Below are positions 1 to 64,000 of a DNA stretch of 64,000 nucleotides, one piece after another. A model generated the notes under the pieces. That model was given only the letters and a program-made list of their open reading frames with translations, ran no database searches and was not told where the DNA came from. The stretch's first letter is position 1. Each line of letters starts with the position of its first letter. Source of the stretch: an uncultured Paracoccaceae bacterium. Lineage in GTDB: Bacteria > Pseudomonadota > Alphaproteobacteria > Rhodobacterales > Rhodobacteraceae. The translations under genes and the position numbers were made by a program. The stretch covers positions 186,001 through 250,000 of the forward strand of contig CANMPK010000001.1 of NCBI GenBank assembly GCA_947499725.1. Reading direction: 5' to 3'.

Positions 1-2
1 GA

Positions 3-665
3 TTGGAATACCGTACAGCAGATCACGTTCTGATCGATGTGCGCGGGGTGGGATATATCGTTTATGTCTCGGAGCGCACACTAATGGAATTGCCAGCCAA
101 TGGCGAAGCCGTGGCCTTATACACCGAGATGCTGGTGCGCGAAGACAATATGCAGCTCTTTGGGTTCACGAGCCTTCTTGAAAAGGAATGGCACCGTCTG
201 TTGATTTCCGTGCAAGGCATTGGGGCAAAAGCCTCTTTGGCCATTCTTGGCACGCTAGGGCCCGATGGCGTGGGGCGCGCGATCGCGTTGGGGGATATCC
301 CAGCGATCAAGTCTGCGAAGGGCATCGGCCCCAAAACTGCGCAGCGCGTGGTGCATGAATTGAAAGACAAAGCACCGGCTGTCATGGCGCTGGGTGGATC
401 GCTGAGCGAGGCACAGGGCGAAGCGCCGGTGCCGGTGGACGATGTGATTGAACCCGCAGCGAAACCGGCGCCTGCAACCAAAGCGCCTGCGGCACCGGCA
501 GCAGGGGCGGCGGCGCAGGCTGAGGCGCTTTCAGCCCTTTCAAACCTTGGCTATGGGCCGGGGGATGCGGCGGCGGCGGTGGCGGAAGCCTCTGGACATG
601 ATCCGGATTTGGACACAGCAGGGCTTATTCGCGCAGCGTTACAGCTTTTGGCGCCGAAGGGGTAA
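3..665 (+). CDS. ruvA: Holliday junction branch migration protein RuvA (5' end cut by the window edge)
   Basis: Translation has RuvA features ([21 protein letters not shown] motifs [11 protein letters not shown] / [17 protein letters not shown]) and is followed directly by ruvB. The start codon probably lies upstream of the window. Confidence 0.95.
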
Positions 666-668
666 GTC

Positions 669-1694
669 ATGGAACAGCCAGACCCGACTTTGCGTCCAGA
701 AGAACGGCCCGAAGATGCAGATCGCGCCTTGCGACCACAGGGCTTGGGCGAGTTTATCGGCCAAGCCGAAGCGCGTGCGAACCTGCGTGTCTTTATTGAA
801 TCCGCCAAACAACGGCATGAAGCGATGGATCACACCTTGTTTCATGGGCCTCCGGGACTTGGGAAAACGACGCTTGCGCAGATCATGGCGCGTGAGTTGG
901 GGGTGAACTTCCGCATGACCTCTGGGCCTGTGTTGGCCAAAGCAGGGGATTTGGCGGCGATTTTGACCAACCTTGAAGCACGGGACGTTTTGTTTATCGA
1001 TGAAATCCATCGCCTCAATCCGGTTGTGGAAGAAGTTCTGTATCCAGCGATGGAAGATTTTGAACTGGATCTGGTGATCGGCGAAGGGCCGGCTGCACGG
1101 ACAGTTCGCATTGAATTACAACCGTTTACGCTGGTTGGGGCGACAACGCGCTTGGGTTTGTTGACCACGCCTTTGCGGGATCGTTTTGGGATTCCGACAC
1201 GTTTGCAGTTCTATACCGAAGATGAGCTGAACGAGATCGTTGATCGAAACGCAAGAAAACTTGGTGTTCCGGCGGAAGAGGGCGGGGCGCGGGAGATTGC
1301 GCGGCGTTCACGCGGCACGCCTCGGATTGCGGGGCGCTTGTTGCGGCGTGTTGTGGACTTTGCTTTGGTTGAAGGCGATGGGCGCATTACGACGGAATTG
1401 GCTGATGGCGCTTTGACCCGTTTGGGCGTGGATAATCTGGGTTTGGATGGGGCCGATCGGCGCTATCTTACTTTTATTGCAGAGAATTATGCCGGTGGTC
1501 CTGTGGGTGTAGAAACCATTGCAGCGGCTTTGAGCGAGAGTCGAGACGCCATTGAAGAGGTGATTGAGCCGTTTTTGCTGCAGCAAGGCCTGATCCAACG
1601 CACGCCGCGCGGGCGTATGTTGGCGCAGAAAGCGTGGCAGCATTTGGGCCTGAGCGCCCCGAAACCGAAGTCGCAGGATGATCTGTTTGAATAG
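669..1694 (+). CDS. ruvB: Holliday junction branch migration DNA helicase RuvB
   Basis: [11 protein letters not shown], Walker [12 protein letters not shown], Walker [28 protein letters not shown]; adjacent to ruvA. Confidence 0.98.
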
Positions 1695-1741
1695 GCCAGA
1701 CCGCTGCGTTTCGCGGCGAAACCTGTGTGCTATTGGGACGA

Positions 1742-1800
1742 TGCCTTAACATTTAGGTAATGTAGCAATTCGCGCTTTTCAGGCGCTGAAATGTACAATT
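1742..1800 (+). repeat. Dispersed 59-bp repeat, copy A
   Basis: tgccttaacatttaggtaatgtagcaattcgcgcttttcaggcgctgaaatgtacaatt; ungapped hand alignment to copy C (63918-63976) gives 48/59 identities. Confidence 0.8.
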
Positions 1801-1918
1801 CCATATTTGGGCTTTTGCTTTGCATAATTGCTGAGGTGAATCCCGTTGGCGGGTGCTTTTGCAGCGAGTGTCGGCTCTGAGACCTACGTGACCGATGCTG
1901 CGATGTGTCAAAAGTCCG

Positions 1919-2143
1919 CTATTTGCAGCACGACTTGCCTTCTTGGATAGGTGGACACGGCACTGTTGCGTAGGAACAGTACACGCAACAGTCGCCTTCA
2001 AGCGGTTTCAAAACTGTTTGGCAGGACTTGCATTCATAGAACCACTGGCAGGCGTCAGTGGGCATGGTTTCCGTTTCGACATGCCCGCAAGATGGACAGG
2101 TCAGCGTGGAATCCAAGACTACTTTTGTTGCTTCTGTCGCCAT
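1919..2143 (-). CDS. GDCCVxC-motif small cysteine-rich protein associated with mer loci
   Basis: Start chosen at MATEATKVVLDSTLTCPSCGHVETETMPTDACQWFYECKSCQTVLKPLEGDCCVYCSYATVPCPPIQEGKSCCK inside the longer ORF 1919-2410; GDCCVYCSYATVPCPPIQ motif; sits behind merF. Confidence 0.85.
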   Translation of the reverse strand: MATEATKVVLDSTLTCPSCGHVETETMPTDACQWFYECKSCQTVLKPLEGDCCVYCSYATVPCPPIQEGKSCCK

Positions 2144-2328
2144 AGCGCGTACCCCGTCAGTATGAGAAAACCTGCCAAGATCGGCAGCAAAACAGCATCG
2201 TTGTAGAGAACGCCAAGCAGGCCAGTCAGACCAAGTGCTGTGAGCACAATCGGCAACAGCGGCGTGAAGCAGCAAAGGATTGCGAGGATCGTTCCGCTCA
2301 CTCCAAGTGCCAATAGTTTGTTTTTCAT
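2119..2328 (-). CDS. merF: Mercury resistance transporter MerF-like
   Basis: MKNKLLALGVSGTILAILCCFTPLLPIVLTALGLTGLLGVLYNDAVLLPILAGFLILTGYALWRQKQQK; Cys-Cys in TM1; 4-nt overlap with merT stop. Confidence 0.85.
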   Translation of the reverse strand: MKNKLLALGVSGTILAILCCFTPLLPIVLTALGLTGLLGVLYNDAVLLPILAGFLILTGYALWRQKQQK

Positions 2329-2711
2329 TGGGTCGATCTCCAGAAATCCCACATGAACCGTTGTGCCGAGGCTTCCCAATATGGCGATGACAGCGCAACC
2401 AAGAAGGCAATGGTGGCGAGGGATGTCCACACGACAGCGGATCGCTTACGCCTTGTGCATGTTCTGGGCCATATCAACCGATACCAAGCCCAGATGAGCG
2501 CTACGGCGACTGCGACTAGGATGAAACCCCGATACGCAATGAAAGGTCCGAGCATTGTAAGCCAAGCGCCTCCGAGGCCGATGATGGACAGCCCGATTGG
2601 CAACACACAGCATGAGGCTGACAACAATGCCAGAAGTGCCGCGATTGGCATGACCATCCGCGCAGCTATGCCAGATTCAGTCGCTGTTTGTTGATTTGCG
2701 TTCATGTCCAT
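2325..2711 (-). CDS. merT: Mercuric ion transporter MerT-like
   Basis: LLSASCCVLPIGLSIIGLGGAWLTMLGPFIAYRGFILV is typical of MerT; divergent from merR. Confidence 0.88.
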   Translation of the reverse strand: MDMNANQQTATESGIAARMVMPIAALLALLSASCCVLPIGLSIIGLGGAWLTMLGPFIAYRGFILVAVAVALIWAWYRLIWPRTCTRRKRSAVVWTSLATIAFLVALSSPYWEASAQRFMWDFWRSTQ

Positions 2712-2726
2712 ACTGCGGTTTTAATT

Positions 2727-2743
2727 CCTGTAGTGGCTACAGG
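2727..2743. promoter_or_regulatory. Putative MerR operator within a 19-bp-spaced merT promoter
   Basis: Perfect 7-3-7 palindrome cctgtag-tgg-ctacagg. On the minus strand TTGCTC - 19 bp - TAAAAC brackets it, the long spacer typical of MerR-activated promoters. Confidence 0.75.
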
Positions 2744-2753
2744 AGCAAGTAAA

Positions 2754-3179
2754 ATGTTTACCATCGGCAAGGCATCAGAACAAAGCGGTGTGAACATCGA
2801 AACGATACGATACTATGAGCGCGAAGGCATTGTTCCTCGGCCGGGCCGGTCGGCGGGAGGGCGCAGGATATATTCACCCGATGAAATTGCGAAATTGAGG
2901 TTCGTTCGGCGATGTCGAGACTTGGGGTTCCCGATCTCAATCATCCAGACCTTCCTGTCCCTGACTGAACAAGATGATCGAAGTTGCGGCGAGGTGAAGA
3001 CGTTGGCGGAAAATCATTTAGATGAAATCAACGCAAAGATCGAAAACCTGAAATGCCTCCGCGAAGCACTTCTGAGCCTGTCTTCGAATTGTGACGACGG
3101 AACTGCGGCCTGTCCGATGCTGGACTCTCTCATGAAAGATGGCTTTGGCGAAGACAGGTCTGAGCAAAGCAGACATTGA
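2754..3179 (+). CDS. merR: MerR-family (mercury-type) transcriptional regulator
   Basis: MFTIGKASEQSGVNIETIRYYEREGIVPRPGRSAGGRRIYSPDEIAKLRFVRRCRDLGF; C-terminal cysteines (RSCGEV, SSNCDDGTAACPML). Confidence 0.88.
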   Translation: MFTIGKASEQSGVNIETIRYYEREGIVPRPGRSAGGRRIYSPDEIAKLRFVRRCRDLGFPISIIQTFLSLTEQDDRSCGEVKTLAENHLDEINAKIENLKCLREALLSLSSNCDDGTAACPMLDSLMKDGFGEDRSEQSRH

Positions 3180-3278
3180 GTGGCCTTGTGTGAACGACAG
3201 TTTTGTCCGCATTGTTGACATCCGCCGCGTCTCCGCCTCTGCTGACGACGATAGCGAACAATTGCCAAGGGTAGGGAC

Positions 3279-3659
3279 GTGGTGAAACCGGTTGGGACAG
3301 TCTGGGGCGTCAGCCTCTTGGCTTTTGCTTTATTTTGGGTCGTGGCTGTCGGTCTTGTTGATCTGACGACCCTTTTGTTGGGCAAGCCTTGGCGTGGCGT
3401 AAGTTATGGTATTGGCGTTTATTACCTGAGTATTTGCTTGGCGATGATTGGTGGTTTGGCGCTGTTGGTGTCTGGTTTTATGTCTGGACGGGTCGGGTCG
3501 CGATGGGCTTTGGGGCTGGGGGGGCTTGCGATTGGATTTGCGGTGTTCACCTTCTTGGGCCAGCCCAGTGTTTTGGTGCGTGGCGTGCTTAGCCTTGTGC
3601 TGAGTGGTCTTTTGTGGGGCGCTATGATTTTGCAGCGGCGGGTGTTGGGGCGGCGGTAG
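3279..3659 (+). CDS. Hypothetical multi-pass membrane protein
   Basis: 126-aa ORF with about four hydrophobic segments. Confidence 0.6.
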   Translation: MVKPVGTVWGVSLLAFALFWVVAVGLVDLTTLLLGKPWRGVSYGIGVYYLSICLAMIGGLALLVSGFMSGRVGSRWALGLGGLAIGFAVFTFLGQPSVLVRGVLSLVLSGLLWGAMILQRRVLGRR

Positions 3660-3678
3660 ATCATTGCACGCGAGGCCC

Positions 3679-3716
3679 AAAAGAAATGGCCCCCGAGACG
3701 GTGTCTCGAGGGCCAT
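3679..3716 (-). terminator. Rho-independent terminator downstream of the HHH protein gene
   Basis: Stem atggccc(c)cgagac-ggt-gtctcg(a)gggccat (3686-3716) followed on the minus strand by TTTCTTTT. Confidence 0.75.
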
Positions 3717-3742
3717 GATTTTTCAGAGTGCTTCGCGGCGTT

Positions 3743-4366
3743 TTAGTAAACGTCGCCCTTGTCGACCTTTTGGGAGAAAGCGGTTTCGCCGCCTTCGGCC
3801 AGAAGTTTTGCTTGCGCAACCCATTCATCACGTGTGACGCGGCCGTTGAAGCCTTCGAGGTTGGCATCCACCCAAGCCACTTCGGATTCTGTCCATTTGG
3901 CGATCTGATCAAAGTGCCAGAAGCCCAAGGAGTTGCAGAGCTTCTCCATTTTCGGGCCGATGCCTTTGATGCGCTTTAGATCGTCTGCAGCGCCACCACG
4001 TGGGCCTGTCAGGGTTTCAGGTTTCACACCTTCGTCCTTGCCCTCGACAACACCGTCACCGTCGTAATCGACGCCGGTGACTGTGGTGTCTTCGACTGCT
4101 TCTGCGGCTTCAACTGCAGCAGGCGCTGCGGCTGCGGCAGAGGCTGCGGCCAGTTGGGCGCGTAGGTCTGCGAGGTTGGCGTCTTTTTCCGCGTGTTTGG
4201 CGCGGCAGGCGTCTAGGTCGGCACGCAGGGTGTCGGCCTCTGATGTGTCAATATTCACTTCGGAGCGACGGCCCCAGATGATCCAACCAGCCAGAAGGCC
4301 AATGAGTGCGGCCAGAGCCAGAAGGACCCAGATTTCGGTCAGCAAAAATCCCCAATCACGAAACAT
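3743..4366 (-). CDS. Membrane-anchored helix-hairpin-helix protein (COG3743-like)
   Basis: N-terminal TM (IWVLLALAALIGLLAGWIIWG), coiled/Ala-rich region, then DDLKRIKGIGPKMEKLCNSLGFWHFDQIAKW. Confidence 0.7.
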   Translation of the reverse strand: MFRDWGFLLTEIWVLLALAALIGLLAGWIIWGRRSEVNIDTSEADTLRADLDACRAKHAEKDANLADLRAQLAAASAAAAAPAAVEAAEAVEDTTVTGVDYDGDGVVEGKDEGVKPETLTGPRGGAADDLKRIKGIGPKMEKLCNSLGFWHFDQIAKWTESEVAWVDANLEGFNGRVTRDEWVAQAKLLAEGGETAFSQKVDKGDVY

Positions 4367-4368
4367 CT

Positions 4369-5889
4369 TTATTCTCCTGCGCTCGTGTTAACTTCAGTGT
4401 CTTGTGTCGCAGCCGGTGTAACGGGCTCGGCTGCGGCTGGCTCAAACCATGTGATGGCTGTGCGGCGGTTGGCGGCGCGGCCTTCTTCGGTTTCGTTGTC
4501 TGCGATTGGCTGGGTTTCCCCGTAGCCAACGGCTGTGATGCCAGCCTCTGGCACACCGCGCGCGATGAGCGCTGTGCGGACCGCTTCTGCGCGGGATTGC
4601 GACAGTTGCTGGTTCAGATCGTCGCCGCCTTGGCTGTCTGTGTGGCCGCCGATTTCGACGGTGAGGTCTGTCTCGTCCACACATTGGCCGATGATCGCGG
4701 CCACCGCGTTGACGGTGCGGATGGATTGCGGATCAAGCTGGGCAGAGCCGGTGACGAAATTCACACGATCTTTTTGCAGCGCTTCGTTTGAATAGCTGGC
4801 GCATGTATCAAGATCAGAGGTGAAATCCATGACAGGAAGCCAGAAGCCGCTGTTGAAGGCTTCAAGGCGGCCTGTGGCTTGGTTTGTGCGCTCTGTGCCG
4901 TCTGCTGGCAGGCTCGCTGCGTCAGAGACAGAGACATTCGCGCCGTCGCCCAATGCGCTGGACAGTCCGGATTGAAGCAGGGCTGCATCGACGCCCGGTG
5001 CGGCTTCGGCTGTGACCGTGACCACATCGTCATTGCTGTTGAGCGATAGGGTTTCGACTTCTGGCAACCATGCGCTGATGGCGCTGAGTTGCTGCTTTGT
5101 CTTTGGGCTTTCGCCAAGCAAGCCTTGGGCTGCATCGCCAGAGACCGTATCCAGTTTCAGAGCGGCGGCAATCGCTGCGTTGTCCAAATCTGTGGGCAGT
5201 TTCCCTGTGACGGTTGCGCCGGAGCCTGCGTTATAGACCACATCGAAGTTCGGCGGTGTGCCGTCGTCCATAAGATCCAGTTCGAAGGCTGCTTCGTATC
5301 CTTCCGGCAGATTGGCCAGCGCGGCTTGCGCGGCCTCTGCTTCGGCTGGAGAGAAGGCTCTGCCTGTCAGGGTGATTGTGCGATCTGACACGGCCAATGC
5401 GCCGCTTTCCAGAACAGACAGGCTGTCTAGGCCTTGGCCGACAACATCGGTCCAACCGGTGTCTGGCGCGCCAGCTTTAAGCTCTAGCGCATTGGCATCT
5501 GCGCCAATACGGGTTGCCAGCGCTTGGCGGTCTGCTTCTGTTGGGACCATGCCCGCATAGCGCATACCATCTGCATCTTTTTCAGCGTTCAACACAAACG
5601 GGCTGGCGGTTTCCAGCACGGTAAGGTCATCGCGCACCACGCGGCGTCCGTGGACGTCGTTCATTGCGGCGATGATTTGATCGCGTTCTTCTTCCCCATT
5701 GGCAACGCCTGACACTGTGATGTCGCGTCCCAAAACATTTGTGCTGATCGGGTGCACGGTTCCGCTTGCAGCGGCCAGAGCACCGGCAGACACACTAGAC
5801 TGCATCGTCTCAGCATTATTGGAAGAGCCGTACCATCCCAATAGTCCTGTTCCGACGACAAGTACTGTCCCACCTAACAGTTTTCGCAC
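4369..5889 (-). CDS. OmpA-family outer membrane/peptidoglycan-binding protein with BON-like repeats
   Basis: C-terminal OmpA signature LTVEIGGHTDSQGGDDLNQQLSQSRAEAVRTALIARGV...GYGETQPIADNETEEGRAANRRTAI. Confidence 0.88.
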   Translation of the reverse strand: MRKLLGGTVLVVGTGLLGWYGSSNNAETMQSSVSAGALAAASGTVHPISTNVLGRDITVSGVANGEEERDQIIAAMNDVHGRRVVRDDLTVLETASPFVLNAEKDADGMRYAGMVPTEADRQALATRIGADANALELKAGAPDTGWTDVVGQGLDSLSVLESGALAVSDRTITLTGRAFSPAEAEAAQAALANLPEGYEAAFELDLMDDGTPPNFDVVYNAGSGATVTGKLPTDLDNAAIAAALKLDTVSGDAAQGLLGESPKTKQQLSAISAWLPEVETLSLNSNDDVVTVTAEAAPGVDAALLQSGLSSALGDGANVSVSDAASLPADGTERTNQATGRLEAFNSGFWLPVMDFTSDLDTCASYSNEALQKDRVNFVTGSAQLDPQSIRTVNAVAAIIGQCVDETDLTVEIGGHTDSQGGDDLNQQLSQSRAEAVRTALIARGVPEAGITAVGYGETQPIADNETEEGRAANRRTAITWFEPAAAEPVTPAATQDTEVNTSAGE

Positions 5890-6111
5890 CTATTCACTCC
5901 TCTAAGTCAACGGTTGGGCGTACCGTAGGGGGATGTGCATTTTAAAGGGAAGGGGAAAACACAGGTTCTTTCCCGTATATGCCTGAAAAACCTAAGGTTT
6001 GGGCGAAATGATCGCTTTTTATAGGGGTGAAGTCTCAAGGTAATACAGATTGGGTGCTTGCTGTGGATGCGGTGAGGGCGGTAAATCGGATGTATTGGGG
6101 TGTTCAGATAA

Positions 6112-6522
<411 letters not shown>

Positions 6523-6547
6523 GGGCCAAAGCGGCCCTCAAGCTGGT

Positions 6548-6997
6548 TTATTTAGCGCCCACGCAATCGACTTCGACCTTTGCGCCAAAAGCGAGATCTG
6601 TTCCGCCAAGGGCGGCACGCGCTGGGAACTTCCCTGGTTCAAAGAACTCTGAATAGACCCCATTGAAGGCACCCCATTCGGAAATGTCATGCATGAAGAC
6701 CGTGCATTTCACGAGGTTCTCCATGCTATAGCCATTGCTGGTGAGCATCGTTTGAATGTTTTCCATGGTTTGGCGGCTTTCGGCTTCGATGCCGCCTTCG
6801 ACCAGTTCGAGCGTCAGGGGTTTGATGCCGATCATTCCGGACAGATAAAGGGTGTCTCCGGCCACGACAATTTCGCTGAAGGGCAAGTTGCCTGCGGGAA
6901 GTACTGTGCCGGAATTCAGACGTTCGATGCTTGTTTCTGCCGTGGCGATTTGGGCTGTCAGGATCGTGGCGGCGGTGAATAGCGACAAGGATTTCAA
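6548..6997 (-). CDS. RidA/YjgF-family protein with N-terminal signal peptide
   Basis: Signal-like MKSLSLFTAATILTAQIATAE; GDTLYLSGMIG, NLVKCTVFMHDISEWGAFNGVYSEFF, FPARAA. Confidence 0.85.
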   Translation of the reverse strand: MKSLSLFTAATILTAQIATAETSIERLNSGTVLPAGNLPFSEIVVAGDTLYLSGMIGIKPLTLELVEGGIEAESRQTMENIQTMLTSNGYSMENLVKCTVFMHDISEWGAFNGVYSEFFEPGKFPARAALGGTDLAFGAKVEVDCVGAK

Positions 6998-7173
6998 AAT
7001 TTTGACCTCTCTCAGATAAGTTTCGTCTGGAGATGAGAGTGAGATCTTCGTTTTCTTACCACAAGGTCAAAGCGTGCTTAGCGCTGTGTTTTGGGAAGGT
7101 GATCGAAAGCTGTGTCGCTTTATTGAGCAAATGTAATGCGGTTGCGCGACTTCTATCATGCTGAATTAAGACG

Positions 7174-7647
7174 TTAAACTGGCAGTACTGTTGTGTCTTT
7201 GATGTCTTCCATCACAAAGCTGGCTGACACATCTGCGATGTCGATCTTGGCGATGAGACGTTGGTAGAAGGCATCATAGGCGGCCACGTCCGCCACGCGC
7301 ACGCGCAGCACGTAATCTAGATCCCCTGACATGCGCTGCGCGGTGAGGATTTCCGGCATTTGGCGGATCGCGCTGTGAAAGGCCTTGAGCCATTTGGCGC
7401 TGTGATCATTGGTGCGGATGAAGACAATCGCTTGCAGGCCAAGCCCCACGCGGGCTGGGTCGATCAGGGCAACGCGGCTTTGAATGATCCCTTCGGTCTC
7501 GAGCCGTTTGACGCGGCGCCAGCAGGCGTTGCGCGACAGGTTCACGCGGTCTGACAGCATATCAACGCTGAGGGAGGCGTCTTCTTGCAGAAGCTTTAGG
7601 AGGGCGCGGTCTATTTCGTCGATCAAATGCTGGGTCATTGGGATCAC
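7174..7647 (-). CDS. Lrp/AsnC family transcriptional regulator
   Basis: IDEIDRALLKLLQEDASLSVDMLSDRVNLSRNACWRRVKRLETEGII plus RAM domain. Confidence 0.92.
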   Translation of the reverse strand: MIPMTQHLIDEIDRALLKLLQEDASLSVDMLSDRVNLSRNACWRRVKRLETEGIIQSRVALIDPARVGLGLQAIVFIRTNDHSAKWLKAFHSAIRQMPEILTAQRMSGDLDYVLRVRVADVAAYDAFYQRLIAKIDIADVSASFVMEDIKDTTVLPV

Positions 7648-7737
7648 GTCCTAACTGTGCCGTCTGATGCGGTGTATTTTGGGATAATTTGGCTGATATT
7701 TTGGTGTAATTTTACTGCAAATGCAAGGAGGCTTGAG

Positions 7738-7950
7738 ATGAATGCTTTGTTGAAACGTGTTTTTGTGGAACATCCGCACAGTGTGGATGAGAGTTACATC
7801 CAGCACATGCGCTTTGCGATGGGCTTTGCGGGGCAGTTGTTTGTGGCGGGGGGGATGGCTTTGGTGCATGCGTTTATTCCTTGTCTGTTTGAGAAAACCG
7901 CCAGTGCGCGCATTCAGGCGATACATGCGCGGTTGCAGCATCGCGACTAA
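7738..7950 (+). CDS. Short membrane protein (DUF6356-like)
   Basis: MNALLKRVFVEHPHSVDESYIQHMRFAMGFAGQLFVAGGMALVHAFIPCLFEKTASARIQAIHARL, internal start with aaggagg upstream. Confidence 0.7.
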   Translation: MNALLKRVFVEHPHSVDESYIQHMRFAMGFAGQLFVAGGMALVHAFIPCLFEKTASARIQAIHARLQHRD

Positions 7951-8017
7951 GGCGCGGCGCTTGCGCTTTTGGCGGCGAACGGGCATTTAGCGACAAAGTT
8001 TGGATAGGAACTGATCT

Positions 8018-8683
8018 ATGTCTGATGCGCCGCAGCCGCTGATCTCGCCGGAAGAGATTCAAAAGATGTTCACCCGTGCGGATGGCTCTTATGTGTTTGC
8101 CCGTTGGGGGCGCCCGATTGCGCCCGTGGCGTTTGGGGTGCAGGACGAGACGATTGCTGTGGTGAAAGGCGCGGTTGAGGCTGTGGTGACTTTGGCGGGC
8201 CATAAGGTGGCTGAGGTTGATCCGGAGCTTGGCTCGAACCTGATGTTCTTTTTCTTCCGCGAATGGGAAGAGCTGCTGGCGGTGCCAGATCTGGATCGCT
8301 TGATCCCAGATTTGCAACCTTTGGTGGGCCGTTTGGCGGGGGCGGATGCCAGCCAGTATCGCGCGTTCCGTTTTGATGATGACGGGGCCATTCAGGCGGC
8401 CTTTGTGTTTATCCGCATGAAGGGCGCGATGGCGGATGTGCCGGCTGAGACCTTGGCGTTGACCCAAGCGGCGCAGGTGATTGTGCTGTGGGGCGAAGGG
8501 GCCTTTGCTGATAAATCGCCGCTTGCTGTGATGCCGGAAACCGGCGCGACAATCCTAAGGCCGGATGTGGCTGGGGTGATCGCGGCGGCCTATGATCGGA
8601 TGATGCCAGTGGCGGCAGAGGATGCCAGCCATGCGCTGCGCTTGTTTGCACGGTTGCAGGGGCCTGTGGGCAATCAGGCTTAG
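8018..8683 (+). CDS. Conserved hypothetical protein upstream of tol-pal
   Basis: 221-aa ORF with coding-like composition, between the DUF6356-like gene and ybgC. Confidence 0.7.
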   Translation: MSDAPQPLISPEEIQKMFTRADGSYVFARWGRPIAPVAFGVQDETIAVVKGAVEAVVTLAGHKVAEVDPELGSNLMFFFFREWEELLAVPDLDRLIPDLQPLVGRLAGADASQYRAFRFDDDGAIQAAFVFIRMKGAMADVPAETLALTQAAQVIVLWGEGAFADKSPLAVMPETGATILRPDVAGVIAAAYDRMMPVAAEDASHALRLFARLQGPVGNQA

Positions 8684-8806
8684 GTTGCTAGGCGAAACGC
8701 TTTCTTAAGGCAGGTTAAGGCGCGGCTTCGCGGGTTTGTTCGTTTTTGTTGAAAAATGTTCAAGCCTGCCTTAGGCCATTGCCCCAAGAGCCGTTAGAGC
8801 CAGAAC

Positions 8807-9211
8807 ATGAGGGCAGACCCGATGCAGCATTCTTTTCCTGTACGTGTGTACTATGAAGACACCGATATGGCGGGGATCGTCTTTTACGCCAATTACCTGA
8901 AATACATTGAACGCGCTCGTAGCGATTGGGTTCGTGGTAAAGGTATTGATCAGGCAGAGCTGAAAGACACCGAAGGCTTGGTGTTTGCAGTGCGCCGCGT
9001 TGAGGCGGATTATCTGGCACCCGCGCGGTTTGATGATGAATTGATCGTAGAAACCCGCCCTGTGACGGTGACAGGCGCGCGTTTGGTGATGGAGCAGATC
9101 GTGAAACGGGGCAGTGATTTGCTGTTTCAGGCGATCGTGACCATCGTTTGCATCAATGAAGACGGCCAACCTGCGCGTCTTCCGGCAAATATTCGCTTAA
9201 TGTTGCATTGA
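8807..9211 (+). CDS. ybgC: Tol-Pal system-associated acyl-CoA thioesterase
   Basis: FPVRVYYEDTDMAGIVFYANYLKYIERARSDWVR hotdog signature; precedes tolQ. Confidence 0.93.
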   Translation: MRADPMQHSFPVRVYYEDTDMAGIVFYANYLKYIERARSDWVRGKGIDQAELKDTEGLVFAVRRVEADYLAPARFDDELIVETRPVTVTGARLVMEQIVKRGSDLLFQAIVTIVCINEDGQPARLPANIRLMLH

Positions 9212-9331
9212 ACGGCGGAAAACCGGCGCAAATTCTCGTGAATGCAACGGATTTTATGGCTTTCCCCGTGGAAACTTTGTAGTTTCTTGGCAAAAGGGGC
9301 CGGAAAAGGCCGTAAAACAAGAGCAGGCACA

Positions 9332-10006
9332 ATGGAAGCAGCAGTCGATTTCTCGATGTGGGCGCTATTCGCGCGCGCAACACTGACCGTAAAACTGGTA
9401 ATGATTATGTTGATCGGCGCCTCGTTTTGGTCGTGGTCCATCATCATTCAACGCACCATTCTTTTCCGCAAAGCGCGCAAAGAGGCCGAGGAGTTTGATC
9501 AGTCCTTCTGGTCCGGCGAGCCTTTGGATGGCTTGTTCGACGAGTTGGGGCCAGAGCCCGAGGGGCGCTCTGCCAAGATTTTTGCCGCGGGTATGATGGA
9601 GTGGCGCCGCAGTCATCGCCAAGACGGCGGTTTGATTGCCAATGCCACCAGCCGAATTGAACGGTCTATGGATGTGGCGGTGGCCAAAGAGGCCGAAGAT
9701 TTGCAGCGCGGCTTGCCTGTGCTGGCGACGATTGGGTCTACAACGCCGTTTGTGGGTCTGTTCGGGACCGTCTGGGGCATCATGAATGCCTTTATCGAAA
9801 TTGCAGAACAGCAAAACACCAACCTCGCGGTTGTTGCGCCTGGTATCGCCGAGGCTTTGTTGGCCACCGGTTTGGGCCTGCTGGCCGCGATCCCTGCGGT
9901 TATTTTCTACAACAAACTGTCTTCGGATAGCGATCGCATCCTGTCTGGCTACGAAGCCTTCGCCGATGAATTCGGCACCATCCTTAGCCGTCAGTTGGAT
10001 AGCTAA
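9332..10006 (+). CDS. tolQ: Tol-Pal system protein TolQ
   Basis: GSTTPFVGLFGTVWGIMNAFIEI; internal start MEAAVDFSMWALF chosen; followed by tolR. Confidence 0.95.
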   Translation: MEAAVDFSMWALFARATLTVKLVMIMLIGASFWSWSIIIQRTILFRKARKEAEEFDQSFWSGEPLDGLFDELGPEPEGRSAKIFAAGMMEWRRSHRQDGGLIANATSRIERSMDVAVAKEAEDLQRGLPVLATIGSTTPFVGLFGTVWGIMNAFIEIAEQQNTNLAVVAPGIAEALLATGLGLLAAIPAVIFYNKLSSDSDRILSGYEAFADEFGTILSRQLDS

Positions 10007-10007
10007 G

Positions 10008-10478
10008 ATGGGGGCGGGTGTTATAGCCAAGAAAGACGGAGGCGGACGTCGCCGTCGCCGGACGCGCAGTGCGCCGATGGCAGAGATCAACGTGACGCCA
10101 TTTGTGGACGTGATGTTGGTGCTTTTGATCATCTTTATGGTGGCTGCGCCATTGCTGACGGTGGGTGTTCCGGTGGAATTGCCTAAGACCGCGGCCAACC
10201 CTTTGCCGGGTGAGCAGGAAGAGCCGTTGACGGTGACTGTGACCGCCGAAGGTCAGGTGATGATCCAGACCACGCCAACCACATTTGAAGAACTGGTGCC
10301 AAAGCTGCGCGCCATTGCGACAGAGCGCGATTCAGATCGTGTGTATCTGCGGGCGGATGGGTCTATCCCATATGAGACCGTGGTGCAGGTGATGGGCGCG
10401 CTGAATGCGGGTGGTTTTGCGGATATTGGCTTGGTCACGGATATTGGTGGCCCCTCGTTGGACGGGCAAGACGGTTAA
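10008..10478 (+). CDS. tolR: Tol-Pal system protein TolR
   Basis: MAEINVTPFVDVMLVLLIIFMVAAPLLTVGVPVELPKT. Confidence 0.95.
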   Translation: MGAGVIAKKDGGGRRRRRTRSAPMAEINVTPFVDVMLVLLIIFMVAAPLLTVGVPVELPKTAANPLPGEQEEPLTVTVTAEGQVMIQTTPTTFEELVPKLRAIATERDSDRVYLRADGSIPYETVVQVMGALNAGGFADIGLVTDIGGPSLDGQDG

Positions 10479-10488
10479 GGCGCGATAG

Positions 10489-11589
10489 GTGCATATCGGT
10501 CAATATATCTCTGGGGGCGCCCATGCGGTGCTGATCAGCTGGGTGCTGTTTGGGGGCGTGTTCCGCTCTAGCCCAGAACCGGTCGAGGTGACCGGCGTGG
10601 ATATTATTACGACGGAACAGTTTGACGCTTTGCTGAACCCACAGGCCGCGCCTTCGCCGACGCCTGACATTGAAACGCCTGTTGCGCCAGAGATTACGCC
10701 CGAGCCTACGCCAGAGCCGCCGCAAATTACCCCCACAGAACCGGTGACACCGCCGGAGCCGCCTGCGCCGACCGAAGCGCCTGTGGCTGATCCGGTGCCA
10801 GAAGTAATTCCAGAGCCGCAGCCCCCTGCGCCTGTGGTTGCGCCAGAGCCAGAAGAAATCACGCCGCCTGCGCCAGAACCTGAAGTGTCAGCCCCCGTGC
10901 AGTCGCCGCGCCCTGTGGCGCGACCTGTGAACCGTGTTGCGCCTGAAGCTGTGGCTGCGCCAGAGCCGGATGTGCAGATCGCGGAAGTGAATCAAGCCCC
11001 CACAGAGCAGGCCGATGCCGCTGAGCAGGTGGAAGAAGCGCAAGAGGCCACGGCGCGCGAAGAAGCGGCCACGGAAATTCCAACAGAGCCACAGCAACAG
11101 GCGGCAGCGCCTGTGACCTCTGTGCGTCCGAAGGCGCGTCCAAGCCGCCCTGCGCAAAGCGCGCAGACGCAGACCGAAACGCCTGCGGAGCCTGCGCAAA
11201 CCAACAGCAGCAGCGTGGAAGATGCTTTGGCGCAGGCTTTGGCCGATACGCCCGCCGCGCCAAGTGGACCGCCGCTGACGCAGGGCGAAAAAGACGCGCT
11301 GCGTATCTCGGTTCAGGAATGCTGGGTCGTGGATGTGGGCAGCCAAGCTGCAAATGTTACAGTCACGGTTGGCATGTCGCTGGATCGTGAGGGCAAGGTG
11401 CAGAGCGGTTCTCTTCGGATGCTAAGTGCCGAAGGTGGCAATGAAAATGCAGCACGGGCGGCCTTTGATGCGGCGCGCCGTGCGATCCTGCGGTGTCAGC
11501 GGGGCGGCTATAATTTGCCGATTGAAAAATATGATCATTGGCGTGACGTCGAAATGACGTTTAATCCAGAAAACATGAGGCGCAGATGA
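10489..11589 (+). CDS. tolA: Tol-Pal system protein TolA-like (Pro/Ala/Glu-rich middle)
   Basis: N-terminal TM, long PEPT/PEPP-rich region, TolA-like C-terminus ([36 protein letters not shown]); between tolR and tolB; GTG start. Confidence 0.85.
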
Positions 11590-12917
11590 AAAAGTTAATC
11601 GCAACGCTAATGCTTGGTTTGGTTGGCCTGACGGCGACCGCTCCGGTGGTTCATGCGCAAAGTGGGCCTTTGCGGATTGAGATCACCGATGGTGTGATTG
11701 AACCCTTGCCCTATGCGGTGCCGAATTTCGTGGCTGAGAATTCTGGCGCTGGGCAATTGGCGCAGGATATTGCACGGGTTGTGGCAGCAGATCTGTCTGG
11801 CACAGGTTTGTTCCGCGAAATTCCAAGCGACGCTTTCATTAGCAACATCACAAATTTCTCTGCCCCTGTGCAATTCGCTGACTGGAAAGCGATCAATGCG
11901 CAGGCTTTGATTTCTGGCGCGGTGAGCGTGGAGAGCAATGGCACCGTATCTGTGAAGTTCCGAGTGTATGACGTGTTTGCCGGCACAGAGCTGGGCAATG
12001 GTTTGCGCTTTAGCGGCACGCAGGATGGCTGGCGCCGGATGGCCCACAAGGTGGCGGATGCGGTTTATAGCCGGATCACCGGCGAAAGCGGCTATTTTGA
12101 CAGCCGCGTGGTGTATGTGTCTGAGACGGGTCCGAAGGATGATCGTAAGAAGCGTTTGGCGATCATGGATTATGACGGGGCAAACCTGAAATTCCTCACA
12201 GACAGCAGCAGCATTGTACTGGCGCCGCGTTTCTCTCCGAATGGGGATCGGGTGTTGTATACGTCTTATGAAACCGGTTTTCCGCAGGTGTTTGTGCTGG
12301 ATGTGGGCAGTGTTCAGCGCCGTGTGCTGGAGCAGCAAGCGGGTGGTATGAGCTTTGCGCCACGCTTCTCGCCAGATGGGCAGGATGTTGTGTTTAGTTT
12401 CACAGAGGGTGGCAATACCGACATCTATCGTATGAATATCGCCAGCGGTCAGCGCACGCGCCTGACCAGCGCGCCGTCGATTGAGACTGCGCCAAGCTTT
12501 AGTCCGGATGGCAGTAAGATCGTGTTTGAAAGCGACCGGTCTGGCCAGCAGCAGCTCTATGTTATGAGCGCCTCTGGCGGCAACGCAACGCGTATTAGTT
12601 TTGGCCAAGGCCGTTATGGTACGCCGGTCTGGAGCCCGCGCGGTGATTTGATTGCCTTTACCAAGCAAAACAAAGGTCGTTTCCACATTGGCGTGATGCG
12701 TGTGGATGGCAGTGAAGAGCGTTTGCTGACCGCAAGCTTTTTGGATGAAGGTCCAACGTGGGCGCCGAATGGGCGTGTGATCATGTTCACCCGCGAAACG
12801 CAGGGCGCGAATGGGTCGTCGTCTTTGTATTCGGTGGATGTGTCGGGCCGGAACCTAAAGCCTGTGCGGACACAAGGGGGCGGATCGGATCCAAGCTGGT
12901 CGCCTTTGCAACAGTAA
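11586..12917 (+). CDS. tolB: Tol-Pal system beta-propeller protein TolB
   Basis: Signal peptide, repeated APRFSPDG / [18 protein letters not shown] blades; 4-nt ATGA overlap with tolA. Confidence 0.96.
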
Positions 12918-12994
12918 TTAAGAAAATCCGCAAATCTGTGGTAATAGAAAAATAAAAGAACATCTTAGAGGCGTTATCGTCAGGAGCTGAGACT

Positions 12995-13522
12995 ATGATC
13001 GGAACTTTTTCAAAGGTTGGCGCATTGTGCGCCGTGGTGGCGCTAAGCGCATGTACGAACCCTAATAGCCTTGGCGGCGGATTTGGCGGGGCGGGCTCTG
13101 GTGCCGGCACTGACGTGAATGCAGGGATCGTGCCAGGCAGCGCGAATGATCCGACAAGCCCAGCGTATTTCCAGCAAACTGTTGGCGACCGCGTTTTGTT
13201 TGTTGTGGATCAGTCCACGCTGACGGACGAAGGCCGTGCGGTGTTGGCTGGACAGGCAACTTGGTTGCAGACCAACACGGATTATGTGGCTGTGATCGAA
13301 GGCCATGCGGACGAGCAGGGCACACGTGAATATAACCTCGCGCTGGGTGCGCGTCGTGCCAATGCGGTTCGTGAATATCTTGTTTCACAAGGTGTGGATG
13401 GCAACCGTTTGAAAACACTGAGCTATGGTAAGGAACGTCCGGCTGAGATTTGTTCAGCAGAGGCGTGTTATTCTCTGAACCGCCGAGCGGTGACAATTAT
13501 TTCTGCTGGCCTGACCAGCTAA
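12995..13522 (+). CDS. pal: Peptidoglycan-associated lipoprotein Pal
   Basis: Lipobox LSAC, OmpA motif IEGHADEQGTREYNLALGARRANAVREYL. Confidence 0.95.
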   Translation: MIGTFSKVGALCAVVALSACTNPNSLGGGFGGAGSGAGTDVNAGIVPGSANDPTSPAYFQQTVGDRVLFVVDQSTLTDEGRAVLAGQATWLQTNTDYVAVIEGHADEQGTREYNLALGARRANAVREYLVSQGVDGNRLKTLSYGKERPAEICSAEACYSLNRRAVTIISAGLTS

Positions 13523-13553
13523 GCACCTAACTGACCGTTAAGAGGGTTTGATC

Positions 13554-14369
13554 ATGCGCGCTTTTGCTTTTGCTGTTCTTTTGATGGGGTCTGTGTCGCC
13601 AATGGCAGTGCAGGCACAACAAGAAGAGACTTTGGCGGATATTCGTCAGCAGATGTCTGTTCTGTACGTTGAAGTGCAGCGTCTGAAGCAGGAGCTTTCC
13701 ACAACCGGTGCGCCGCAGGGCGGTGTGTCTGGTGGATCGGTTCTGGCGCGTATGGATGCGATTGAGTTGGAATTACAGCGCCTTACAGGCAAAACCGAAG
13801 AGCTGGAGTTCCGCATTCAAAGCGTTGTGAATGATGGCACGAACCGGATCGGTGATCTGGAGTTTCGTTTGGTTGAGCTTGAAGGTGGTGACGTCAGCCA
13901 ATTGGGTGAAACCAGCACCTTAGGCGGGGATATCACGAGCCCTGCGGTGTCTGTTCCTGCGCCGACGGATCAAGGGAGCCAGCTTGCGGTTGGCGAAGAG
14001 GCTGATTTTAATCGCGCTGTTGCCGCGCTGGAAAACTTGGATTTCGGCGAGGCGGCCCAGCAATTTGCGATCTTTACCCAGACCTACCCAGGTAGCCCGC
14101 TTGAAGCGGAGGCGCATTTGCGTCGTGGCGAGGCGTTGGAAGGGGCTGGGATCAACTCTGATGCGGCGCGCGCTTTTTTGGAAAGCTATTCTGGCTATCC
14201 GCAAAGCCCTTTTGCCGCCGAGGCCTTGTATCGTTTGGGGTCCTCGCTTGGGAAGCTGGGGCAAGTGAACGAAGCCTGCGTGACATTGCGCGAGGTTGAA
14301 GTGCGTCATCCCTCGAGCCCTTTTGTGTCCAATGCCCAGCAAGACATTCTGGGCCTAGGGTGTAGCTAA
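13554..14369 (+). CDS. cpoB: Tol-Pal system protein CpoB/YbgF
   Basis: Signal peptide, coiled-coil N-terminus, TPR C-terminus; directly after pal. Confidence 0.9.
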   Translation: MRAFAFAVLLMGSVSPMAVQAQQEETLADIRQQMSVLYVEVQRLKQELSTTGAPQGGVSGGSVLARMDAIELELQRLTGKTEELEFRIQSVVNDGTNRIGDLEFRLVELEGGDVSQLGETSTLGGDITSPAVSVPAPTDQGSQLAVGEEADFNRAVAALENLDFGEAAQQFAIFTQTYPGSPLEAEAHLRRGEALEGAGINSDAARAFLESYSGYPQSPFAAEALYRLGSSLGKLGQVNEACVTLREVEVRHPSSPFVSNAQQDILGLGCS

Positions 14370-14370
14370 G

Positions 14371-15615
14371 ATGCAGCTGACAGGAGACCACCAAACCCTG
14401 GTGCGCGCTCTTGCGGGTGAACTTTCGAAATATGCTGTGAAACGTGTTGGGGTTGCTGTCTCTGGGGGCAGTGACTCGATGGCTTTGTTGTGCTTGCTGT
14501 CTGCTTTGCAAAAGCAGGGTGATCTGGTGGTTGAGGCCATTACGGTCAATCACGGTCTGCGCCCCGAAGCGGCGGATGAGGCCAAGTTTGTTTATGAAAA
14601 CTGCGAGCGTTTGGGCGTGCCCCATGCGATTGCGGAATGGACTGGCTGGAATGGCGCAGGCAATCTGCAAGGCGCGGCGCGTTTGGCGCGGTATCGTTTG
14701 ATTGCGGAATGGGCCGAGCGACGTCAGCTTGATACGGTCTGTCTTGGCCATACGCAGGATGATGTAGCGGAAACCTTGCTGATGCGCCTGAAGCGCGAAA
14801 GCGGTGTGGACGGTTTGGCGCGCATGGACGAGCGGTTTCTGCGCAATGATGTATGGTTTCAACGCCCGATGATGGAGCTTTCCCGTGTGGAATTGCGCCG
14901 GTTCCTGAAAGACATTCGGGTGGATTGGAAAGAAGATCCGTCTAACAAGAACGAAGCTTTTGAACGGGTGCGGATGCGCCGCTTGCTTGGCGCGTTAGAA
15001 GAGGCCGGGCTGTCGCAGGGCGCTTTGGCGGCTGTGGCCAAGAACCTGTCTGATGCCAAAGAGGCTTTGGGGCGGGCGGCTTATGTGTTTTGCGTGAAAT
15101 ATGCTAAGATCGAACATGGAGATCTGGTGATCAACCGTGCCGCTTTCCTGAATGAGGGCGCAGAGCTGCGTCGCCGGATTTTGACCATGGCTTTGGATTG
15201 GGTCAGTCCGAGTGAATATCCAATGCGCCGCGCGCCTTTGGAAGAGCTGTATCTGGCCATCAAAGAAAAGCGCACCTTTGCTTTGAACGGCTGTTTGAGC
15301 TTTGTCAAAGAAGATAGCTTTCGCATTGGCCGCGAGTATAGCGCTGTGCGCGAGCGGGTGGAACATTCGCCGCGTTGGGATCGCTGGGTGATCAGCGGGC
15401 CTTGGCAGATGGGCATGCAGCTGCGCGCCTTGGGTGAGCCGAGCCTTTCGGGCCTTAAAAACTGGCGGGAAACGGCGGTTCCTCGCCAAACGCTTATGGC
15501 TTCGCCTGCGGTGTGGTATCATGACGAATTGATCGCGGCGCCCCTTGCGGAGCCGCATGATGACTGGGGCCTGACCCTTCAAAGGCCTAAATTTCCGGCA
15601 GAAGGGGCCAGTTAA
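14371..15615 (+). CDS. tilS: tRNA(Ile)-lysidine synthetase
   Basis: PP-loop AVSGGSDSMALL, NHGLRPEAADEA, GHTQDDVAETLLMRL. Confidence 0.95.
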   Translation: MQLTGDHQTLVRALAGELSKYAVKRVGVAVSGGSDSMALLCLLSALQKQGDLVVEAITVNHGLRPEAADEAKFVYENCERLGVPHAIAEWTGWNGAGNLQGAARLARYRLIAEWAERRQLDTVCLGHTQDDVAETLLMRLKRESGVDGLARMDERFLRNDVWFQRPMMELSRVELRRFLKDIRVDWKEDPSNKNEAFERVRMRRLLGALEEAGLSQGALAAVAKNLSDAKEALGRAAYVFCVKYAKIEHGDLVINRAAFLNEGAELRRRILTMALDWVSPSEYPMRRAPLEELYLAIKEKRTFALNGCLSFVKEDSFRIGREYSAVRERVEHSPRWDRWVISGPWQMGMQLRALGEPSLSGLKNWRETAVPRQTLMASPAVWYHDELIAAPLAEPHDDWGLTLQRPKFPAEGAS

Positions 15616-15709
15616 GGCATTATCGCATTGAACACTGCGCTCTGATGTCTATTTATCAGGGATGGTAGCTGTGTTAGGACAGCGCCAATCGACTTTTAGG
15701 AGAATTGCC

Positions 15710-17626
15710 TTGGGCAACGCACGTAATATCGCATTTTGGGTGGTGCTTTTTCTGCTGATCCTCGCTCTGTTCAATTTGTTCAGCGGCAACAGCAGCACTT
15801 TGCAGAGCCGAGAGATTGGCTATTCGGATTTTGTCGCAGCTGTTGAAGACGGCGGCGTGACCAGCGTGACGCTGGATGGTGAGCAGATCATTTATGTTGG
15901 GGCCGATGGCAGCAACTATGTGACGATCGCACCAGAGGATGCACGTGTGACCGAGCTTTTGCTGGCGCAAGACGTGCCGGTGCAAGCTGAGGCGCAAGAG
16001 CAATCTGGCCTGCAGGCCTTCTTGCTGAGCTTGCTGCCATTTGCATTGCTGATCGGTGTTTGGATCTACTTCATGAACCGCATGCAAGGCGGCGGCAAAG
16101 GTGGCGCGATGGGCTTTGGCAAATCCAAAGCCAAGATGCTGACTGAAAAGCATGGCCGCGTCACATTTGACGACGTGGCTGGCATCGACGAAGCCAAAGA
16201 AGAGCTGGAAGAGATCGTAGAATTCCTGCGCAACCCACAGAAGTTTAGCCGTCTTGGCGGTAAAATTCCTAAGGGTGCGCTGCTGGTGGGCCCTCCGGGC
16301 ACTGGTAAAACCCTGCTGGCGCGCGCGATTGCGGGCGAGGCGGGTGTACCGTTCTTTACAATTTCCGGTTCTGACTTCGTGGAAATGTTCGTGGGTGTGG
16401 GTGCGTCTCGTGTGCGCGACATGTTCGAGCAGGCTAAGAAGAACGCGCCATGTATCGTATTTATCGACGAAATCGACGCCGTGGGTCGCCATCGTGGCGC
16501 CGGCTATGGCGGCGGGAACGACGAACGCGAGCAGACGCTGAACCAATTGCTGGTTGAGATGGACGGCTTTGAAGCCAATGAAGGCGTGATCATTCTGGCG
16601 GCGACCAACCGTCGTGATGTTCTGGACCCTGCGTTGCTGCGTCCGGGCCGTTTTGACCGCAACGTGACTGTGGGCAACCCAGACATCAAAGGCCGTGAGA
16701 AGATCCTTGCTGTGCACGCACGCAAGACACCTCTGGGCCCTGACGTTGATCTGCGCATCATCGCGCGCGGTACGCCAGGCTTCTCTGGTGCGGATCTGGC
16801 GAACCTTGTGAATGAATCAGCACTGATGGCTGCCCGTGTGGGCCGTCGTTTTGTGACGATGGAAGATTTTGAGAACGCGAAAGACAAGGTCATGATGGGC
16901 GCAGAGCGTCGGTCTATGGTTTTGACGCAGGATCAGAAAGAAAAGACCGCCTATCACGAAGCGGGCCACGCTGTGGTTGGGTTGCTGCTGCCGGAATGTG
17001 ATCCGGTTTATAAGGCGACCATCATTCCACGTGGCGGCGCTTTGGGTATGGTTGTGTCCTTGCCGGAAATGGATCGCCTGAACTGGCACCGTGATGAATG
17101 TGAGCAGAAGCTGGCCATGACCATGGCGGGTAAAGCGGCTGAGGTTCTGAAATACGGTGAAGATCACGTGTCCAACGGCCCAGCGGGCGACATCCAACAA
17201 GCCAGCCAATTGGCGCGCGCCATGGTGATGCGCTGGGGCATGTCCGACAAGGTGGGGAACATCGACTACGCTGAGGCTCATGAGGGCTATCAGGGCAACA
17301 CCGGTGGGTTCTCTGTTTCCGCGGACACGAAGGTTCTGATCGAGGACGAAGTGAAACGCTTTATCCAGAACGGCTATGACAAAGCGTATCAACTGCTGAC
17401 AGACCACAACAAAGAGTGGGAAAATCTGGCGCAGGGCTTGCTGGAGTATGAAACTCTGACAGGTGACGAGATCAAACGCGTTATGAATGGTGATGCACCA
17501 ACGCCGTCTGATGACGAAGATGGTGGAAACGCAGCAGCCGAGGATAAACCTTCTGTCACTGCGATCCCTAAAACCAAGCCGCGCAATAAGCCGGAAGGTG
17601 GGATGGAGCCAGAGCCAACCTCTTAA
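15710..17626 (+). CDS. ftsH: ATP-dependent zinc metalloprotease FtsH (TTG start)
   Basis: [37 protein letters not shown] at 15710 ([11 protein letters not shown]) follows aggaga with good spacing. Confidence 0.96.
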
Positions 17627-17647
17627 GGGACTTGGTCAAACAGTTAG

Positions 17648-17684
17648 AAACCCCCGATGCGGATCGCGCGTCGGGGGTTTTTCT
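17648..17684 (+). terminator. Rho-independent terminator after ftsH
   Basis: aaacccccga...tcgggggtttttc. Confidence 0.85.
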
Positions 17685-17734
17685 TTGTGCAGAAGCCGCT
17701 TGTTTTATGCGTTGTGGTGCCCACATTGGGTGGC

Positions 17735-18799
17735 ATGAACAGTGATCCGCAGATTAATCGTTTGAAACGGCTTATGACGTCTTATGAGGGGCGCGATCAT
17801 TGCGTGACTGCCTTTTTCCTATCACAGGACGAGGTTGGTTTTTTAGGCGCAGGGCAAGGGCTTGAAGATGTCGCGCCTTCGGACACCCTGTTTGAGATCG
17901 GATCGATCACCAAGGTTTTCACCGCCATTCTGATGTGTGTCTTGGCGGAAGAGGGCGTGTTGGACCCGAAAGCGCCCTTGCGTGATATGTCCTCGGGCTT
18001 GGCAGTGGTGCCTGACTGGATCACGCCCGAGCGTTTGGCCAGCCATACCAGTGGCTTGCCGCGCATTCATGTGCCGATTTGGAAAGCCCTGATCAAGCCT
18101 TTGCCCAAAGATCCCTATGCTGTGTTCTCGCGGGATGATCTGTTGGCATGGATGCAGGAGTGGTCGCAAAAGGCGCGGCAGGGCAAACCCTCTCATTCCT
18201 ATTCAAACCTTGGGGTGGGGCTTTTGGGCGAGGCGATGGCGATCCAAGCTGGGGTGCCGTATTTTGATCTGCTGGCTGATAAGGTCTTGGTGCCGCTTGG
18301 CATGCAAGACACGGTGCAAAGCCTATCCACAGAGCAGTACAATCGCTTTGCGCGGCCTAAGACGCCCAAAGGAAAACCTGTGCCGGATTGGACATTCCAA
18401 TCTATGGCGGCGGCTGGGTGTTTGCGGTCTTCGACTGCGGATCTGGCGCGGTTTGCGAGGGCGGTATTAAAGGCGCTGGAGGCGCCAGAAACAGTGTTGG
18501 ATCGCGCCTTTGTGCGATCAGCCGCGCCTGTGTTTGGTTTGGGCGTTAAGGGCGGCATGGAGCCTGCCGCGCAATGTTTGGGCTGGTTTCGCAACGTGCA
18601 TGGCAAAACGAAGCAAGCGCTGTTGCATCACGATGGGGGCACGGCTGGATCGACCAGCGCGATCTATATCTGCCCTGAAACCTCAGAGGCCTGCGCGGTG
18701 CTGTCAAACAATGGAATTGCGGCCAATCTTTGGGCGGGTACGAAGTTTGGCTTATCCAACCCGCTTGCCAAGGCGCATGACGTGTTTCAGGCGCGATAA
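17735..18799 (+). CDS. Serine hydrolase, beta-lactamase class C / penicillin-binding family
   Basis: FEIGSITKVFTAI (SxxK), YSNLGVGLLGEA (YxN), HHDGGTAG. Confidence 0.88.
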   Translation: MNSDPQINRLKRLMTSYEGRDHCVTAFFLSQDEVGFLGAGQGLEDVAPSDTLFEIGSITKVFTAILMCVLAEEGVLDPKAPLRDMSSGLAVVPDWITPERLASHTSGLPRIHVPIWKALIKPLPKDPYAVFSRDDLLAWMQEWSQKARQGKPSHSYSNLGVGLLGEAMAIQAGVPYFDLLADKVLVPLGMQDTVQSLSTEQYNRFARPKTPKGKPVPDWTFQSMAAAGCLRSSTADLARFARAVLKALEAPETVLDRAFVRSAAPVFGLGVKGGMEPAAQCLGWFRNVHGKTKQALLHHDGGTAGSTSAIYICPETSEACAVLSNNGIAANLWAGTKFGLSNPLAKAHDVFQAR

Positions 18800-18808
18800 T
18801 CCGCGCGG

Positions 18809-19648
18809 CTAAAAGCGTTCCCCGAGCAACCGATAGCACCAAAAGGGCTCTTCGGTTTCAATGGCTTGGTTTAGGCGGGCAGGGGAAAAGCCAGTGGCGC
18901 GTCGTACAGAACGCCCCATATGGGATTGATCTGAATAGCCTGCATCTTGGGCGATTTCTGCCAGAGACGCATCTTTCTGTTGCCGTGAGAGGCGGTGCAG
19001 GTTTTCAAAGCTGCTGTAGAATTCCAGTTCCTGTTGGGACTGTCCACTCAGGCGCTTGATCTTGCGTTCGAGGGTCCGCAGGCTTTGGCCAGAGCTTGAC
19101 AGGGCTGCACGCACGGCGATGGCTTTGGCCCAATCTGTCACCCCATTCAGAACAGAGCGGTTGGCTGCCCAGTGCGGCAGCAGAGCCTCGCAAAAGCTGT
19201 TCCATTGGTCTGTGGGGGCTTGAGGGTGTGCAAAGGTTTGGAAGGCCTCTGCCATACTGTCTGGCAGGCTGGTATAATCAGCAGAGCCGCCCAGCGTGAT
19301 CCAGGCATCGTGGTAAAAGCCAACAGTGATTGCAGTGCAGGGGCCCTTTGACCAGCTGATGGTTGGGCTATCGGTTGGTCCAGATACGTAAAGCTCCGGC
19401 AGGGGCGGGCTGAGAGGGGCGTCTTGCCAGTCGCCCTTTGAGGGCAATAAATGCAGCGCGCCATGGAGGACTTGGGTGACAGAGACCAAGGGCGAGGCTG
19501 GGAAGTGGTTGACGCGGTCTTGATCGCTCAGGTCTGCGCCGCGGGTGTCGCGGAATATGCCAACAAAGACACAGCCGGACAGGTTGGTTGAGGGACGCAG
19601 AAGTTTTGAAATGGGTTGCACGGAAATCTCGTGATTTGTCGCAATCAT
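18809..19648 (-). CDS. AraC-family transcriptional regulator
   Basis: C-terminal tandem HTH: SLRTLERKIKRLSGQS ... SLAEIAQDAGYSDQSHMGRSVRRATGFSPARL. Confidence 0.9.
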   Translation of the reverse strand: MIATNHEISVQPISKLLRPSTNLSGCVFVGIFRDTRGADLSDQDRVNHFPASPLVSVTQVLHGALHLLPSKGDWQDAPLSPPLPELYVSGPTDSPTISWSKGPCTAITVGFYHDAWITLGGSADYTSLPDSMAEAFQTFAHPQAPTDQWNSFCEALLPHWAANRSVLNGVTDWAKAIAVRAALSSSGQSLRTLERKIKRLSGQSQQELEFYSSFENLHRLSRQQKDASLAEIAQDAGYSDQSHMGRSVRRATGFSPARLNQAIETEEPFWCYRLLGERF

Positions 19649-19707
19649 TCTATATGGGCGCGGCGCGCTTTGGCAAGAAAACGCGGACGACTAGCCAAGG
19701 AAAGACC

Positions 19708-20745
19708 ATGTCTCAGATCAAATTCTCAGGACCGCGTTCTATGCGGCTTCGTAGCTTTTCAAAGTTGAACCAAATCGCGATTGCAACCTACGTCAGACAT
19801 GCGTTTGGGCGTCGTTTGGCGCAGGACTGGGATGCCAACCTTGAGATTGGCATTCGGTTTGTCCGCCACCAGTTTACCGCTGCCATGACAGGTGCGGATA
19901 TCTCGGACGGGCGTAAGCTGTTTGATAGCGTGCAGCTGGAAACAGATGATGTGTATGAGGTGACGACTGAGGCGGTGAATACGCCAAAGGGCACTTGGTA
20001 TGTACCAAAGCACAAAGCAAGCGATGCTGTGCTGCTGTATTTGCATGGCGGCGGATATACCTTTGGCGGCGCGGTGAGTGATCGGTTTGCCGCCATGTTG
20101 GCGCATCGCGTGGGGGCGGTTCTGTTTGCGCCGAAGTATCGTTTGACGCCAGAACACCCGCATCCTGCCCAGCAAGAAGATGCTTTGTCTGCTTGGGACT
20201 ATGTGACCAAAGATGTCGCGCCAGAGAAGGTTGTGGTGATTGGCGATAGCGCCGGTGGGCACATGGCGTTGATGTTGTTGAAATCTCTGCAAAAAGCGCA
20301 ACTGCCACAACCAGCTTTGTGCATTGGTTTGTGTCCTTGGACTGATATTGACAACAGCAGCCCAAGCATGAGCGAGAATGATCGCTATGACCTTGTGCAG
20401 GGATGGATGGCGCAGCGGTTTGGGGAATGGTTGGACCCCTATCATATCTATGGCCGCGAAATGCTGTCGCCGGTTTTGATGGATTTTTCAGATCTGGCGC
20501 CGCTGTATCTGCAAGCGGGTGGGCGCGAAGTGTTGCATGACATGATCGTCGCCTTCGCTCAGGCGCAGAAAGAGAAAGGTGCAGAGGTGATGTTGGATGT
20601 GTGGCCTGACATGCCACATGACTTTCAGGCCTATGACACCTTGAAGACATCTGCCACAGAAGCGCTTGGCCGCATCAAAGAAGCGGTTGAGGCCCATGTG
20701 GGATCTGATCGCAGTTTTGAGACCTGCGACAGGACCGTGAAGTAA
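19708..20745 (+). CDS. Alpha/beta hydrolase (HSL-type lipase/esterase)
   Basis: LYLHGGGYTFGG oxyanion motif and VVVIGDSAGGHMAL nucleophile elbow; divergent from the AraC regulator. Confidence 0.9.
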   Translation: MSQIKFSGPRSMRLRSFSKLNQIAIATYVRHAFGRRLAQDWDANLEIGIRFVRHQFTAAMTGADISDGRKLFDSVQLETDDVYEVTTEAVNTPKGTWYVPKHKASDAVLLYLHGGGYTFGGAVSDRFAAMLAHRVGAVLFAPKYRLTPEHPHPAQQEDALSAWDYVTKDVAPEKVVVIGDSAGGHMALMLLKSLQKAQLPQPALCIGLCPWTDIDNSSPSMSENDRYDLVQGWMAQRFGEWLDPYHIYGREMLSPVLMDFSDLAPLYLQAGGREVLHDMIVAFAQAQKEKGAEVMLDVWPDMPHDFQAYDTLKTSATEALGRIKEAVEAHVGSDRSFETCDRTVK

Positions 20746-20941
20746 CACCGCTGAGACCCGCCGCCCCCTTTGGCCTAGGGGCGGCCCCTGTCTCTTGATT
20801 GAACCCTCTGTTGCCGATCGGATCGAAATGTTGCGCATATTTTTGCTTTCATTGCGATTTGCCGAGGCTGCGACATTGGCTGGGGTTGTTCTCCTCGGCA
20901 AAATAGGGTTTTTGGGGCCAATATTGCTTTGGGAGCCTAAG

Positions 20942-21259
20942 ATGAGCGCACGCCGCCCTGCAAAAGACTGCACTGACATGACGGAAGTCCGCGCCGGTAT
21001 CGACGCATTGGACAAAGATCTGGTGTCTTTATTGTCGACGCGCGCCGGTTACATTCAGCGCGCGATGGAGCTAAAGCAAAGCAACGGTTGGCCAGCCCGC
21101 ATTCCGGACCGTGTGGAAGAAGTGGTCAACAATGCTAAAGCCGAAGCGCGCCAGCAAGGGCTTGACCCAGAGCTGGTGGAAACGCTGTGGCGCCAGTTGA
21201 TTGACTGGTCGATTGAACAAGAAGAGGTGGGGCTGTCTCAGCACCGCTCTGAACCTTAA
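20942..21259 (+). CDS. Chorismate mutase (AroQ type)
   Basis: MTEVRAGIDALDKDLVSLLSTRAGYIQRAMELKQ ... LDPELVETLWRQLIDWSIEQE; start could also be 20978. Confidence 0.85.
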   Translation: MSARRPAKDCTDMTEVRAGIDALDKDLVSLLSTRAGYIQRAMELKQSNGWPARIPDRVEEVVNNAKAEARQQGLDPELVETLWRQLIDWSIEQEEVGLSQHRSEP

Positions 21260-21294
21260 GCCCTAAGACCTCAGACAGAGAGTAGGAGACACTC

Positions 21295-22185
21295 ATGGCC
21301 GCAGACATTATCGATGGTAAGGCTTTTGCCGCCTCTGTTCGTGAAAAAGTTGCTGAACATGTGGCCCGTTTGAAGGAAGAGAACGGCATCACCGCTGGTC
21401 TGGCCGTGATCTTGGTGGGCGAAGACCCAGCCAGCGAAGTGTATGTGCGCAACAAAGGCAAGCAAACGCTTGAGGTTGGCATGAACTCGTTTGAGCACAA
21501 GCTGCCTGCGGATGTCTCTGAAGAAGAGCTGTTTGCACTGGTGGATAAGCTGAATGCGGATCCGGCGGTGCATGGTATTCTATGCCAATTCCCCGTGCCG
21601 GATCATCTGGATGAACGCGCGATTGTGGCGCGGATTGATCCTGCCAAAGATGTTGATGGTCTTAGCGTTGTGAATGCGGGGCGTTTGGCCAGCGGTCAGA
21701 AAGCCCTGATCAGCTGCACGCCTTTGGGCTGCTTGATGCTGCTGCGCGACAAACTGGGCAGCCTGTCTGGATTGGATGCGGTTGTGATTGGCCGCTCGAA
21801 CCTTGTGGGCAAGCCGATGGCGCAACTGTTGCTCGGCGATAGCTGCACTGTAACCATGGCGCATTCGCGCACGAAAGACCTGAAAGAGGTTGTGGGCCGC
21901 GCCGATATTGTGATCGCCGCTGTAGGCCGCCCAGAGATGGTGCCAGGCGACTGGATCAAGGAAGGCGCAACGGTAATCGACGTGGGCATCAACCGCATCG
22001 AGCGGGACGGTAAGCGCAAGCTGGTGGGTGATGTAGACTTCGCCAGCGTGTCTGCACGTGCCGGCGCTGTGACCCCAGTTCCAGGCGGCGTTGGCCCGAT
22101 GACCATCGCGTGCCTCTTGGCCAATACGGTCACCGCCTGCTGCCGCGCGCATGGTTTGGCAGAGCCAGAAGGGCTTACAGCATAA
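21295..22185 (+). CDS. folD: Bifunctional methylenetetrahydrofolate dehydrogenase/cyclohydrolase
   Basis: [50 protein letters not shown]. Confidence 0.97.
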
Positions 22186-22224
22186 ACTCTCTTTTGAGTT
22201 GTAAGTTTGATACATGATCTACTG

Positions 22225-22259
22225 AAAGCCACTTATACCTAAGGGTATGGTGGCTTTTC
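22225..22259 (+). terminator. Rho-independent terminator after folD
   Basis: aaagccac-ttatacc-taag-ggtat-ggtggctttt. Confidence 0.8.
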
Positions 22260-22418
22260 TCGTAATAAGTGAAAGAAAATTTTAGATTTCTCTTTTCAAA
22301 TCACTGAAAATGCGATCTTTTTAGGGAAGAAGAAGATCGTAAGTGCAAGTGATCGTTGAAAGTATTTCACGCTAGGGTTTCTAGCCTGAGGTGCCCTTGG
22401 CGAGGATAAAGGGGTAGA

Positions 22419-23258
22419 ATGCTTCAAATTGTAAGGGAAACCTTTTCCTCAATTTTGTCGCGTCAAACCATTGCGATCTGGCTTATCTGCAATTTTTGCG
22501 CTGTGACGACGGGCCCCTTTGGCACGTTTAATACGATGAGCTTTGAGCTGCGTTTGCTCTATTGGCCATTGGTGATCACGGTGTCGATTGTACTTGGCTA
22601 CACAGCCGCCGCCTGCGCCCGCATGATTTGCGGCGGCCCCGAAGGCTTGAAGCGGGATATGATCCAAGCTGTGATTGGCTCTTTGTTGGTGTCCGGCTCG
22701 ATCTGGGCCTTTGGAAACCAAGTGTTTTACGTGTTCGTTCAACCGATCTCTTACGGGCTGTTGTTGGGATATGTGGCCTTGGTGTTCTTGGCTGTGATCG
22801 CAAGCCGACACATTCTGCGCCTTGTGATCCGCAAAGCGCGTATGGAGGCCATAGAAAGCGACGTTTCTGTTGAAGCGGACACGGCGCCTGTGTCTTTGAT
22901 CGCGCCTTTGTTGGTGCGCCGTTTGAATGGCGATCATTCCGGTGACATTTTGCGCCTGACAGCCGACAACCATTTTGTTGAAGTGATCTCGGAAACCGGC
23001 GCGACCTCGTTGCGGATGCGGTTTCGCGATGCGATTGCGGAAATGGAAGGCGTTCAGGGTGGGTTGGTGCACCGCTCGCATTGGGTGGCATTTGATGCGG
23101 TGGAAAGCGCCGAGAAACAGCGAGGTAAGTTGATCTTGCGCCTGCGCAATGGCGATGAAGTACCCGTGAGCCGCAGCTATCGCGCTGATCTAGAGGGCAG
23201 CAAGATTGCCACGCTGATCAACGGTTCATCGGAACAATCCGAGGCGTCTGGCCCGTAA
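22419..23258 (+). CDS. Membrane-anchored LytTR DNA-binding domain protein
   Basis: About four TM helices then LytTR-like DILRLTADNHFVEVISETGATSLRMRFRDAIAEM...VHRSHWVAFDAVE. Confidence 0.85.
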   Translation: MLQIVRETFSSILSRQTIAIWLICNFCAVTTGPFGTFNTMSFELRLLYWPLVITVSIVLGYTAAACARMICGGPEGLKRDMIQAVIGSLLVSGSIWAFGNQVFYVFVQPISYGLLLGYVALVFLAVIASRHILRLVIRKARMEAIESDVSVEADTAPVSLIAPLLVRRLNGDHSGDILRLTADNHFVEVISETGATSLRMRFRDAIAEMEGVQGGLVHRSHWVAFDAVESAEKQRGKLILRLRNGDEVPVSRSYRADLEGSKIATLINGSSEQSEASGP

Positions 23259-23880
23259 CGATGGCTTTGGCTTCGGGCCGCATGAGGGTTTCAAAGGCTT
23301 TATCCGTGCTGCGCAGACCACCCGTAAAGGTGCCATAAGCCGGCATAATCACCCGATCCACATCAAACAGAAACGCAGGGCGCGAAATCCCGCGATGCCG
23401 CGTTTGAACGCGCACCTTCGGATGGTAATGCCCCGAGATTTCTCCGCTTTTGCCATCCTTAGCGATATGGCGGAAGGTCAGCGGAGGCACAGGTAATTCA
23501 GCCAAATGGCTGCCGGGCAATTCAATCGGGCCGGGATCATGGTTGCCTTCGATCCAAACCCAGCGCCGCCCCGCCTGTAGGCGGTTGATCCACGCGGTGT
23601 TCTCTTCAGGAAGCGCCTCGAGCGCGTCCAGATCATCAAAACTGTCGCCCAAACACACCACCGTCTGTGCATTGGTGGCGCGCAGGTCTTGTTCCAGTCG
23701 GATCAAAGTGTCCTGCGTGTCATACGGGGGCAGGGTGGTGCCGCTACGGCGGGCCACGCGCTCGGATTTACCAAGGTGCAGGTCAGACACGCACAGCAGG
23801 TCTTTGTCGCGCCACCACAGCGCGCCAGAGCCAAGCGCAGAGAGTTGCGCCCCTGCGAGGGAAAAGTCGACAGTCTTCAT
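23218..23880 (-). CDS. pdeM: Ligase-associated DNA damage response metallophosphoesterase (PdeM-like)
   Basis: LLCVSDLHLGKSERVARR, CLGDSFDD, WIEGNHDPG, ISGHYHPK; start MKTVDFSLAG. Confidence 0.85.
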   Translation of the reverse strand: MKTVDFSLAGAQLSALGSGALWWRDKDLLCVSDLHLGKSERVARRSGTTLPPYDTQDTLIRLEQDLRATNAQTVVCLGDSFDDLDALEALPEENTAWINRLQAGRRWVWIEGNHDPGPIELPGSHLAELPVPPLTFRHIAKDGKSGEISGHYHPKVRVQTRHRGISRPAFLFDVDRVIMPAYGTFTGGLRSTDKAFETLMRPEAKAIVTGQTPRIVPMNR

Positions 23881-23929
23881 AGGGGTATTGGTGGGGCGAT
23901 TCCCATGTTGGGGCAAGCGAATAACAGGC

Positions 23930-26347
23930 TTAGGTTGATAAACCTGCCGCATCCATCAGCGCGGCTTCTTCTTCGGCCAGCAATCTTTCATCCGCAGATC
24001 CTGTGACCGTGACCTTGCCCACCTCAAGGAACAGCGGCGCGGCCAAAGGCGTGACGCGATCCAGCGTGACCAGATCGATGCGGTCTTGGATACGGTCCAG
24101 CATGGCGTCGATACGGGCGAAATCCACAAGGCCGCGCATGGCCTCTTGGCGCGTGACACGCATCAGCAAATGATCCGGATCGTATTTCAGCAGAGTGTCA
24201 TACAGGATATCGCTGGAAAACGTCGCTTGGCGGCCAGATTTACGCTGGCCCGGTTGGTTACGTTCGATCAGCCCCGCGATGGTGGCCACGCCGCGAAACG
24301 TGCGTTTCATCAGGGCGTTTTGAGCCAGCCACCCGTCCAGCCCCTCGGTGAGCGTCGCGCGATCAAACAAGGGCGTCGGGTCCGTGACCGCATCCAGCCC
24401 CCAGATCAGCGTAGCGTAATCGGTAGCGACAAAGCCCATGGGCGCAAGCCCAGCCTCTTCCATCTGTTTGGTCAGCAGCAGCCCAAGGGTTTGCTGCGCA
24501 TTGCGCCCTGCAAAGCCGTACACACACAGATGATGCCGCCCATTGTGCGGAAAGCTTTCGATCAGCAATCGATCTGGCCCGGGCAATTGCGACATATCAC
24601 GTTGCAGCGCCAGCCAATCGGCCGTGTGATCGGGCAGGGCGGGCCAAGTGTCTTGCTGAAAAAGCCGCAGAATGCGCTGCGACAGCTGGGTGGAGGTCGC
24701 GAATTTGGTGCCAGAGAACGTGGCGACCTTGGGTTTGCGGCCTTTGTCGCGGCTGACTTCTACCGTCATCTCGCGCAATCCTTCATAGCGCACGATCTTG
24801 CCGCCGATCAGGAAGGTATCTCCAGCGCTAAGGGATGCCGCAAAGGCCTCTTCGATCTCCCCCAAGGGTTTGCCCCCTCGGCTGCGCTTCATACGCACTT
24901 TCAGCAGGTCGCTGTCTTGGATCGTGCCCGCGTTCATACGCAGCTTGGCGGCGGCGCGGGGGTCGCGCAATTGCCATTGCCCATCGGGACGCTGCATCAG
25001 CCGTTGCCATTGATCATAAGCGCGCAGGGCATAGCCGCCGGTGGCGCAGAAATTCAGGCAATCGTCAAACTCTGTGCGTGTCATGTCCGCATAGGCCCCG
25101 ACGCTGCGCATTTCTTCGAACAGATCATCTGCCATGAATGGCCCGCTGGCGGCGCGTAGCAGGATATGTTGGCACAGCACATCCAAGGGACCTGCGCCGC
25201 GCGGCTCTCCGTCTAGATCATTTTCCTGCACGGCTTCCAAGGCGGCAAGGCATTCCACGACTTCAAACCGGTTGGCGGGCACCAAAAGCGCCTTTGAGGG
25301 CGCGTTATAGCGGTGATTGGCGCGGCCAATGCGTTGTACCAAACGTTTTACATTCTTAGGCGCTCCGATCTGGATCACCAAATCCACGTCGCCCCAGTCG
25401 ATGCCCAGATCAAGGCTGCCGGTGCAAACAATGGCGCGCAATTGGCCTGCCACCATAGCGGCTTCGACCTTTTGGCGCTGCTCGCGGTCTAGGCTGCCGT
25501 GGTGAATGCCGATGGGCAGGCTGTCTTCATTGGCAAGCCACAGGTTGTGAAAGAAAATCTCGGCCTGCGCGCGGGTGTTGTGAAAGATCAGCGTGGTTTT
25601 ATGGGCTTTGATCTGCTCGATCACAGCGGGAATGGAATAGGCCGCACCACCGCCAGCCCAAGGGGGCGGCTCGGATGTGGTGAGCATTTTGATGTCCGGC
25701 TTGGGGCCGGGATCGGCCTGCAAGATCTCGCAAGGGTCTGGATGGCGGGCCAGAAGCTGCGCGATGGCTTGCGGATCATCCACCGTGGCCGACAGGCCGA
25801 CGCGCTTTAGATCGGGGCAGAGCGATTGCAGCCGCGCCAAAGCCAGCATCAGCTGATCGCCCCGTTTGCTTTCGGCCAGCGCGTGGATTTCATCTACCAC
25901 GATGCGTTTCAGCCCCTTAAAGGTGCGCGCCGCATCTTCGTAGCTGGTGAGCAGCGCAAGGCTTTCTGGGGTGGTCAGCAAGATATGCGGCGGGTCAGCT
26001 CGTTGGCGTTTTTTGTGAAAGTTGGATGTGTCGCCCGTGCGATCTTCGATGCGGATATCCAGCCCCATCTCATCCACGGGCGTGCGCAGGTTGCGTTTGA
26101 TATCCGTCGCCAGTGCCTTCAGCGGCGACACATAAAGCGTATGCATCCCCTCATGCGGGGTTTGGGCCAAATCCACCAAAGTGGGAAGAAACCCCGCCAA
26201 GGTTTTCCCGCCGCCCGTGGGCGCGATCAACATCAGGGCCGGGACATCCGCCTTGGCCAGCATCTCTTGTTGGTGGGGATGGACAGACCAGCCACGGCTT
26301 GCAAACCAATCGTTAAAGGTGGCTGGCAAGCAAGGGGCGTTGGTCAT
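23930..26347 (-). CDS. Ligase-associated / Lhr-like DEXH-box helicase
   Basis: LIAPTGGGKTLAGFLPTL, RIVVDEIHALAESKRG, VQRIGRANHRYN; C-terminal Lhr-type region; adjacent to pdeM. Confidence 0.9.
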   Translation of the reverse strand: MTNAPCLPATFNDWFASRGWSVHPHQQEMLAKADVPALMLIAPTGGGKTLAGFLPTLVDLAQTPHEGMHTLYVSPLKALATDIKRNLRTPVDEMGLDIRIEDRTGDTSNFHKKRQRADPPHILLTTPESLALLTSYEDAARTFKGLKRIVVDEIHALAESKRGDQLMLALARLQSLCPDLKRVGLSATVDDPQAIAQLLARHPDPCEILQADPGPKPDIKMLTTSEPPPWAGGGAAYSIPAVIEQIKAHKTTLIFHNTRAQAEIFFHNLWLANEDSLPIGIHHGSLDREQRQKVEAAMVAGQLRAIVCTGSLDLGIDWGDVDLVIQIGAPKNVKRLVQRIGRANHRYNAPSKALLVPANRFEVVECLAALEAVQENDLDGEPRGAGPLDVLCQHILLRAASGPFMADDLFEEMRSVGAYADMTRTEFDDCLNFCATGGYALRAYDQWQRLMQRPDGQWQLRDPRAAAKLRMNAGTIQDSDLLKVRMKRSRGGKPLGEIEEAFAASLSAGDTFLIGGKIVRYEGLREMTVEVSRDKGRKPKVATFSGTKFATSTQLSQRILRLFQQDTWPALPDHTADWLALQRDMSQLPGPDRLLIESFPHNGRHHLCVYGFAGRNAQQTLGLLLTKQMEEAGLAPMGFVATDYATLIWGLDAVTDPTPLFDRATLTEGLDGWLAQNALMKRTFRGVATIAGLIERNQPGQRKSGRQATFSSDILYDTLLKYDPDHLLMRVTRQEAMRGLVDFARIDAMLDRIQDRIDLVTLDRVTPLAAPLFLEVGKVTVTGSADERLLAEEEAALMDAAGLST

Positions 26348-26356
26348 CTGCGTGGA

Positions 26357-26668
26357 TCAGTCCGCGCAGAAGTGGCGATACATCAGCGCGATAAACTCGG
26401 ATGTTTTTTCATCCGCCAGCGCGTAATAGATGGTTTTGCCCTCGCGGCGGGTTTGCACCAGATTTTCATCACGCAGGCGGGCCAACATCTGGCTGACCGT
26501 GGCTTGGCGCAGGTTCAGCAGCTCTTCCAGCTCTCCGACAGACCGTTCGCCACTGGCCAGATAACACAGGATCATCAAGCGCCCATCATGGGCGAGCGTT
26601 TTCAAATATGCGGCGGCGGCTTTGGCGTTTTCCGCCATGTCCTGCGTGGGGGCTGTCGTCTGTGTCAT
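26357..26668 (-). CDS. ArsR-family regulator, SqrR/BigR-like (two conserved Cys)
   Basis: LAHDGRLMILCYLASGERSVGELEELLNLRQATVSQMLARLRDENLVQTRREGKTIYYALADEKTSEFIALMYRHFC. Confidence 0.88.
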   Translation of the reverse strand: MTQTTAPTQDMAENAKAAAAYLKTLAHDGRLMILCYLASGERSVGELEELLNLRQATVSQMLARLRDENLVQTRREGKTIYYALADEKTSEFIALMYRHFCAD

Positions 26669-26771
26669 AGGTGTGAGACTGTTTTTGAATACAGTAGGTT
26701 AGAGAATGTTTGCGTTACCATATCACCCTTTCCTGTAAAGAGCGAGGTGTCTTGGAGCGAAAGACGCAGGG

Positions 26772-28013
26772 CTATTCTGCCGCGCTTGGCTGTGCTTCAG
26801 AAACAGGCACCTTGGTGTGGTTCCAGTTCCAAATCAGGATAATCTGAGCGATGACAATCAACAGTGTTGCCAGCAAGAACGAGGCTCCTGGGAAGTAGAT
26901 CGGCGCATCTGGGCCAGAGAAATAAGCAAAGGTCTGTGTCATCATCAGCGGGGCAATGATCATCGCAACCGATCCGATCGAGCCTAGAACGCCTTGCAAT
27001 TCACCCTGTGCATTGTCCGGCACATTGCGTGACATGATGCTTTGCAGGGCTGGCAAGCCAATCGCCGCCAACGCCGCCACAGGCACAGAAATCATGCCAA
27101 GCAGCCCAGACACAACAAAGCTATAGAACAGCAAAGCGCCGAGTTCGAGCGATTGCCCAAGGAAGACAGTTTGCTTAAGCCCCAAACGCTTGGTGACCGG
27201 CCCCACCAGCGCACCTTGCACCACTGCATAGGCCGCCCCAAACAGGGCCAAGGATAGGCCAATCCTTTGCGGTGACCAGCCAAAACGTTCAGCGGTGAAG
27301 AAGGGCCAAATCACCGGATAGACCAACGTGGCCAATTGATAGAACAGAAAAATCAGCAGCAAAGGCGCAAGCCCCGGTAAACGGGCGATGGCTGCAAATG
27401 CGCCAAAGGGATTAGAACGGCGCCACTCAAACCGGCGGCGCATCTCGTCGGTCACGCTTTCCTTAAGCACCACAAAGCCCAAAACGCCGTTCGCTGCTGC
27501 CAATGCCCCAGCCGCATAAAACGGCGCGCGGGTGCCAAACTGCGCCAGCAAACCGCCCAGCATTGGACCAAGCACCAAGCCCACGCCAAAGCCCGCACCG
27601 ATCAGGCCAAAGTTGCGAGCTTTGTCTTCGGGGCGGCTGATGTCGGCCATATAGGCCGAGGCCGTGCCCTGCGTGGCCGCCGCAATGCCGCCCGCCAAAC
27701 GCCCCGCCAGCAAAATCCAGATCGTCGGCGCAATGGCCATCAGCCCATAAGCCAGCGTCATGAAGCCAAGCGAGATCAACAGCACAGGCCGCCGTCCGAA
27801 TTGATCGGATAGCGCGCCGATCAATGGGCTGAACAAAAACAGCATGGTCGCAAAGCCACTGCCCAGAATGCCGCCCCAGATGGCAGCGTTTGACAGATCG
27901 CCGCCATGCACCTCTTGGATCAGGTCCGGCAGAACCGGCATGATCAGGCCCAACCCCATGGCGTCAATCGTCATGGTGAACAGAATGAACAGGGTAGAGG
28001 TGCTGAATGTCAT
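26772..28013 (-). CDS. MFS transporter, TetA-like
   Basis: About 12 [53 protein letters not shown]. Confidence 0.88.
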
Positions 28014-28109
28014 CAAGCCGCCTGCGGTAAGGGAATCATGCGCCCTCAAAGAGCGCTCGGCCAATATATGCCAAGCGCCATATGTGTTAAGGTGTGGAAT
28101 GCATGACTT

Positions 28110-28142
28110 GCAAAGACCCGCCGATCTTTGGCGGGTCTTTGC
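28110..28142. terminator. Hairpin terminator, possibly bidirectional
   Basis: Perfect 13-bp stem gcaaagacccgcc-gatcttt-ggcgggtctttgc. Confidence 0.7.
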
Positions 28143-28151
28143 GTCAGGTGC

Positions 28152-28949
28152 TTATGCGCAATGCGCGATGTCTGTTAGGAAGGCCGTCACTGCCTCGCCC
28201 ATAGCCTCTGGCGCATCCACCGGCATGGCGTGGCCGGATTTGCGGATCAGTTTGAATTCAGACGCAGGCACCAGCCCCGTGGTCTCGCGCACCATATCCG
28301 GTGGCACCATACGGTTCTCAGCGCCGCCCAGACCCAAGGTCGACAGACGCAGCCCAGCGGTTTGCGTGTAGAAATCCGTGCCCATCAGCGCAGCCAAAGC
28401 CCCGCAAAGCCCGTCCACGTCTGTGCGTTCAAAGATATCCTGCGTTTGCAGATGCAGCTTGCTATTGATCGCCGCGCGATGAAACCACAAAGGCATAAGG
28501 CGCTGGGCCAAGGCGCTGCGGCCTTTTTCTTTCTTGTCTGACAGCTCGTCGATCATGGCCTGCCAATGGGGCGGGTGGCCGATCTTGGCGGCGGTATTAC
28601 ACAGGATCAACGCGCGCACTTGATCCAAACGTTTCACTGCAAGACCTTGCGCGATCATTCCGCCCAAGCCGATCCCCATCACAGCTGCATCATAGATGCC
28701 TTTGTCGGTCAAAATCGCCTCGGCATCACGAATAAGACGCCCCATCGCATAGGGGGGCTTCACCACCTCCGTGCCCCCATGACCGCGCAGATCATAGCGG
28801 ATCACCCGCAGCGATTTGGGCAGGTGGGGCAGCAGGTTGTCCCACACGGTCAGGTCCATCCCGAAATCATGGATCAAGAATAAAACAGGCCCGTCCTTTG
28901 GGCCTGTCTCTTCCATGTTCACCTCTAGGTCTTTGGCAAACAGGCTCAT
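28152..28949 (-). CDS. Alpha/beta hydrolase (3-oxoadipate enol-lactonase-like)
   Basis: LFLIHDFGMDLTVWDNLLPHL, RVIRYDLRGHGGTE, VMGIGLGGMIAQGLA. Confidence 0.85.
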   Translation of the reverse strand: MSLFAKDLEVNMEETGPKDGPVLFLIHDFGMDLTVWDNLLPHLPKSLRVIRYDLRGHGGTEVVKPPYAMGRLIRDAEAILTDKGIYDAAVMGIGLGGMIAQGLAVKRLDQVRALILCNTAAKIGHPPHWQAMIDELSDKKEKGRSALAQRLMPLWFHRAAINSKLHLQTQDIFERTDVDGLCGALAALMGTDFYTQTAGLRLSTLGLGGAENRMVPPDMVRETTGLVPASEFKLIRKSGHAMPVDAPEAMGEAVTAFLTDIAHCA

Positions 28950-30157
28950 CGCGCGCGGCTCTTATCACCGCCAAGACGCATATGGGCCATGATCTGCCCA
29001 TGGTCCGAGGCCAGTTTGTTATATGGCGCTTCAGGGTGGCTGCCATCTGTCAGGTGGTCGTTAAACACGCTGAAATATTCCATGCCGCCCAAAGCCTCTG
29101 GGTTGTCTGGATGGAAGTGACGGCTCAGGTAGATCTGATCAATGCTTTCATGCACCCCGCCAAAGGCCGTGGTATAGACCATGTCGCGCAGGCTCTTGCG
29201 CACAAACAGGTTCTCGGCAGAGACCAACTGCAGCGCTTCCATCTCGCCGCGAATATAAGCGTCTTGCTCATCGGAATACCGATCGCGCGGGGTCTTCGCG
29301 TCATGGCGCAGCATCCACGCGTAGTTCTTAAACGGCGTCTCACCCGAGATAATCTCGGAACTCACCGCATGTTCGCTGTCGTTAAAGTCGCCGGTCACCA
29401 TGACGGGGCGGCCTTGTTTCAGCTCGTCCACAATGGCGCGGCGCAAAATCCACGCCTCGGCCATACGGCGCAATGCAGCGCGCATCGCGCCAAGCGCACG
29501 GCCCACGGCATCGTATTGCGTCAGGTCGGATTCTGGCGCGAAATCGGCCCCCTCTGGACGGATGAATTCGCCCAGTTTGGATTTCAGATGGCAGTTAAAC
29601 ACGGTGATCACCTGATCGCCCACCGGAATGCGTGCTTTCAAAACAGGGCGTGACAGGCGGCTGATGGTGAAATGCCCCGCATCGCCGCCGCCGAGCTCTT
29701 GCAACGGAATGGTCACAGGCTCTGGCAGCTCTTGGATCACCTCTGGCGTTTCAGCAAAGCCAAAGCGGCTGAGGATCGCCACACCTGGGCGGCGCTGGCC
29801 GGGCTTGCCTGTGTCATTTACATTGGGCGCAAAGGCGAGGGCGGTTTCATCATATGGCGTAAATCCAAGCTTCTTAAAAATCGCCTTGCGGTGATAGCGC
29901 TTGTCTTTGCCCGGCACGACGGCTTCATTCAAAGCCGCCCCGCGACGGTTGGTTTCTGCGATAACCTCCGCCAAAGCCTCTTCTTCAAAGATTTCCTGAA
30001 AGCCCACGATATCCGCATTCATTGACAGGATCTGGTCGGCCATCCAATCGACCTTCCACGCGTGTTCCTCGGGCGTATAGCTTTGGAAGGTATAGTATTC
30101 TTTGTCCGCTCCGATCAGGTTCTTGACGTTGAACGAAGAGATGGTGAATTCGGTCAT
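28946..30157 (-). CDS. Endonuclease/exonuclease/phosphatase family protein
   Basis: SFNVKNLIG, DIVGFQEIFEEEAL, VFNCHLKSK, VTGDFNDSEHA. Confidence 0.87.
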   Translation of the reverse strand: MTEFTISSFNVKNLIGADKEYYTFQSYTPEEHAWKVDWMADQILSMNADIVGFQEIFEEEALAEVIAETNRRGAALNEAVVPGKDKRYHRKAIFKKLGFTPYDETALAFAPNVNDTGKPGQRRPGVAILSRFGFAETPEVIQELPEPVTIPLQELGGGDAGHFTISRLSRPVLKARIPVGDQVITVFNCHLKSKLGEFIRPEGADFAPESDLTQYDAVGRALGAMRAALRRMAEAWILRRAIVDELKQGRPVMVTGDFNDSEHAVSSEIISGETPFKNYAWMLRHDAKTPRDRYSDEQDAYIRGEMEALQLVSAENLFVRKSLRDMVYTTAFGGVHESIDQIYLSRHFHPDNPEALGGMEYFSVFNDHLTDGSHPEAPYNKLASDHGQIMAHMRLGGDKSRAR

Positions 30158-30196
30158 AGGGCACCTTTGTGAGGTCGCGTGTGTCTTTGGCTCGTT

Positions 30197-31030
30197 TTAC
30201 TGCGCCGCCTTCAAAGCCGCCACCCATTTATGCAGCGCATCCAGCGAGGCTGGTTCGTCCAAAAACGGAATATGCGCACGATCCGGTACATTGGCCATGA
30301 TCGCATCAGGTAGGGTGGTTTGCATCTTTTCAAAGGTTTCAAGCGACAACAGATCAGAGTTTGCGCCACGGATCACCGCCACAGGCTTGCCTTCAAAGGC
30401 CGCGTAAAACGGCCAAAGGTCCGGCACCTCTTGCAGGCTCGCGCCCAAGATCGCGTCGCGCAGTTTGGGATCGTATGTGTTGCTTAGACCATTTGGGGTT
30501 TGCACAAACAGCTTCTCACATTCTTCGCGCCAGCGTCCTTCCGGCACATTGGCAAAGCCCTGCATCAAGGCAGCCCGCGCCTCGGCGGCGGCACCAAGGG
30601 TTTTCCAAATCGGCGGGCGGCCAATGTAGTTCATGATCACATCAATGCCCTTGGCATCAATATCCGGCCCGATGTCATTGAATGCCACGCCCAGCAAACG
30701 ATCCATATTAATCGCCCCCATGGTAAAGGCGCACAGCCCCCCGCGAGAGCTGCCCAAAATAGCAAAACGCGCGATGCCCAGATGGTCCATCAATTCAAAG
30801 GCATCCATGCTTTCGCGTGGCACATTATAGGTGGTGAAATCCTCAGCCCAATCCGAGCGACCCCGCCCGCGATAATCCATCTTGATCAGGCGCACGCCGG
30901 GCAGGTGGCCGTTGATGTAACTGAAATCGCTGCTGTTGCGCGTCAGCCCTGACAAGCACAGCACCGGCAAGCCTTTGCCGCTGTCTTCATAATACAGCGT
31001 CAGCCCGTCCGACGTTTGAAAATTCGCCAT
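30197..31030 (-). CDS. Alpha/beta hydrolase
   Basis: LPVLCLSGLTRNSSDF, IKMDYRGRGRSDW, AILGSSRGGLCAF. Confidence 0.88.
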   Translation of the reverse strand: MANFQTSDGLTLYYEDSGKGLPVLCLSGLTRNSSDFSYINGHLPGVRLIKMDYRGRGRSDWAEDFTTYNVPRESMDAFELMDHLGIARFAILGSSRGGLCAFTMGAINMDRLLGVAFNDIGPDIDAKGIDVIMNYIGRPPIWKTLGAAAEARAALMQGFANVPEGRWREECEKLFVQTPNGLSNTYDPKLRDAILGASLQEVPDLWPFYAAFEGKPVAVIRGANSDLLSLETFEKMQTTLPDAIMANVPDRAHIPFLDEPASLDALHKWVAALKAAQ

Positions 31031-31061
31031 AAAATCTGCCTATGAAACTGCGCTGGGCGGA

Positions 31062-31763
31062 TCAGGTCACAGGCCGTTCTGCCGCGCAAAAGGTTGGAAT
31101 CTTTGTCAGGTCTCGCAAAATATGATGCGGGCGATGGGGCAGGTGGTCAACCGGTTCGTTGGCGCGATTAACCCATGCGGTGACAAAGCCAAAGCCCGAG
31201 GCCCCCGCCGCATCCCAGCCATTAGAAGACACAAACAACACCTCATCGGCGGCGCAGTCAAACCGATCCAGCACCATCTGATAGACGCGCGCATCTGGCT
31301 TAAACACGCCCACCTCTTCTACGCTCAGGCAATCATCCAGCAAGGGCCCAATGCCCGCGCTTTGCACTGCGCCCTTCAGCATATCCGGCGCGCCATTCGA
31401 CAAAATCGCGGTTTTCAAACCGGCTGCTTTGAGTTCGTGCAACATATCCGGCACTTCGGGATAGGCAGACAGTTCCCAGTATAGCTGCAACAGCCGCGTG
31501 CGCAGGCGCTGATCGCCATGCAGGCCCGAGGCTTCCAAAGCCCAATCCAGCCCGTTCTGCGTGACGGTCCAGAAATCCGTATGTTCTTGGGTGATCGCGC
31601 GCAGCCAAGTGTATTGCAGCTGCTTTAGTCGCCAATCATTTGCGACCTTTTGCCAGTGATCTTTCAAAATCGCATCGTCGGGCTCTTCTGCCGCTTGCCG
31701 CGCGGCCGAGGCCACATCAAACAAGGTTCCGTATGCATCAAAAATGCAAGTGGTCACTGCCAT
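31062..31763 (-). CDS. Haloacid dehalogenase type II
   Basis: TTCIFDAYGTLFDV, LKTAILSNGAPDML, VSSNGWDAAGASGFGFVTAWVNR. Confidence 0.92.
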   Translation of the reverse strand: MAVTTCIFDAYGTLFDVASAARQAAEEPDDAILKDHWQKVANDWRLKQLQYTWLRAITQEHTDFWTVTQNGLDWALEASGLHGDQRLRTRLLQLYWELSAYPEVPDMLHELKAAGLKTAILSNGAPDMLKGAVQSAGIGPLLDDCLSVEEVGVFKPDARVYQMVLDRFDCAADEVLFVSSNGWDAAGASGFGFVTAWVNRANEPVDHLPHRPHHILRDLTKIPTFCAAERPVT

Positions 31764-31935
31764 TTCAAACCCTCCCCAGAGTCTCCGGTTTCGGCCTCCC
31801 CAGACCTATGGTCGCAAGAATGCCCGTGCCCTAACGTTTGTCAATTCCGCAGTTTGCACTTTAGAGCACATCCGCGTAGGGTCCGCCGCTAAAGCGCTTG
31901 GATTCTCTGGCGCGACGTAACGTTAGGAACACATC

Positions 31936-32409
31936 ATGGCAGCAGCAAAAAAGGGCGACACAGTCCGTATTCACTACACCGGCACGTTGGATGACGGCAC
32001 AACCTTTGACAGCTCTGCGGGTCGCGATCCGCTGGAATTCACTTTGGGCACTGGCCAAGTGATCAAAGGCTTTGATGACGGTGTGATGGACATGGAAGTC
32101 GGCGAAAAGAAAACCGTCAACATCCCATGTGAATACGCCTATGGCGCAGCCAACGAAGCGATGATCCAAGATGTCCCACGCGAGCAGATCCCTGCAGAGA
32201 TCCCACTCGAAGTTGGTCTGATGCTGCAAATGCAAGGCCCAGGTGGTCAGGTGCTGCCGGTGAAAGTGGTTAAGATCACTGATGAATCCGTCACGCTGGA
32301 TGCCAACCACGAGCTGGCAGGCAAAGACCTGACCTTCGCTCTGGAACTGGTCAGCATCGGCGCGGCAGCGGATGAAGGCAAAGAAGAAGGCGGCTGCGGT
32401 TGCTGCTAA
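31936..32409 (+). CDS. FKBP-type peptidyl-prolyl isomerase (SlyD-like)
   Basis: [58 protein letters not shown]-terminal GGCGCC. Confidence 0.92.
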
Positions 32410-32430
32410 GTCTTTGACCCAGAATTAGAA

Positions 32431-32458
32431 AAGCCGGCCCTTGAGGCCGGCTTTTTTG
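32431..32458 (+). terminator. Rho-independent terminator
   Basis: aagccggcc-cttga-ggccggctttttt. Confidence 0.9.
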
Positions 32459-32478
32459 TTTGTAGCTTTGCGGAAACC

Positions 32479-33267
32479 TTACAGGTTTTCAGGCTGCGGC
32501 ATGCCCAGCACGTGATACCCACCATCCACGCGGATGATTTCGCCAGTGGTGTAAGCCCCCGCCTCAGACGCCAGATACACTGCTGTGCCGCCAACGGCTT
32601 CCAGCGTGGCGTTGCTGCGCATTGGGCTGTTCGCTTCTGTCTGACGGAATGTCTTACGTGCCCCGCCAATCGCAGCGCCGGCCAGTGTTTTCATTGGGCC
32701 AGGAGAAATCGCATTCACGCGAATGCCGTCTGGGCCCAGATCGTTGGCCAGATAGCGTGTTGTGGCTTCCAATGCGGCTTTGGCCACGCCCATCACGTTG
32801 TAATATGGCGTTACACGGTTCGAACCTTGGTAGGTCAGCGTCAGCATTGTGCCGCCGTTGTCTTTCATCATCGGATGCGCACGGCGCGCCACTTCGATGA
32901 AGCTATAGGCTGAGATATCCAAAGAGTTCTTAAAGTTCTCGCGGGATGTATCTTTAAAACGACCTGTCAGCTCGTTTTTGTCGGCAAAGGCAATCGCATG
33001 CACCACGAAATCAATCGTGTCCCAACGCTCTTTTAGCTTGTCAAAGGCGGCATCCAAGGATGCATCGTCGGTGACGTCCACATCCACCATGAAGTCGCTA
33101 CCGACGGTTTCAGCCAAAGGTGCCAAACGTTTGCCGAAGGCTTCGCCTTGATAAGAGAAGGCCAGCTCTGCGCCGGCTTCTGACATGGCTTTGGCAATGC
33201 CCCAAGCGATGGAACGTTCGTTTGCGACACCCATAATCAGGCCGCGTTTTCCAGATAAAGACTGCAT
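32479..33267 (-). CDS. fabI: Enoyl-[acyl-carrier-protein] reductase (NADH)
   Basis: GKRGLIMGVANERSIAWGIAKA, TLTYQGSNRVTPYYNVMGVAKAALEA, RVNAISPGPMKTLA. Confidence 0.95.
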   Translation of the reverse strand: MQSLSGKRGLIMGVANERSIAWGIAKAMSEAGAELAFSYQGEAFGKRLAPLAETVGSDFMVDVDVTDDASLDAAFDKLKERWDTIDFVVHAIAFADKNELTGRFKDTSRENFKNSLDISAYSFIEVARRAHPMMKDNGGTMLTLTYQGSNRVTPYYNVMGVAKAALEATTRYLANDLGPDGIRVNAISPGPMKTLAGAAIGGARKTFRQTEANSPMRSNATLEAVGGTAVYLASEAGAYTTGEIIRVDGGYHVLGMPQPENL

Positions 33268-33270
33268 GGT

Positions 33271-33777
33271 CTATCCCTCGTTTTTTTTGTTGGATAGGCT
33301 TTTTCGGTTTGGGTCGTCAAGGTCGCCCAAGCCATCCAGAAAGCTTGCAAATTCAAATAGGTTTTCAGTAAATTGTTTAAGTTTCGCGTCGTCCCATCCC
33401 ATCAGGTAAGGGCCGAGTTCTGGTAGCAAAGATTTCTGTACAGAAACAAGATGTTCGCCGCCCTTTGGGGTGATCTGTGCGACCTTGCTGCGCTTGTCTG
33501 TGTCCGAGGCGATCATCTTGATCCAGCCTGCGGTTTCAAACTTGGCGAGCATTTTTGTCACAGCCGGTTGGCCCACTTGCACAGTTTTCGCAATATCCGT
33601 GACCCTTTGCGGCGACCGCCTGCGGGCCAAATGCGACAGCACAGACAGCTGCGCCGAGGTTAAGCCCATAGGGGCCAACCGCCGATCCAGAAGCGACTGA
33701 AACAGCTGCGAGGCCAAACCAAACCGATTGGCAAAATCCATGATGTCTTTTGGCTCGACCACTTTTTTCAGACTCAC
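33271..33777 (-). CDS. MarR-family transcriptional regulator
   Basis: APMGLTSAQLSVLSHLARRRSPQRVTDIAKTVQVGQPAVTKMLAKFETAGWI. Confidence 0.9.
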   Translation of the reverse strand: MSLKKVVEPKDIMDFANRFGLASQLFQSLLDRRLAPMGLTSAQLSVLSHLARRRSPQRVTDIAKTVQVGQPAVTKMLAKFETAGWIKMIASDTDKRSKVAQITPKGGEHLVSVQKSLLPELGPYLMGWDDAKLKQFTENLFEFASFLDGLGDLDDPNRKSLSNKKNEG

Positions 33778-33788
33778 TCTTGATCTTT

Positions 33789-33821
33789 ATTCCAAGGAAT
33801 GTAATTTATATTCCACGGAAT
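33789..33821. promoter_or_regulatory. Tandem palindromic operator between marR and a divergent membrane-protein gene
   Basis: attccaaggaat (33789-33800) and attccacggaat (33810-33821), both ATTCC-NN-GGAAT, start-to-start 21 bp. Confidence 0.7.
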
Positions 33822-33840
33822 GCAAATAGGGATTCGCACC

Positions 33841-34434
33841 ATGTTTTTGAAAAAGATGTTTGAGAAAATGACTGAAATGCCGATTTGGCTGCACCTTGGC
33901 CTTACAGCAGGGGCCTTTGTGGGCTTTGGGCAGGTGAAGAATAAGCTCGATGTTCTTTATGCCGCCAGCCAACACCCGGTTGATTTCGCCACGGGGCAGA
34001 CAGGGTTCGATGGCGCTTTGGTGAAAAGCTACTACGCCCATATGCAGGCGCAGGGCACCTTGGATGTTTACGTGTTCACGCAGCAGTTTGATTTCCTGTT
34101 TATGGCCTGCCTTGCGCTATTTGGCGCCTTGTTCGGCACGCTGGTCGCGCGCTATGCGGGGCAGGGCACAAAACGAGGCACATGGGGCCGCCGCTTTGGC
34201 TTCATCGCCGCAGGTCTGGCCATCGCAGGCGCAACAATGGACGCAATGGAAAACCTTGTGTCTTTCGTGATGCTCGCCCAACCGCAGACTTTCGCAAACT
34301 GGCTGGCTCTGCCGTATTCCGGCTTCGCGAGTGTGAAATTCGCGCTGATCACTTTGGCGATGGCGGCTGTTCTCGTAAGCCTGATCTTGGGCGCCCTCAG
34401 CCACCTGCGCCGCCGCCAACCTGTACTGGCCTAA
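33841..34434 (+). CDS. Hypothetical multi-pass membrane protein
   Basis: Four or more hydrophobic segments; start MFLKKMFEKMTEMPIWLHLGL. Confidence 0.75.
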   Translation: MFLKKMFEKMTEMPIWLHLGLTAGAFVGFGQVKNKLDVLYAASQHPVDFATGQTGFDGALVKSYYAHMQAQGTLDVYVFTQQFDFLFMACLALFGALFGTLVARYAGQGTKRGTWGRRFGFIAAGLAIAGATMDAMENLVSFVMLAQPQTFANWLALPYSGFASVKFALITLAMAAVLVSLILGALSHLRRRQPVLA

Positions 34435-34465
34435 CCGTTAAAGCCTAAACCATCCCACAAACGAA

Positions 34466-34499
34466 AACGCCGGAGCTGCATAACAGCTCCGGCGTTTCT
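34466..34499. terminator. Hairpin terminator between convergent genes
   Basis: aacgccggagctg-cataa-cagctccggcgttt. Confidence 0.85.
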
Positions 34500-34521
34500 C
34501 ATTTTCAAAAGCAGCTAGGTT

Positions 34522-35751
34522 TTAGCCGTTGTACTTGGACAGGATCATCGATCCGTTTGTGCCGCCAAAGCCAAAGCTGTTGGTCATCACAGAATCCAGA
34601 CCCGCGTTTTCCACGTAATCTGTGGCGATTTCGCCTTCCAGAATACCTTCCGCCAAAGTGTCCACGTTGATGGATGGCGTGATGAAGTCATTGTCCAGCA
34701 TCAGCAGACAGAAGATCGCTTCCATCGCGCCCGCCGCGCCTTGGCCGTGACCGGTCATAGACTTGGTCGAGCTGATCGGAGGCGTGTTGCCTTCGCCAAA
34801 CACACGGCGCACCGCTTCAACTTCGCCCACATCACCCACTGGCGTAGATGTGCCGTGCGCGTTGATATAGCTCACTTCGCGGCCCTCTGGCAGGGTTTGC
34901 AACGCCAAACGCATCGCGCGCTCACCGCCTTCACCAGACGGAGCCACCATGTCATGGCCATCAGATGTTGCAGCAAAACCAGTGACTTCCGCGTAAATCT
35001 TCGCGCCGCGCGCAAGGGCGTGCTCCAGATCTTCCAGAACCACAATGCCGCCACCACCGGTGATCACAAAACCATCACGGTCTTGGTCAAAGGCACGAGA
35101 CGCCGCCTCTGGCGTGTCGTTCTTCTTGGAAGACATCGCGCCCATCGCGTCAAACAGACAAGACAATGTCCAGTCCAGCTCTTCGCCGCCGCCCGCAAAC
35201 ATCACGTCTTGCTTGCCCATCATGATCTGCTCTGCCGCATTGCCGATACAGTGCAGCGATGTAGAGCACGCCGAGGTGATGGAATAGTTGATGCCTTTGA
35301 TCTTAAACGCCGTCGCAAGGTTGGCAGAGATCGTAGAGCTCATGCACTTAGGCACAGCAAATGGCCCAATGCGTTTCGTCGCGCCGGTTTTCGCAACCGT
35401 TTGGTGCGCGGTCAGCATCGCAGAGGTAGACGGACCACCAGAGCCAGCCACCAGACCGGTGCGCTCATTCACAACCTGATCTTCACCCAGACCAGAATCC
35501 GCAATCGCCTGTTGCATGGCAATATGCGCATAAGCCGCGCCATCCCCCATGAAACGCAGCGCGCGCTTATCGATGTGCTCGGCTGTGTTGATCTTCAGCG
35601 TGCCCGCGATCTGGCTGCGGAACCCGTGTTCCACCATCTCTGGGCTGGCTTCGATACCAGATTTACCTGCGCGCAAAGACGCGGTGACTTCTTCTGCGTT
35701 ATTGCCGATCGAGCTTACGATGCCCAGACCAGTGACGACGACACGACGCAT
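34522..35751 (-). CDS. fabB: 3-oxoacyl-ACP synthase I
   Basis: VVVTGLGIVSSIGNNAEE, NYSITSACSTSLHCIGNA, NAHGTSTPVGD, NSFGFGGTNGSMIL; next to fabA. Confidence 0.95.
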   Translation of the reverse strand: MRRVVVTGLGIVSSIGNNAEEVTASLRAGKSGIEASPEMVEHGFRSQIAGTLKINTAEHIDKRALRFMGDGAAYAHIAMQQAIADSGLGEDQVVNERTGLVAGSGGPSTSAMLTAHQTVAKTGATKRIGPFAVPKCMSSTISANLATAFKIKGINYSITSACSTSLHCIGNAAEQIMMGKQDVMFAGGGEELDWTLSCLFDAMGAMSSKKNDTPEAASRAFDQDRDGFVITGGGGIVVLEDLEHALARGAKIYAEVTGFAATSDGHDMVAPSGEGGERAMRLALQTLPEGREVSYINAHGTSTPVGDVGEVEAVRRVFGEGNTPPISSTKSMTGHGQGAAGAMEAIFCLLMLDNDFITPSINVDTLAEGILEGEIATDYVENAGLDSVMTNSFGFGGTNGSMILSKYNG

Positions 35752-35784
35752 AAGCGTACTCCTGATTTAAATGCCGATAAGGGC

Positions 35785-36294
35785 TTAAGCTTCGGACAGC
35801 GCGACCTTCATGTCTTTGACTTCATAAGCCAGCTCGCCGTCGATTTTCACAATACCATCTGCCACGCCCATTGTCAGGCGGCGGGTTTGTACAGCTTTGG
35901 TGAAATCAATCTCATAGGTCAGCAATTTGCTGTCCGGACGTACCATGCCCTTCAGCTTCACTTCGCCCACACCCAGCGCATAGCCGCGGCCTTTCCAGCC
36001 ACGCCAGCCCAGGTTGAACCCTGTCAGCTGCCACAGACCATCCAAGCCCAAGCAGCCCGGCATGATTGGGTTGCCAGGGAAATGGCACTCAAAGAACCAA
36101 AGGTCAGGTGTGATGTCGAATTCTGCAAGCACGTGGCCTTTGCCATGCGCGCCGCCATCACCAGAGATCTCTGTGATGCGGTCCATCATCAGCATCGGAG
36201 GAGCCGGCAATTGCGCGTTCCCCGGGCCGAACAATTCGCCACGGGCGCATTTCAATAGACCTTCTTTATCGAAGCTGCTTGGATATTCTGACAT
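35785..36294 (-). CDS. fabA: 3-hydroxydecanoyl-ACP dehydratase/isomerase
   Basis: [47 protein letters not shown]. Confidence 0.96.
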
Positions 36295-36483
36295 GCTGGC
36301 CTGTCCCCCGCTTTTATATAACTCAGCCCCCTCTATCATTGTGCGAAAGGGGCGTGCAAGTAGATCAGATACCCAAGCGTCAACATGACAGGCTTTCTGT
36401 GCGCAAATCGCGCACTTGGTGTTTTGATTTGAAATGCCCAAGAAAAGCGCCTAAATGTGGATAAGATTTAAGGCAGGCTCCGA

Positions 36484-36900
36484 ATGACAGCAGATGCTCT
36501 GACACATGGTACCAACTGGTTGACCCAAGCGGGCGTGCGCCCAACGCGCCAGCGCGTGGCTTTGGCGTCTTTGCTGGTGGGCGATGGTCAAGACCGTCAC
36601 GTGACCGCCGAAAGTCTTTTCGCTGATGCGCAAGCGCAGGGCGAAAGCGTGTCTTTGGCCACTGTTTACAACACCTTGCGCGCCTTCTGTGATGCGGGCC
36701 TCATGCAAGAGGTTCTGGTAGATGGCGCCAAAAGCTATTTTGACACCAACACCCACGATCACCCACATTTCTTCTGGGAAGACCGCGGTGAATTGGAAGA
36801 CGCACCCGCAGACCAGCTGAAGATCATCGGCCTGCCTCAAGCGCCAGCGGGCGCCGAGATCGCCAAGGTCGATGTGGTGATCCGCCTGCGCCGCAAGTAA
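36484..36900 (+). CDS. irr: Fur-family iron response regulator Irr-like
   Basis: AGVRPTRQRVALASLLVGDGQDRHVTAESLFADAQAQGESVSLATVYNTLRAFCDAGLMQEV; divergent from fabA. Confidence 0.85.
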   Translation: MTADALTHGTNWLTQAGVRPTRQRVALASLLVGDGQDRHVTAESLFADAQAQGESVSLATVYNTLRAFCDAGLMQEVLVDGAKSYFDTNTHDHPHFFWEDRGELEDAPADQLKIIGLPQAPAGAEIAKVDVVIRLRRK

Positions 36901-36941
36901 ACGCAAGTTTTACGGTTTCAGAAATTCGTTGTCTTTTGAGT

Positions 36942-37067
36942 GGGGCTTCGCCCCTCTTGGCTGCGCCAATTCACCCCAAGGTATTTGGCCAAAGAGAAAT
37001 ATTGCTTCTTCTTGATGAAAATACCTCGGGGGAATGTGGCGCATAGCGCCACAGGGGGCAGAGCCCC
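36942..37067. repeat. Composite imperfect inverted repeat (REP-like) between convergent genes
   Basis: Left arm ggggcttcgcccc...tgcgccaattcaccccaaggtattt; right arm aaaatacctcgggggaatgtggcgcatagcgccacagggggcagagcccc. Confidence 0.75.
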
Positions 37068-37937
37068 TTAGAACCACTGTCCCGGTTCCATCAGCCCTAG
37101 ATCCAGCAACTGACGGCTATGCCATTCAAACGGCACAGAGTTATGCCATTTGAAATGTTTGATGTCATAGGTGCTGCCAGCGTTGGTTTTCAGCGCTTTG
37201 GCGGTGCGGAAAGAACAGACCGTTGCCGTCAGGTTGTTATGCCATTCACAGGCGTAGGTGTTGTATTCTTCATCGTTAAAGGTGAAGTCATCGCGCAGTT
37301 GCAGATCTTCCTTTGCGCGAAAGATCGAGATGCGATCAATTTTGCGACGGGCCTCGCGAATATGTTCTTCAAAGCGCCAGCGCAAACCTCCGTAGAAGTT
37401 CAACTGGCGGCTTTTGGGATGCCCATGGTTGTCTGGGTCTGGCCGCCCCAGCGCGTAGTATCCGGTTTTGTCGATCATCGCGTTTTCCAGCGATACCGCG
37501 TTTGGGAATTGCCCAAACTGATCGGCGTATAGATCAACCACATAGGTCAGCATCGCATCACGACGCTCTTCTGTGTGAAACGCCAGCATCTCGCCAATCT
37601 TGCGCGATTCGCAGAACGGGTAGAGCAGGTATTCCGCGTTGAAACAGTAATAGACCCAAGCGCCAGGCAGGGCGTCATTCACCTGGTTCACCGCCGCAAT
37701 CATCGCGCCACCGGTGGGGTGATCGAAATCCACGCGGATCACGTCTTCGGACACATCATAGGCCATCTTAAAGGCCGGCGGCATGATCGCCACCACCTGT
37801 TTAAAGCCCAAATCCACGTGATGGCGCAGGGTCGAGTCGATCTCCACCTCGTCTTCCACAAAGATCAGCGCAATCGCGCCTTTTCCGATCTTTTCTTTTT
37901 CCGCGTCTAAATACGCATCTATCGACGAATACTGCAT
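37068..37937 (-). CDS. Hypothetical protein with glycosyltransferase-2-like character
   Basis: 290-aa translation from [45 protein letters not shown]; family call tentative. Confidence 0.65.
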
Positions 37938-38061
37938 TGTTTGCTTCGGTCCTGCCCCTGTTTGCTGTCTAAAATCGGCGAATTTGTCGTGCATTGCAAG
38001 CGGGGTGATAACTGATGTAAGAGACCCTCTTGAAACCGTGCCAATCCGTAAGGGGCTTACC

Positions 38062-39384
38062 ATGGCTGATCCCAAGAAACTGTTTATCAAAACATATGGC
38101 TGTCAGATGAATGTTTATGACAGTGAGCGCATGGTCGAAGCCATGGGCGGGGCAGGCTATGAAGCCACGGATACGCCGGATGATGCGGATATGATCCTGC
38201 TCAACACCTGCCACATCCGCGAAAAGGCCGCTGAAAAGGTCTATTCCGAATTGGGCCGTTTCAAAGGTCTGAAAACCGAAAAGCCTGACCTCAAGATCGG
38301 CGTCGCCGGCTGCGTTGCGCAGGCCGAGGGCGCAGAGATCATGAAACGCCAGCCGATGGTCGATCTGGTGGTTGGCCCGCAGGCCTATCACCGCCTGCCA
38401 GAGATGGAAGAGAAGACCCGCAAAGGCAAAAAGGCGCTCGACACGGACTTCCCTGAAGAAGACAAGTTCGAAAAGCTCAAATCCCGCCCCAAAGCCAAAC
38501 GCGCCCCAGCGGCGTTCCTGACGGTCCAAGAAGGCTGCGATAAATTCTGCGCCTTCTGCGTGGTGCCTTACACCCGCGGCGCCGAAGTCTCCCGTCCAGC
38601 CGAGCGTGTGATCCGCGAAGCGCAGGATCTGGTCGAGCGCGGCGTGCGCGAAATCACCCTCTTGGGGCAGAACGTCAACGCCTATCACGGCGAAGGTCTC
38701 AATGGCGGCAGCATGACCCTTGCGCAGCTCATCTGGGAGCTGGATAAAGTCGATGGGCTAGAGCGCATCCGCTTCACCACAAGCCACCCAAATGACATGC
38801 AGGACGATCTGATCGAAGCCCATGGCACCTGCAAAAAACTGATGCCTTACCTGCACTTACCTGTGCAATCGGGCAGCGACAAAATCCTAAAACGCATGAA
38901 CCGCAGCCATACCGCCGAAAGCTATATCCGCTTGATCGAGCGTATCCGCGAAGCGCGTCCAGACCTGTTGCTCTCTGGCGATTTCATCGTTGGCTTCCCA
39001 GAAGAAACCGAAGAAGATTTCCAAGCCACCATGGATTTGGTGCGCGAAGTGAAATACGGCCAAGCCTATTCGTTTAAATACTCCACCCGCCCAGGCACCC
39101 CAGCGGCAGAACGCCCCTTGGTCGACAGCGCCGAAGCGGATGACCGCTTGCAACGCCTGCAAGCGCTGCTGCGCGATCAGCAGACGGAAATCCAAGACAG
39201 TATGGTGGGCCGCGAAGTGTCGGTTCTGCTAGAGCGCGAAGGGCGCGAGGCAGGTCAGATGGTCGGTAAATCCGAGTATCTGCATTCTGTACATTTGGAT
39301 GCCAAGGGACTGAAAATCGGTGATGTGGCCCGCGCGAAGATCGTGAAATCTATGACCAATTCGTTGACAGGCGAGCTGATCTAA
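38062..39384 (+). CDS. miaB: tRNA-2-methylthio-N6-dimethylallyladenosine synthase
   Basis: [35 protein letters not shown] radical-SAM motif, [10 protein letters not shown]. Confidence 0.97.
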
Positions 39385-39537
39385 GAGGCGTTTTTCGCAG
39401 CCTTGCGACGTTTGTAGTGTTTCAGGCCCAGCACGATGTATTGGCAGCCTTAGGGCCATCGAATACGCCAATGCCCTGTGAGAAATTACCCGCATTGCAG
39501 TTGACGAAAATGCGCCTTTCAGCCAGAGATTGTGTGT
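39382..39537 (-). pseudogene. Possible decayed gene remnant (frameshifted 3' end)
   Basis: Minus strand reads TQSLAERRIFVNCNAGNFSQGIGVFDGPKAA in one frame, then [20 protein letters not shown] in a neighbouring frame after about position 39445. Confidence 0.4.
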
Positions 39538-39561
39538 TTTCTAAGTTTGCGTGAGGGTTTT

Positions 39562-41346
39562 ATGCCAACCTACCTTGAAGGTATAGCAATTCGGTTTTAC
39601 CGCGGTATTGGCGAAGAAACTCAGTATATCGCTCCTTTTTCGGAAATGAATTTCTTTGTCGGCGCGAACAATGCTGGCAAGTCTATTGTCCTGAATTTGC
39701 TGACAGATCATCTTTTGCAAAGCGGCAACAACATGTTGGCAGATCGGTCACTAGTTTATCGTGGAGGGAAGGAGGGTCAGTTCGAAAGCCTTCTAGCTCT
39801 AAGTGATAAGACAATAAGCGTTGTGATATTTGATGAACTGCAAAAGCGCGCCAAATCTTATCAGAAAATTAATTTTGGCAAGCCTCCTATAAATGCCGAG
39901 GAAATTGCAGGTTTGACGAGAGAAATTACCGATTGTCTTCTCTATCGGGGAGGGGTTTGGATCAAAGAGGAACGCAGATCTCGTAATATGGAGTTGAATT
40001 CTGCCGTCTATGATAACAGCTATGACTTTGGCTTGAGTATCGAGCGTTGGACAGACTTGACCAGTTTGTTTGGACTGCCCCGTCAAACTCATACTGCGCA
40101 TGCAGCAAGGCAGGTTTTGGGTCAAATTTTGCGTTTCCTAAAAACAGGCTTCCCGCAAAGGATGCTCATACCTGCAAAACGGCAGCTTTTGTCTGGCGAT
40201 GAAGCATTTGATGATCTTTCTGGTAAGGGGCTGATTCATCACCTTGCTGAGATACAAAATCCTGATTTCCATGAACGTGATCGAAAGAACGTTTTTGATC
40301 AGATTAATGCGTTTATCCAAGACGTCACCGGAAAGCCCGAGGCGCTTCTGGAAGTTCCGAGCCATCGTGAACATTTGATTGTGCATATGGACGGGAAAGT
40401 ACTGCCGCTTTCGTCGTTAGGTACGGGAATTCATGAAGTTATTTTGATTGCCGCATTCTGTACGATCCATCAGCATAAGATCATGTGCATCGAAGAACCT
40501 GAAATCCATTTACACCCTGTTTTGCAACGCAAACTCATTCGATATTTGCAAGAAAACACAGAAAATCAGTACTTCATCGCAACCCATTCTGCTGCTTTAA
40601 TTGATACAGATGGGGCGTCTGTCTTTCACGTTAGAAATGACGGCGTACAGACATATTTAGAAGCTGCAATCACCCAAGATCAGCAGCGAAAGATTTGTGA
40701 TGATTTGGGCTATCGCGCGTCTGATATTTTGCAAGCCAATTCTGTAGTCTGGGTCGAAGGACCATCAGATCGAATTTACCTGAAACATTGGTTAAAGGCT
40801 TTCGATAGCCGATTGGTTGAAGGCGTTCACTATACCATCATGTTTTATGGTGGTGGACTGATCAGCCACCTTTCAGCGGATGACAATTCGGTAGATGAAT
40901 TCATTAAATTGCGAAGCCTCAATCGTAATATTGCGATTTTGATAGATAGCGACAAAGACAACGCCAGCGCACAACTGAAGCCTGCTGCAAGTCGCCTTGA
41001 TGAAGAAATCTCTAAAGATGGCGGTATCGTTTGGATCACGGAAGGTCGAGAGGTTGAAAATTACGTTCCTTTTGATGATCTCCATGCCGCTTTGAAAGAG
41101 CAACACACAAGGGTCTACGGCGCTCCCCATCTGAAAGGGCAGTATGAGCTCGCATTTCATTTTAAACGAAAGTCTACAGAAGGGAGCGCTGAAGGCGTTT
41201 ACAAGGACGCAGACAAGGTAGGCGTAGCTAGCCGCATTTGTCAGCAAGGAAATCCGGTAGATTTTGGTGTGCTCGACTTGAACGATCGTGTGGTTGAATT
41301 GGGTCAGATGATTTTGCAGGCCAATGGGATGGAGCGCCCCGAATAG
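39562..41346 (+). CDS. OLD-family ATP-dependent nuclease (AAA ATPase + TOPRIM)
   Basis: Walker A VGANNAGKSIVLNLL, CIEEPEIHLHPVLQRKLIRYL, ATHSAALIDT; TOPRIM VVWVEGPSDRIYLKHWL, AILIDSDKDNA, EGREVENYVP. Confidence 0.88.
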   Translation: MPTYLEGIAIRFYRGIGEETQYIAPFSEMNFFVGANNAGKSIVLNLLTDHLLQSGNNMLADRSLVYRGGKEGQFESLLALSDKTISVVIFDELQKRAKSYQKINFGKPPINAEEIAGLTREITDCLLYRGGVWIKEERRSRNMELNSAVYDNSYDFGLSIERWTDLTSLFGLPRQTHTAHAARQVLGQILRFLKTGFPQRMLIPAKRQLLSGDEAFDDLSGKGLIHHLAEIQNPDFHERDRKNVFDQINAFIQDVTGKPEALLEVPSHREHLIVHMDGKVLPLSSLGTGIHEVILIAAFCTIHQHKIMCIEEPEIHLHPVLQRKLIRYLQENTENQYFIATHSAALIDTDGASVFHVRNDGVQTYLEAAITQDQQRKICDDLGYRASDILQANSVVWVEGPSDRIYLKHWLKAFDSRLVEGVHYTIMFYGGGLISHLSADDNSVDEFIKLRSLNRNIAILIDSDKDNASAQLKPAASRLDEEISKDGGIVWITEGREVENYVPFDDLHAALKEQHTRVYGAPHLKGQYELAFHFKRKSTEGSAEGVYKDADKVGVASRICQQGNPVDFGVLDLNDRVVELGQMILQANGMERPE

Positions 41347-41368
41347 GTGCTGACCCCCTCTGTTTTTC

Positions 41369-41427
41369 AATTGTACATTTCAGCCGCTGAAAGGGGCGAA
41401 TTGTCACCTTTCTTAGAAGTGAACGCA
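41369..41427 (-). repeat. Dispersed 59-bp repeat, copy B (inverted relative to A and C)
   Basis: Reverse complement tgcgttcacttctaagaaaggtgacaattcgcccctttcagcggctgaaatgtacaatt; 49/59 identities to copy C by hand. Confidence 0.8.
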
Positions 41428-41651
41428 GCGTACGGCACCTTGGCCAGCAGGGCTGAATTGGCGCTTTGATCGACCAAAAACGTGCCCAAAACACCACTTT
41501 TTGCCCTCAATCACCTAGGGGCTGCCACTATATATGGTATTATTCCTTCACAAGACGCAGAAATTTGCTAGAGTGACTGCATTAAAGGACTTCGAACCTC
41601 TTGTGGTGACTGCTCATCACAAGCAACCGAGGCAACACAGAGGATAAGATC

Positions 41652-42224
41652 GTGGCGGACAAATTGATTGCGACTGCGCGCAAAATGTTGGGGGGAGCTG
41701 TCGTCGCAGCCATGACTCTGACTGCTGCTGGCGCCGTAAGTGCCCAAGAAACAAGACAAATTCGTGGTGAGGCCTATGTGCCAACGATCTGGGTTGACCC
41801 AGATGGATGTGAGCACTGGGTGATGGATGACGGCGCCGAGGGCTACATGACCCCGCACGTGAACCGTCAAGGTATTCCGGTTTGTCACACAGGTAGCCTC
41901 TGCGGCATGCTGGACAGCGATCAGTTCTTTAAGACAAATCAAGCGTCAATCCACGCTTCTGGCCGTGCCCGCCTTGCAGAATTCTTCAAATCCGCTGGTG
42001 CGCAGGCATATATGGTGACAGGCCATACAGACAGCCGCGCGAGCGATGAGTACAACATGAACCTCAGCTTCCGCCGCGCAACAGCTGTTGCGAAAATCGG
42101 AGCAAGCGTTGGTGCAAACATCGTTGACGTCCGCGGCTACGGCGAACGCCAGCCACGCGCTACAAACAAAACATCCGCTGGTCGCGCCGAGAACCGTCGC
42201 GTCGAAATCATGTGCATTCGTTAA
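41652..42224 (+). CDS. OmpA-family protein with N-terminal IWVDPxGCxHW module
   Basis: Signal peptide, IWVDPDGCEHWVMDDGAEGYMTPHVNRQGIPVC, then OmpA domain VTGHTDSRASDEYNMNLSFRRATAV...GYGERQPRATN; GTG start. Confidence 0.85.
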   Translation: MADKLIATARKMLGGAVVAAMTLTAAGAVSAQETRQIRGEAYVPTIWVDPDGCEHWVMDDGAEGYMTPHVNRQGIPVCHTGSLCGMLDSDQFFKTNQASIHASGRARLAEFFKSAGAQAYMVTGHTDSRASDEYNMNLSFRRATAVAKIGASVGANIVDVRGYGERQPRATNKTSAGRAENRRVEIMCIR

Positions 42225-42234
42225 GGGGACGGTC

Positions 42235-42549
42235 ATGAAACTTGTAAAAGTCTGCTTGGCCCTCGCGGCCGCTACAACACTCTCTGCCTGTTTCGGTGAA
42301 GAATCCGGTGGCCCGATCACAGATAAAACTGTGGATCACGGTTTTGATGAAAAGCACCTGAGCCAGCTGAAAGCCGGTATCTGGGTCGATCCAAACGGCT
42401 GTGACCACTGGATTATCGATGACGGTAAAGAAGGGTACCTGAGCGCTCGTATGGATCGCTATGGTAAGCCAATTTGCTCTGGCATCGCGCCACCATCCAC
42501 AGCGACAGGGCCATATAAACAAGGCTCTAAGTTCCACGATCCAGCGTAA
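42235..42549 (+). CDS. Small lipoprotein with IWVDPxGCxHW module
   Basis: Lipobox-like TTLSACFGE; IWVDPNGCDHWIIDDGKEGYLSARMDRYGKPIC. Confidence 0.8.
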   Translation: MKLVKVCLALAAATTLSACFGEESGGPITDKTVDHGFDEKHLSQLKAGIWVDPNGCDHWIIDDGKEGYLSARMDRYGKPICSGIAPPSTATGPYKQGSKFHDPA

Positions 42550-42580
42550 TGCACAGCGCATCGCGCAATCAAAATTCAAA

Positions 42581-42613
42581 GGGCCGCATGTTTCAGCATG
42601 CGGTCTTTTTTTG
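42581..42613 (+). terminator. Rho-independent terminator
   Basis: ggccgcatg-tttcag-catgcggtc followed by a T run. Confidence 0.85.
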
Positions 42614-42708
42614 TAACGGCTGCGTGAAAAGTGGGGGTGTCAAGCTTGCATCTTCCTTACGAAAGATGGCAGCCTGAGACTCAGTAAACCGCTAGATAGG
42701 AGACGTTT

Positions 42709-43734
42709 TTGGCCATCGGCGAATTGACCCAACCGCATAACCCAGAAAATGTAAAACCACATGAACTGGAATTCCCTGACAACCGCCTTTTGATTGATCT
42801 GTGCGGCGAATATGACAGGAACCTCGCGGATATAGAGAAGAAACTCGGGGTTCAAATCATTCGACGTGGGAACCAATTGTCTATCTTTGGCGAGGAAGCC
42901 GCGCAGCAAGAAGCTGAAGAAGTGCTTCAGTCTTTGTATGAACGGCTCGAAAGCGGCAAATCCGTAGAACATGGCGATATCGATCGCGAAGTGCGTATGG
43001 GGGGCTCTGAAAAGAACACCGGCACGCGCGATGGCGATCAGATGGAGCTGTTCAAAGGCGGTAAAGTCGAGATCAAAACCCGCAAAAAACTGGTTGAACC
43101 GCGCACCGATGCACAGAAGGCCTATGTGCATAGCCTGTTTAAGAACGAACTGGCCTTTGGCATTGGCCCTGCTGGTACAGGTAAAACCTATCTGGCTGTC
43201 GCTGTTGGCGTGTCGATGTTCATCAGCGGCGAAGTGGATCGCATTATCCTGTCACGCCCTGCAGTCGAAGCGGGCGAAAAGCTGGGCTATCTGCCGGGTG
43301 ACATGAAAGACAAGGTCGATCCTTATATGCAGCCTTTGTATGATGCGCTGAACGACTTTTTGCCAAGCAAACAACTGGCGAAGCTGATCGAAGAAAAGCG
43401 TATCGAGATTGCGCCTTTGGCCTTTATGCGAGGTCGGACCTTGGCGAATGCCTTTGTCGTGTTGGATGAAGCGCAAAACGCAACCACCATGCAGATGAAG
43501 ATGTTCCTGACGCGTTTGGGCGAGGGCAGCCGCATGGCCATCACTGGCGACCGCTCGCAGGTGGACTTGCCGCGCGGTGTGCAGTCGGGCCTGCGCGATG
43601 CCGAACGCCTGCTTGGTGGCGTAAAGGGTATTAGTTTCAATTACTTCACAGCAGATGATGTTGTGCGCCACCCACTTGTGGCCGCGATCATTAAAGCCTA
43701 CGACGCAGATGCCGAGAAGGCTGTGAAAACCTAA
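42709..43734 (+). CDS. phoH: PhoH family protein (TTG start)
   Basis: FGIGPAGTGKTYLAVAVGV, LDEAQNATTMQMKMFLTRLGEGSRMAITGD; aggag at 42698. Confidence 0.93.
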   Translation: MAIGELTQPHNPENVKPHELEFPDNRLLIDLCGEYDRNLADIEKKLGVQIIRRGNQLSIFGEEAAQQEAEEVLQSLYERLESGKSVEHGDIDREVRMGGSEKNTGTRDGDQMELFKGGKVEIKTRKKLVEPRTDAQKAYVHSLFKNELAFGIGPAGTGKTYLAVAVGVSMFISGEVDRIILSRPAVEAGEKLGYLPGDMKDKVDPYMQPLYDALNDFLPSKQLAKLIEEKRIEIAPLAFMRGRTLANAFVVLDEAQNATTMQMKMFLTRLGEGSRMAITGDRSQVDLPRGVQSGLRDAERLLGGVKGISFNYFTADDVVRHPLVAAIIKAYDADAEKAVKT

Positions 43735-43752
43735 CCAAACGGAGAGCCTCTG

Positions 43753-44223
43753 ATGCTGCGGTTCATATTTTTATCTGCAACGCATTTGGGGGCTCTGGCC
43801 ATTGGCTTTGCCTTAGGTGTTTATCTTTTACCGATCCTGACAGCGCCGCCTGCACCAGATGCGGCGGCTCTGCAGGCCGAAGCGGCAGGCGCCGCTTATT
43901 CCGCTGAATTCACCCGAGACTTGGCTGGCAGCGACTTTTTGCATTGGGGGGAAGGCACGGTGAGCGTTTCCGCCGATATGATTGTTCATGAAGGAAAGCT
44001 CGCGCCGGGTCCGGACTATAAGGTCTATCTGGTGAAGGATTTTGTGGAAGACGAGGCGAGTTTTGAAGCCATCAAGCCCGAGGCTGTTTTGGTTGGGGAT
44101 GTGAAAACTTTTGGTGGTTTTCTTCTGAATGTCCCTGAAACTGTTGATGTTTCTGAGTTTTCCACCGTTTTGGTCTGGTGTGAATCCTTCGGAGAGTTCA
44201 TTACAGCAGCCAAATATCAGTAA
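43753..44223 (+). CDS. DM13-domain-like membrane-anchored protein
   Basis: N-terminal TM then LHWGEGTVSVSADMIVHEGKLAPGPDYKVYLVKDFVEDEASF...VLVWCESFGEFITAAKY. Confidence 0.75.
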   Translation: MLRFIFLSATHLGALAIGFALGVYLLPILTAPPAPDAAALQAEAAGAAYSAEFTRDLAGSDFLHWGEGTVSVSADMIVHEGKLAPGPDYKVYLVKDFVEDEASFEAIKPEAVLVGDVKTFGGFLLNVPETVDVSEFSTVLVWCESFGEFITAAKYQ

Positions 44224-44279
44224 ACGAATTGGTCATGGTTCCATGATTTGCTGATGGCACCATTTCACAAGGGCAGAAA

Positions 44280-44780
44280 ATGTCTGTTGATGTATTAATC
44301 GAAGATCGCCGTTGGGCACAGGTTGACTTAGAAAGCCTTGCTATACGTGCTGCAGAGGCGGTGTTTACCAAACTCGGCCTGTCTGATGGGGCATGGGAGG
44401 TAAGCTTGCTGGCCTGCAACGATACGCGTATCGCTGATTTGAATGCTGATTTTCGCGGTAAGCCCAGCCCAACGAATGTTTTGTCTTGGCCATCTGAAGA
44501 ACGCGGGGCACAGGTGGATGGAGGCGCGCCCGATGCGCCAGAAGGCCCAGACCCAGAGCTTGGGGATGTGGCGATTGCCTTTGAAACCTGCGAGCGTGAG
44601 GCCGCAGATTTAGGCAAAGACATGCCCGATCACGTGATGCATTTGCTGGTTCATGGCATTTTGCATCTGTTGGGCTACGATCATATCCGTGACCAAGATG
44701 CCACTTTAATGGAAACTTTGGAAACACAGATACTTGCAGATATGGGTATAGCTGACCCATATATAAGGGAGACGGGGTAG
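44280..44780 (+). CDS. ybeY: Endoribonuclease YbeY (rRNA maturation)
   Basis: GKPSPTNVLSWPSEE, HLLVHGILHLLGYDHIRDQD. Confidence 0.95.
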   Translation: MSVDVLIEDRRWAQVDLESLAIRAAEAVFTKLGLSDGAWEVSLLACNDTRIADLNADFRGKPSPTNVLSWPSEERGAQVDGGAPDAPEGPDPELGDVAIAFETCEREAADLGKDMPDHVMHLLVHGILHLLGYDHIRDQDATLMETLETQILADMGIADPYIRETG

Positions 44781-44801
44781 ACCCCTATTTGGAAAGGTAC
44801 A

Positions 44802-45698
44802 ATGGGCGACAGCACTGACGGCTCTTCTAACGCGGCGCAAAGCGCGCGGGTAGAAGCCCAAATGAAAAAGAAAACGGGCGGGTTCTTCCGTCGTTTGATC
44901 GAAGCAATCAGCCCTGCAGATGCAGGCGTGGTGCTTGAAAATTCCTCTGCGACTGCGGCGCCCGCGCCTACGGTGGGCATGATCAACCTGCGCAAAATGC
45001 GGGTTGAGGATGTTGCTGTGCCGAAGGTCGATATCGTGGGCTTGCCAGCAACGGCCAGCCGCGCTGAGGTGATTGATGTTTTTCGCGAAAGCGGTTTGAC
45101 GCGTCTGCCTGTCTATGACGGCACGCTGGATACACCGCTTGGTTTTGTTCACCTCAAAGACGTGGCTCTGAAATATGGGTTCAACGGCGGGGGCGGGCGC
45201 TTTGCGCTGCGCCAGATGCTGCGCAAGCTGTTGTTTGTGCCGCCATCCATGCCGATTGGTGTCTTGCTGGCCAAGATGCAGACAGAGCGTCGGCATATGG
45301 CTTTGGTGATCGATGAATACGGCGGTGTGGACGGTTTGGTGACCATCGAAGACCTGATCGAACAGGTTGTGGGTGAGATCGAAGACGAACACGACCAAGC
45401 CGAAGAAGCGCTTTGGATCCAAGATGCGCCGGGCTGTTATTCGGCCTTGGCAAAGACGCCTTTGGATGAATTCCAAAGTGAAATTGGCCGTTCTTTGGTG
45501 CATTTCGAAGATATCGATCCGGAAGAGATCGATACTTTGGGCGGGCTTGTCTTCAAACTGGCAGGCCGCGTGCCTGCACGCGGCGAGGTTGTGGTGCATC
45601 CAGATGGCACGGAATTTGAAGTGCTGGATGCTGACCCGCGTCGGATCAAGCGTTTGCGCGTTTTGCTGACCGAAGCGCAGCAACATGTGGCCGAATAA
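44802..45698 (+). CDS. CBS-domain hemolysin/CorC-like protein
   Basis: CBS pair, MALVIDEYGGVDGLVTIEDLIEQVVGEIEDEHD; between ybeY and lnt. Confidence 0.93.
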   Translation: MGDSTDGSSNAAQSARVEAQMKKKTGGFFRRLIEAISPADAGVVLENSSATAAPAPTVGMINLRKMRVEDVAVPKVDIVGLPATASRAEVIDVFRESGLTRLPVYDGTLDTPLGFVHLKDVALKYGFNGGGGRFALRQMLRKLLFVPPSMPIGVLLAKMQTERRHMALVIDEYGGVDGLVTIEDLIEQVVGEIEDEHDQAEEALWIQDAPGCYSALAKTPLDEFQSEIGRSLVHFEDIDPEEIDTLGGLVFKLAGRVPARGEVVVHPDGTEFEVLDADPRRIKRLRVLLTEAQQHVAE

Positions 45699-47202
45699 AG
45701 CGGTTAACGCATTTTATGCGCAGCGCCCTGTGCTGCGCTTTTTCTTTACAGTCGCATTGGGCGTTCTGGCCAGTTTAGGTCAGGCGCCCTTTGGCGTTCC
45801 GCTTGTATCCTTGTTCAGCTTTGCGGCGATCATGCTGCTCTATTCTGGCGTAAGCTCGGGCAAGCAGGCGGCCAAGCTGGGCTGGGTCTTTGCGCTTGGG
45901 TATTTCGCACTGACCATGCAGTGGCTGGTCTCTCCTTTCTTAGTGGAGCCTGAGATACACGGCTGGATGGCACCTTTTGCTGTGGTGTTTATGGCTGGGG
46001 GCCTCGCCTTGTTTTGGGGCGCGGCTTTTGCGGGCGCCTACCGCTTTGGCGCTGTGGGCTTGATCATCACAGTGCCTTTGGCTGAATTGGGACGGGCATA
46101 TGTGTTTACAGGCTTCCCATGGGGCATGCCGGCTTATGGACTGGTGGATCGCTGGTTTGGGCAAGGGGCCGCGTTTGTTGGATCGCATGGGCTGAACATG
46201 GCCTTTTTATTGGTGGCCTATGCGTTTTGCGCGGTGGTGACCCAGCGCGGCGGGAAACGTGTCATCGCTGCCGTTGTCAGCGGGCTGGGCGTTCTGGCAT
46301 TGCTGGAAGGGCCTGCGCCGCTGCCTGTTGCTGAAGATGCACCTGTTGTGCGTCTTGTGCAGCCCAATGCGCCACAGCACCAGAAATGGGACCCTGATTA
46401 CATGGGCCTGTTTTATGATCGCGCTCTTGCGGCCACCCGCGCTGAGGGCGAGGTGGACCTGATCCTTTGGCCTGAAACCAGCTTGCCGGGCGCGTTGCCG
46501 GGTGGTCAGCGTTTCATTGATGAGATTTCGGAAGCTGCGGGCGATACGCCCTTTGTGATTGGTGCGAACCGCTTTGAGGGCCCGTTACTGATGAACGCGG
46601 CGGTGTATGTAGGGGCCGCTGGCGAGATCGAGCAGACTTACGATAAATATCATCTGGTGCCCTTTGGTGAATACATGCCCTTTGGGGAGTGGCTGGCAGA
46701 GCTGGGTATTCATGGCCTCGCGGCAAGCCAAGGCATGGGGTTCTTCCCCGGACCGGGCGCAGAATTGATGGACCTTGGACCATTGGGCAAAGCTCTGCCG
46801 CTGATTTGCTACGAGGCGGTTTTCCCGCAGGATGTAAATCGGTGGGACACGCGTCCTGATGTTTTGATGCAAATCACCAATGATGCGTGGTTTGGAACGT
46901 TCTCTGGTCCGTACCAGCATTTGGCCCAAGCGCAGATGCGCGCGATCGAGCAGGGTTTGCCTTTTGTGCGCGTGGCCAACACGGGTGTCTCTGCAATGAT
47001 TGATCCAAGAGGGCGCGTGCTGGATGCCCTGCCTTTGAACGAAGCGGGGCATCTTGATGTGGGCTTACCTGCGCCTTTGCCGCAAACGCTTTATTCCAAA
47101 ACCGGCGACGGGTTGGTGTTTTTGTTCCTGTTGGCAGGACTTATTGCGCTTTGTGTCCGAAAGCGCCCTGTTAGAGTTGACGATACCGGCGCACAGCATT
47201 AA
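45685..47202 (+). CDS. lnt: Apolipoprotein N-acyltransferase
   Basis: Multi-TM N-terminus plus nitrilase fold: [44 protein letters not shown]. Confidence 0.95.
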
Positions 47203-47215
47203 GTGCAGCCTACTG

Positions 47216-47261
47216 TTCTGTCACAACGGCTTCCTGGCGTGGCAGAGAAACTTAATGGAGC
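47216..47261 (+). ncRNA. SAM/SAH riboswitch-like leader of metK
   Basis: ctgtCACAACGGCTTCCTGGCGTGgcag then TAATGGAGC; stem ctgtcac/gtggcag; matches the SAM/SAH riboswitch core as I recall it; overlaps the metK ribosome-binding site. Confidence 0.88.
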
Positions 47262-47266
47262 GCTTC

Positions 47267-48448
47267 ATGGCCAGACAGAACTACACTTTCACTTCCGAAT
47301 CCGTTTCGGAGGGTCATCCAGATAAAGTATGCGACCGTATTTCGGACGCAGTGTTGGATGCGTTTTTGGCTGAAGAACCAGAAGCGCGCGTGGCAGCAGA
47401 GACCTTTGCAACAACCGACCGCGTCGTGATTGGCGGCGAGGTTGGCCTGTATGATCAAGACAAGCTGAAGGATTACTTGGGCAAGATCGACGAGATCGCT
47501 CGCGATTGTATCAAAGACATCGGGTACGAGCAGGACAAGTTCCACCACGAGACTGTTGAGATCACCAACCTTCTACACGCCCAATCCGCGCATATTGCGC
47601 AGGGTGTCGATGCCTCTGCCGATAAGGAAGAGGGCGCTGGCGACCAAGGGATCATGTTTGGCTATGCCACGACAGAAACCCCTGATCTGATGCCGGCTCC
47701 GATCCAATATGCCCATGCGATCCTGCGTCGTTTGGCTGAGGTGCGTAAATCTGGCGAGCAAGCCGTGCTTGGCCCAGATGCGAAAACGCAGCTGTCCGTG
47801 CGCTATGAAGATGGCAAGCCGGTGGGCGTGAGCTCTTTGGTTCTGTCCACGCAGCACATGGATGAAAGCCTGACCAGCGCCGATATCCATCAGATCGTTG
47901 CGCCATACATCACCGAAGTTCTGCCAGAGGGCTGGCTGACCGAGGAAACCGAATGGCACGTGAACCCAACTGGGAAATTCGTGATCGGCGGCCCTGATGG
48001 GGATGCTGGTTTGACGGGCCGTAAGATCATCGTCGACACATATGGCGGTGCGGCGCCACATGGTGGCGGGGCGTTTTCTGGCAAAGACCCAACCAAGGTG
48101 GACCGCTCTGCGGCCTATGCTGCGCGCTATTTGGCGAAGAACGTTGTGGCGGCTGGCATGGCAGAACGCTGCACAATTCAGCTGTCTTACGCGATTGGTG
48201 TGTCTAAGCCTTTGTCGATCTACGCGGAAACCTATGGCACTGGCCAAGTCTCTGATGCTGAAATCGAAGCGGCGGTGGCTTCTGTGATGGATCTGACACC
48301 GCGCGGCATTCGCGAGCACCTGCAGTTAAACAAACCGATTTACCAGCGCACCGCTGCTTATGGTCACTTTGGCCGCAAGCCAGACGCGGATGGCGGCTTT
48401 AGCTGGGAACGCACAGATTTGGCGGATGCTTTGAAAGCCTCTGTTTAA
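47267..48448 (+). CDS. metK: S-adenosylmethionine synthetase
   Basis: [56 protein letters not shown]. Confidence 0.97.
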
Positions 48449-48475
48449 TCTTTTCTAGCATTGGTACTGTTAGCA

Positions 48476-48510
48476 CGCGGCGCTTCGGATCGAAGCGCCG
48501 CGTTTGTGTT
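48476..48510 (+). terminator. Rho-independent terminator after metK
   Basis: Perfect 12-bp stem cgcggcgcttcg-gat-cgaagcgccgcg then tttgtgtt. Confidence 0.75.
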
Positions 48511-48526
48511 TGTAAGTGGGTGTCAG

Positions 48527-49033
48527 ATGAAACGGATCATGTTGGTTGGAGGGCCGGGGGCAGGTAAGTCGACCTTGGCGCGCCAGATTGGCGACAAACT
48601 AGGGTTGCCGGTTGTGCATATGGATGCACTGTTTTGGCAGCCCGGTTGGAACAGTCGCGATGAGGATGATTTTCAACGTTTGGCGACAGAGGCCGCCGCG
48701 GGCGAAGCTTGGGTCATCGACGGCAATTACACGCGCACGCAGGCTTTGCGACTAGAACGCGTTGATCTTATTGTCTTTGTGGATGTGCCGCATCTTTTGC
48801 GCATGTGGCGGATTTTGAAGCGACGGATCGTGAACCATGGGCGCACGCGCGCAGATTTGGGCGAAGGTTGCCCAGAGCGCTTGAACCTAGAATTCTTGCA
48901 GTGGACGTGGGAGTTCGAAACCAAACGCGCGCCTGCAATGCGCGAGAAATTTGCGAAGTTGGCTGAAACCAAAACAGTCGTGCATTTGAAGACCCGCGCA
49001 GAGGTGCGTCAGTTTTTGCAGGGGTTAACCTGA
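48527..49033 (+). CDS. P-loop nucleotide kinase-like protein (FlaR/topology-modulation type)
   Basis: MKRIMLVGGPGAGKSTLARQIGDKLGLPVVHMDALFWQPGW. Confidence 0.85.
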   Translation: MKRIMLVGGPGAGKSTLARQIGDKLGLPVVHMDALFWQPGWNSRDEDDFQRLATEAAAGEAWVIDGNYTRTQALRLERVDLIVFVDVPHLLRMWRILKRRIVNHGRTRADLGEGCPERLNLEFLQWTWEFETKRAPAMREKFAKLAETKTVVHLKTRAEVRQFLQGLT

Positions 49034-49127
49034 AATTTACGCCTTCTGTTAGGTAAGTCTTTGGAGTTTGCGCCGATTATGCCAATGTCCGTGCAACTAA
49101 AAAAATCCTATTGGGGGACGCGCAGAT

Positions 49128-49988
49128 ATGTTGGTTGATGTGGGCTTGCCGCTGTCACTGGCTTTTATCATGTTTTCATTGGGCTACGGGCTGACCTTCG
49201 CTGATTTCGGGCGCGTGATTGCGATGCCCAAGGCGGTTTTGACCGGCGTGATTTTGCAAATCATCATGGTGCCCGCGGTGGTTTATGCGCTGCTGCTGTT
49301 TACAGATTTGCCGCCCGAAATGGCCTTTGGCACGATGATCCTGTCGTTTTGCCCAGGGGGCGTGACGTCGAGTATCCTCACGAAGTTCGCGCGGGGCAAT
49401 GTGGCCTTGTCGATTAGCCTTACGGCGGTGGTTAGCTTGGTCTCGGTTCTAACAGTGCCTGCTTTTGTGGGCTGGGCCGCGCAGACTTTTCTGGGCGAAG
49501 CAGCGCCTGCGATTAATATCACGCGCATTGGCCTTACGATGTTTGCGCTGACTGCTGTGCCGGTGCTGATCGGGCTTTTGGCGCGCCATAAGGCGCCGAA
49601 GTTTGCCAAGGAAACCGAAAAGTTTGTGTTTGGCCTGTCGTTGTTGCTGTTCTTTGCGGTGGTGACAGCGACGCTTGGCACCAACATGGACATGGTGAAG
49701 GCGAACTTCCCTAAGCTTGGGCCTTTGTTGATTATCATCAACCTGATCTTGCTGGTGACTGGTTTTGTTGTGGCGCAGGTGATTGGGCTGAAATCTAAAG
49801 ATGGCATCTGTATTTCGATTGAACTTGGCGTGCAAAACGCGGCTTCGGGTATCACCGTGGCAGGTCTTGTGGCGGCGGCGTCTGGCGTGTCGGACTATGG
49901 TATTCCTTCCGCGCTTTATGGGCTGGTGATGTATCTGGTGACCATTCCCGGCGTCATTGTCATTCGCCGTCGGTTTCGCAAGGCTTGA
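49128..49988 (+). CDS. Bile acid:sodium symporter (BASS) family transporter
   Basis: SFCPGGVTSSILTKFARGNVALSISLTA, SIELGVQNAASGITVA; multi-TM. Confidence 0.9.
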   Translation: MLVDVGLPLSLAFIMFSLGYGLTFADFGRVIAMPKAVLTGVILQIIMVPAVVYALLLFTDLPPEMAFGTMILSFCPGGVTSSILTKFARGNVALSISLTAVVSLVSVLTVPAFVGWAAQTFLGEAAPAINITRIGLTMFALTAVPVLIGLLARHKAPKFAKETEKFVFGLSLLLFFAVVTATLGTNMDMVKANFPKLGPLLIIINLILLVTGFVVAQVIGLKSKDGICISIELGVQNAASGITVAGLVAAASGVSDYGIPSALYGLVMYLVTIPGVIVIRRRFRKA

Positions 49989-50040
49989 CCTAGGCGGGCG
50001 CATTGGGCAAAGGGGGCGCTGATTGTGAGACGAGATCCCC

Positions 50041-50778
50041 ATGCCTGAGAAAAAGCCAAACACTCCCCCCGAGCAGCACCCAAACGGCGCGCCTTGGCGC
50101 AACTTCTATGGGCGTTTCAAAGGCAAGAGCCTGAAGAAAACGCAGGAAGAGTGGCTGGAGAAGGACTTGGCAGAGCTGAGCCCGGGCAAAGTGACATGGG
50201 AAGAAAACCCAGAGCGTGAGAATATTGACCTGAAAGGTCTGTTTGGCGATCGCGATGTCTGGCTTGAGGTTGGCTTTGGCGGCGGCGAGCATTTGGTCCA
50301 CCAAGCGGCGCAAAACCCTGATGTGGGGATTATCGGCTGCGAGCCGTATATCAACGGCGTGGCTATGTTGCTGGGCAAAATCCGTAAGGCAGGTGGCGAC
50401 AATATCCGCGTCCACCCAGGCGATGCGCGGGACATGTTTGATGTATTGCCGGAAGCATCCATTTCCAAAGCATTCTTGCTCTATCCTGATCCATGGCCCA
50501 AAAAGCGCCACCACCGTCGTCGTTTTGTGACGCCAGAGCATCTGGAGCCACTGGCGCGTGTTCTGAAGCCGGGCGCGATTTTCCGTGTGGCAACGGACAT
50601 CGAAGACTATGTGCGCCAGACCTTGGAAGAGGTGCCGCGCGCAGGGTTTGAGTGGTTGGCAGAAGGTCCAGAAGATTGGCGCCAGCCGTGGGAAGATTGG
50701 ATTTCCACACGCTATGAGCAGAAAGCCTTCCGCGAAGGGCGCAAAGCGCATTACCTGACATTCCGCCGTAAGGGATAA
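50041..50778 (+). CDS. trmB: tRNA (guanine-N7-)-methyltransferase
   Basis: FYGRFKGKSLKK, LEVGFGGGEHLVHQA, LYPDPWPKKRHHRRRFV. Confidence 0.95.
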   Translation: MPEKKPNTPPEQHPNGAPWRNFYGRFKGKSLKKTQEEWLEKDLAELSPGKVTWEENPERENIDLKGLFGDRDVWLEVGFGGGEHLVHQAAQNPDVGIIGCEPYINGVAMLLGKIRKAGGDNIRVHPGDARDMFDVLPEASISKAFLLYPDPWPKKRHHRRRFVTPEHLEPLARVLKPGAIFRVATDIEDYVRQTLEEVPRAGFEWLAEGPEDWRQPWEDWISTRYEQKAFREGRKAHYLTFRRKG

Positions 50779-50792
50779 GCTGAGGGGCGGGC

Positions 50793-50843
50793 AGGGGCTT
50801 TGCCCCTCGCGCGTACCGCGCTCACCCCAAGGTATTTGAGCCA
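50793..50843. repeat. Half-copy of the REP-like element seen at 36942-37067
   Basis: aggggctttgcccct hairpin plus ctcaccccaaggtatttgagcca. Confidence 0.6.
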
Positions 50844-50959
50844 AGCAAAAGCCGTATGGGCATTTTGCCTGAAAGTATCTGTGTTGCGTGCTGAGGGCAT
50901 GGACCTTGGCCTTGTTCTGCGCTAACAGCCTTGGCCAAGACCACAGGAGAATTGCGACT

Positions 50960-52312
50960 ATGTCAGGCCACGGCACCCCTATTCCTATGACCTCTCGTCC
51001 TTGCGGACCTTTGAAGGGCGAGGCCAATGTGCCGGGCGATAAGTCGATTTCGCACCGCTCTTTGATTTTGGGCGCTTTGTCTGTTGGAGAGACACATATC
51101 ACTGGCTTGCTGGAAGGCGAGGATGTTCTGGACACAGCCAAAGCGATGCGCGCTTTTGGCGCCGAGGTGACCGAGCATGGTGGCGGTGAATGGACTGTTC
51201 AGGGCGTTGGCGTTGGTGGCTTTGCTGAACCAGACAATGTGATTGATTGCGGCAACTCTGGCACTGGTGTGCGTCTGATTATGGGCTGCATGGCGACCTC
51301 TGATATTTCGGTGACCTTCACTGGCGATGCCTCTTTAAACAAGCGCCCGATGGCGCGTGTGACAGATCCGATTGCTTTGTTTGGCGCGCAATCTGTGGGC
51401 CGCTCTGGTGGGCGCTTGCCGATGACCATTGTAGGCGCAGCTGATCCTGTGCCGGTGCGATATGAAGTGCCGATGCCATCCGCGCAGGTGAAATCTGCGG
51501 TTTTGCTGGCGGGCTTGAATGCGCCGGGCAAGACGGTTGTGATTGAGAAAGAAGCAACCCGCGATCACACAGAGCGTATGTTGCAAGGCTTTGGTGCAGA
51601 GCTGACCGTTGAGGATACCGACGAAGGCCGTGTGATCACTTTGGTTGGCCAGCCTGAGCTGAAGGCGCAAACGATTGTTGTGCCGCGCGATCCTTCAAGC
51701 GCTGCTTTCCCTGTGTGTGCGGCGATTGTCACGCCGGGGTCTGATGTGCTTGTGCCAAATATCGGCCTGAACCCAACGCGTGCGGGCTTGTTCACAACGC
51801 TGCGCGAAATGGGCGCTGATCTGACGTATGAAAACGAACGCGAAGAAGGCGGTGAGCCGGTTGCAGACCTGCGTGCGAAATTCTCGCCGAACCTGAAAGG
51901 CATTGAGGTTGATCCGGCACGCGCGGCGTCGATGATTGATGAATATCCGGTTCTGTCCGTTGTGGCGGCCTATGCTGAAGGCGACACGGTGATGAATGGC
52001 GTGAAAGAGCTGCGCGTGAAGGAATCTGACCGTATTGACGCGATGGCAAAGGGCCTGCGCTTGAACGGTATTGAAGTGGATGAAGGCGATGATTGGTGGA
52101 TTGTCAAAGGCCTGGGCCATGGCAATGTGCCGGGCGGCGGCACTTGCGCGACCGAGCTGGATCACCGTATCGCCATGAGCTTTATGATCTTGGGCATGGC
52201 GGCGCAAAAGCCTGTCAGCGTGGATGATGGCAGCCCGATCGCCACATCTTTCCCGATCTTTGAAGGCCTAATGGCGGAACTGGGCGCGCAGCTTGTGCGT
52301 GGCAACGGCTAA
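50960..52312 (+). CDS. aroA: 3-phosphoshikimate 1-carboxyvinyltransferase
   Basis: [40 protein letters not shown]. Confidence 0.96.
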
Positions 52313-52340
52313 AGCGTCGAAACGCTTTTCTTGATTTTTA

Positions 52341-52378
52341 GGCCGCATTGGGCAAAATCGCCCGGTGCGGCCTTTTTG
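52341..52378 (+). terminator. Rho-independent terminator after aroA
   Basis: ggccgcattgggc-aaaat-cgcccggtgcggccttttt. Confidence 0.8.
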
Positions 52379-52410
52379 TGCCGCCTGTCTGGGGAGAGGG
52401 GAGGCTGCCC

Positions 52411-52926
52411 ATGCGACTTTGGTTTTGGCTTTGTGCGTTGATCTCGCTGGTGTTGCTGGCGTTGATGAGCCTTTGGAGTTTTCCGTTTATTGCCCGCGAA
52501 GCCGGTGGCTTGGCGGCGTTTGATCTGCGGTTGTTTGGGTATTCTGCGGCGCAGGGGCAGGCGTTTTTGGCTGCTTTATCTGAAGACGGACGGACGTTTT
52601 ACCTCAATACACAGCATCGGTTGGATTTCGTGTTTCCGGTGTTTCTGACGGCCAGCATGATGTTGGCGGGGGCTTTGTTGTTTCGCGCGTTGGGCAGTCG
52701 CTGCATACAGATTTTGGCGTTGATGTATCTGTCATCAGATTTCCTAGAGAACCGCACCATCGCGGCCATGTTGCGCATGCCGGATGGGCAGGATTCGGCG
52801 ATGATAGATATGGCGAGCCTTTGGACCATGGCGAAGTTTTCCTTGATTGCCATTCTGTTGGTTTGCTTGGCCCTTGGACTTTTCGCGCGGATTTGGGGCG
52901 CGAACTGGGCCAAACGTCAGGTCTGA
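52411..52926 (+). CDS. Hypothetical multi-pass membrane protein (distantly like 33841-34434)
   Basis: Four hydrophobic segments; QHRLDFVFPVFL ... DFLENRTIAAML ... TMAKFSLI. Confidence 0.75.
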   Translation: MRLWFWLCALISLVLLALMSLWSFPFIAREAGGLAAFDLRLFGYSAAQGQAFLAALSEDGRTFYLNTQHRLDFVFPVFLTASMMLAGALLFRALGSRCIQILALMYLSSDFLENRTIAAMLRMPDGQDSAMIDMASLWTMAKFSLIAILLVCLALGLFARIWGANWAKRQV

Positions 52927-52992
52927 TGGCTAAGTGCTTGCGCCTTTGAGCCGAACGCAGTTTAAAGCGTCAAAAGGTATGACGAGGCAAAG

Positions 52993-53598
52993 ATGCGCAA
53001 GACAGTCGCGATTGATGGGCCTGCAGCAGCAGGCAAAGGTACGATTTCCAAAGCAGTGGCGCAGCACTTCGGTTTTGCGCATTTGGACACTGGGCTTTTG
53101 TATCGCGCGGTCGGGGCGAAGGTTTTGCAAGGTATTGATCCGGTTGAAGCGGCCAAGGCGCTGACTGCCGAAGATCTAGAGGCTGATAATCTGCGGACGC
53201 CCGAAGTTGCGCAAGCGGCCTCCAAGACCGCCGTGGTTGCCGATGTTCGTGCAGCTCTGGTGGATTTCCAACGCGCCTTTGCGCGTCGCGCCGGTGGTGC
53301 CGTTTTGGATGGGCGCGACATTGGCACGGTGATTTGCCCGAACGCCGAGGTGAAGCTGTTTGTGACCGCCAGCGCAGAGGTGCGCGCAGAGCGCCGGTAT
53401 TTGGAGCTGTCTGGCAAAGGTCATTCGGATACGCGCGAAGAGGTGCTTGCGGATGTGAAAGCACGCGATGAGCGAGATATGAACCGCGCAGAAGCTCCTT
53501 TGAAGCCGGCAGAGGATGCGGTTTTGATCGATACCTCTGATCTGAGCATCGAAGATGCGGTGGCGAAAGCCGTTGCGGCGATTACGGCGAAAGATTAA
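52993..53598 (+). CDS. cmk: Cytidylate kinase
   Basis: [67 protein letters not shown]. Confidence 0.96.
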
Positions 53599-53998
53599 GT
53601 TCCATCATCTGGCAGGGTTCGTTTTCAACCAGATAAGGCGCTCCATAGGTTGAAAACCCCAGCTTTTCATAAAACCCATGGGCAGACACCCGACCGTTTA
53701 GAATAATGCGCCTGCCGCCGTTGTTTTTCACATGATCGATGCCGGTGCGCACCATGGCTGCCCCGATGCCTTGGCCTTGATAGCTGGGTTCGGTGGCCAG
53801 TTTGCGCAATTGCACGGCGCCTTCGACATCAAACAGCGACATAACCGCAATGATGCGATCCCCGTCAAAAGCTGCGAAATGAGTGGCTTGGTCATCGCCC
53901 TTCACGGCCACAAAATCGCGGGGTTTGTCGGGCCGCATCACGGAATGACGCAGATCATAGGTTTGCTGAACGGTGACTTGGCGGATCGGATAGGTCAT
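53582..53998 (-). CDS. GNAT family N-acetyltransferase
   Basis: [54 protein letters not shown]. Confidence 0.9.
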
Positions 53999-54290
53999 GC
54001 GCCTTTCGTGGCAAAGATCATCTGCCGCCGCAAGGGGTGTGTAAGATTCAGACAATCAAGCCAAAGCCCTTGCAAACAAGGCGCAATCGTCATATACGCG
54101 CCCAAGTCTGACGACCGTTAAGAGTCGCTGATGTGGTGAGCAGGGCCCGGGGAATGCCTCCGGCCCTTCTTGTTTGTGTGATCACCACCTTGGCAATCCT
54201 AAGAAAAACGGCCCAAGACGCAATGAAACCAAGACCGGCGGAGACAACCGCTTGGCCCGTATAAACGTTTGTAAAGGAATTTGAGACCAC

Positions 54291-55970
54291 ATGGCTCAGA
54301 ACGTATCTATGGAGGATTTCGAAGCCCTCCTTAATGAAAGCTTCGAAATGGACACCCCTCAAGAGGGTTCCGTTGTAAAAGGCTCGATCATTGCTATTGA
54401 AGCAGGTCAAGCGATCATCGACGTTGGCTACAAAATGGAAGGCCGCGTTGATCTGAAAGAATTCGCAAACCCTGGCGAAGCTCCTGAAGTTTCTGTTGGC
54501 GACGAGGTAGAAGTTTACCTGCGCGCAGCTGAAAACGCTCGTGGCGAAGCGGTTATCTCTCGTGAGATGGCACGTCGCGAAGAAGCTTGGGATCGTCTGG
54601 AAAAAGCATACGCTGACGATGCACGCGTTGAAGGCGCGATCTTCGGCCGCGTTAAAGGTGGCTTCACAGTTGATCTGGGCGGCGCAGTTGCGTTCTTGCC
54701 TGGTTCCCAAGTTGACGTACGTCCAGTACGTGACGCGGGCCCACTGATGGGTCTGAAGCAGCCATTCCAAATCCTGAAAATGGACCGTCGTCGTGGCAAC
54801 ATCGTTGTATCCCGTCGTGCGATCCTCGAAGAGTCCCGCGCAGAACAGCGTGCTGAAGTTATCGGCAAGCTGGCTGAAGGCGACTCTGTTGACGGTGTGG
54901 TTAAGAACATCACTGAATACGGTGCGTTCGTTGACCTGGGCGGCGTAGACGGCCTGCTGCACGTGACAGACATGGCGTGGCGCCGTGTGAACCACCCATC
55001 TGAAATCCTGACAATCGGTGAGACTGTTAAGGTTCAGGTGATCAAGATCAACAAAGAGACACACCGTATCTCCTTGGGCATGAAACAGCTGATGGAAGAT
55101 CCATGGGATCTGGTTGCTGGCAAGTACCCACTGGAATCCACACACACTGGTCGTGTGACAAACATCACCGATTACGGTGCGTTTGTTGAGCTGGAGCCAG
55201 GTGTTGAAGGTCTGGTACACGTTTCTGAAATGTCTTGGACGAAGAAGAACGTACACCCAGGCAAGATCGTTTCTACATCTCAGGAAGTAGAAGTGATGGT
55301 TCTGGAAATCGATGGCGTGAAGCGTCGTGTATCCTTGGGTCTGAAGCAAACTCAGCGTAACCCATGGGAAGTGTTTGCAGAAACACACCCAGAGAACACT
55401 GAAGTTGAAGGTGAAGTTAAGAACATCACCGAATTCGGCCTGTTCATCGGTCTGCCTGGCGAAATCGACGGCATGGTTCACCTGTCCGACATTTCTTGGG
55501 ACGAGCGCGGCGAAGACGCGATCCAGAACTTCCGCAAAGGCGACATGGTCAAAGCGGTTGTATCTGAAGTCGACGTTGAAAAAGAGCGTATCTCTCTGTC
55601 CATCAAAGGCCTCGGCGGCGACAAGTTTGCTGAAGCAACTGGCGGCGTAAAGCGCGGTTCTATCGTAACTGTTGAAGTAACAGCGATCGAAGAAGGCGGT
55701 ATCGAAGTGGAATACGAAGGCATGAAGTCCTTCATCCGTCGTTCCGACCTGGCACGCGATCGTGCGGACCAACGTCCAGAGCGCTTCAACGTTGGCGACA
55801 AAGTCGACGTACGCGTGACCAACGTAGATGGCAAAACACGCCGTCTGGGTCTGTCCGTGAAAGCACGCGAAATCGCAGAAGAGAAGGAAGCAGTTGAACA
55901 GTATGGTTCCTCTGACTCCGGCGCATCCTTGGGTGATATCCTTGGCGCGGCTCTGAAGGGTGACGAATAA
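54291..55970 (+). CDS. rpsA: 30S ribosomal protein S1
   Basis: Multiple S1 domains (VVKNITEYGAFVDLGGVDGLLHVTDMAW; VTNITDYGAFVELEPGVEGLVHVSEMSW). Confidence 0.98.
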   Translation: MAQNVSMEDFEALLNESFEMDTPQEGSVVKGSIIAIEAGQAIIDVGYKMEGRVDLKEFANPGEAPEVSVGDEVEVYLRAAENARGEAVISREMARREEAWDRLEKAYADDARVEGAIFGRVKGGFTVDLGGAVAFLPGSQVDVRPVRDAGPLMGLKQPFQILKMDRRRGNIVVSRRAILEESRAEQRAEVIGKLAEGDSVDGVVKNITEYGAFVDLGGVDGLLHVTDMAWRRVNHPSEILTIGETVKVQVIKINKETHRISLGMKQLMEDPWDLVAGKYPLESTHTGRVTNITDYGAFVELEPGVEGLVHVSEMSWTKKNVHPGKIVSTSQEVEVMVLEIDGVKRRVSLGLKQTQRNPWEVFAETHPENTEVEGEVKNITEFGLFIGLPGEIDGMVHLSDISWDERGEDAIQNFRKGDMVKAVVSEVDVEKERISLSIKGLGGDKFAEATGGVKRGSIVTVEVTAIEEGGIEVEYEGMKSFIRRSDLARDRADQRPERFNVGDKVDVRVTNVDGKTRRLGLSVKAREIAEEKEAVEQYGSSDSGASLGDILGAALKGDE

Positions 55971-55999
55971 TCCCCGCTGCTAGATAGCGTATGACATTT

Positions 56000-56028
56000 G
56001 GCCTCGCCCACGCGGCGGGGCCTTTCTT
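56000..56028 (+). terminator. Rho-independent terminator after rpsA
   Basis: ggcctcgcc-cacgc-ggcggggcctttctt. Confidence 0.75.
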
Positions 56029-56075
56029 ATTTCGCGCAAGTTGCGTGATACCCTCCTGAAAAGAAAAGACTTACC

Positions 56076-58142
56076 GTGAAACAATCCCTCCGTGATGCGT
56101 TAGACGATCGTGGCTATGAGACCCTGACCCCTGTGCAACAAGCTGTGCTTGAGCCAGAGCTGGAAGGGCGCGACCTCTTGGTTTCGGCGCAAACCGGATC
56201 GGGTAAGACATTGGGCTTTGGTCTGGCGATCTCGTCGACTGTTCTGGCTGAAGGGGATCGTTTTGCCCGTGCAAATGCGCCGCTGGCTTTGGTGATTGCA
56301 CCAACGCGCGAGCTGGCCTTGCAAGTGAAACGCGAGCTCGGCTGGCTTTATGCCAAAGCCGGTGCTGTGATGGCGTCCTGTGTGGGCGGCATGGATATGC
56401 GCGATGAACGTCGCGCTTTGGGTCGTGGTGCCCATATCGTTGTGGCCACACCGGGCCGTCTGCGCGACCACATCATGCGCGGATCTATCGACCTGAGCGA
56501 GTTGCGCGCGGTTGTTCTGGACGAAGCAGATGAGATGCTGGATCTGGGCTTCCGTGAAGATCTGGAATTCATTCTGGGTGAAGCCCCAGAAGAGCGCCAG
56601 ACATTGCTTTTCTCTGCAACCGTTCCAAAAACGATTTTGGGTCTGGCCAAGAACTATCAAACCGACGCGCAACGCGTTGTCGTGAAATCAGAAAACAAAC
56701 AGCACGCCGATATTCAGTATCGCGCGATGCAGGTTGTGGACCGTGATGTCGAAAACGCAGTGATCAACACATTGCTGTTTCACGATGCACCAAACGCCAT
56801 CGTCTTTGGCAACACACGCGCTACGGTTAACCGTTTAACCACACGTCTGTCCAACCGTGGCTTCAAGGTTGTGGCCCTGTCTGGTGAGCTGTCGCAAAGC
56901 GAGCGGACCCACGCCCTGCAAGCGATGCGCGATGGTCGTGCGAATGTTTGTGTTGCCACAGATGTTGCTGCGCGCGGGATCGATCTGCCGAACCTTGATC
57001 TGGTTGTACATGCAGAATTGCCGGGCAGCCATGAAACGCTGCTGCACCGCTCTGGCCGAACAGGCCGCGCGGGCCGTAAAGGTGTCAGCGCTTTGGTTGT
57101 GACCAAACGCAACATGAAAAAAGCGCAGCGCATTCTAGGCATGGCCAAGCTTCAGGCTGAATGGGGCAGCGCGCCAAGTGCAGATGATGTGCAGGGCCGT
57201 GAAGAAGAACGTTTGCTGACCAGCGAGTCTTGGCAGCAAGAGACAACGGAAAAAGAAGCTGGCTTGGTGGCGAAGCTGCTAGAGCAGTTCACACCGGAAC
57301 AAGTCGCAACTGCATTTGTACGTGTGCGTTCTGAAAACCGCTCTGCGCCAGAAGATATTACAGCATTTGACGCCAAGCCGCGCCCACGCGAAGAGTTCGG
57401 CGCAAGTGTTTGGTTCTCTGTTGAAGGTGGCCGTAAAGCAGGCGCAGAGCCGCGCTTTATGCTGCCAATGCTTTGTAAAATCGGCGGTCTGACCAAAGAC
57501 GATATCGGTGCGATCCGTGTTCAGTCTGAAGAGACCTTTGTGCAAATTCTGGAAGCCAGCGTGCCTAAGTTCCTAGAACGCGTTGGTTCTGACATGACCG
57601 TTGAAGATGGCGCTGTTCTGACGCAACTAGACAGCGCACCTGTTTTGGAACGCCGCGAACGTCCGTCTGGTGGCTTTGATCGCAAGGGCGGCGGTTACAA
57701 AGGCAAACCACGTGGCGATCGTCGTGGCCGTGATGATCGCGGCCAGCGCGACGACTACGGCGCGCGCGGTGACCGTGGCGATCGTAAGCCGCGCAATGAT
57801 GGCCCACGCGATTGGAACGACAGCTCCGAGCCGCGTCAGCGTAAGCCAAAGCCGCCTTCAAAAGGTGGCCCAGCGAAACCGCACCGTAAAGGGCGTGATG
57901 GAGATGCGCCGCGTCGTCCATCTGCTGAGGAATGGTCTGGTGCTTCTAAACGCTCTGGCGGAGACGGTGGTGGCTACAAGGGTGGCAAGCCGGGTGGCAA
58001 ATTCGGCAAGCCAGGTGACAAGCCAAAAGGTCCACCTCCGCCAAAGGGCAAATCCAATAGCAAGAAGAACAAAGCACGTGCAGCAGCGCGTGCCGCAGGC
58101 GCTGGCAATCAGCCACCAAAGCGCGGTCGCAATAAAGACTAA
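56076..58142 (+). CDS. DEAD/DEAH-box RNA helicase with basic RG/G-rich C-terminal tail
   Basis: AQTGSGKTLGFGLA, VLDEADEMLDLGF, LFSATVP, HRSGRTGRAGRKG; tail rich in R/G/K/P. Confidence 0.95.
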   Translation: MKQSLRDALDDRGYETLTPVQQAVLEPELEGRDLLVSAQTGSGKTLGFGLAISSTVLAEGDRFARANAPLALVIAPTRELALQVKRELGWLYAKAGAVMASCVGGMDMRDERRALGRGAHIVVATPGRLRDHIMRGSIDLSELRAVVLDEADEMLDLGFREDLEFILGEAPEERQTLLFSATVPKTILGLAKNYQTDAQRVVVKSENKQHADIQYRAMQVVDRDVENAVINTLLFHDAPNAIVFGNTRATVNRLTTRLSNRGFKVVALSGELSQSERTHALQAMRDGRANVCVATDVAARGIDLPNLDLVVHAELPGSHETLLHRSGRTGRAGRKGVSALVVTKRNMKKAQRILGMAKLQAEWGSAPSADDVQGREEERLLTSESWQQETTEKEAGLVAKLLEQFTPEQVATAFVRVRSENRSAPEDITAFDAKPRPREEFGASVWFSVEGGRKAGAEPRFMLPMLCKIGGLTKDDIGAIRVQSEETFVQILEASVPKFLERVGSDMTVEDGAVLTQLDSAPVLERRERPSGGFDRKGGGYKGKPRGDRRGRDDRGQRDDYGARGDRGDRKPRNDGPRDWNDSSEPRQRKPKPPSKGGPAKPHRKGRDGDAPRRPSAEEWSGASKRSGGDGGGYKGGKPGGKFGKPGDKPKGPPPPKGKSNSKKNKARAAARAAGAGNQPPKRGRNKD

Positions 58143-58170
58143 GCTTTGCCTGTAAAGACCCTGCACGAAC

Positions 58171-58203
58171 CCGCGCAACAGTTTCAGTTGCGCGGTTTTT
58201 TTT
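58171..58203 (+). terminator. Rho-independent terminator after the helicase
   Basis: ccgcgcaac-agtttca-gttgcgcggtttttttt. Confidence 0.9.
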
Positions 58204-58635
58204 GCGCCTGCCAGTCAGAAGTGACGCAGCGTTTCTCGGTACTGTTCCTGCCAGCCACAGGAACCTGTGGCGCCGGTCTTGTTGCTTTCTCTGAGTGGGG
58301 CAACGAAGATTGCAACGCGTATAAAGGCTCTGCTTCTCGCCTGTCTGGGACAGCCAAAGGACGTTGCGAAAAGCAATTGTATCGCGATGCCGCCGTGCAA
58401 GACAGAGATCCCTCTAGTCCCGAATCGATTGTTCCTTTCTGCGATGCGGCATCGGGTAAAAACATAATATCGGGAAAAATGAGACCGCTTTCCGATACAA
58501 AAAACCAGTAGTTACCCACATTTTTGCTAAAAATCAGTGGTTTGGCAGATCAAATTGTTTCCGCATTGAGAGAGAATTCGTATAGTCGAGTGCAATGCCA
58601 AGATAAAAACATTTGGGCCCGGGGAGAGGACGACA

Positions 58636-58920
58636 ATGATCCGTTCTGAACTTATTCAAAAAATTGCGGACGAAAATCCGCATCTTTACCAACGCGATGT
58701 CGAGCGTATCGTAAATTCTATTTTCGAAGAAATTACCGATGCGATGTCTCGCGGTGACCGCGTTGAACTGCGCGGCTTTGGTGCGTTTTCTGTGAAGCAG
58801 CGTGATGCACGTGTGGGCCGAAATCCGCGCACAGGTGAATCTGTCGCAGTTGAAGAAAAGCACGTTCCGTTCTTTAAGACAGGAAAGCTCCTACGGGATC
58901 GTCTTAACGGAAAAGCTTAA
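58636..58920 (+). CDS. ihfB: Integration host factor subunit beta
   Basis: [68 protein letters not shown]. Confidence 0.95.
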
Positions 58921-59270
58921 TGCGTTACATTCGATATGCCTTTTTGGCCACGCTCGGCGTGATTTTGATTTCGGTGGCTCTGGCCAACCGCTCTATTGTT
59001 ACTTTGAACTTGCTGCCTGATCCTTTGGCTCAGTTGTTGAACCTAAACTACTCCATAGAACTGCCACTGTTTGTGGTGATCTTTGGTGGGATCGTTGCCG
59101 GTTTGCTGATTGGGTTCTTTTGGGAATGGCTGCGCGAATATAAAATCCGCGCTGCCGCTGGCCGTACAGAGCGTGAGTTGGTTCAAACCAAACGCGAAGT
59201 GCGCCGCCTAAAGGGCAAACAAGAGGAAGGCAAAGACGAGGTTCTGGCACTTTTGGAAGAAGCCAGCTAA
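58920..59270 (+). CDS. LapA domain-containing protein
   Basis: Two [40 protein letters not shown]; overlaps the ihfB stop by 1 nt. Confidence 0.85.
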
Positions 59271-59294
59271 ATCAAACCTTAGAGATTGTCAGCG

Positions 59295-59321
59295 CGCCTC
59301 GGAGATAATCCGGGGCGTTTT
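59295..59321 (+). terminator. Rho-independent terminator-like hairpin between lapA and trpF
   Basis: cgcctcgga-gataa-tccggggcgtttt. Confidence 0.65.
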
Positions 59322-59337
59322 GCATTTGGAGACTAGG

Positions 59338-59997
59338 ATGAAAACGCGCGTAAAAATTTGCGGTTTGAAAGAGCCAGAACATGTTGCCGCTGCCTGCGAG
59401 GCAGGGGCCAGCTATTTGGGTTTTGTGTTCTTTGAAAAGTCTCCGCGCAATGTGGCGGCTGAACTCGCGCGAGACTTGGCCGTGGATGTGCCCGTTGGCG
59501 TGGCGAAAGTTGCGTTAACGGTGAATGCGGATGATCAGGCGCTGGATCACATTCTTGGGCGTGTCCCGATCGATATCTTGCAGCTTCACGGCTCTGAGAC
59601 CCCGCAGCGCGTGGCCGAGGTGCGCAAACGCTATGGCTTGCCGGTAATGAAGGCGCTTGGGATCGCGGATGCCTCTGACGTGGCGAAGATTGATCAATTT
59701 GGATCAGACGCGGATCAAATTTTGGTGGATGCCAAAGCCCCAAAAGGCGCGGCCTTGCCGGGGGGCAATGGCTTGGCCTTTGATTGGAAGCTCGTGAACC
59801 GCAAATACTGGCCGTGTCCGTGGATGCTGGCCGGTGGGCTGACCCCTGAAAACGTTGCGCTTGCGATCAAGATGACGGGCGCGCGGCAGGTGGATGTGTC
59901 GAGCGGGGTAGAGACCACGCCGGGCCAGAAAGATGCTGAATTGATCCGCCGTTTTATCCAAGCTGCGAAAGAAAAGCCTGCTCCAAAGCTGGTATAA
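59338..59997 (+). CDS. trpF: Phosphoribosylanthranilate isomerase
   Basis: [65 protein letters not shown]. Confidence 0.96.
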
Positions 59998-60066
59998 CAC
60001 TTTGCGTTGGACGTTTGCCTGTCCGCGCTCTAAGACATGCCTAAGACGTCAAAGAAAGATACATCC

Positions 60067-61305
60067 ATGGCCAACGAACTTTTCAATAGCTTCATGAACG
60101 GACCTGATGAAAAAGGTCGTTTTGGTGATTTTGGCGGGCGCTTTGTCTCTGAGACATTGATGCCGCTGATCCTTGATCTGGAAGCCGAATACGAAAAGGC
60201 CAAGACTGACCCAACGTTCTGGGCAGAGATGGATGATCTGTGGACGCATTACGTGGGTCGTCCAAGCCCACTGTATTTTGCGCCGCGCATGACCGAGGAA
60301 CTTGGTGGCGCGAAAATCTATCTGAAACGCGACGAGCTGAACCACACAGGCGCGCATAAGATCAACAACGTGTTGGGTCAGATCATTCTGGCAAAACGCA
60401 TGGGCAAGACGCGTATCATCGCGGAAACCGGCGCTGGCCAACACGGTGTGGCGACGGCGACGGTCTGTGCGAAGTTCGGCTTGAAATGCGTGGTTTACAT
60501 GGGTGCGCATGACGTAGAGCGTCAAGCGCCGAACGTCTTCCGCATGCGCCTGCTGGGCGCAGAGGTCGTGCCGGTGACCTCTGGTCGTGGCACGCTGAAA
60601 GACGCGATGAACGATGCGCTGCGTGACTGGGTGACCAACGTTGCAGACACCTTCTATTGCATCGGCACAGTGGCCGGCCCACACCCGTATCCTGCGATGG
60701 TCCGTGATTTCCAAGCCATCATCGGCAAGGAAGTGCGCGAACAGCTGGCCGAGCAAGAGGGCGAAGGCCGTTTGCCGGATACTGTGATCGCTGCGATCGG
60801 TGGTGGTTCCAACGCGATGGGCCTGTTCTTCCCGTTCTTGGATGATGAAAGCGTGAATATCATCGGCGTTGAAGCCGGTGGTAAAGGCGTTGATCAGAAA
60901 TACGAACACTGCGCATCTTTGACAGGTGGTCGTCCGGGCGTTCTGCATGGCAACCGCACCTACCTGCTGCAAGATGATGATGGACAAATCCTTGAGGGTT
61001 TCTCGATCTCTGCGGGTCTGGATTATCCGGGTATTGGCCCAGAGCACGCATGGCTGCATGAAATTGGCCGCGCGCAATATGTGTCGATCACCGATAAAGA
61101 AGCGCTAGAGGCGTTCCAGTTCTCTTGCCGCACCGAAGGTATCATTCCAGCGCTAGAGCCGAGCCATGCTTTGGCCCATGTGATGAAGCTGGCACCGACA
61201 TTGCCGAAAGATCATATCTTGGTCATGAACATGTGTGGCCGCGGTGACAAAGACATCTTCACTGTCGCGCGTCACCTTGGCTTTGACATGACTGGCGCTG
61301 AATAA
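60067..61305 (+). CDS. trpB: Tryptophan synthase beta subunit
   Basis: [64 protein letters not shown]. Confidence 0.98.
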
Positions 61306-61324
61306 GTAATTGCAAAGATTAAAG

Positions 61325-61357
61325 AAAACGGCGCTTCTTCGGAGGCGCCGTTTTTCT
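61325..61357 (+). terminator. Rho-independent terminator after trpB
   Basis: aaaacggcgc...gcgccgtttttctttg. Confidence 0.8.
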
Positions 61358-61537
61358 TTGGGCGGGCATAAATTCAGCCAAAACCCATCAATATTTGCGC
61401 TTAAACTTAAGTTTAGGTCCATAAACCTGAGCGCCAGAGGGGCGGTTTTAAACTTCTGACCAATAGATTTCCCTTCTCTGATCAAGCGAGATGACCGCAA
61501 GCAAACCAAATGTGTTTGCAAGAGAAAGGACTGAACT

Positions 61538-61795
61538 ATGACCCGCTTGCTTTTGACGTCATGCGCCGTTCTGACGGGGCTATGGGGGCAAGGCCAACCT
61601 GACCTAAGCGTCACGCAGCTGTCTGCAGAAGACGCAGTGCAAAGACAGACGACAGATCACCGGGCCCTTCGTTCACGCCTTATGTTAGCCGATGGCGATT
61701 TCAAAACGTTGGTCTTCTTTGCGGCGTATCCCCCCGATCCGGGCGCGAGGGAAGATTGCTTAGGCATCGGCCTTGAACGAGAGGAGGATGTTTAA
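61538..61795 (+). CDS. Hypothetical short protein (uncertain)
   Basis: 85-aa ORF with hydrophobic N-terminus and a possible upstream aaagga; weak evidence. Confidence 0.3.
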   Translation: MTRLLLTSCAVLTGLWGQGQPDLSVTQLSAEDAVQRQTTDHRALRSRLMLADGDFKTLVFFAAYPPDPGAREDCLGIGLEREEDV

Positions 61796-61853
61796 CTCAA
61801 ATCAAATGGGGCGAGGCGCTTGATTCCCCATCCTCGTCCTGAGTACTCTCATA

Positions 61854-61889
61854 CTGGTTGGCGTGTTTTCCCCGACAATCGCCAACCAG
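61854..61889 (+). promoter_or_regulatory. Leader hairpin just upstream of the 61905 start
   Basis: Perfect 10-bp inverted repeat ctggttggcg ... cgccaaccag with a 16-nt loop. Confidence 0.6.
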
Positions 61890-61904
61890 CTTCTGGAGCC
61901 TGAA

Positions 61905-62240
61905 ATGCACTTACGATCCTATGCTTTGATTTGCTCGCTGGCGCTGTTTTCAGCGGGGGCGTCTCAGGCAAATGAACTCGACGATATTCTGAACCAGCTA
62001 CGTGCGCAGGGCTATATCGAGATCGAAGTAGAACGCACGCTTTTGGGCCGTATCCGTATTGAAGCGGATGGCGTTTTGCACGAGCGAGAGATCATTCTCA
62101 ATCGCCGTAGCTATGAGATTTTGCGAGATTTTTCAGAACCTTATATAAATCACGCCGTCCCGCCACCGAAAGAAGAAAACGCGCCTCCACCACCGCGACC
62201 TCATGGGCCACCACCCGGGGGGTTGTTCAAATATGAATAA
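61905..62240 (+). CDS. Periplasmic small protein (PepSY-like) with Pro-rich C-terminus
   Basis: Signal peptide ...ASQANELDDILNQLRAQGYIEIEVERTLLGRIRIEADGVLHEREIILNRRSYEILRDF; overlaps the next gene by 8 nt. Confidence 0.75.
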   Translation: MHLRSYALICSLALFSAGASQANELDDILNQLRAQGYIEIEVERTLLGRIRIEADGVLHEREIILNRRSYEILRDFSEPYINHAVPPPKEENAPPPPRPHGPPPGGLFKYE

Positions 62241-62751
62241 GTTTGTGGGGGGGACCAAAGGGCAGAGGCTGCTTGTCGGATTGATCATCGTGCAGGGCGG
62301 TTGTGCGTTGTTCTTTGTTCTAGAGATTATCCTGACCATTCTGGGCGCGCGCGCGACGCCGATCAGTTGGCATATCCGCGAGCTGCTAGAGATTGGCGCT
62401 GCGGTGGGATTGATCCTGGGGACCACCTTGGGGTTGATCGCTTTGCGGGCGGCCATGCGACAGCGTGCTGTCGCCGAGGAGAGCCTGCGTGTGGTGCGTT
62501 CGGCTTTTCGGGACCATGTGTTTGAGCAATTCACACACTGGGGCCTGACGAGCGCTGAGGCAGATGTGGCGCTGTTTACGTTGAAGGGGCTTTCCGTTGC
62601 AGAGATCGCGGGGCTGCGTGAGACGTCAGAAGGCACCGTAAAAGCGCAGAGCAATGCGATCTATCGCAAGGCGGGCGTCAGCAGTCGCGCGCAACTCTTG
62701 AGCCTGTTCATCGAAGATATGATGGACGAGGGTTCTGATCTAAGCGATTGA
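62233..62751 (+). CDS. Membrane-anchored LuxR-type helix-turn-helix regulator
   Basis: Two TM segments, then HWGLTSAEADVALFTLKGLSVAEIAGLRETSEGTVKAQSNAIYRKAGVSSRAQLLSLFIED. Confidence 0.88.
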   Translation: MNKFVGGTKGQRLLVGLIIVQGGCALFFVLEIILTILGARATPISWHIRELLEIGAAVGLILGTTLGLIALRAAMRQRAVAEESLRVVRSAFRDHVFEQFTHWGLTSAEADVALFTLKGLSVAEIAGLRETSEGTVKAQSNAIYRKAGVSSRAQLLSLFIEDMMDEGSDLSD

Positions 62752-63111
62752 ATGTTCTTGTAAAACTCGCAAGGGCACGATGTCTAAGGCGCGGCCATGT
62801 GTGGCTTGAAGATCCACCTTCGGAGCGCAGCCTTCATCATGAGCCTGCAAGAAACGAGCTGCGCAGAGGCACCATTTGTCGCCCGGATTGAGACCCTGAA
62901 AATTATACTCTGGTCGCGGGGTAGATAGGTCGTTTCCGACGTATTTACTGTAGGCCAAAAACTCTGCCGTCATGACCGCGCAGACCGTGTGGCTGCCGTG
63001 ATCTGCATCGCAGATATTGCAATGGCCATCACGGAAGAAACCGGTTTTTGGCTCGTTAGAACAAAGGGTTAGCTCACCACCCAGAACGTTGACTGCGGGA
63101 TCTTTTTCCAT
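62740..63111 (-). CDS. DUF2237 family protein
   Basis: NVLGGELTLCSNEPKTGFFRDGHCNICDADHGSHTVCAVMTAEFLAYSKYVGNDLSTPRPEYNFQGLNPGDKWCLCAARF. Confidence 0.85.
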   Translation of the reverse strand: MEKDPAVNVLGGELTLCSNEPKTGFFRDGHCNICDADHGSHTVCAVMTAEFLAYSKYVGNDLSTPRPEYNFQGLNPGDKWCLCAARFLQAHDEGCAPKVDLQATHGRALDIVPLRVLQEHSIA

Positions 63112-63129
63112 GGGAATAGCCTGATGCGG

Positions 63130-63810
63130 TTATTTGAATTTGTCTATCAACTTTTGCATCGAAGACCGTGTGTCTTCAGATGGGACATCTTCCTTGGGCG
63201 TTTCGGCTGGCTTTGGCTTGGCTTTGCCCGTGGAAGAGCGGGGTGGGGCGACGCGTAGGGCGACTGCATTCATGAATTTCGCGCTGTCATCTTGCGCCAA
63301 ATGGGCTGCGCCGTCGCTGATACCGCGTTGCAAATCGTCCAGCCAGTCATGGTCTGATTTTGAAAAATCCCTTAAAACATAACCACTTACAGCATCTTTG
63401 TGACCGGGGTGACCGATGCCAAGGCGGACGCGATCATAGGCGGGGCTGATATGTTGGTGGATGGAGCGCAAACCGTTGTGGCCCGCGTGTCCGCCGCCGG
63501 ATTTGACGCGGCATTTTCCGGGGGCGAGGTCGAGCTCGTCGTGGAAGACAACCACATCTGTGCTGTCGAGCTTGTGAAAGCGCATGGCCTCGCCAACCGC
63601 TTGGCCAGAGAGGTTCATGAAGGTTTCTGGTTTTAGAAGAATGACTTTGGTGCTGCCAAATTTCCCCTCGGAGACAAGGCCTTGGAACTTTTTGCGCCAA
63701 GGGGAAAAGCCATGATCTTCCGCAATGCGGTCCAGAGCCATGAAGCCGATATTGTGGCGGTTGCCTGCGTATTTTGGGCCGGGGTTGCCGAGGCCGACGA
63801 AGAGTTTCAT
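63130..63810 (-). CDS. pth: Peptidyl-tRNA hydrolase
   Basis: [62 protein letters not shown]. Confidence 0.97.
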
Positions 63811-63917
63811 GGCGCCTTATCCGTATATTTGGTCGCTGTGGTTGATCTGAGTTTTACGCGGGCAGGGGCGGAAAAGCGAGGGGGATTTGGAAAGGGCGTG
63901 TCTAGGGCTACGGGCGC

Positions 63918-63976
63918 TGCGTTCATCTTTCGCAAAGGTGGCAATTCGCGCCTTTCAGGTGCTGAAATGTACAATT
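63918..63976 (+). repeat. Dispersed 59-bp repeat, copy C
   Basis: tgcgttcatctttcgcaaaggtggcaattcgcgcctttcaggtgctgaaatgtacaatt. Confidence 0.8.
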
Positions 63977-64000
63977 GGGGTTGTGGGGGAGGAGGCGAGA

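Follow-up and report, generated by a model that had tools for sequence, protein, structure and literature searches.

Evenly spaced 66-bp composite palindromic sites with species-specific dialects at shared addresses in Cognatishimia, candidate targets of a co-evolving binding protein

What are three copies of a short, partly palindromic sequence doing in the intergenic spaces of a single 64-kb stretch of a Cognatishimia genome? The window analyzed here, 64,000 nucleotides long, comes from an assembly of 3.15 Mb in 14 contigs (hereafter G000), and carries copy A at 1736–1801 (+), with the core TTTCAGGCGCTGAAATGTACAATT at 1777–1800, copy B at 41368–41433 (−), 22 bp past the stop codon of an OLD-like gene (39532–41346, +), and copy C at 63912–63977 (+), between pth (63130–63810, −) and rplY, which is the top-scoring copy of the whole genome. 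An earlier note had aligned the three copies without gaps over 59 bp, and both their positions and this alignment were borne out: its hand-counted identities (48/59 for A and C, 49/59 for B and C) proved exact upon recomputation, which gives 46/59 for A and B, and all three copies contain TTTCAG-NNN-CTGAAA with the centers gcg, cgg, and gtg. The 59-bp length captured the core region correctly but fell short of the full element, which spans ~66 bp, its first base being a conserved G that precedes the 59-bp start by six bases and its last lying one base past the 59-bp end. Similarly, the “broad palindrome” of the same description holds for the presence of symmetry, but is better expressed as two dyads (four half-sites), the left part being asymmetric. 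The 24-mer core TTTCAGNNGCTGAAATGTACAATT matches three times in the window and in none of 100 dinucleotide shuffles, and an Rfam search of the window left the repeat unmatched. The same window also holds a SAM/SAH riboswitch aptamer at 47215–47262 (+; RF01727, E 3e-9), which is unrelated to the repeat.

The three copies belong to a much larger family. Pattern search and BLASTN of G000 each recovered ~40 copies, while a reversed control pattern recovered none, and a profile (R1) built from 34 gap-free copies (set A3) identified 57 copies at E < 1e-5, one of them on an 83-kb contig (G000:C7) that bears a RepB-like gene. Two congeners, G002 and G005 (Cognatishimia sp. 1_MG-2023 B3R09), also proved to carry large families when searched with profile R1, and a second profile, R2, gave counts of ~56 and ~68 copies, respectively. 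The earlier note had known of only three copies and had named, as the outcome that would speak against a dispersed element, a genome with these three alone and relatives with none; searches of the genome and of its relatives returned the opposite on both counts.

Beyond these genomes, the distribution is narrow. The family was found in three of nine congeners (G000, G002, and G005), with no convincing match in the six remaining congeners examined, G003 among them, so that the system is not essential to the genus. An exact-pattern search of 60 relatives gave no match, the exact core pattern matched only G000 among GTDB genome contigs and viral contigs, the G005/G002 pattern matched the G005 genome alone in the GTDB and viral contigs, and no virus, and BLASTN against plasmid and phage records found nothing. 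Profile searches of 150 and then 397 genomes of the family returned this genus and one copy from another genus, G011 (C1:2769625–2769695, −; L225/L342; E 6e-11), which is full-length; a weak match in G376 lay within a coding region and was set aside as a chance hit. The G011 copy lies two genes downstream of efp, a gene that also flanks one G000 copy (L018) and probably one G002 copy (L160), which is suggestive, if not conclusive, of common descent of the efp-linked copies in G011 and G000. The 400 kb of G011 around this copy held no second one, and its neighbors included neither a transposase nor a noteworthy regulator.

With position 0 set at the first T of TTTCA, the G000 consensus reads G(-41)..CG(-37)......TTaA(-28)..TTT...AAnGTggCAATTCGcccc TTTCa[GC-rich spacer]CTGAAATGTACAATT(+23). 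On the right, the site has a dyad with arms CCCCTTTCA / TGAAATGTACAATT around the GC-rich spacer; on the left, a weaker dyad (TTAAnnTTTnnnAAATGTGGCAATT) follows a G..CG of the invariant type. The 34 copies agree without exception at fifteen columns, while adjoining columns are near random, and of the ~73 bits of information that the 66 positions carry, the arms account for 56 and the spacer for 3. Conserved positions recur approximately every helical turn and form the four half-sites of the two dyads, an arrangement that suggests recognition by a dimer of dimers. The left arm occurs in G000 as three subtypes, GCCCC, GCGCT, and GGTACA; the GGTAC form, kept by a minority of copies (L021, L022, L269, L271–L275, and L279), is near the palindromic arm of G002 and G005, and may be the ancestral form that gave rise to the GCCCC and GCGCT arms. 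We had considered that spacers might be necessarily unique, as in recombinase sites, but this idea was dropped since the spacer AGGGGC is found six times in G000. About nine G000 copies, copy A included, are extended by a second palindrome, GTTTCGCGGCGAAAC, ~80 bp upstream (1708–1722 in the window, unstranded), and ~9 of 10 genome matches to this palindrome lie ~80 bp upstream of a site copy. We note that this second palindromic repeat, also written GTTTCGCGGCGAAACC(GTTGCG), is seen in G000 both at window 1708–1722 and, for example, at C2:116514, C3:254895, and C5:44748, and that similar upstream sequence precedes some G002 copies (L147, L157, and L159).

The copies are nearly all intergenic and mostly lie just 3′ of housekeeping genes, 43 of 58 placed copies (the 57 and one weak copy) being no more than 100 bp from the 3′ end of a gene. 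Their exact position varies, in that they can overlap the stop codon, fall between stop codon and terminator, or follow directly after the terminator hairpin. Neighboring genes identified by Pfam include ruvB, a hisH-like gene, dtd, nusB, cysS, pdxJ, hemC, mlaC, radC, and hsp20, and those read from the sequence include mltG, lolD, efp, pth, groEL, and metG. The association with accessory genes (the mer module and the OLD gene) that had been drawn from copies A and B is an accident of the window; the neighbors genome-wide include genes such as ruvB, porphobilinogen deaminase, and nusB.

Along the chromosome, sites are placed on average ~50 kb apart and more evenly than random placement would give: the coefficient of variation of the gaps is 0.68 in G000, 0.65 in G002 (contig 1), and 0.51 in G005, compared to ~0.93–0.96 for random placement (p = 0.004, 0.006, and <0.0001, respectively, under a null that ignores intergenic space, the three genomes being related and the tests not independent). 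Gaps under 8–10 kb number 2, 0, and 1 in G000, G002, and G005, against expected values of 7.4, 4.6, and 11.4; the nearest copies in G000 are 7–8 kb apart. The one 1.7-kb pair in G005 was considered as a possible transposon and rejected, the enclosed gene being an ordinary metabolic gene. Site strands are mixed, with no replichore polarity, and in G002 the sites run on across the GC-skew switch, which lies at approximately 0.95 Mb (a noisy estimate, with skew sampled in 20 stretches). Near this switch, the probable terminus, lies a site at which both strands match the model (G002:C1:958512–958571), and an unusual partial G000 copy (C1:940571) likewise lies near a skew switch.

The comparison between species is what most constrains the interpretation of these sites. 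The consensus sequences of G005 (AAATGTGGAAATTCGTACGTTTCnnnnnnTGAAACGTACGATTCG) and G002 (TAATTGTACAATTTGTACGTTTCAnnnnnTGAAACGTACGATTCG) are both unlike that of G000, and the coding DNA of the species differs by ~20–25%. Among 41 congener copies, comprising the best-scoring third (20 from G002 and 21 from G005), 14/20 in G002 and 13–14/21 in G005, or ~28/41 together, have a flanking gene in common with a G000 copy, and the shared flanking genes are on the same side and the same strand in 48 of 50 cases. The stop-to-site distance often agrees to the nucleotide, being −16/−16/−16 in the three genomes at a lolD-like gene and −23/−23/−23 at a DUF1643 gene; it is −27/−27/−30 at mltG, where the site lies on the stop codon in all three; the sequence after mltG holds no site in the six other congeners or in other genera. 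Arm identity is nevertheless no higher between orthologous copies (0.74) than between copies from different genomes that are not orthologs (0.73), while within genomes it reaches 0.81, 0.93, and 0.92, G000 being less homogeneous than the other two. As the copies were found by profile, conserved arms are favored in these values, but the comparison of orthologs to non-orthologs is unaffected by that bias. The spacer (5–6 nt between the arms), in turn, shows an identity of ~0.42–0.51 in every comparison, is not homogenized within genomes, and has no ortholog signal, its GC-richness alone being kept, whereas linker positions retain such a signal (0.45 for orthologs vs 0.36). Taken together, uniform arms, a free spacer, and old positions argue for selection acting on a recognized site.

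We therefore favor, with a probability of roughly one in two, a reading in which each copy is a composite, double-stranded site for a sequence-specific protein, under selection, co-evolving with that protein, and used by the chromosome as a whole; of the options raised in the earlier note, a protein-binding site is the best supported. Such a protein would bind the ~66-bp site, probably as a dimer of dimers, reading the arms of the right dyad base by base with little regard for the sequence of the spacer, and would likely contact the G..CG ahead of the left dyad. Purifying selection imposed by the co-evolving protein would maintain the arms and give each species its own dialect, the arms of a genome changing together as the specificity of the protein shifted between species. 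Regular spacing, mixed strands, the lack of replichore polarity, the preference for convergent pairs and for promoter-free gaps, and the presence of sites on replicons with plasmid-type replication genes point to a role for the whole chromosome over one for neighboring genes, be it marking, protection, self-recognition, nucleoid occlusion, segregation, or folding; the recognizing protein is plausibly a chromosome-organizing one. A ParB-family search for the binding partner yielded no clade-specific candidate common to G000, G002, and G005. A mobile or REP-like element probably introduced the sites into an ancestral genome, to be retained later for their present use, although this is a guess.

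The alternative that survives best, although we consider it unlikely, is a MITE- or REP-like family that is still mobile, in which a transposase acting in trans targets terminators or stop codons and a recent burst has occurred in each species. Such a family would account for many intergenic copies near stop codons or terminators, for their palindromic anatomy, for the extension of about nine copies by a second palindrome, and for the confinement to one clade, and target immunity could space the copies; the sequence of a REP is, moreover, known to shift in step with its RAYT (PMC2817692). However, a new burst cannot account for sites at positions that are identical to the base, beside the same gene, in species that have diverged to this extent, and both gene conversion and a fresh wave of transposition are disfavored because in either case the spacer would be copied together with the arms, whereas the spacers vary freely. 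A search for RAYT (Y1_Tnp, PF01797) gave no match in G000, compared to matches in 5 of 14 control genomes, such that the label “REP-like” is apt for the anatomy of the element but not for a RAYT-driven mechanism. The further suggestion of a solo IS end finds no support, since a mobile copy would have a uniform spacer and the spacers here are heterogeneous; in addition, a Pfam scan of 40 flanking proteins found no transposase or integrase domain.

Less probable still, though not negligibly so, is that the sites serve a large transcription regulon as its operators, or act in roadblock or attenuation at gene ends. Dyad symmetry, the many conserved intergenic sites, and the location of some of these upstream of genes are what an operator would show. 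However, of 56 classifiable gene pairs around copies, 33 are co-directional, 16 convergent, and only ~7 divergent, where the intergenic spaces in 464 kb of G000 lead one to expect ~32, 9, and 15, respectively, so that convergent pairs are enriched and divergent ones depleted (p = 0.012–0.016). The neighboring genes have no pathway in common, and even spacing is not predicted by a regulon.

It is improbable that the sites specifically mark DNA as a cell's own, for uptake, keeping, or sparing. DNA uptake sequences, like these sites, have species dialects and often lie near terminators (PMC3630211), and several replicons carry sites, but one copy per ~50 kb stands against thousands per genome for uptake sequences, and a 66-bp motif that is almost never inside genes against one of ~12 bp. 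The least credible reading is that the sites act within mRNA 3′ ends as an RNA element or terminator. Although many copies lie between stop codon and terminator and a TTTCA/TGAAA hairpin is possible, the consensus fold is weak (−1.1 kcal/mol), arm pairing is 88.3% compared to 88.2% with shuffled partners, with no pair covariation, the three outer pairs are broken in 20–32 of 34 G000 copies, and several copies lie beyond the terminator.

Returning to dispersed sites read by a co-evolving protein, we put forward more tentatively the possibility that they constitute an undescribed system, in which a fast-evolving protein reads ~66-bp composite sites that recur at intervals of approximately 50 kb in the chromosome and other replicons alike. 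If all sites were rewritten together whenever the specificity shifted, the dialects of related species would become mutually unreadable while occupying the same addresses. Should one protein indeed read them, a chromosome-scale marking system would have arisen within a single genus of marine Rhodobacteraceae, and the three dialects, together with six relatives that lack the system, would form a natural experiment on the joint evolution of a DNA-binding protein with some sixty sites, giving a handle on what evenly spaced specific sites do for a bacterial chromosome. This reading predicts a single protein with ~57 ChIP peaks, the removal of which would cost the cell a chromosomal property.

Among known systems, REP/RAYT resembles the present case in having short intergenic palindromes close to the 3′ ends of genes, repeated tens to hundreds of times per genome, and in the shift of the REP sequence between species along with its cognate protein. 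It differs in that the consensus of the 66-bp sites, read directly, does not have the G(G/T)AG head (GTAG or GGAG by an imperfect palindrome), and in that the sites are evenly spaced rather than in BIME-type clusters, are ~66-bp composites with a free spacer, and keep their positions across species. DNA uptake sequences (DUS/USS) share with these sites a genome-wide motif with species dialects, often near terminators, but comprise hundreds to thousands of ~10–12-bp copies as opposed to ~57 long composite copies outside genes. MITEs are similarly non-coding, dispersed, and partly palindromic; here, however, no parent transposon was found among the 40 flanking proteins scanned, and the spacer between the arms is not shared among copies. 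We file the sites with dispersed chromosomal recognition sites, their membership in any named family being unproven. Noc is one of the chromosome-organizing or division proteins with dispersed binding sites (NBS). SlmA has ~50 sites (SBS) in E. coli (PMC3116907). The sites described here are longer than those of MatP (matS), SlmA, and Noc (66 bp compared to 12–14 bp), show no exclusion from or restriction to Ter in the G002 skew test, have a motif that changes fast among related species, and would be read by a protein that is still putative. What they share with these systems is the presence of tens of specific palindromic sites per chromosome, probably serving the chromosome and not the neighboring genes, and it is like the dispersed sites of SlmA, MatP, or Noc that, by analogy, they would most likely work.
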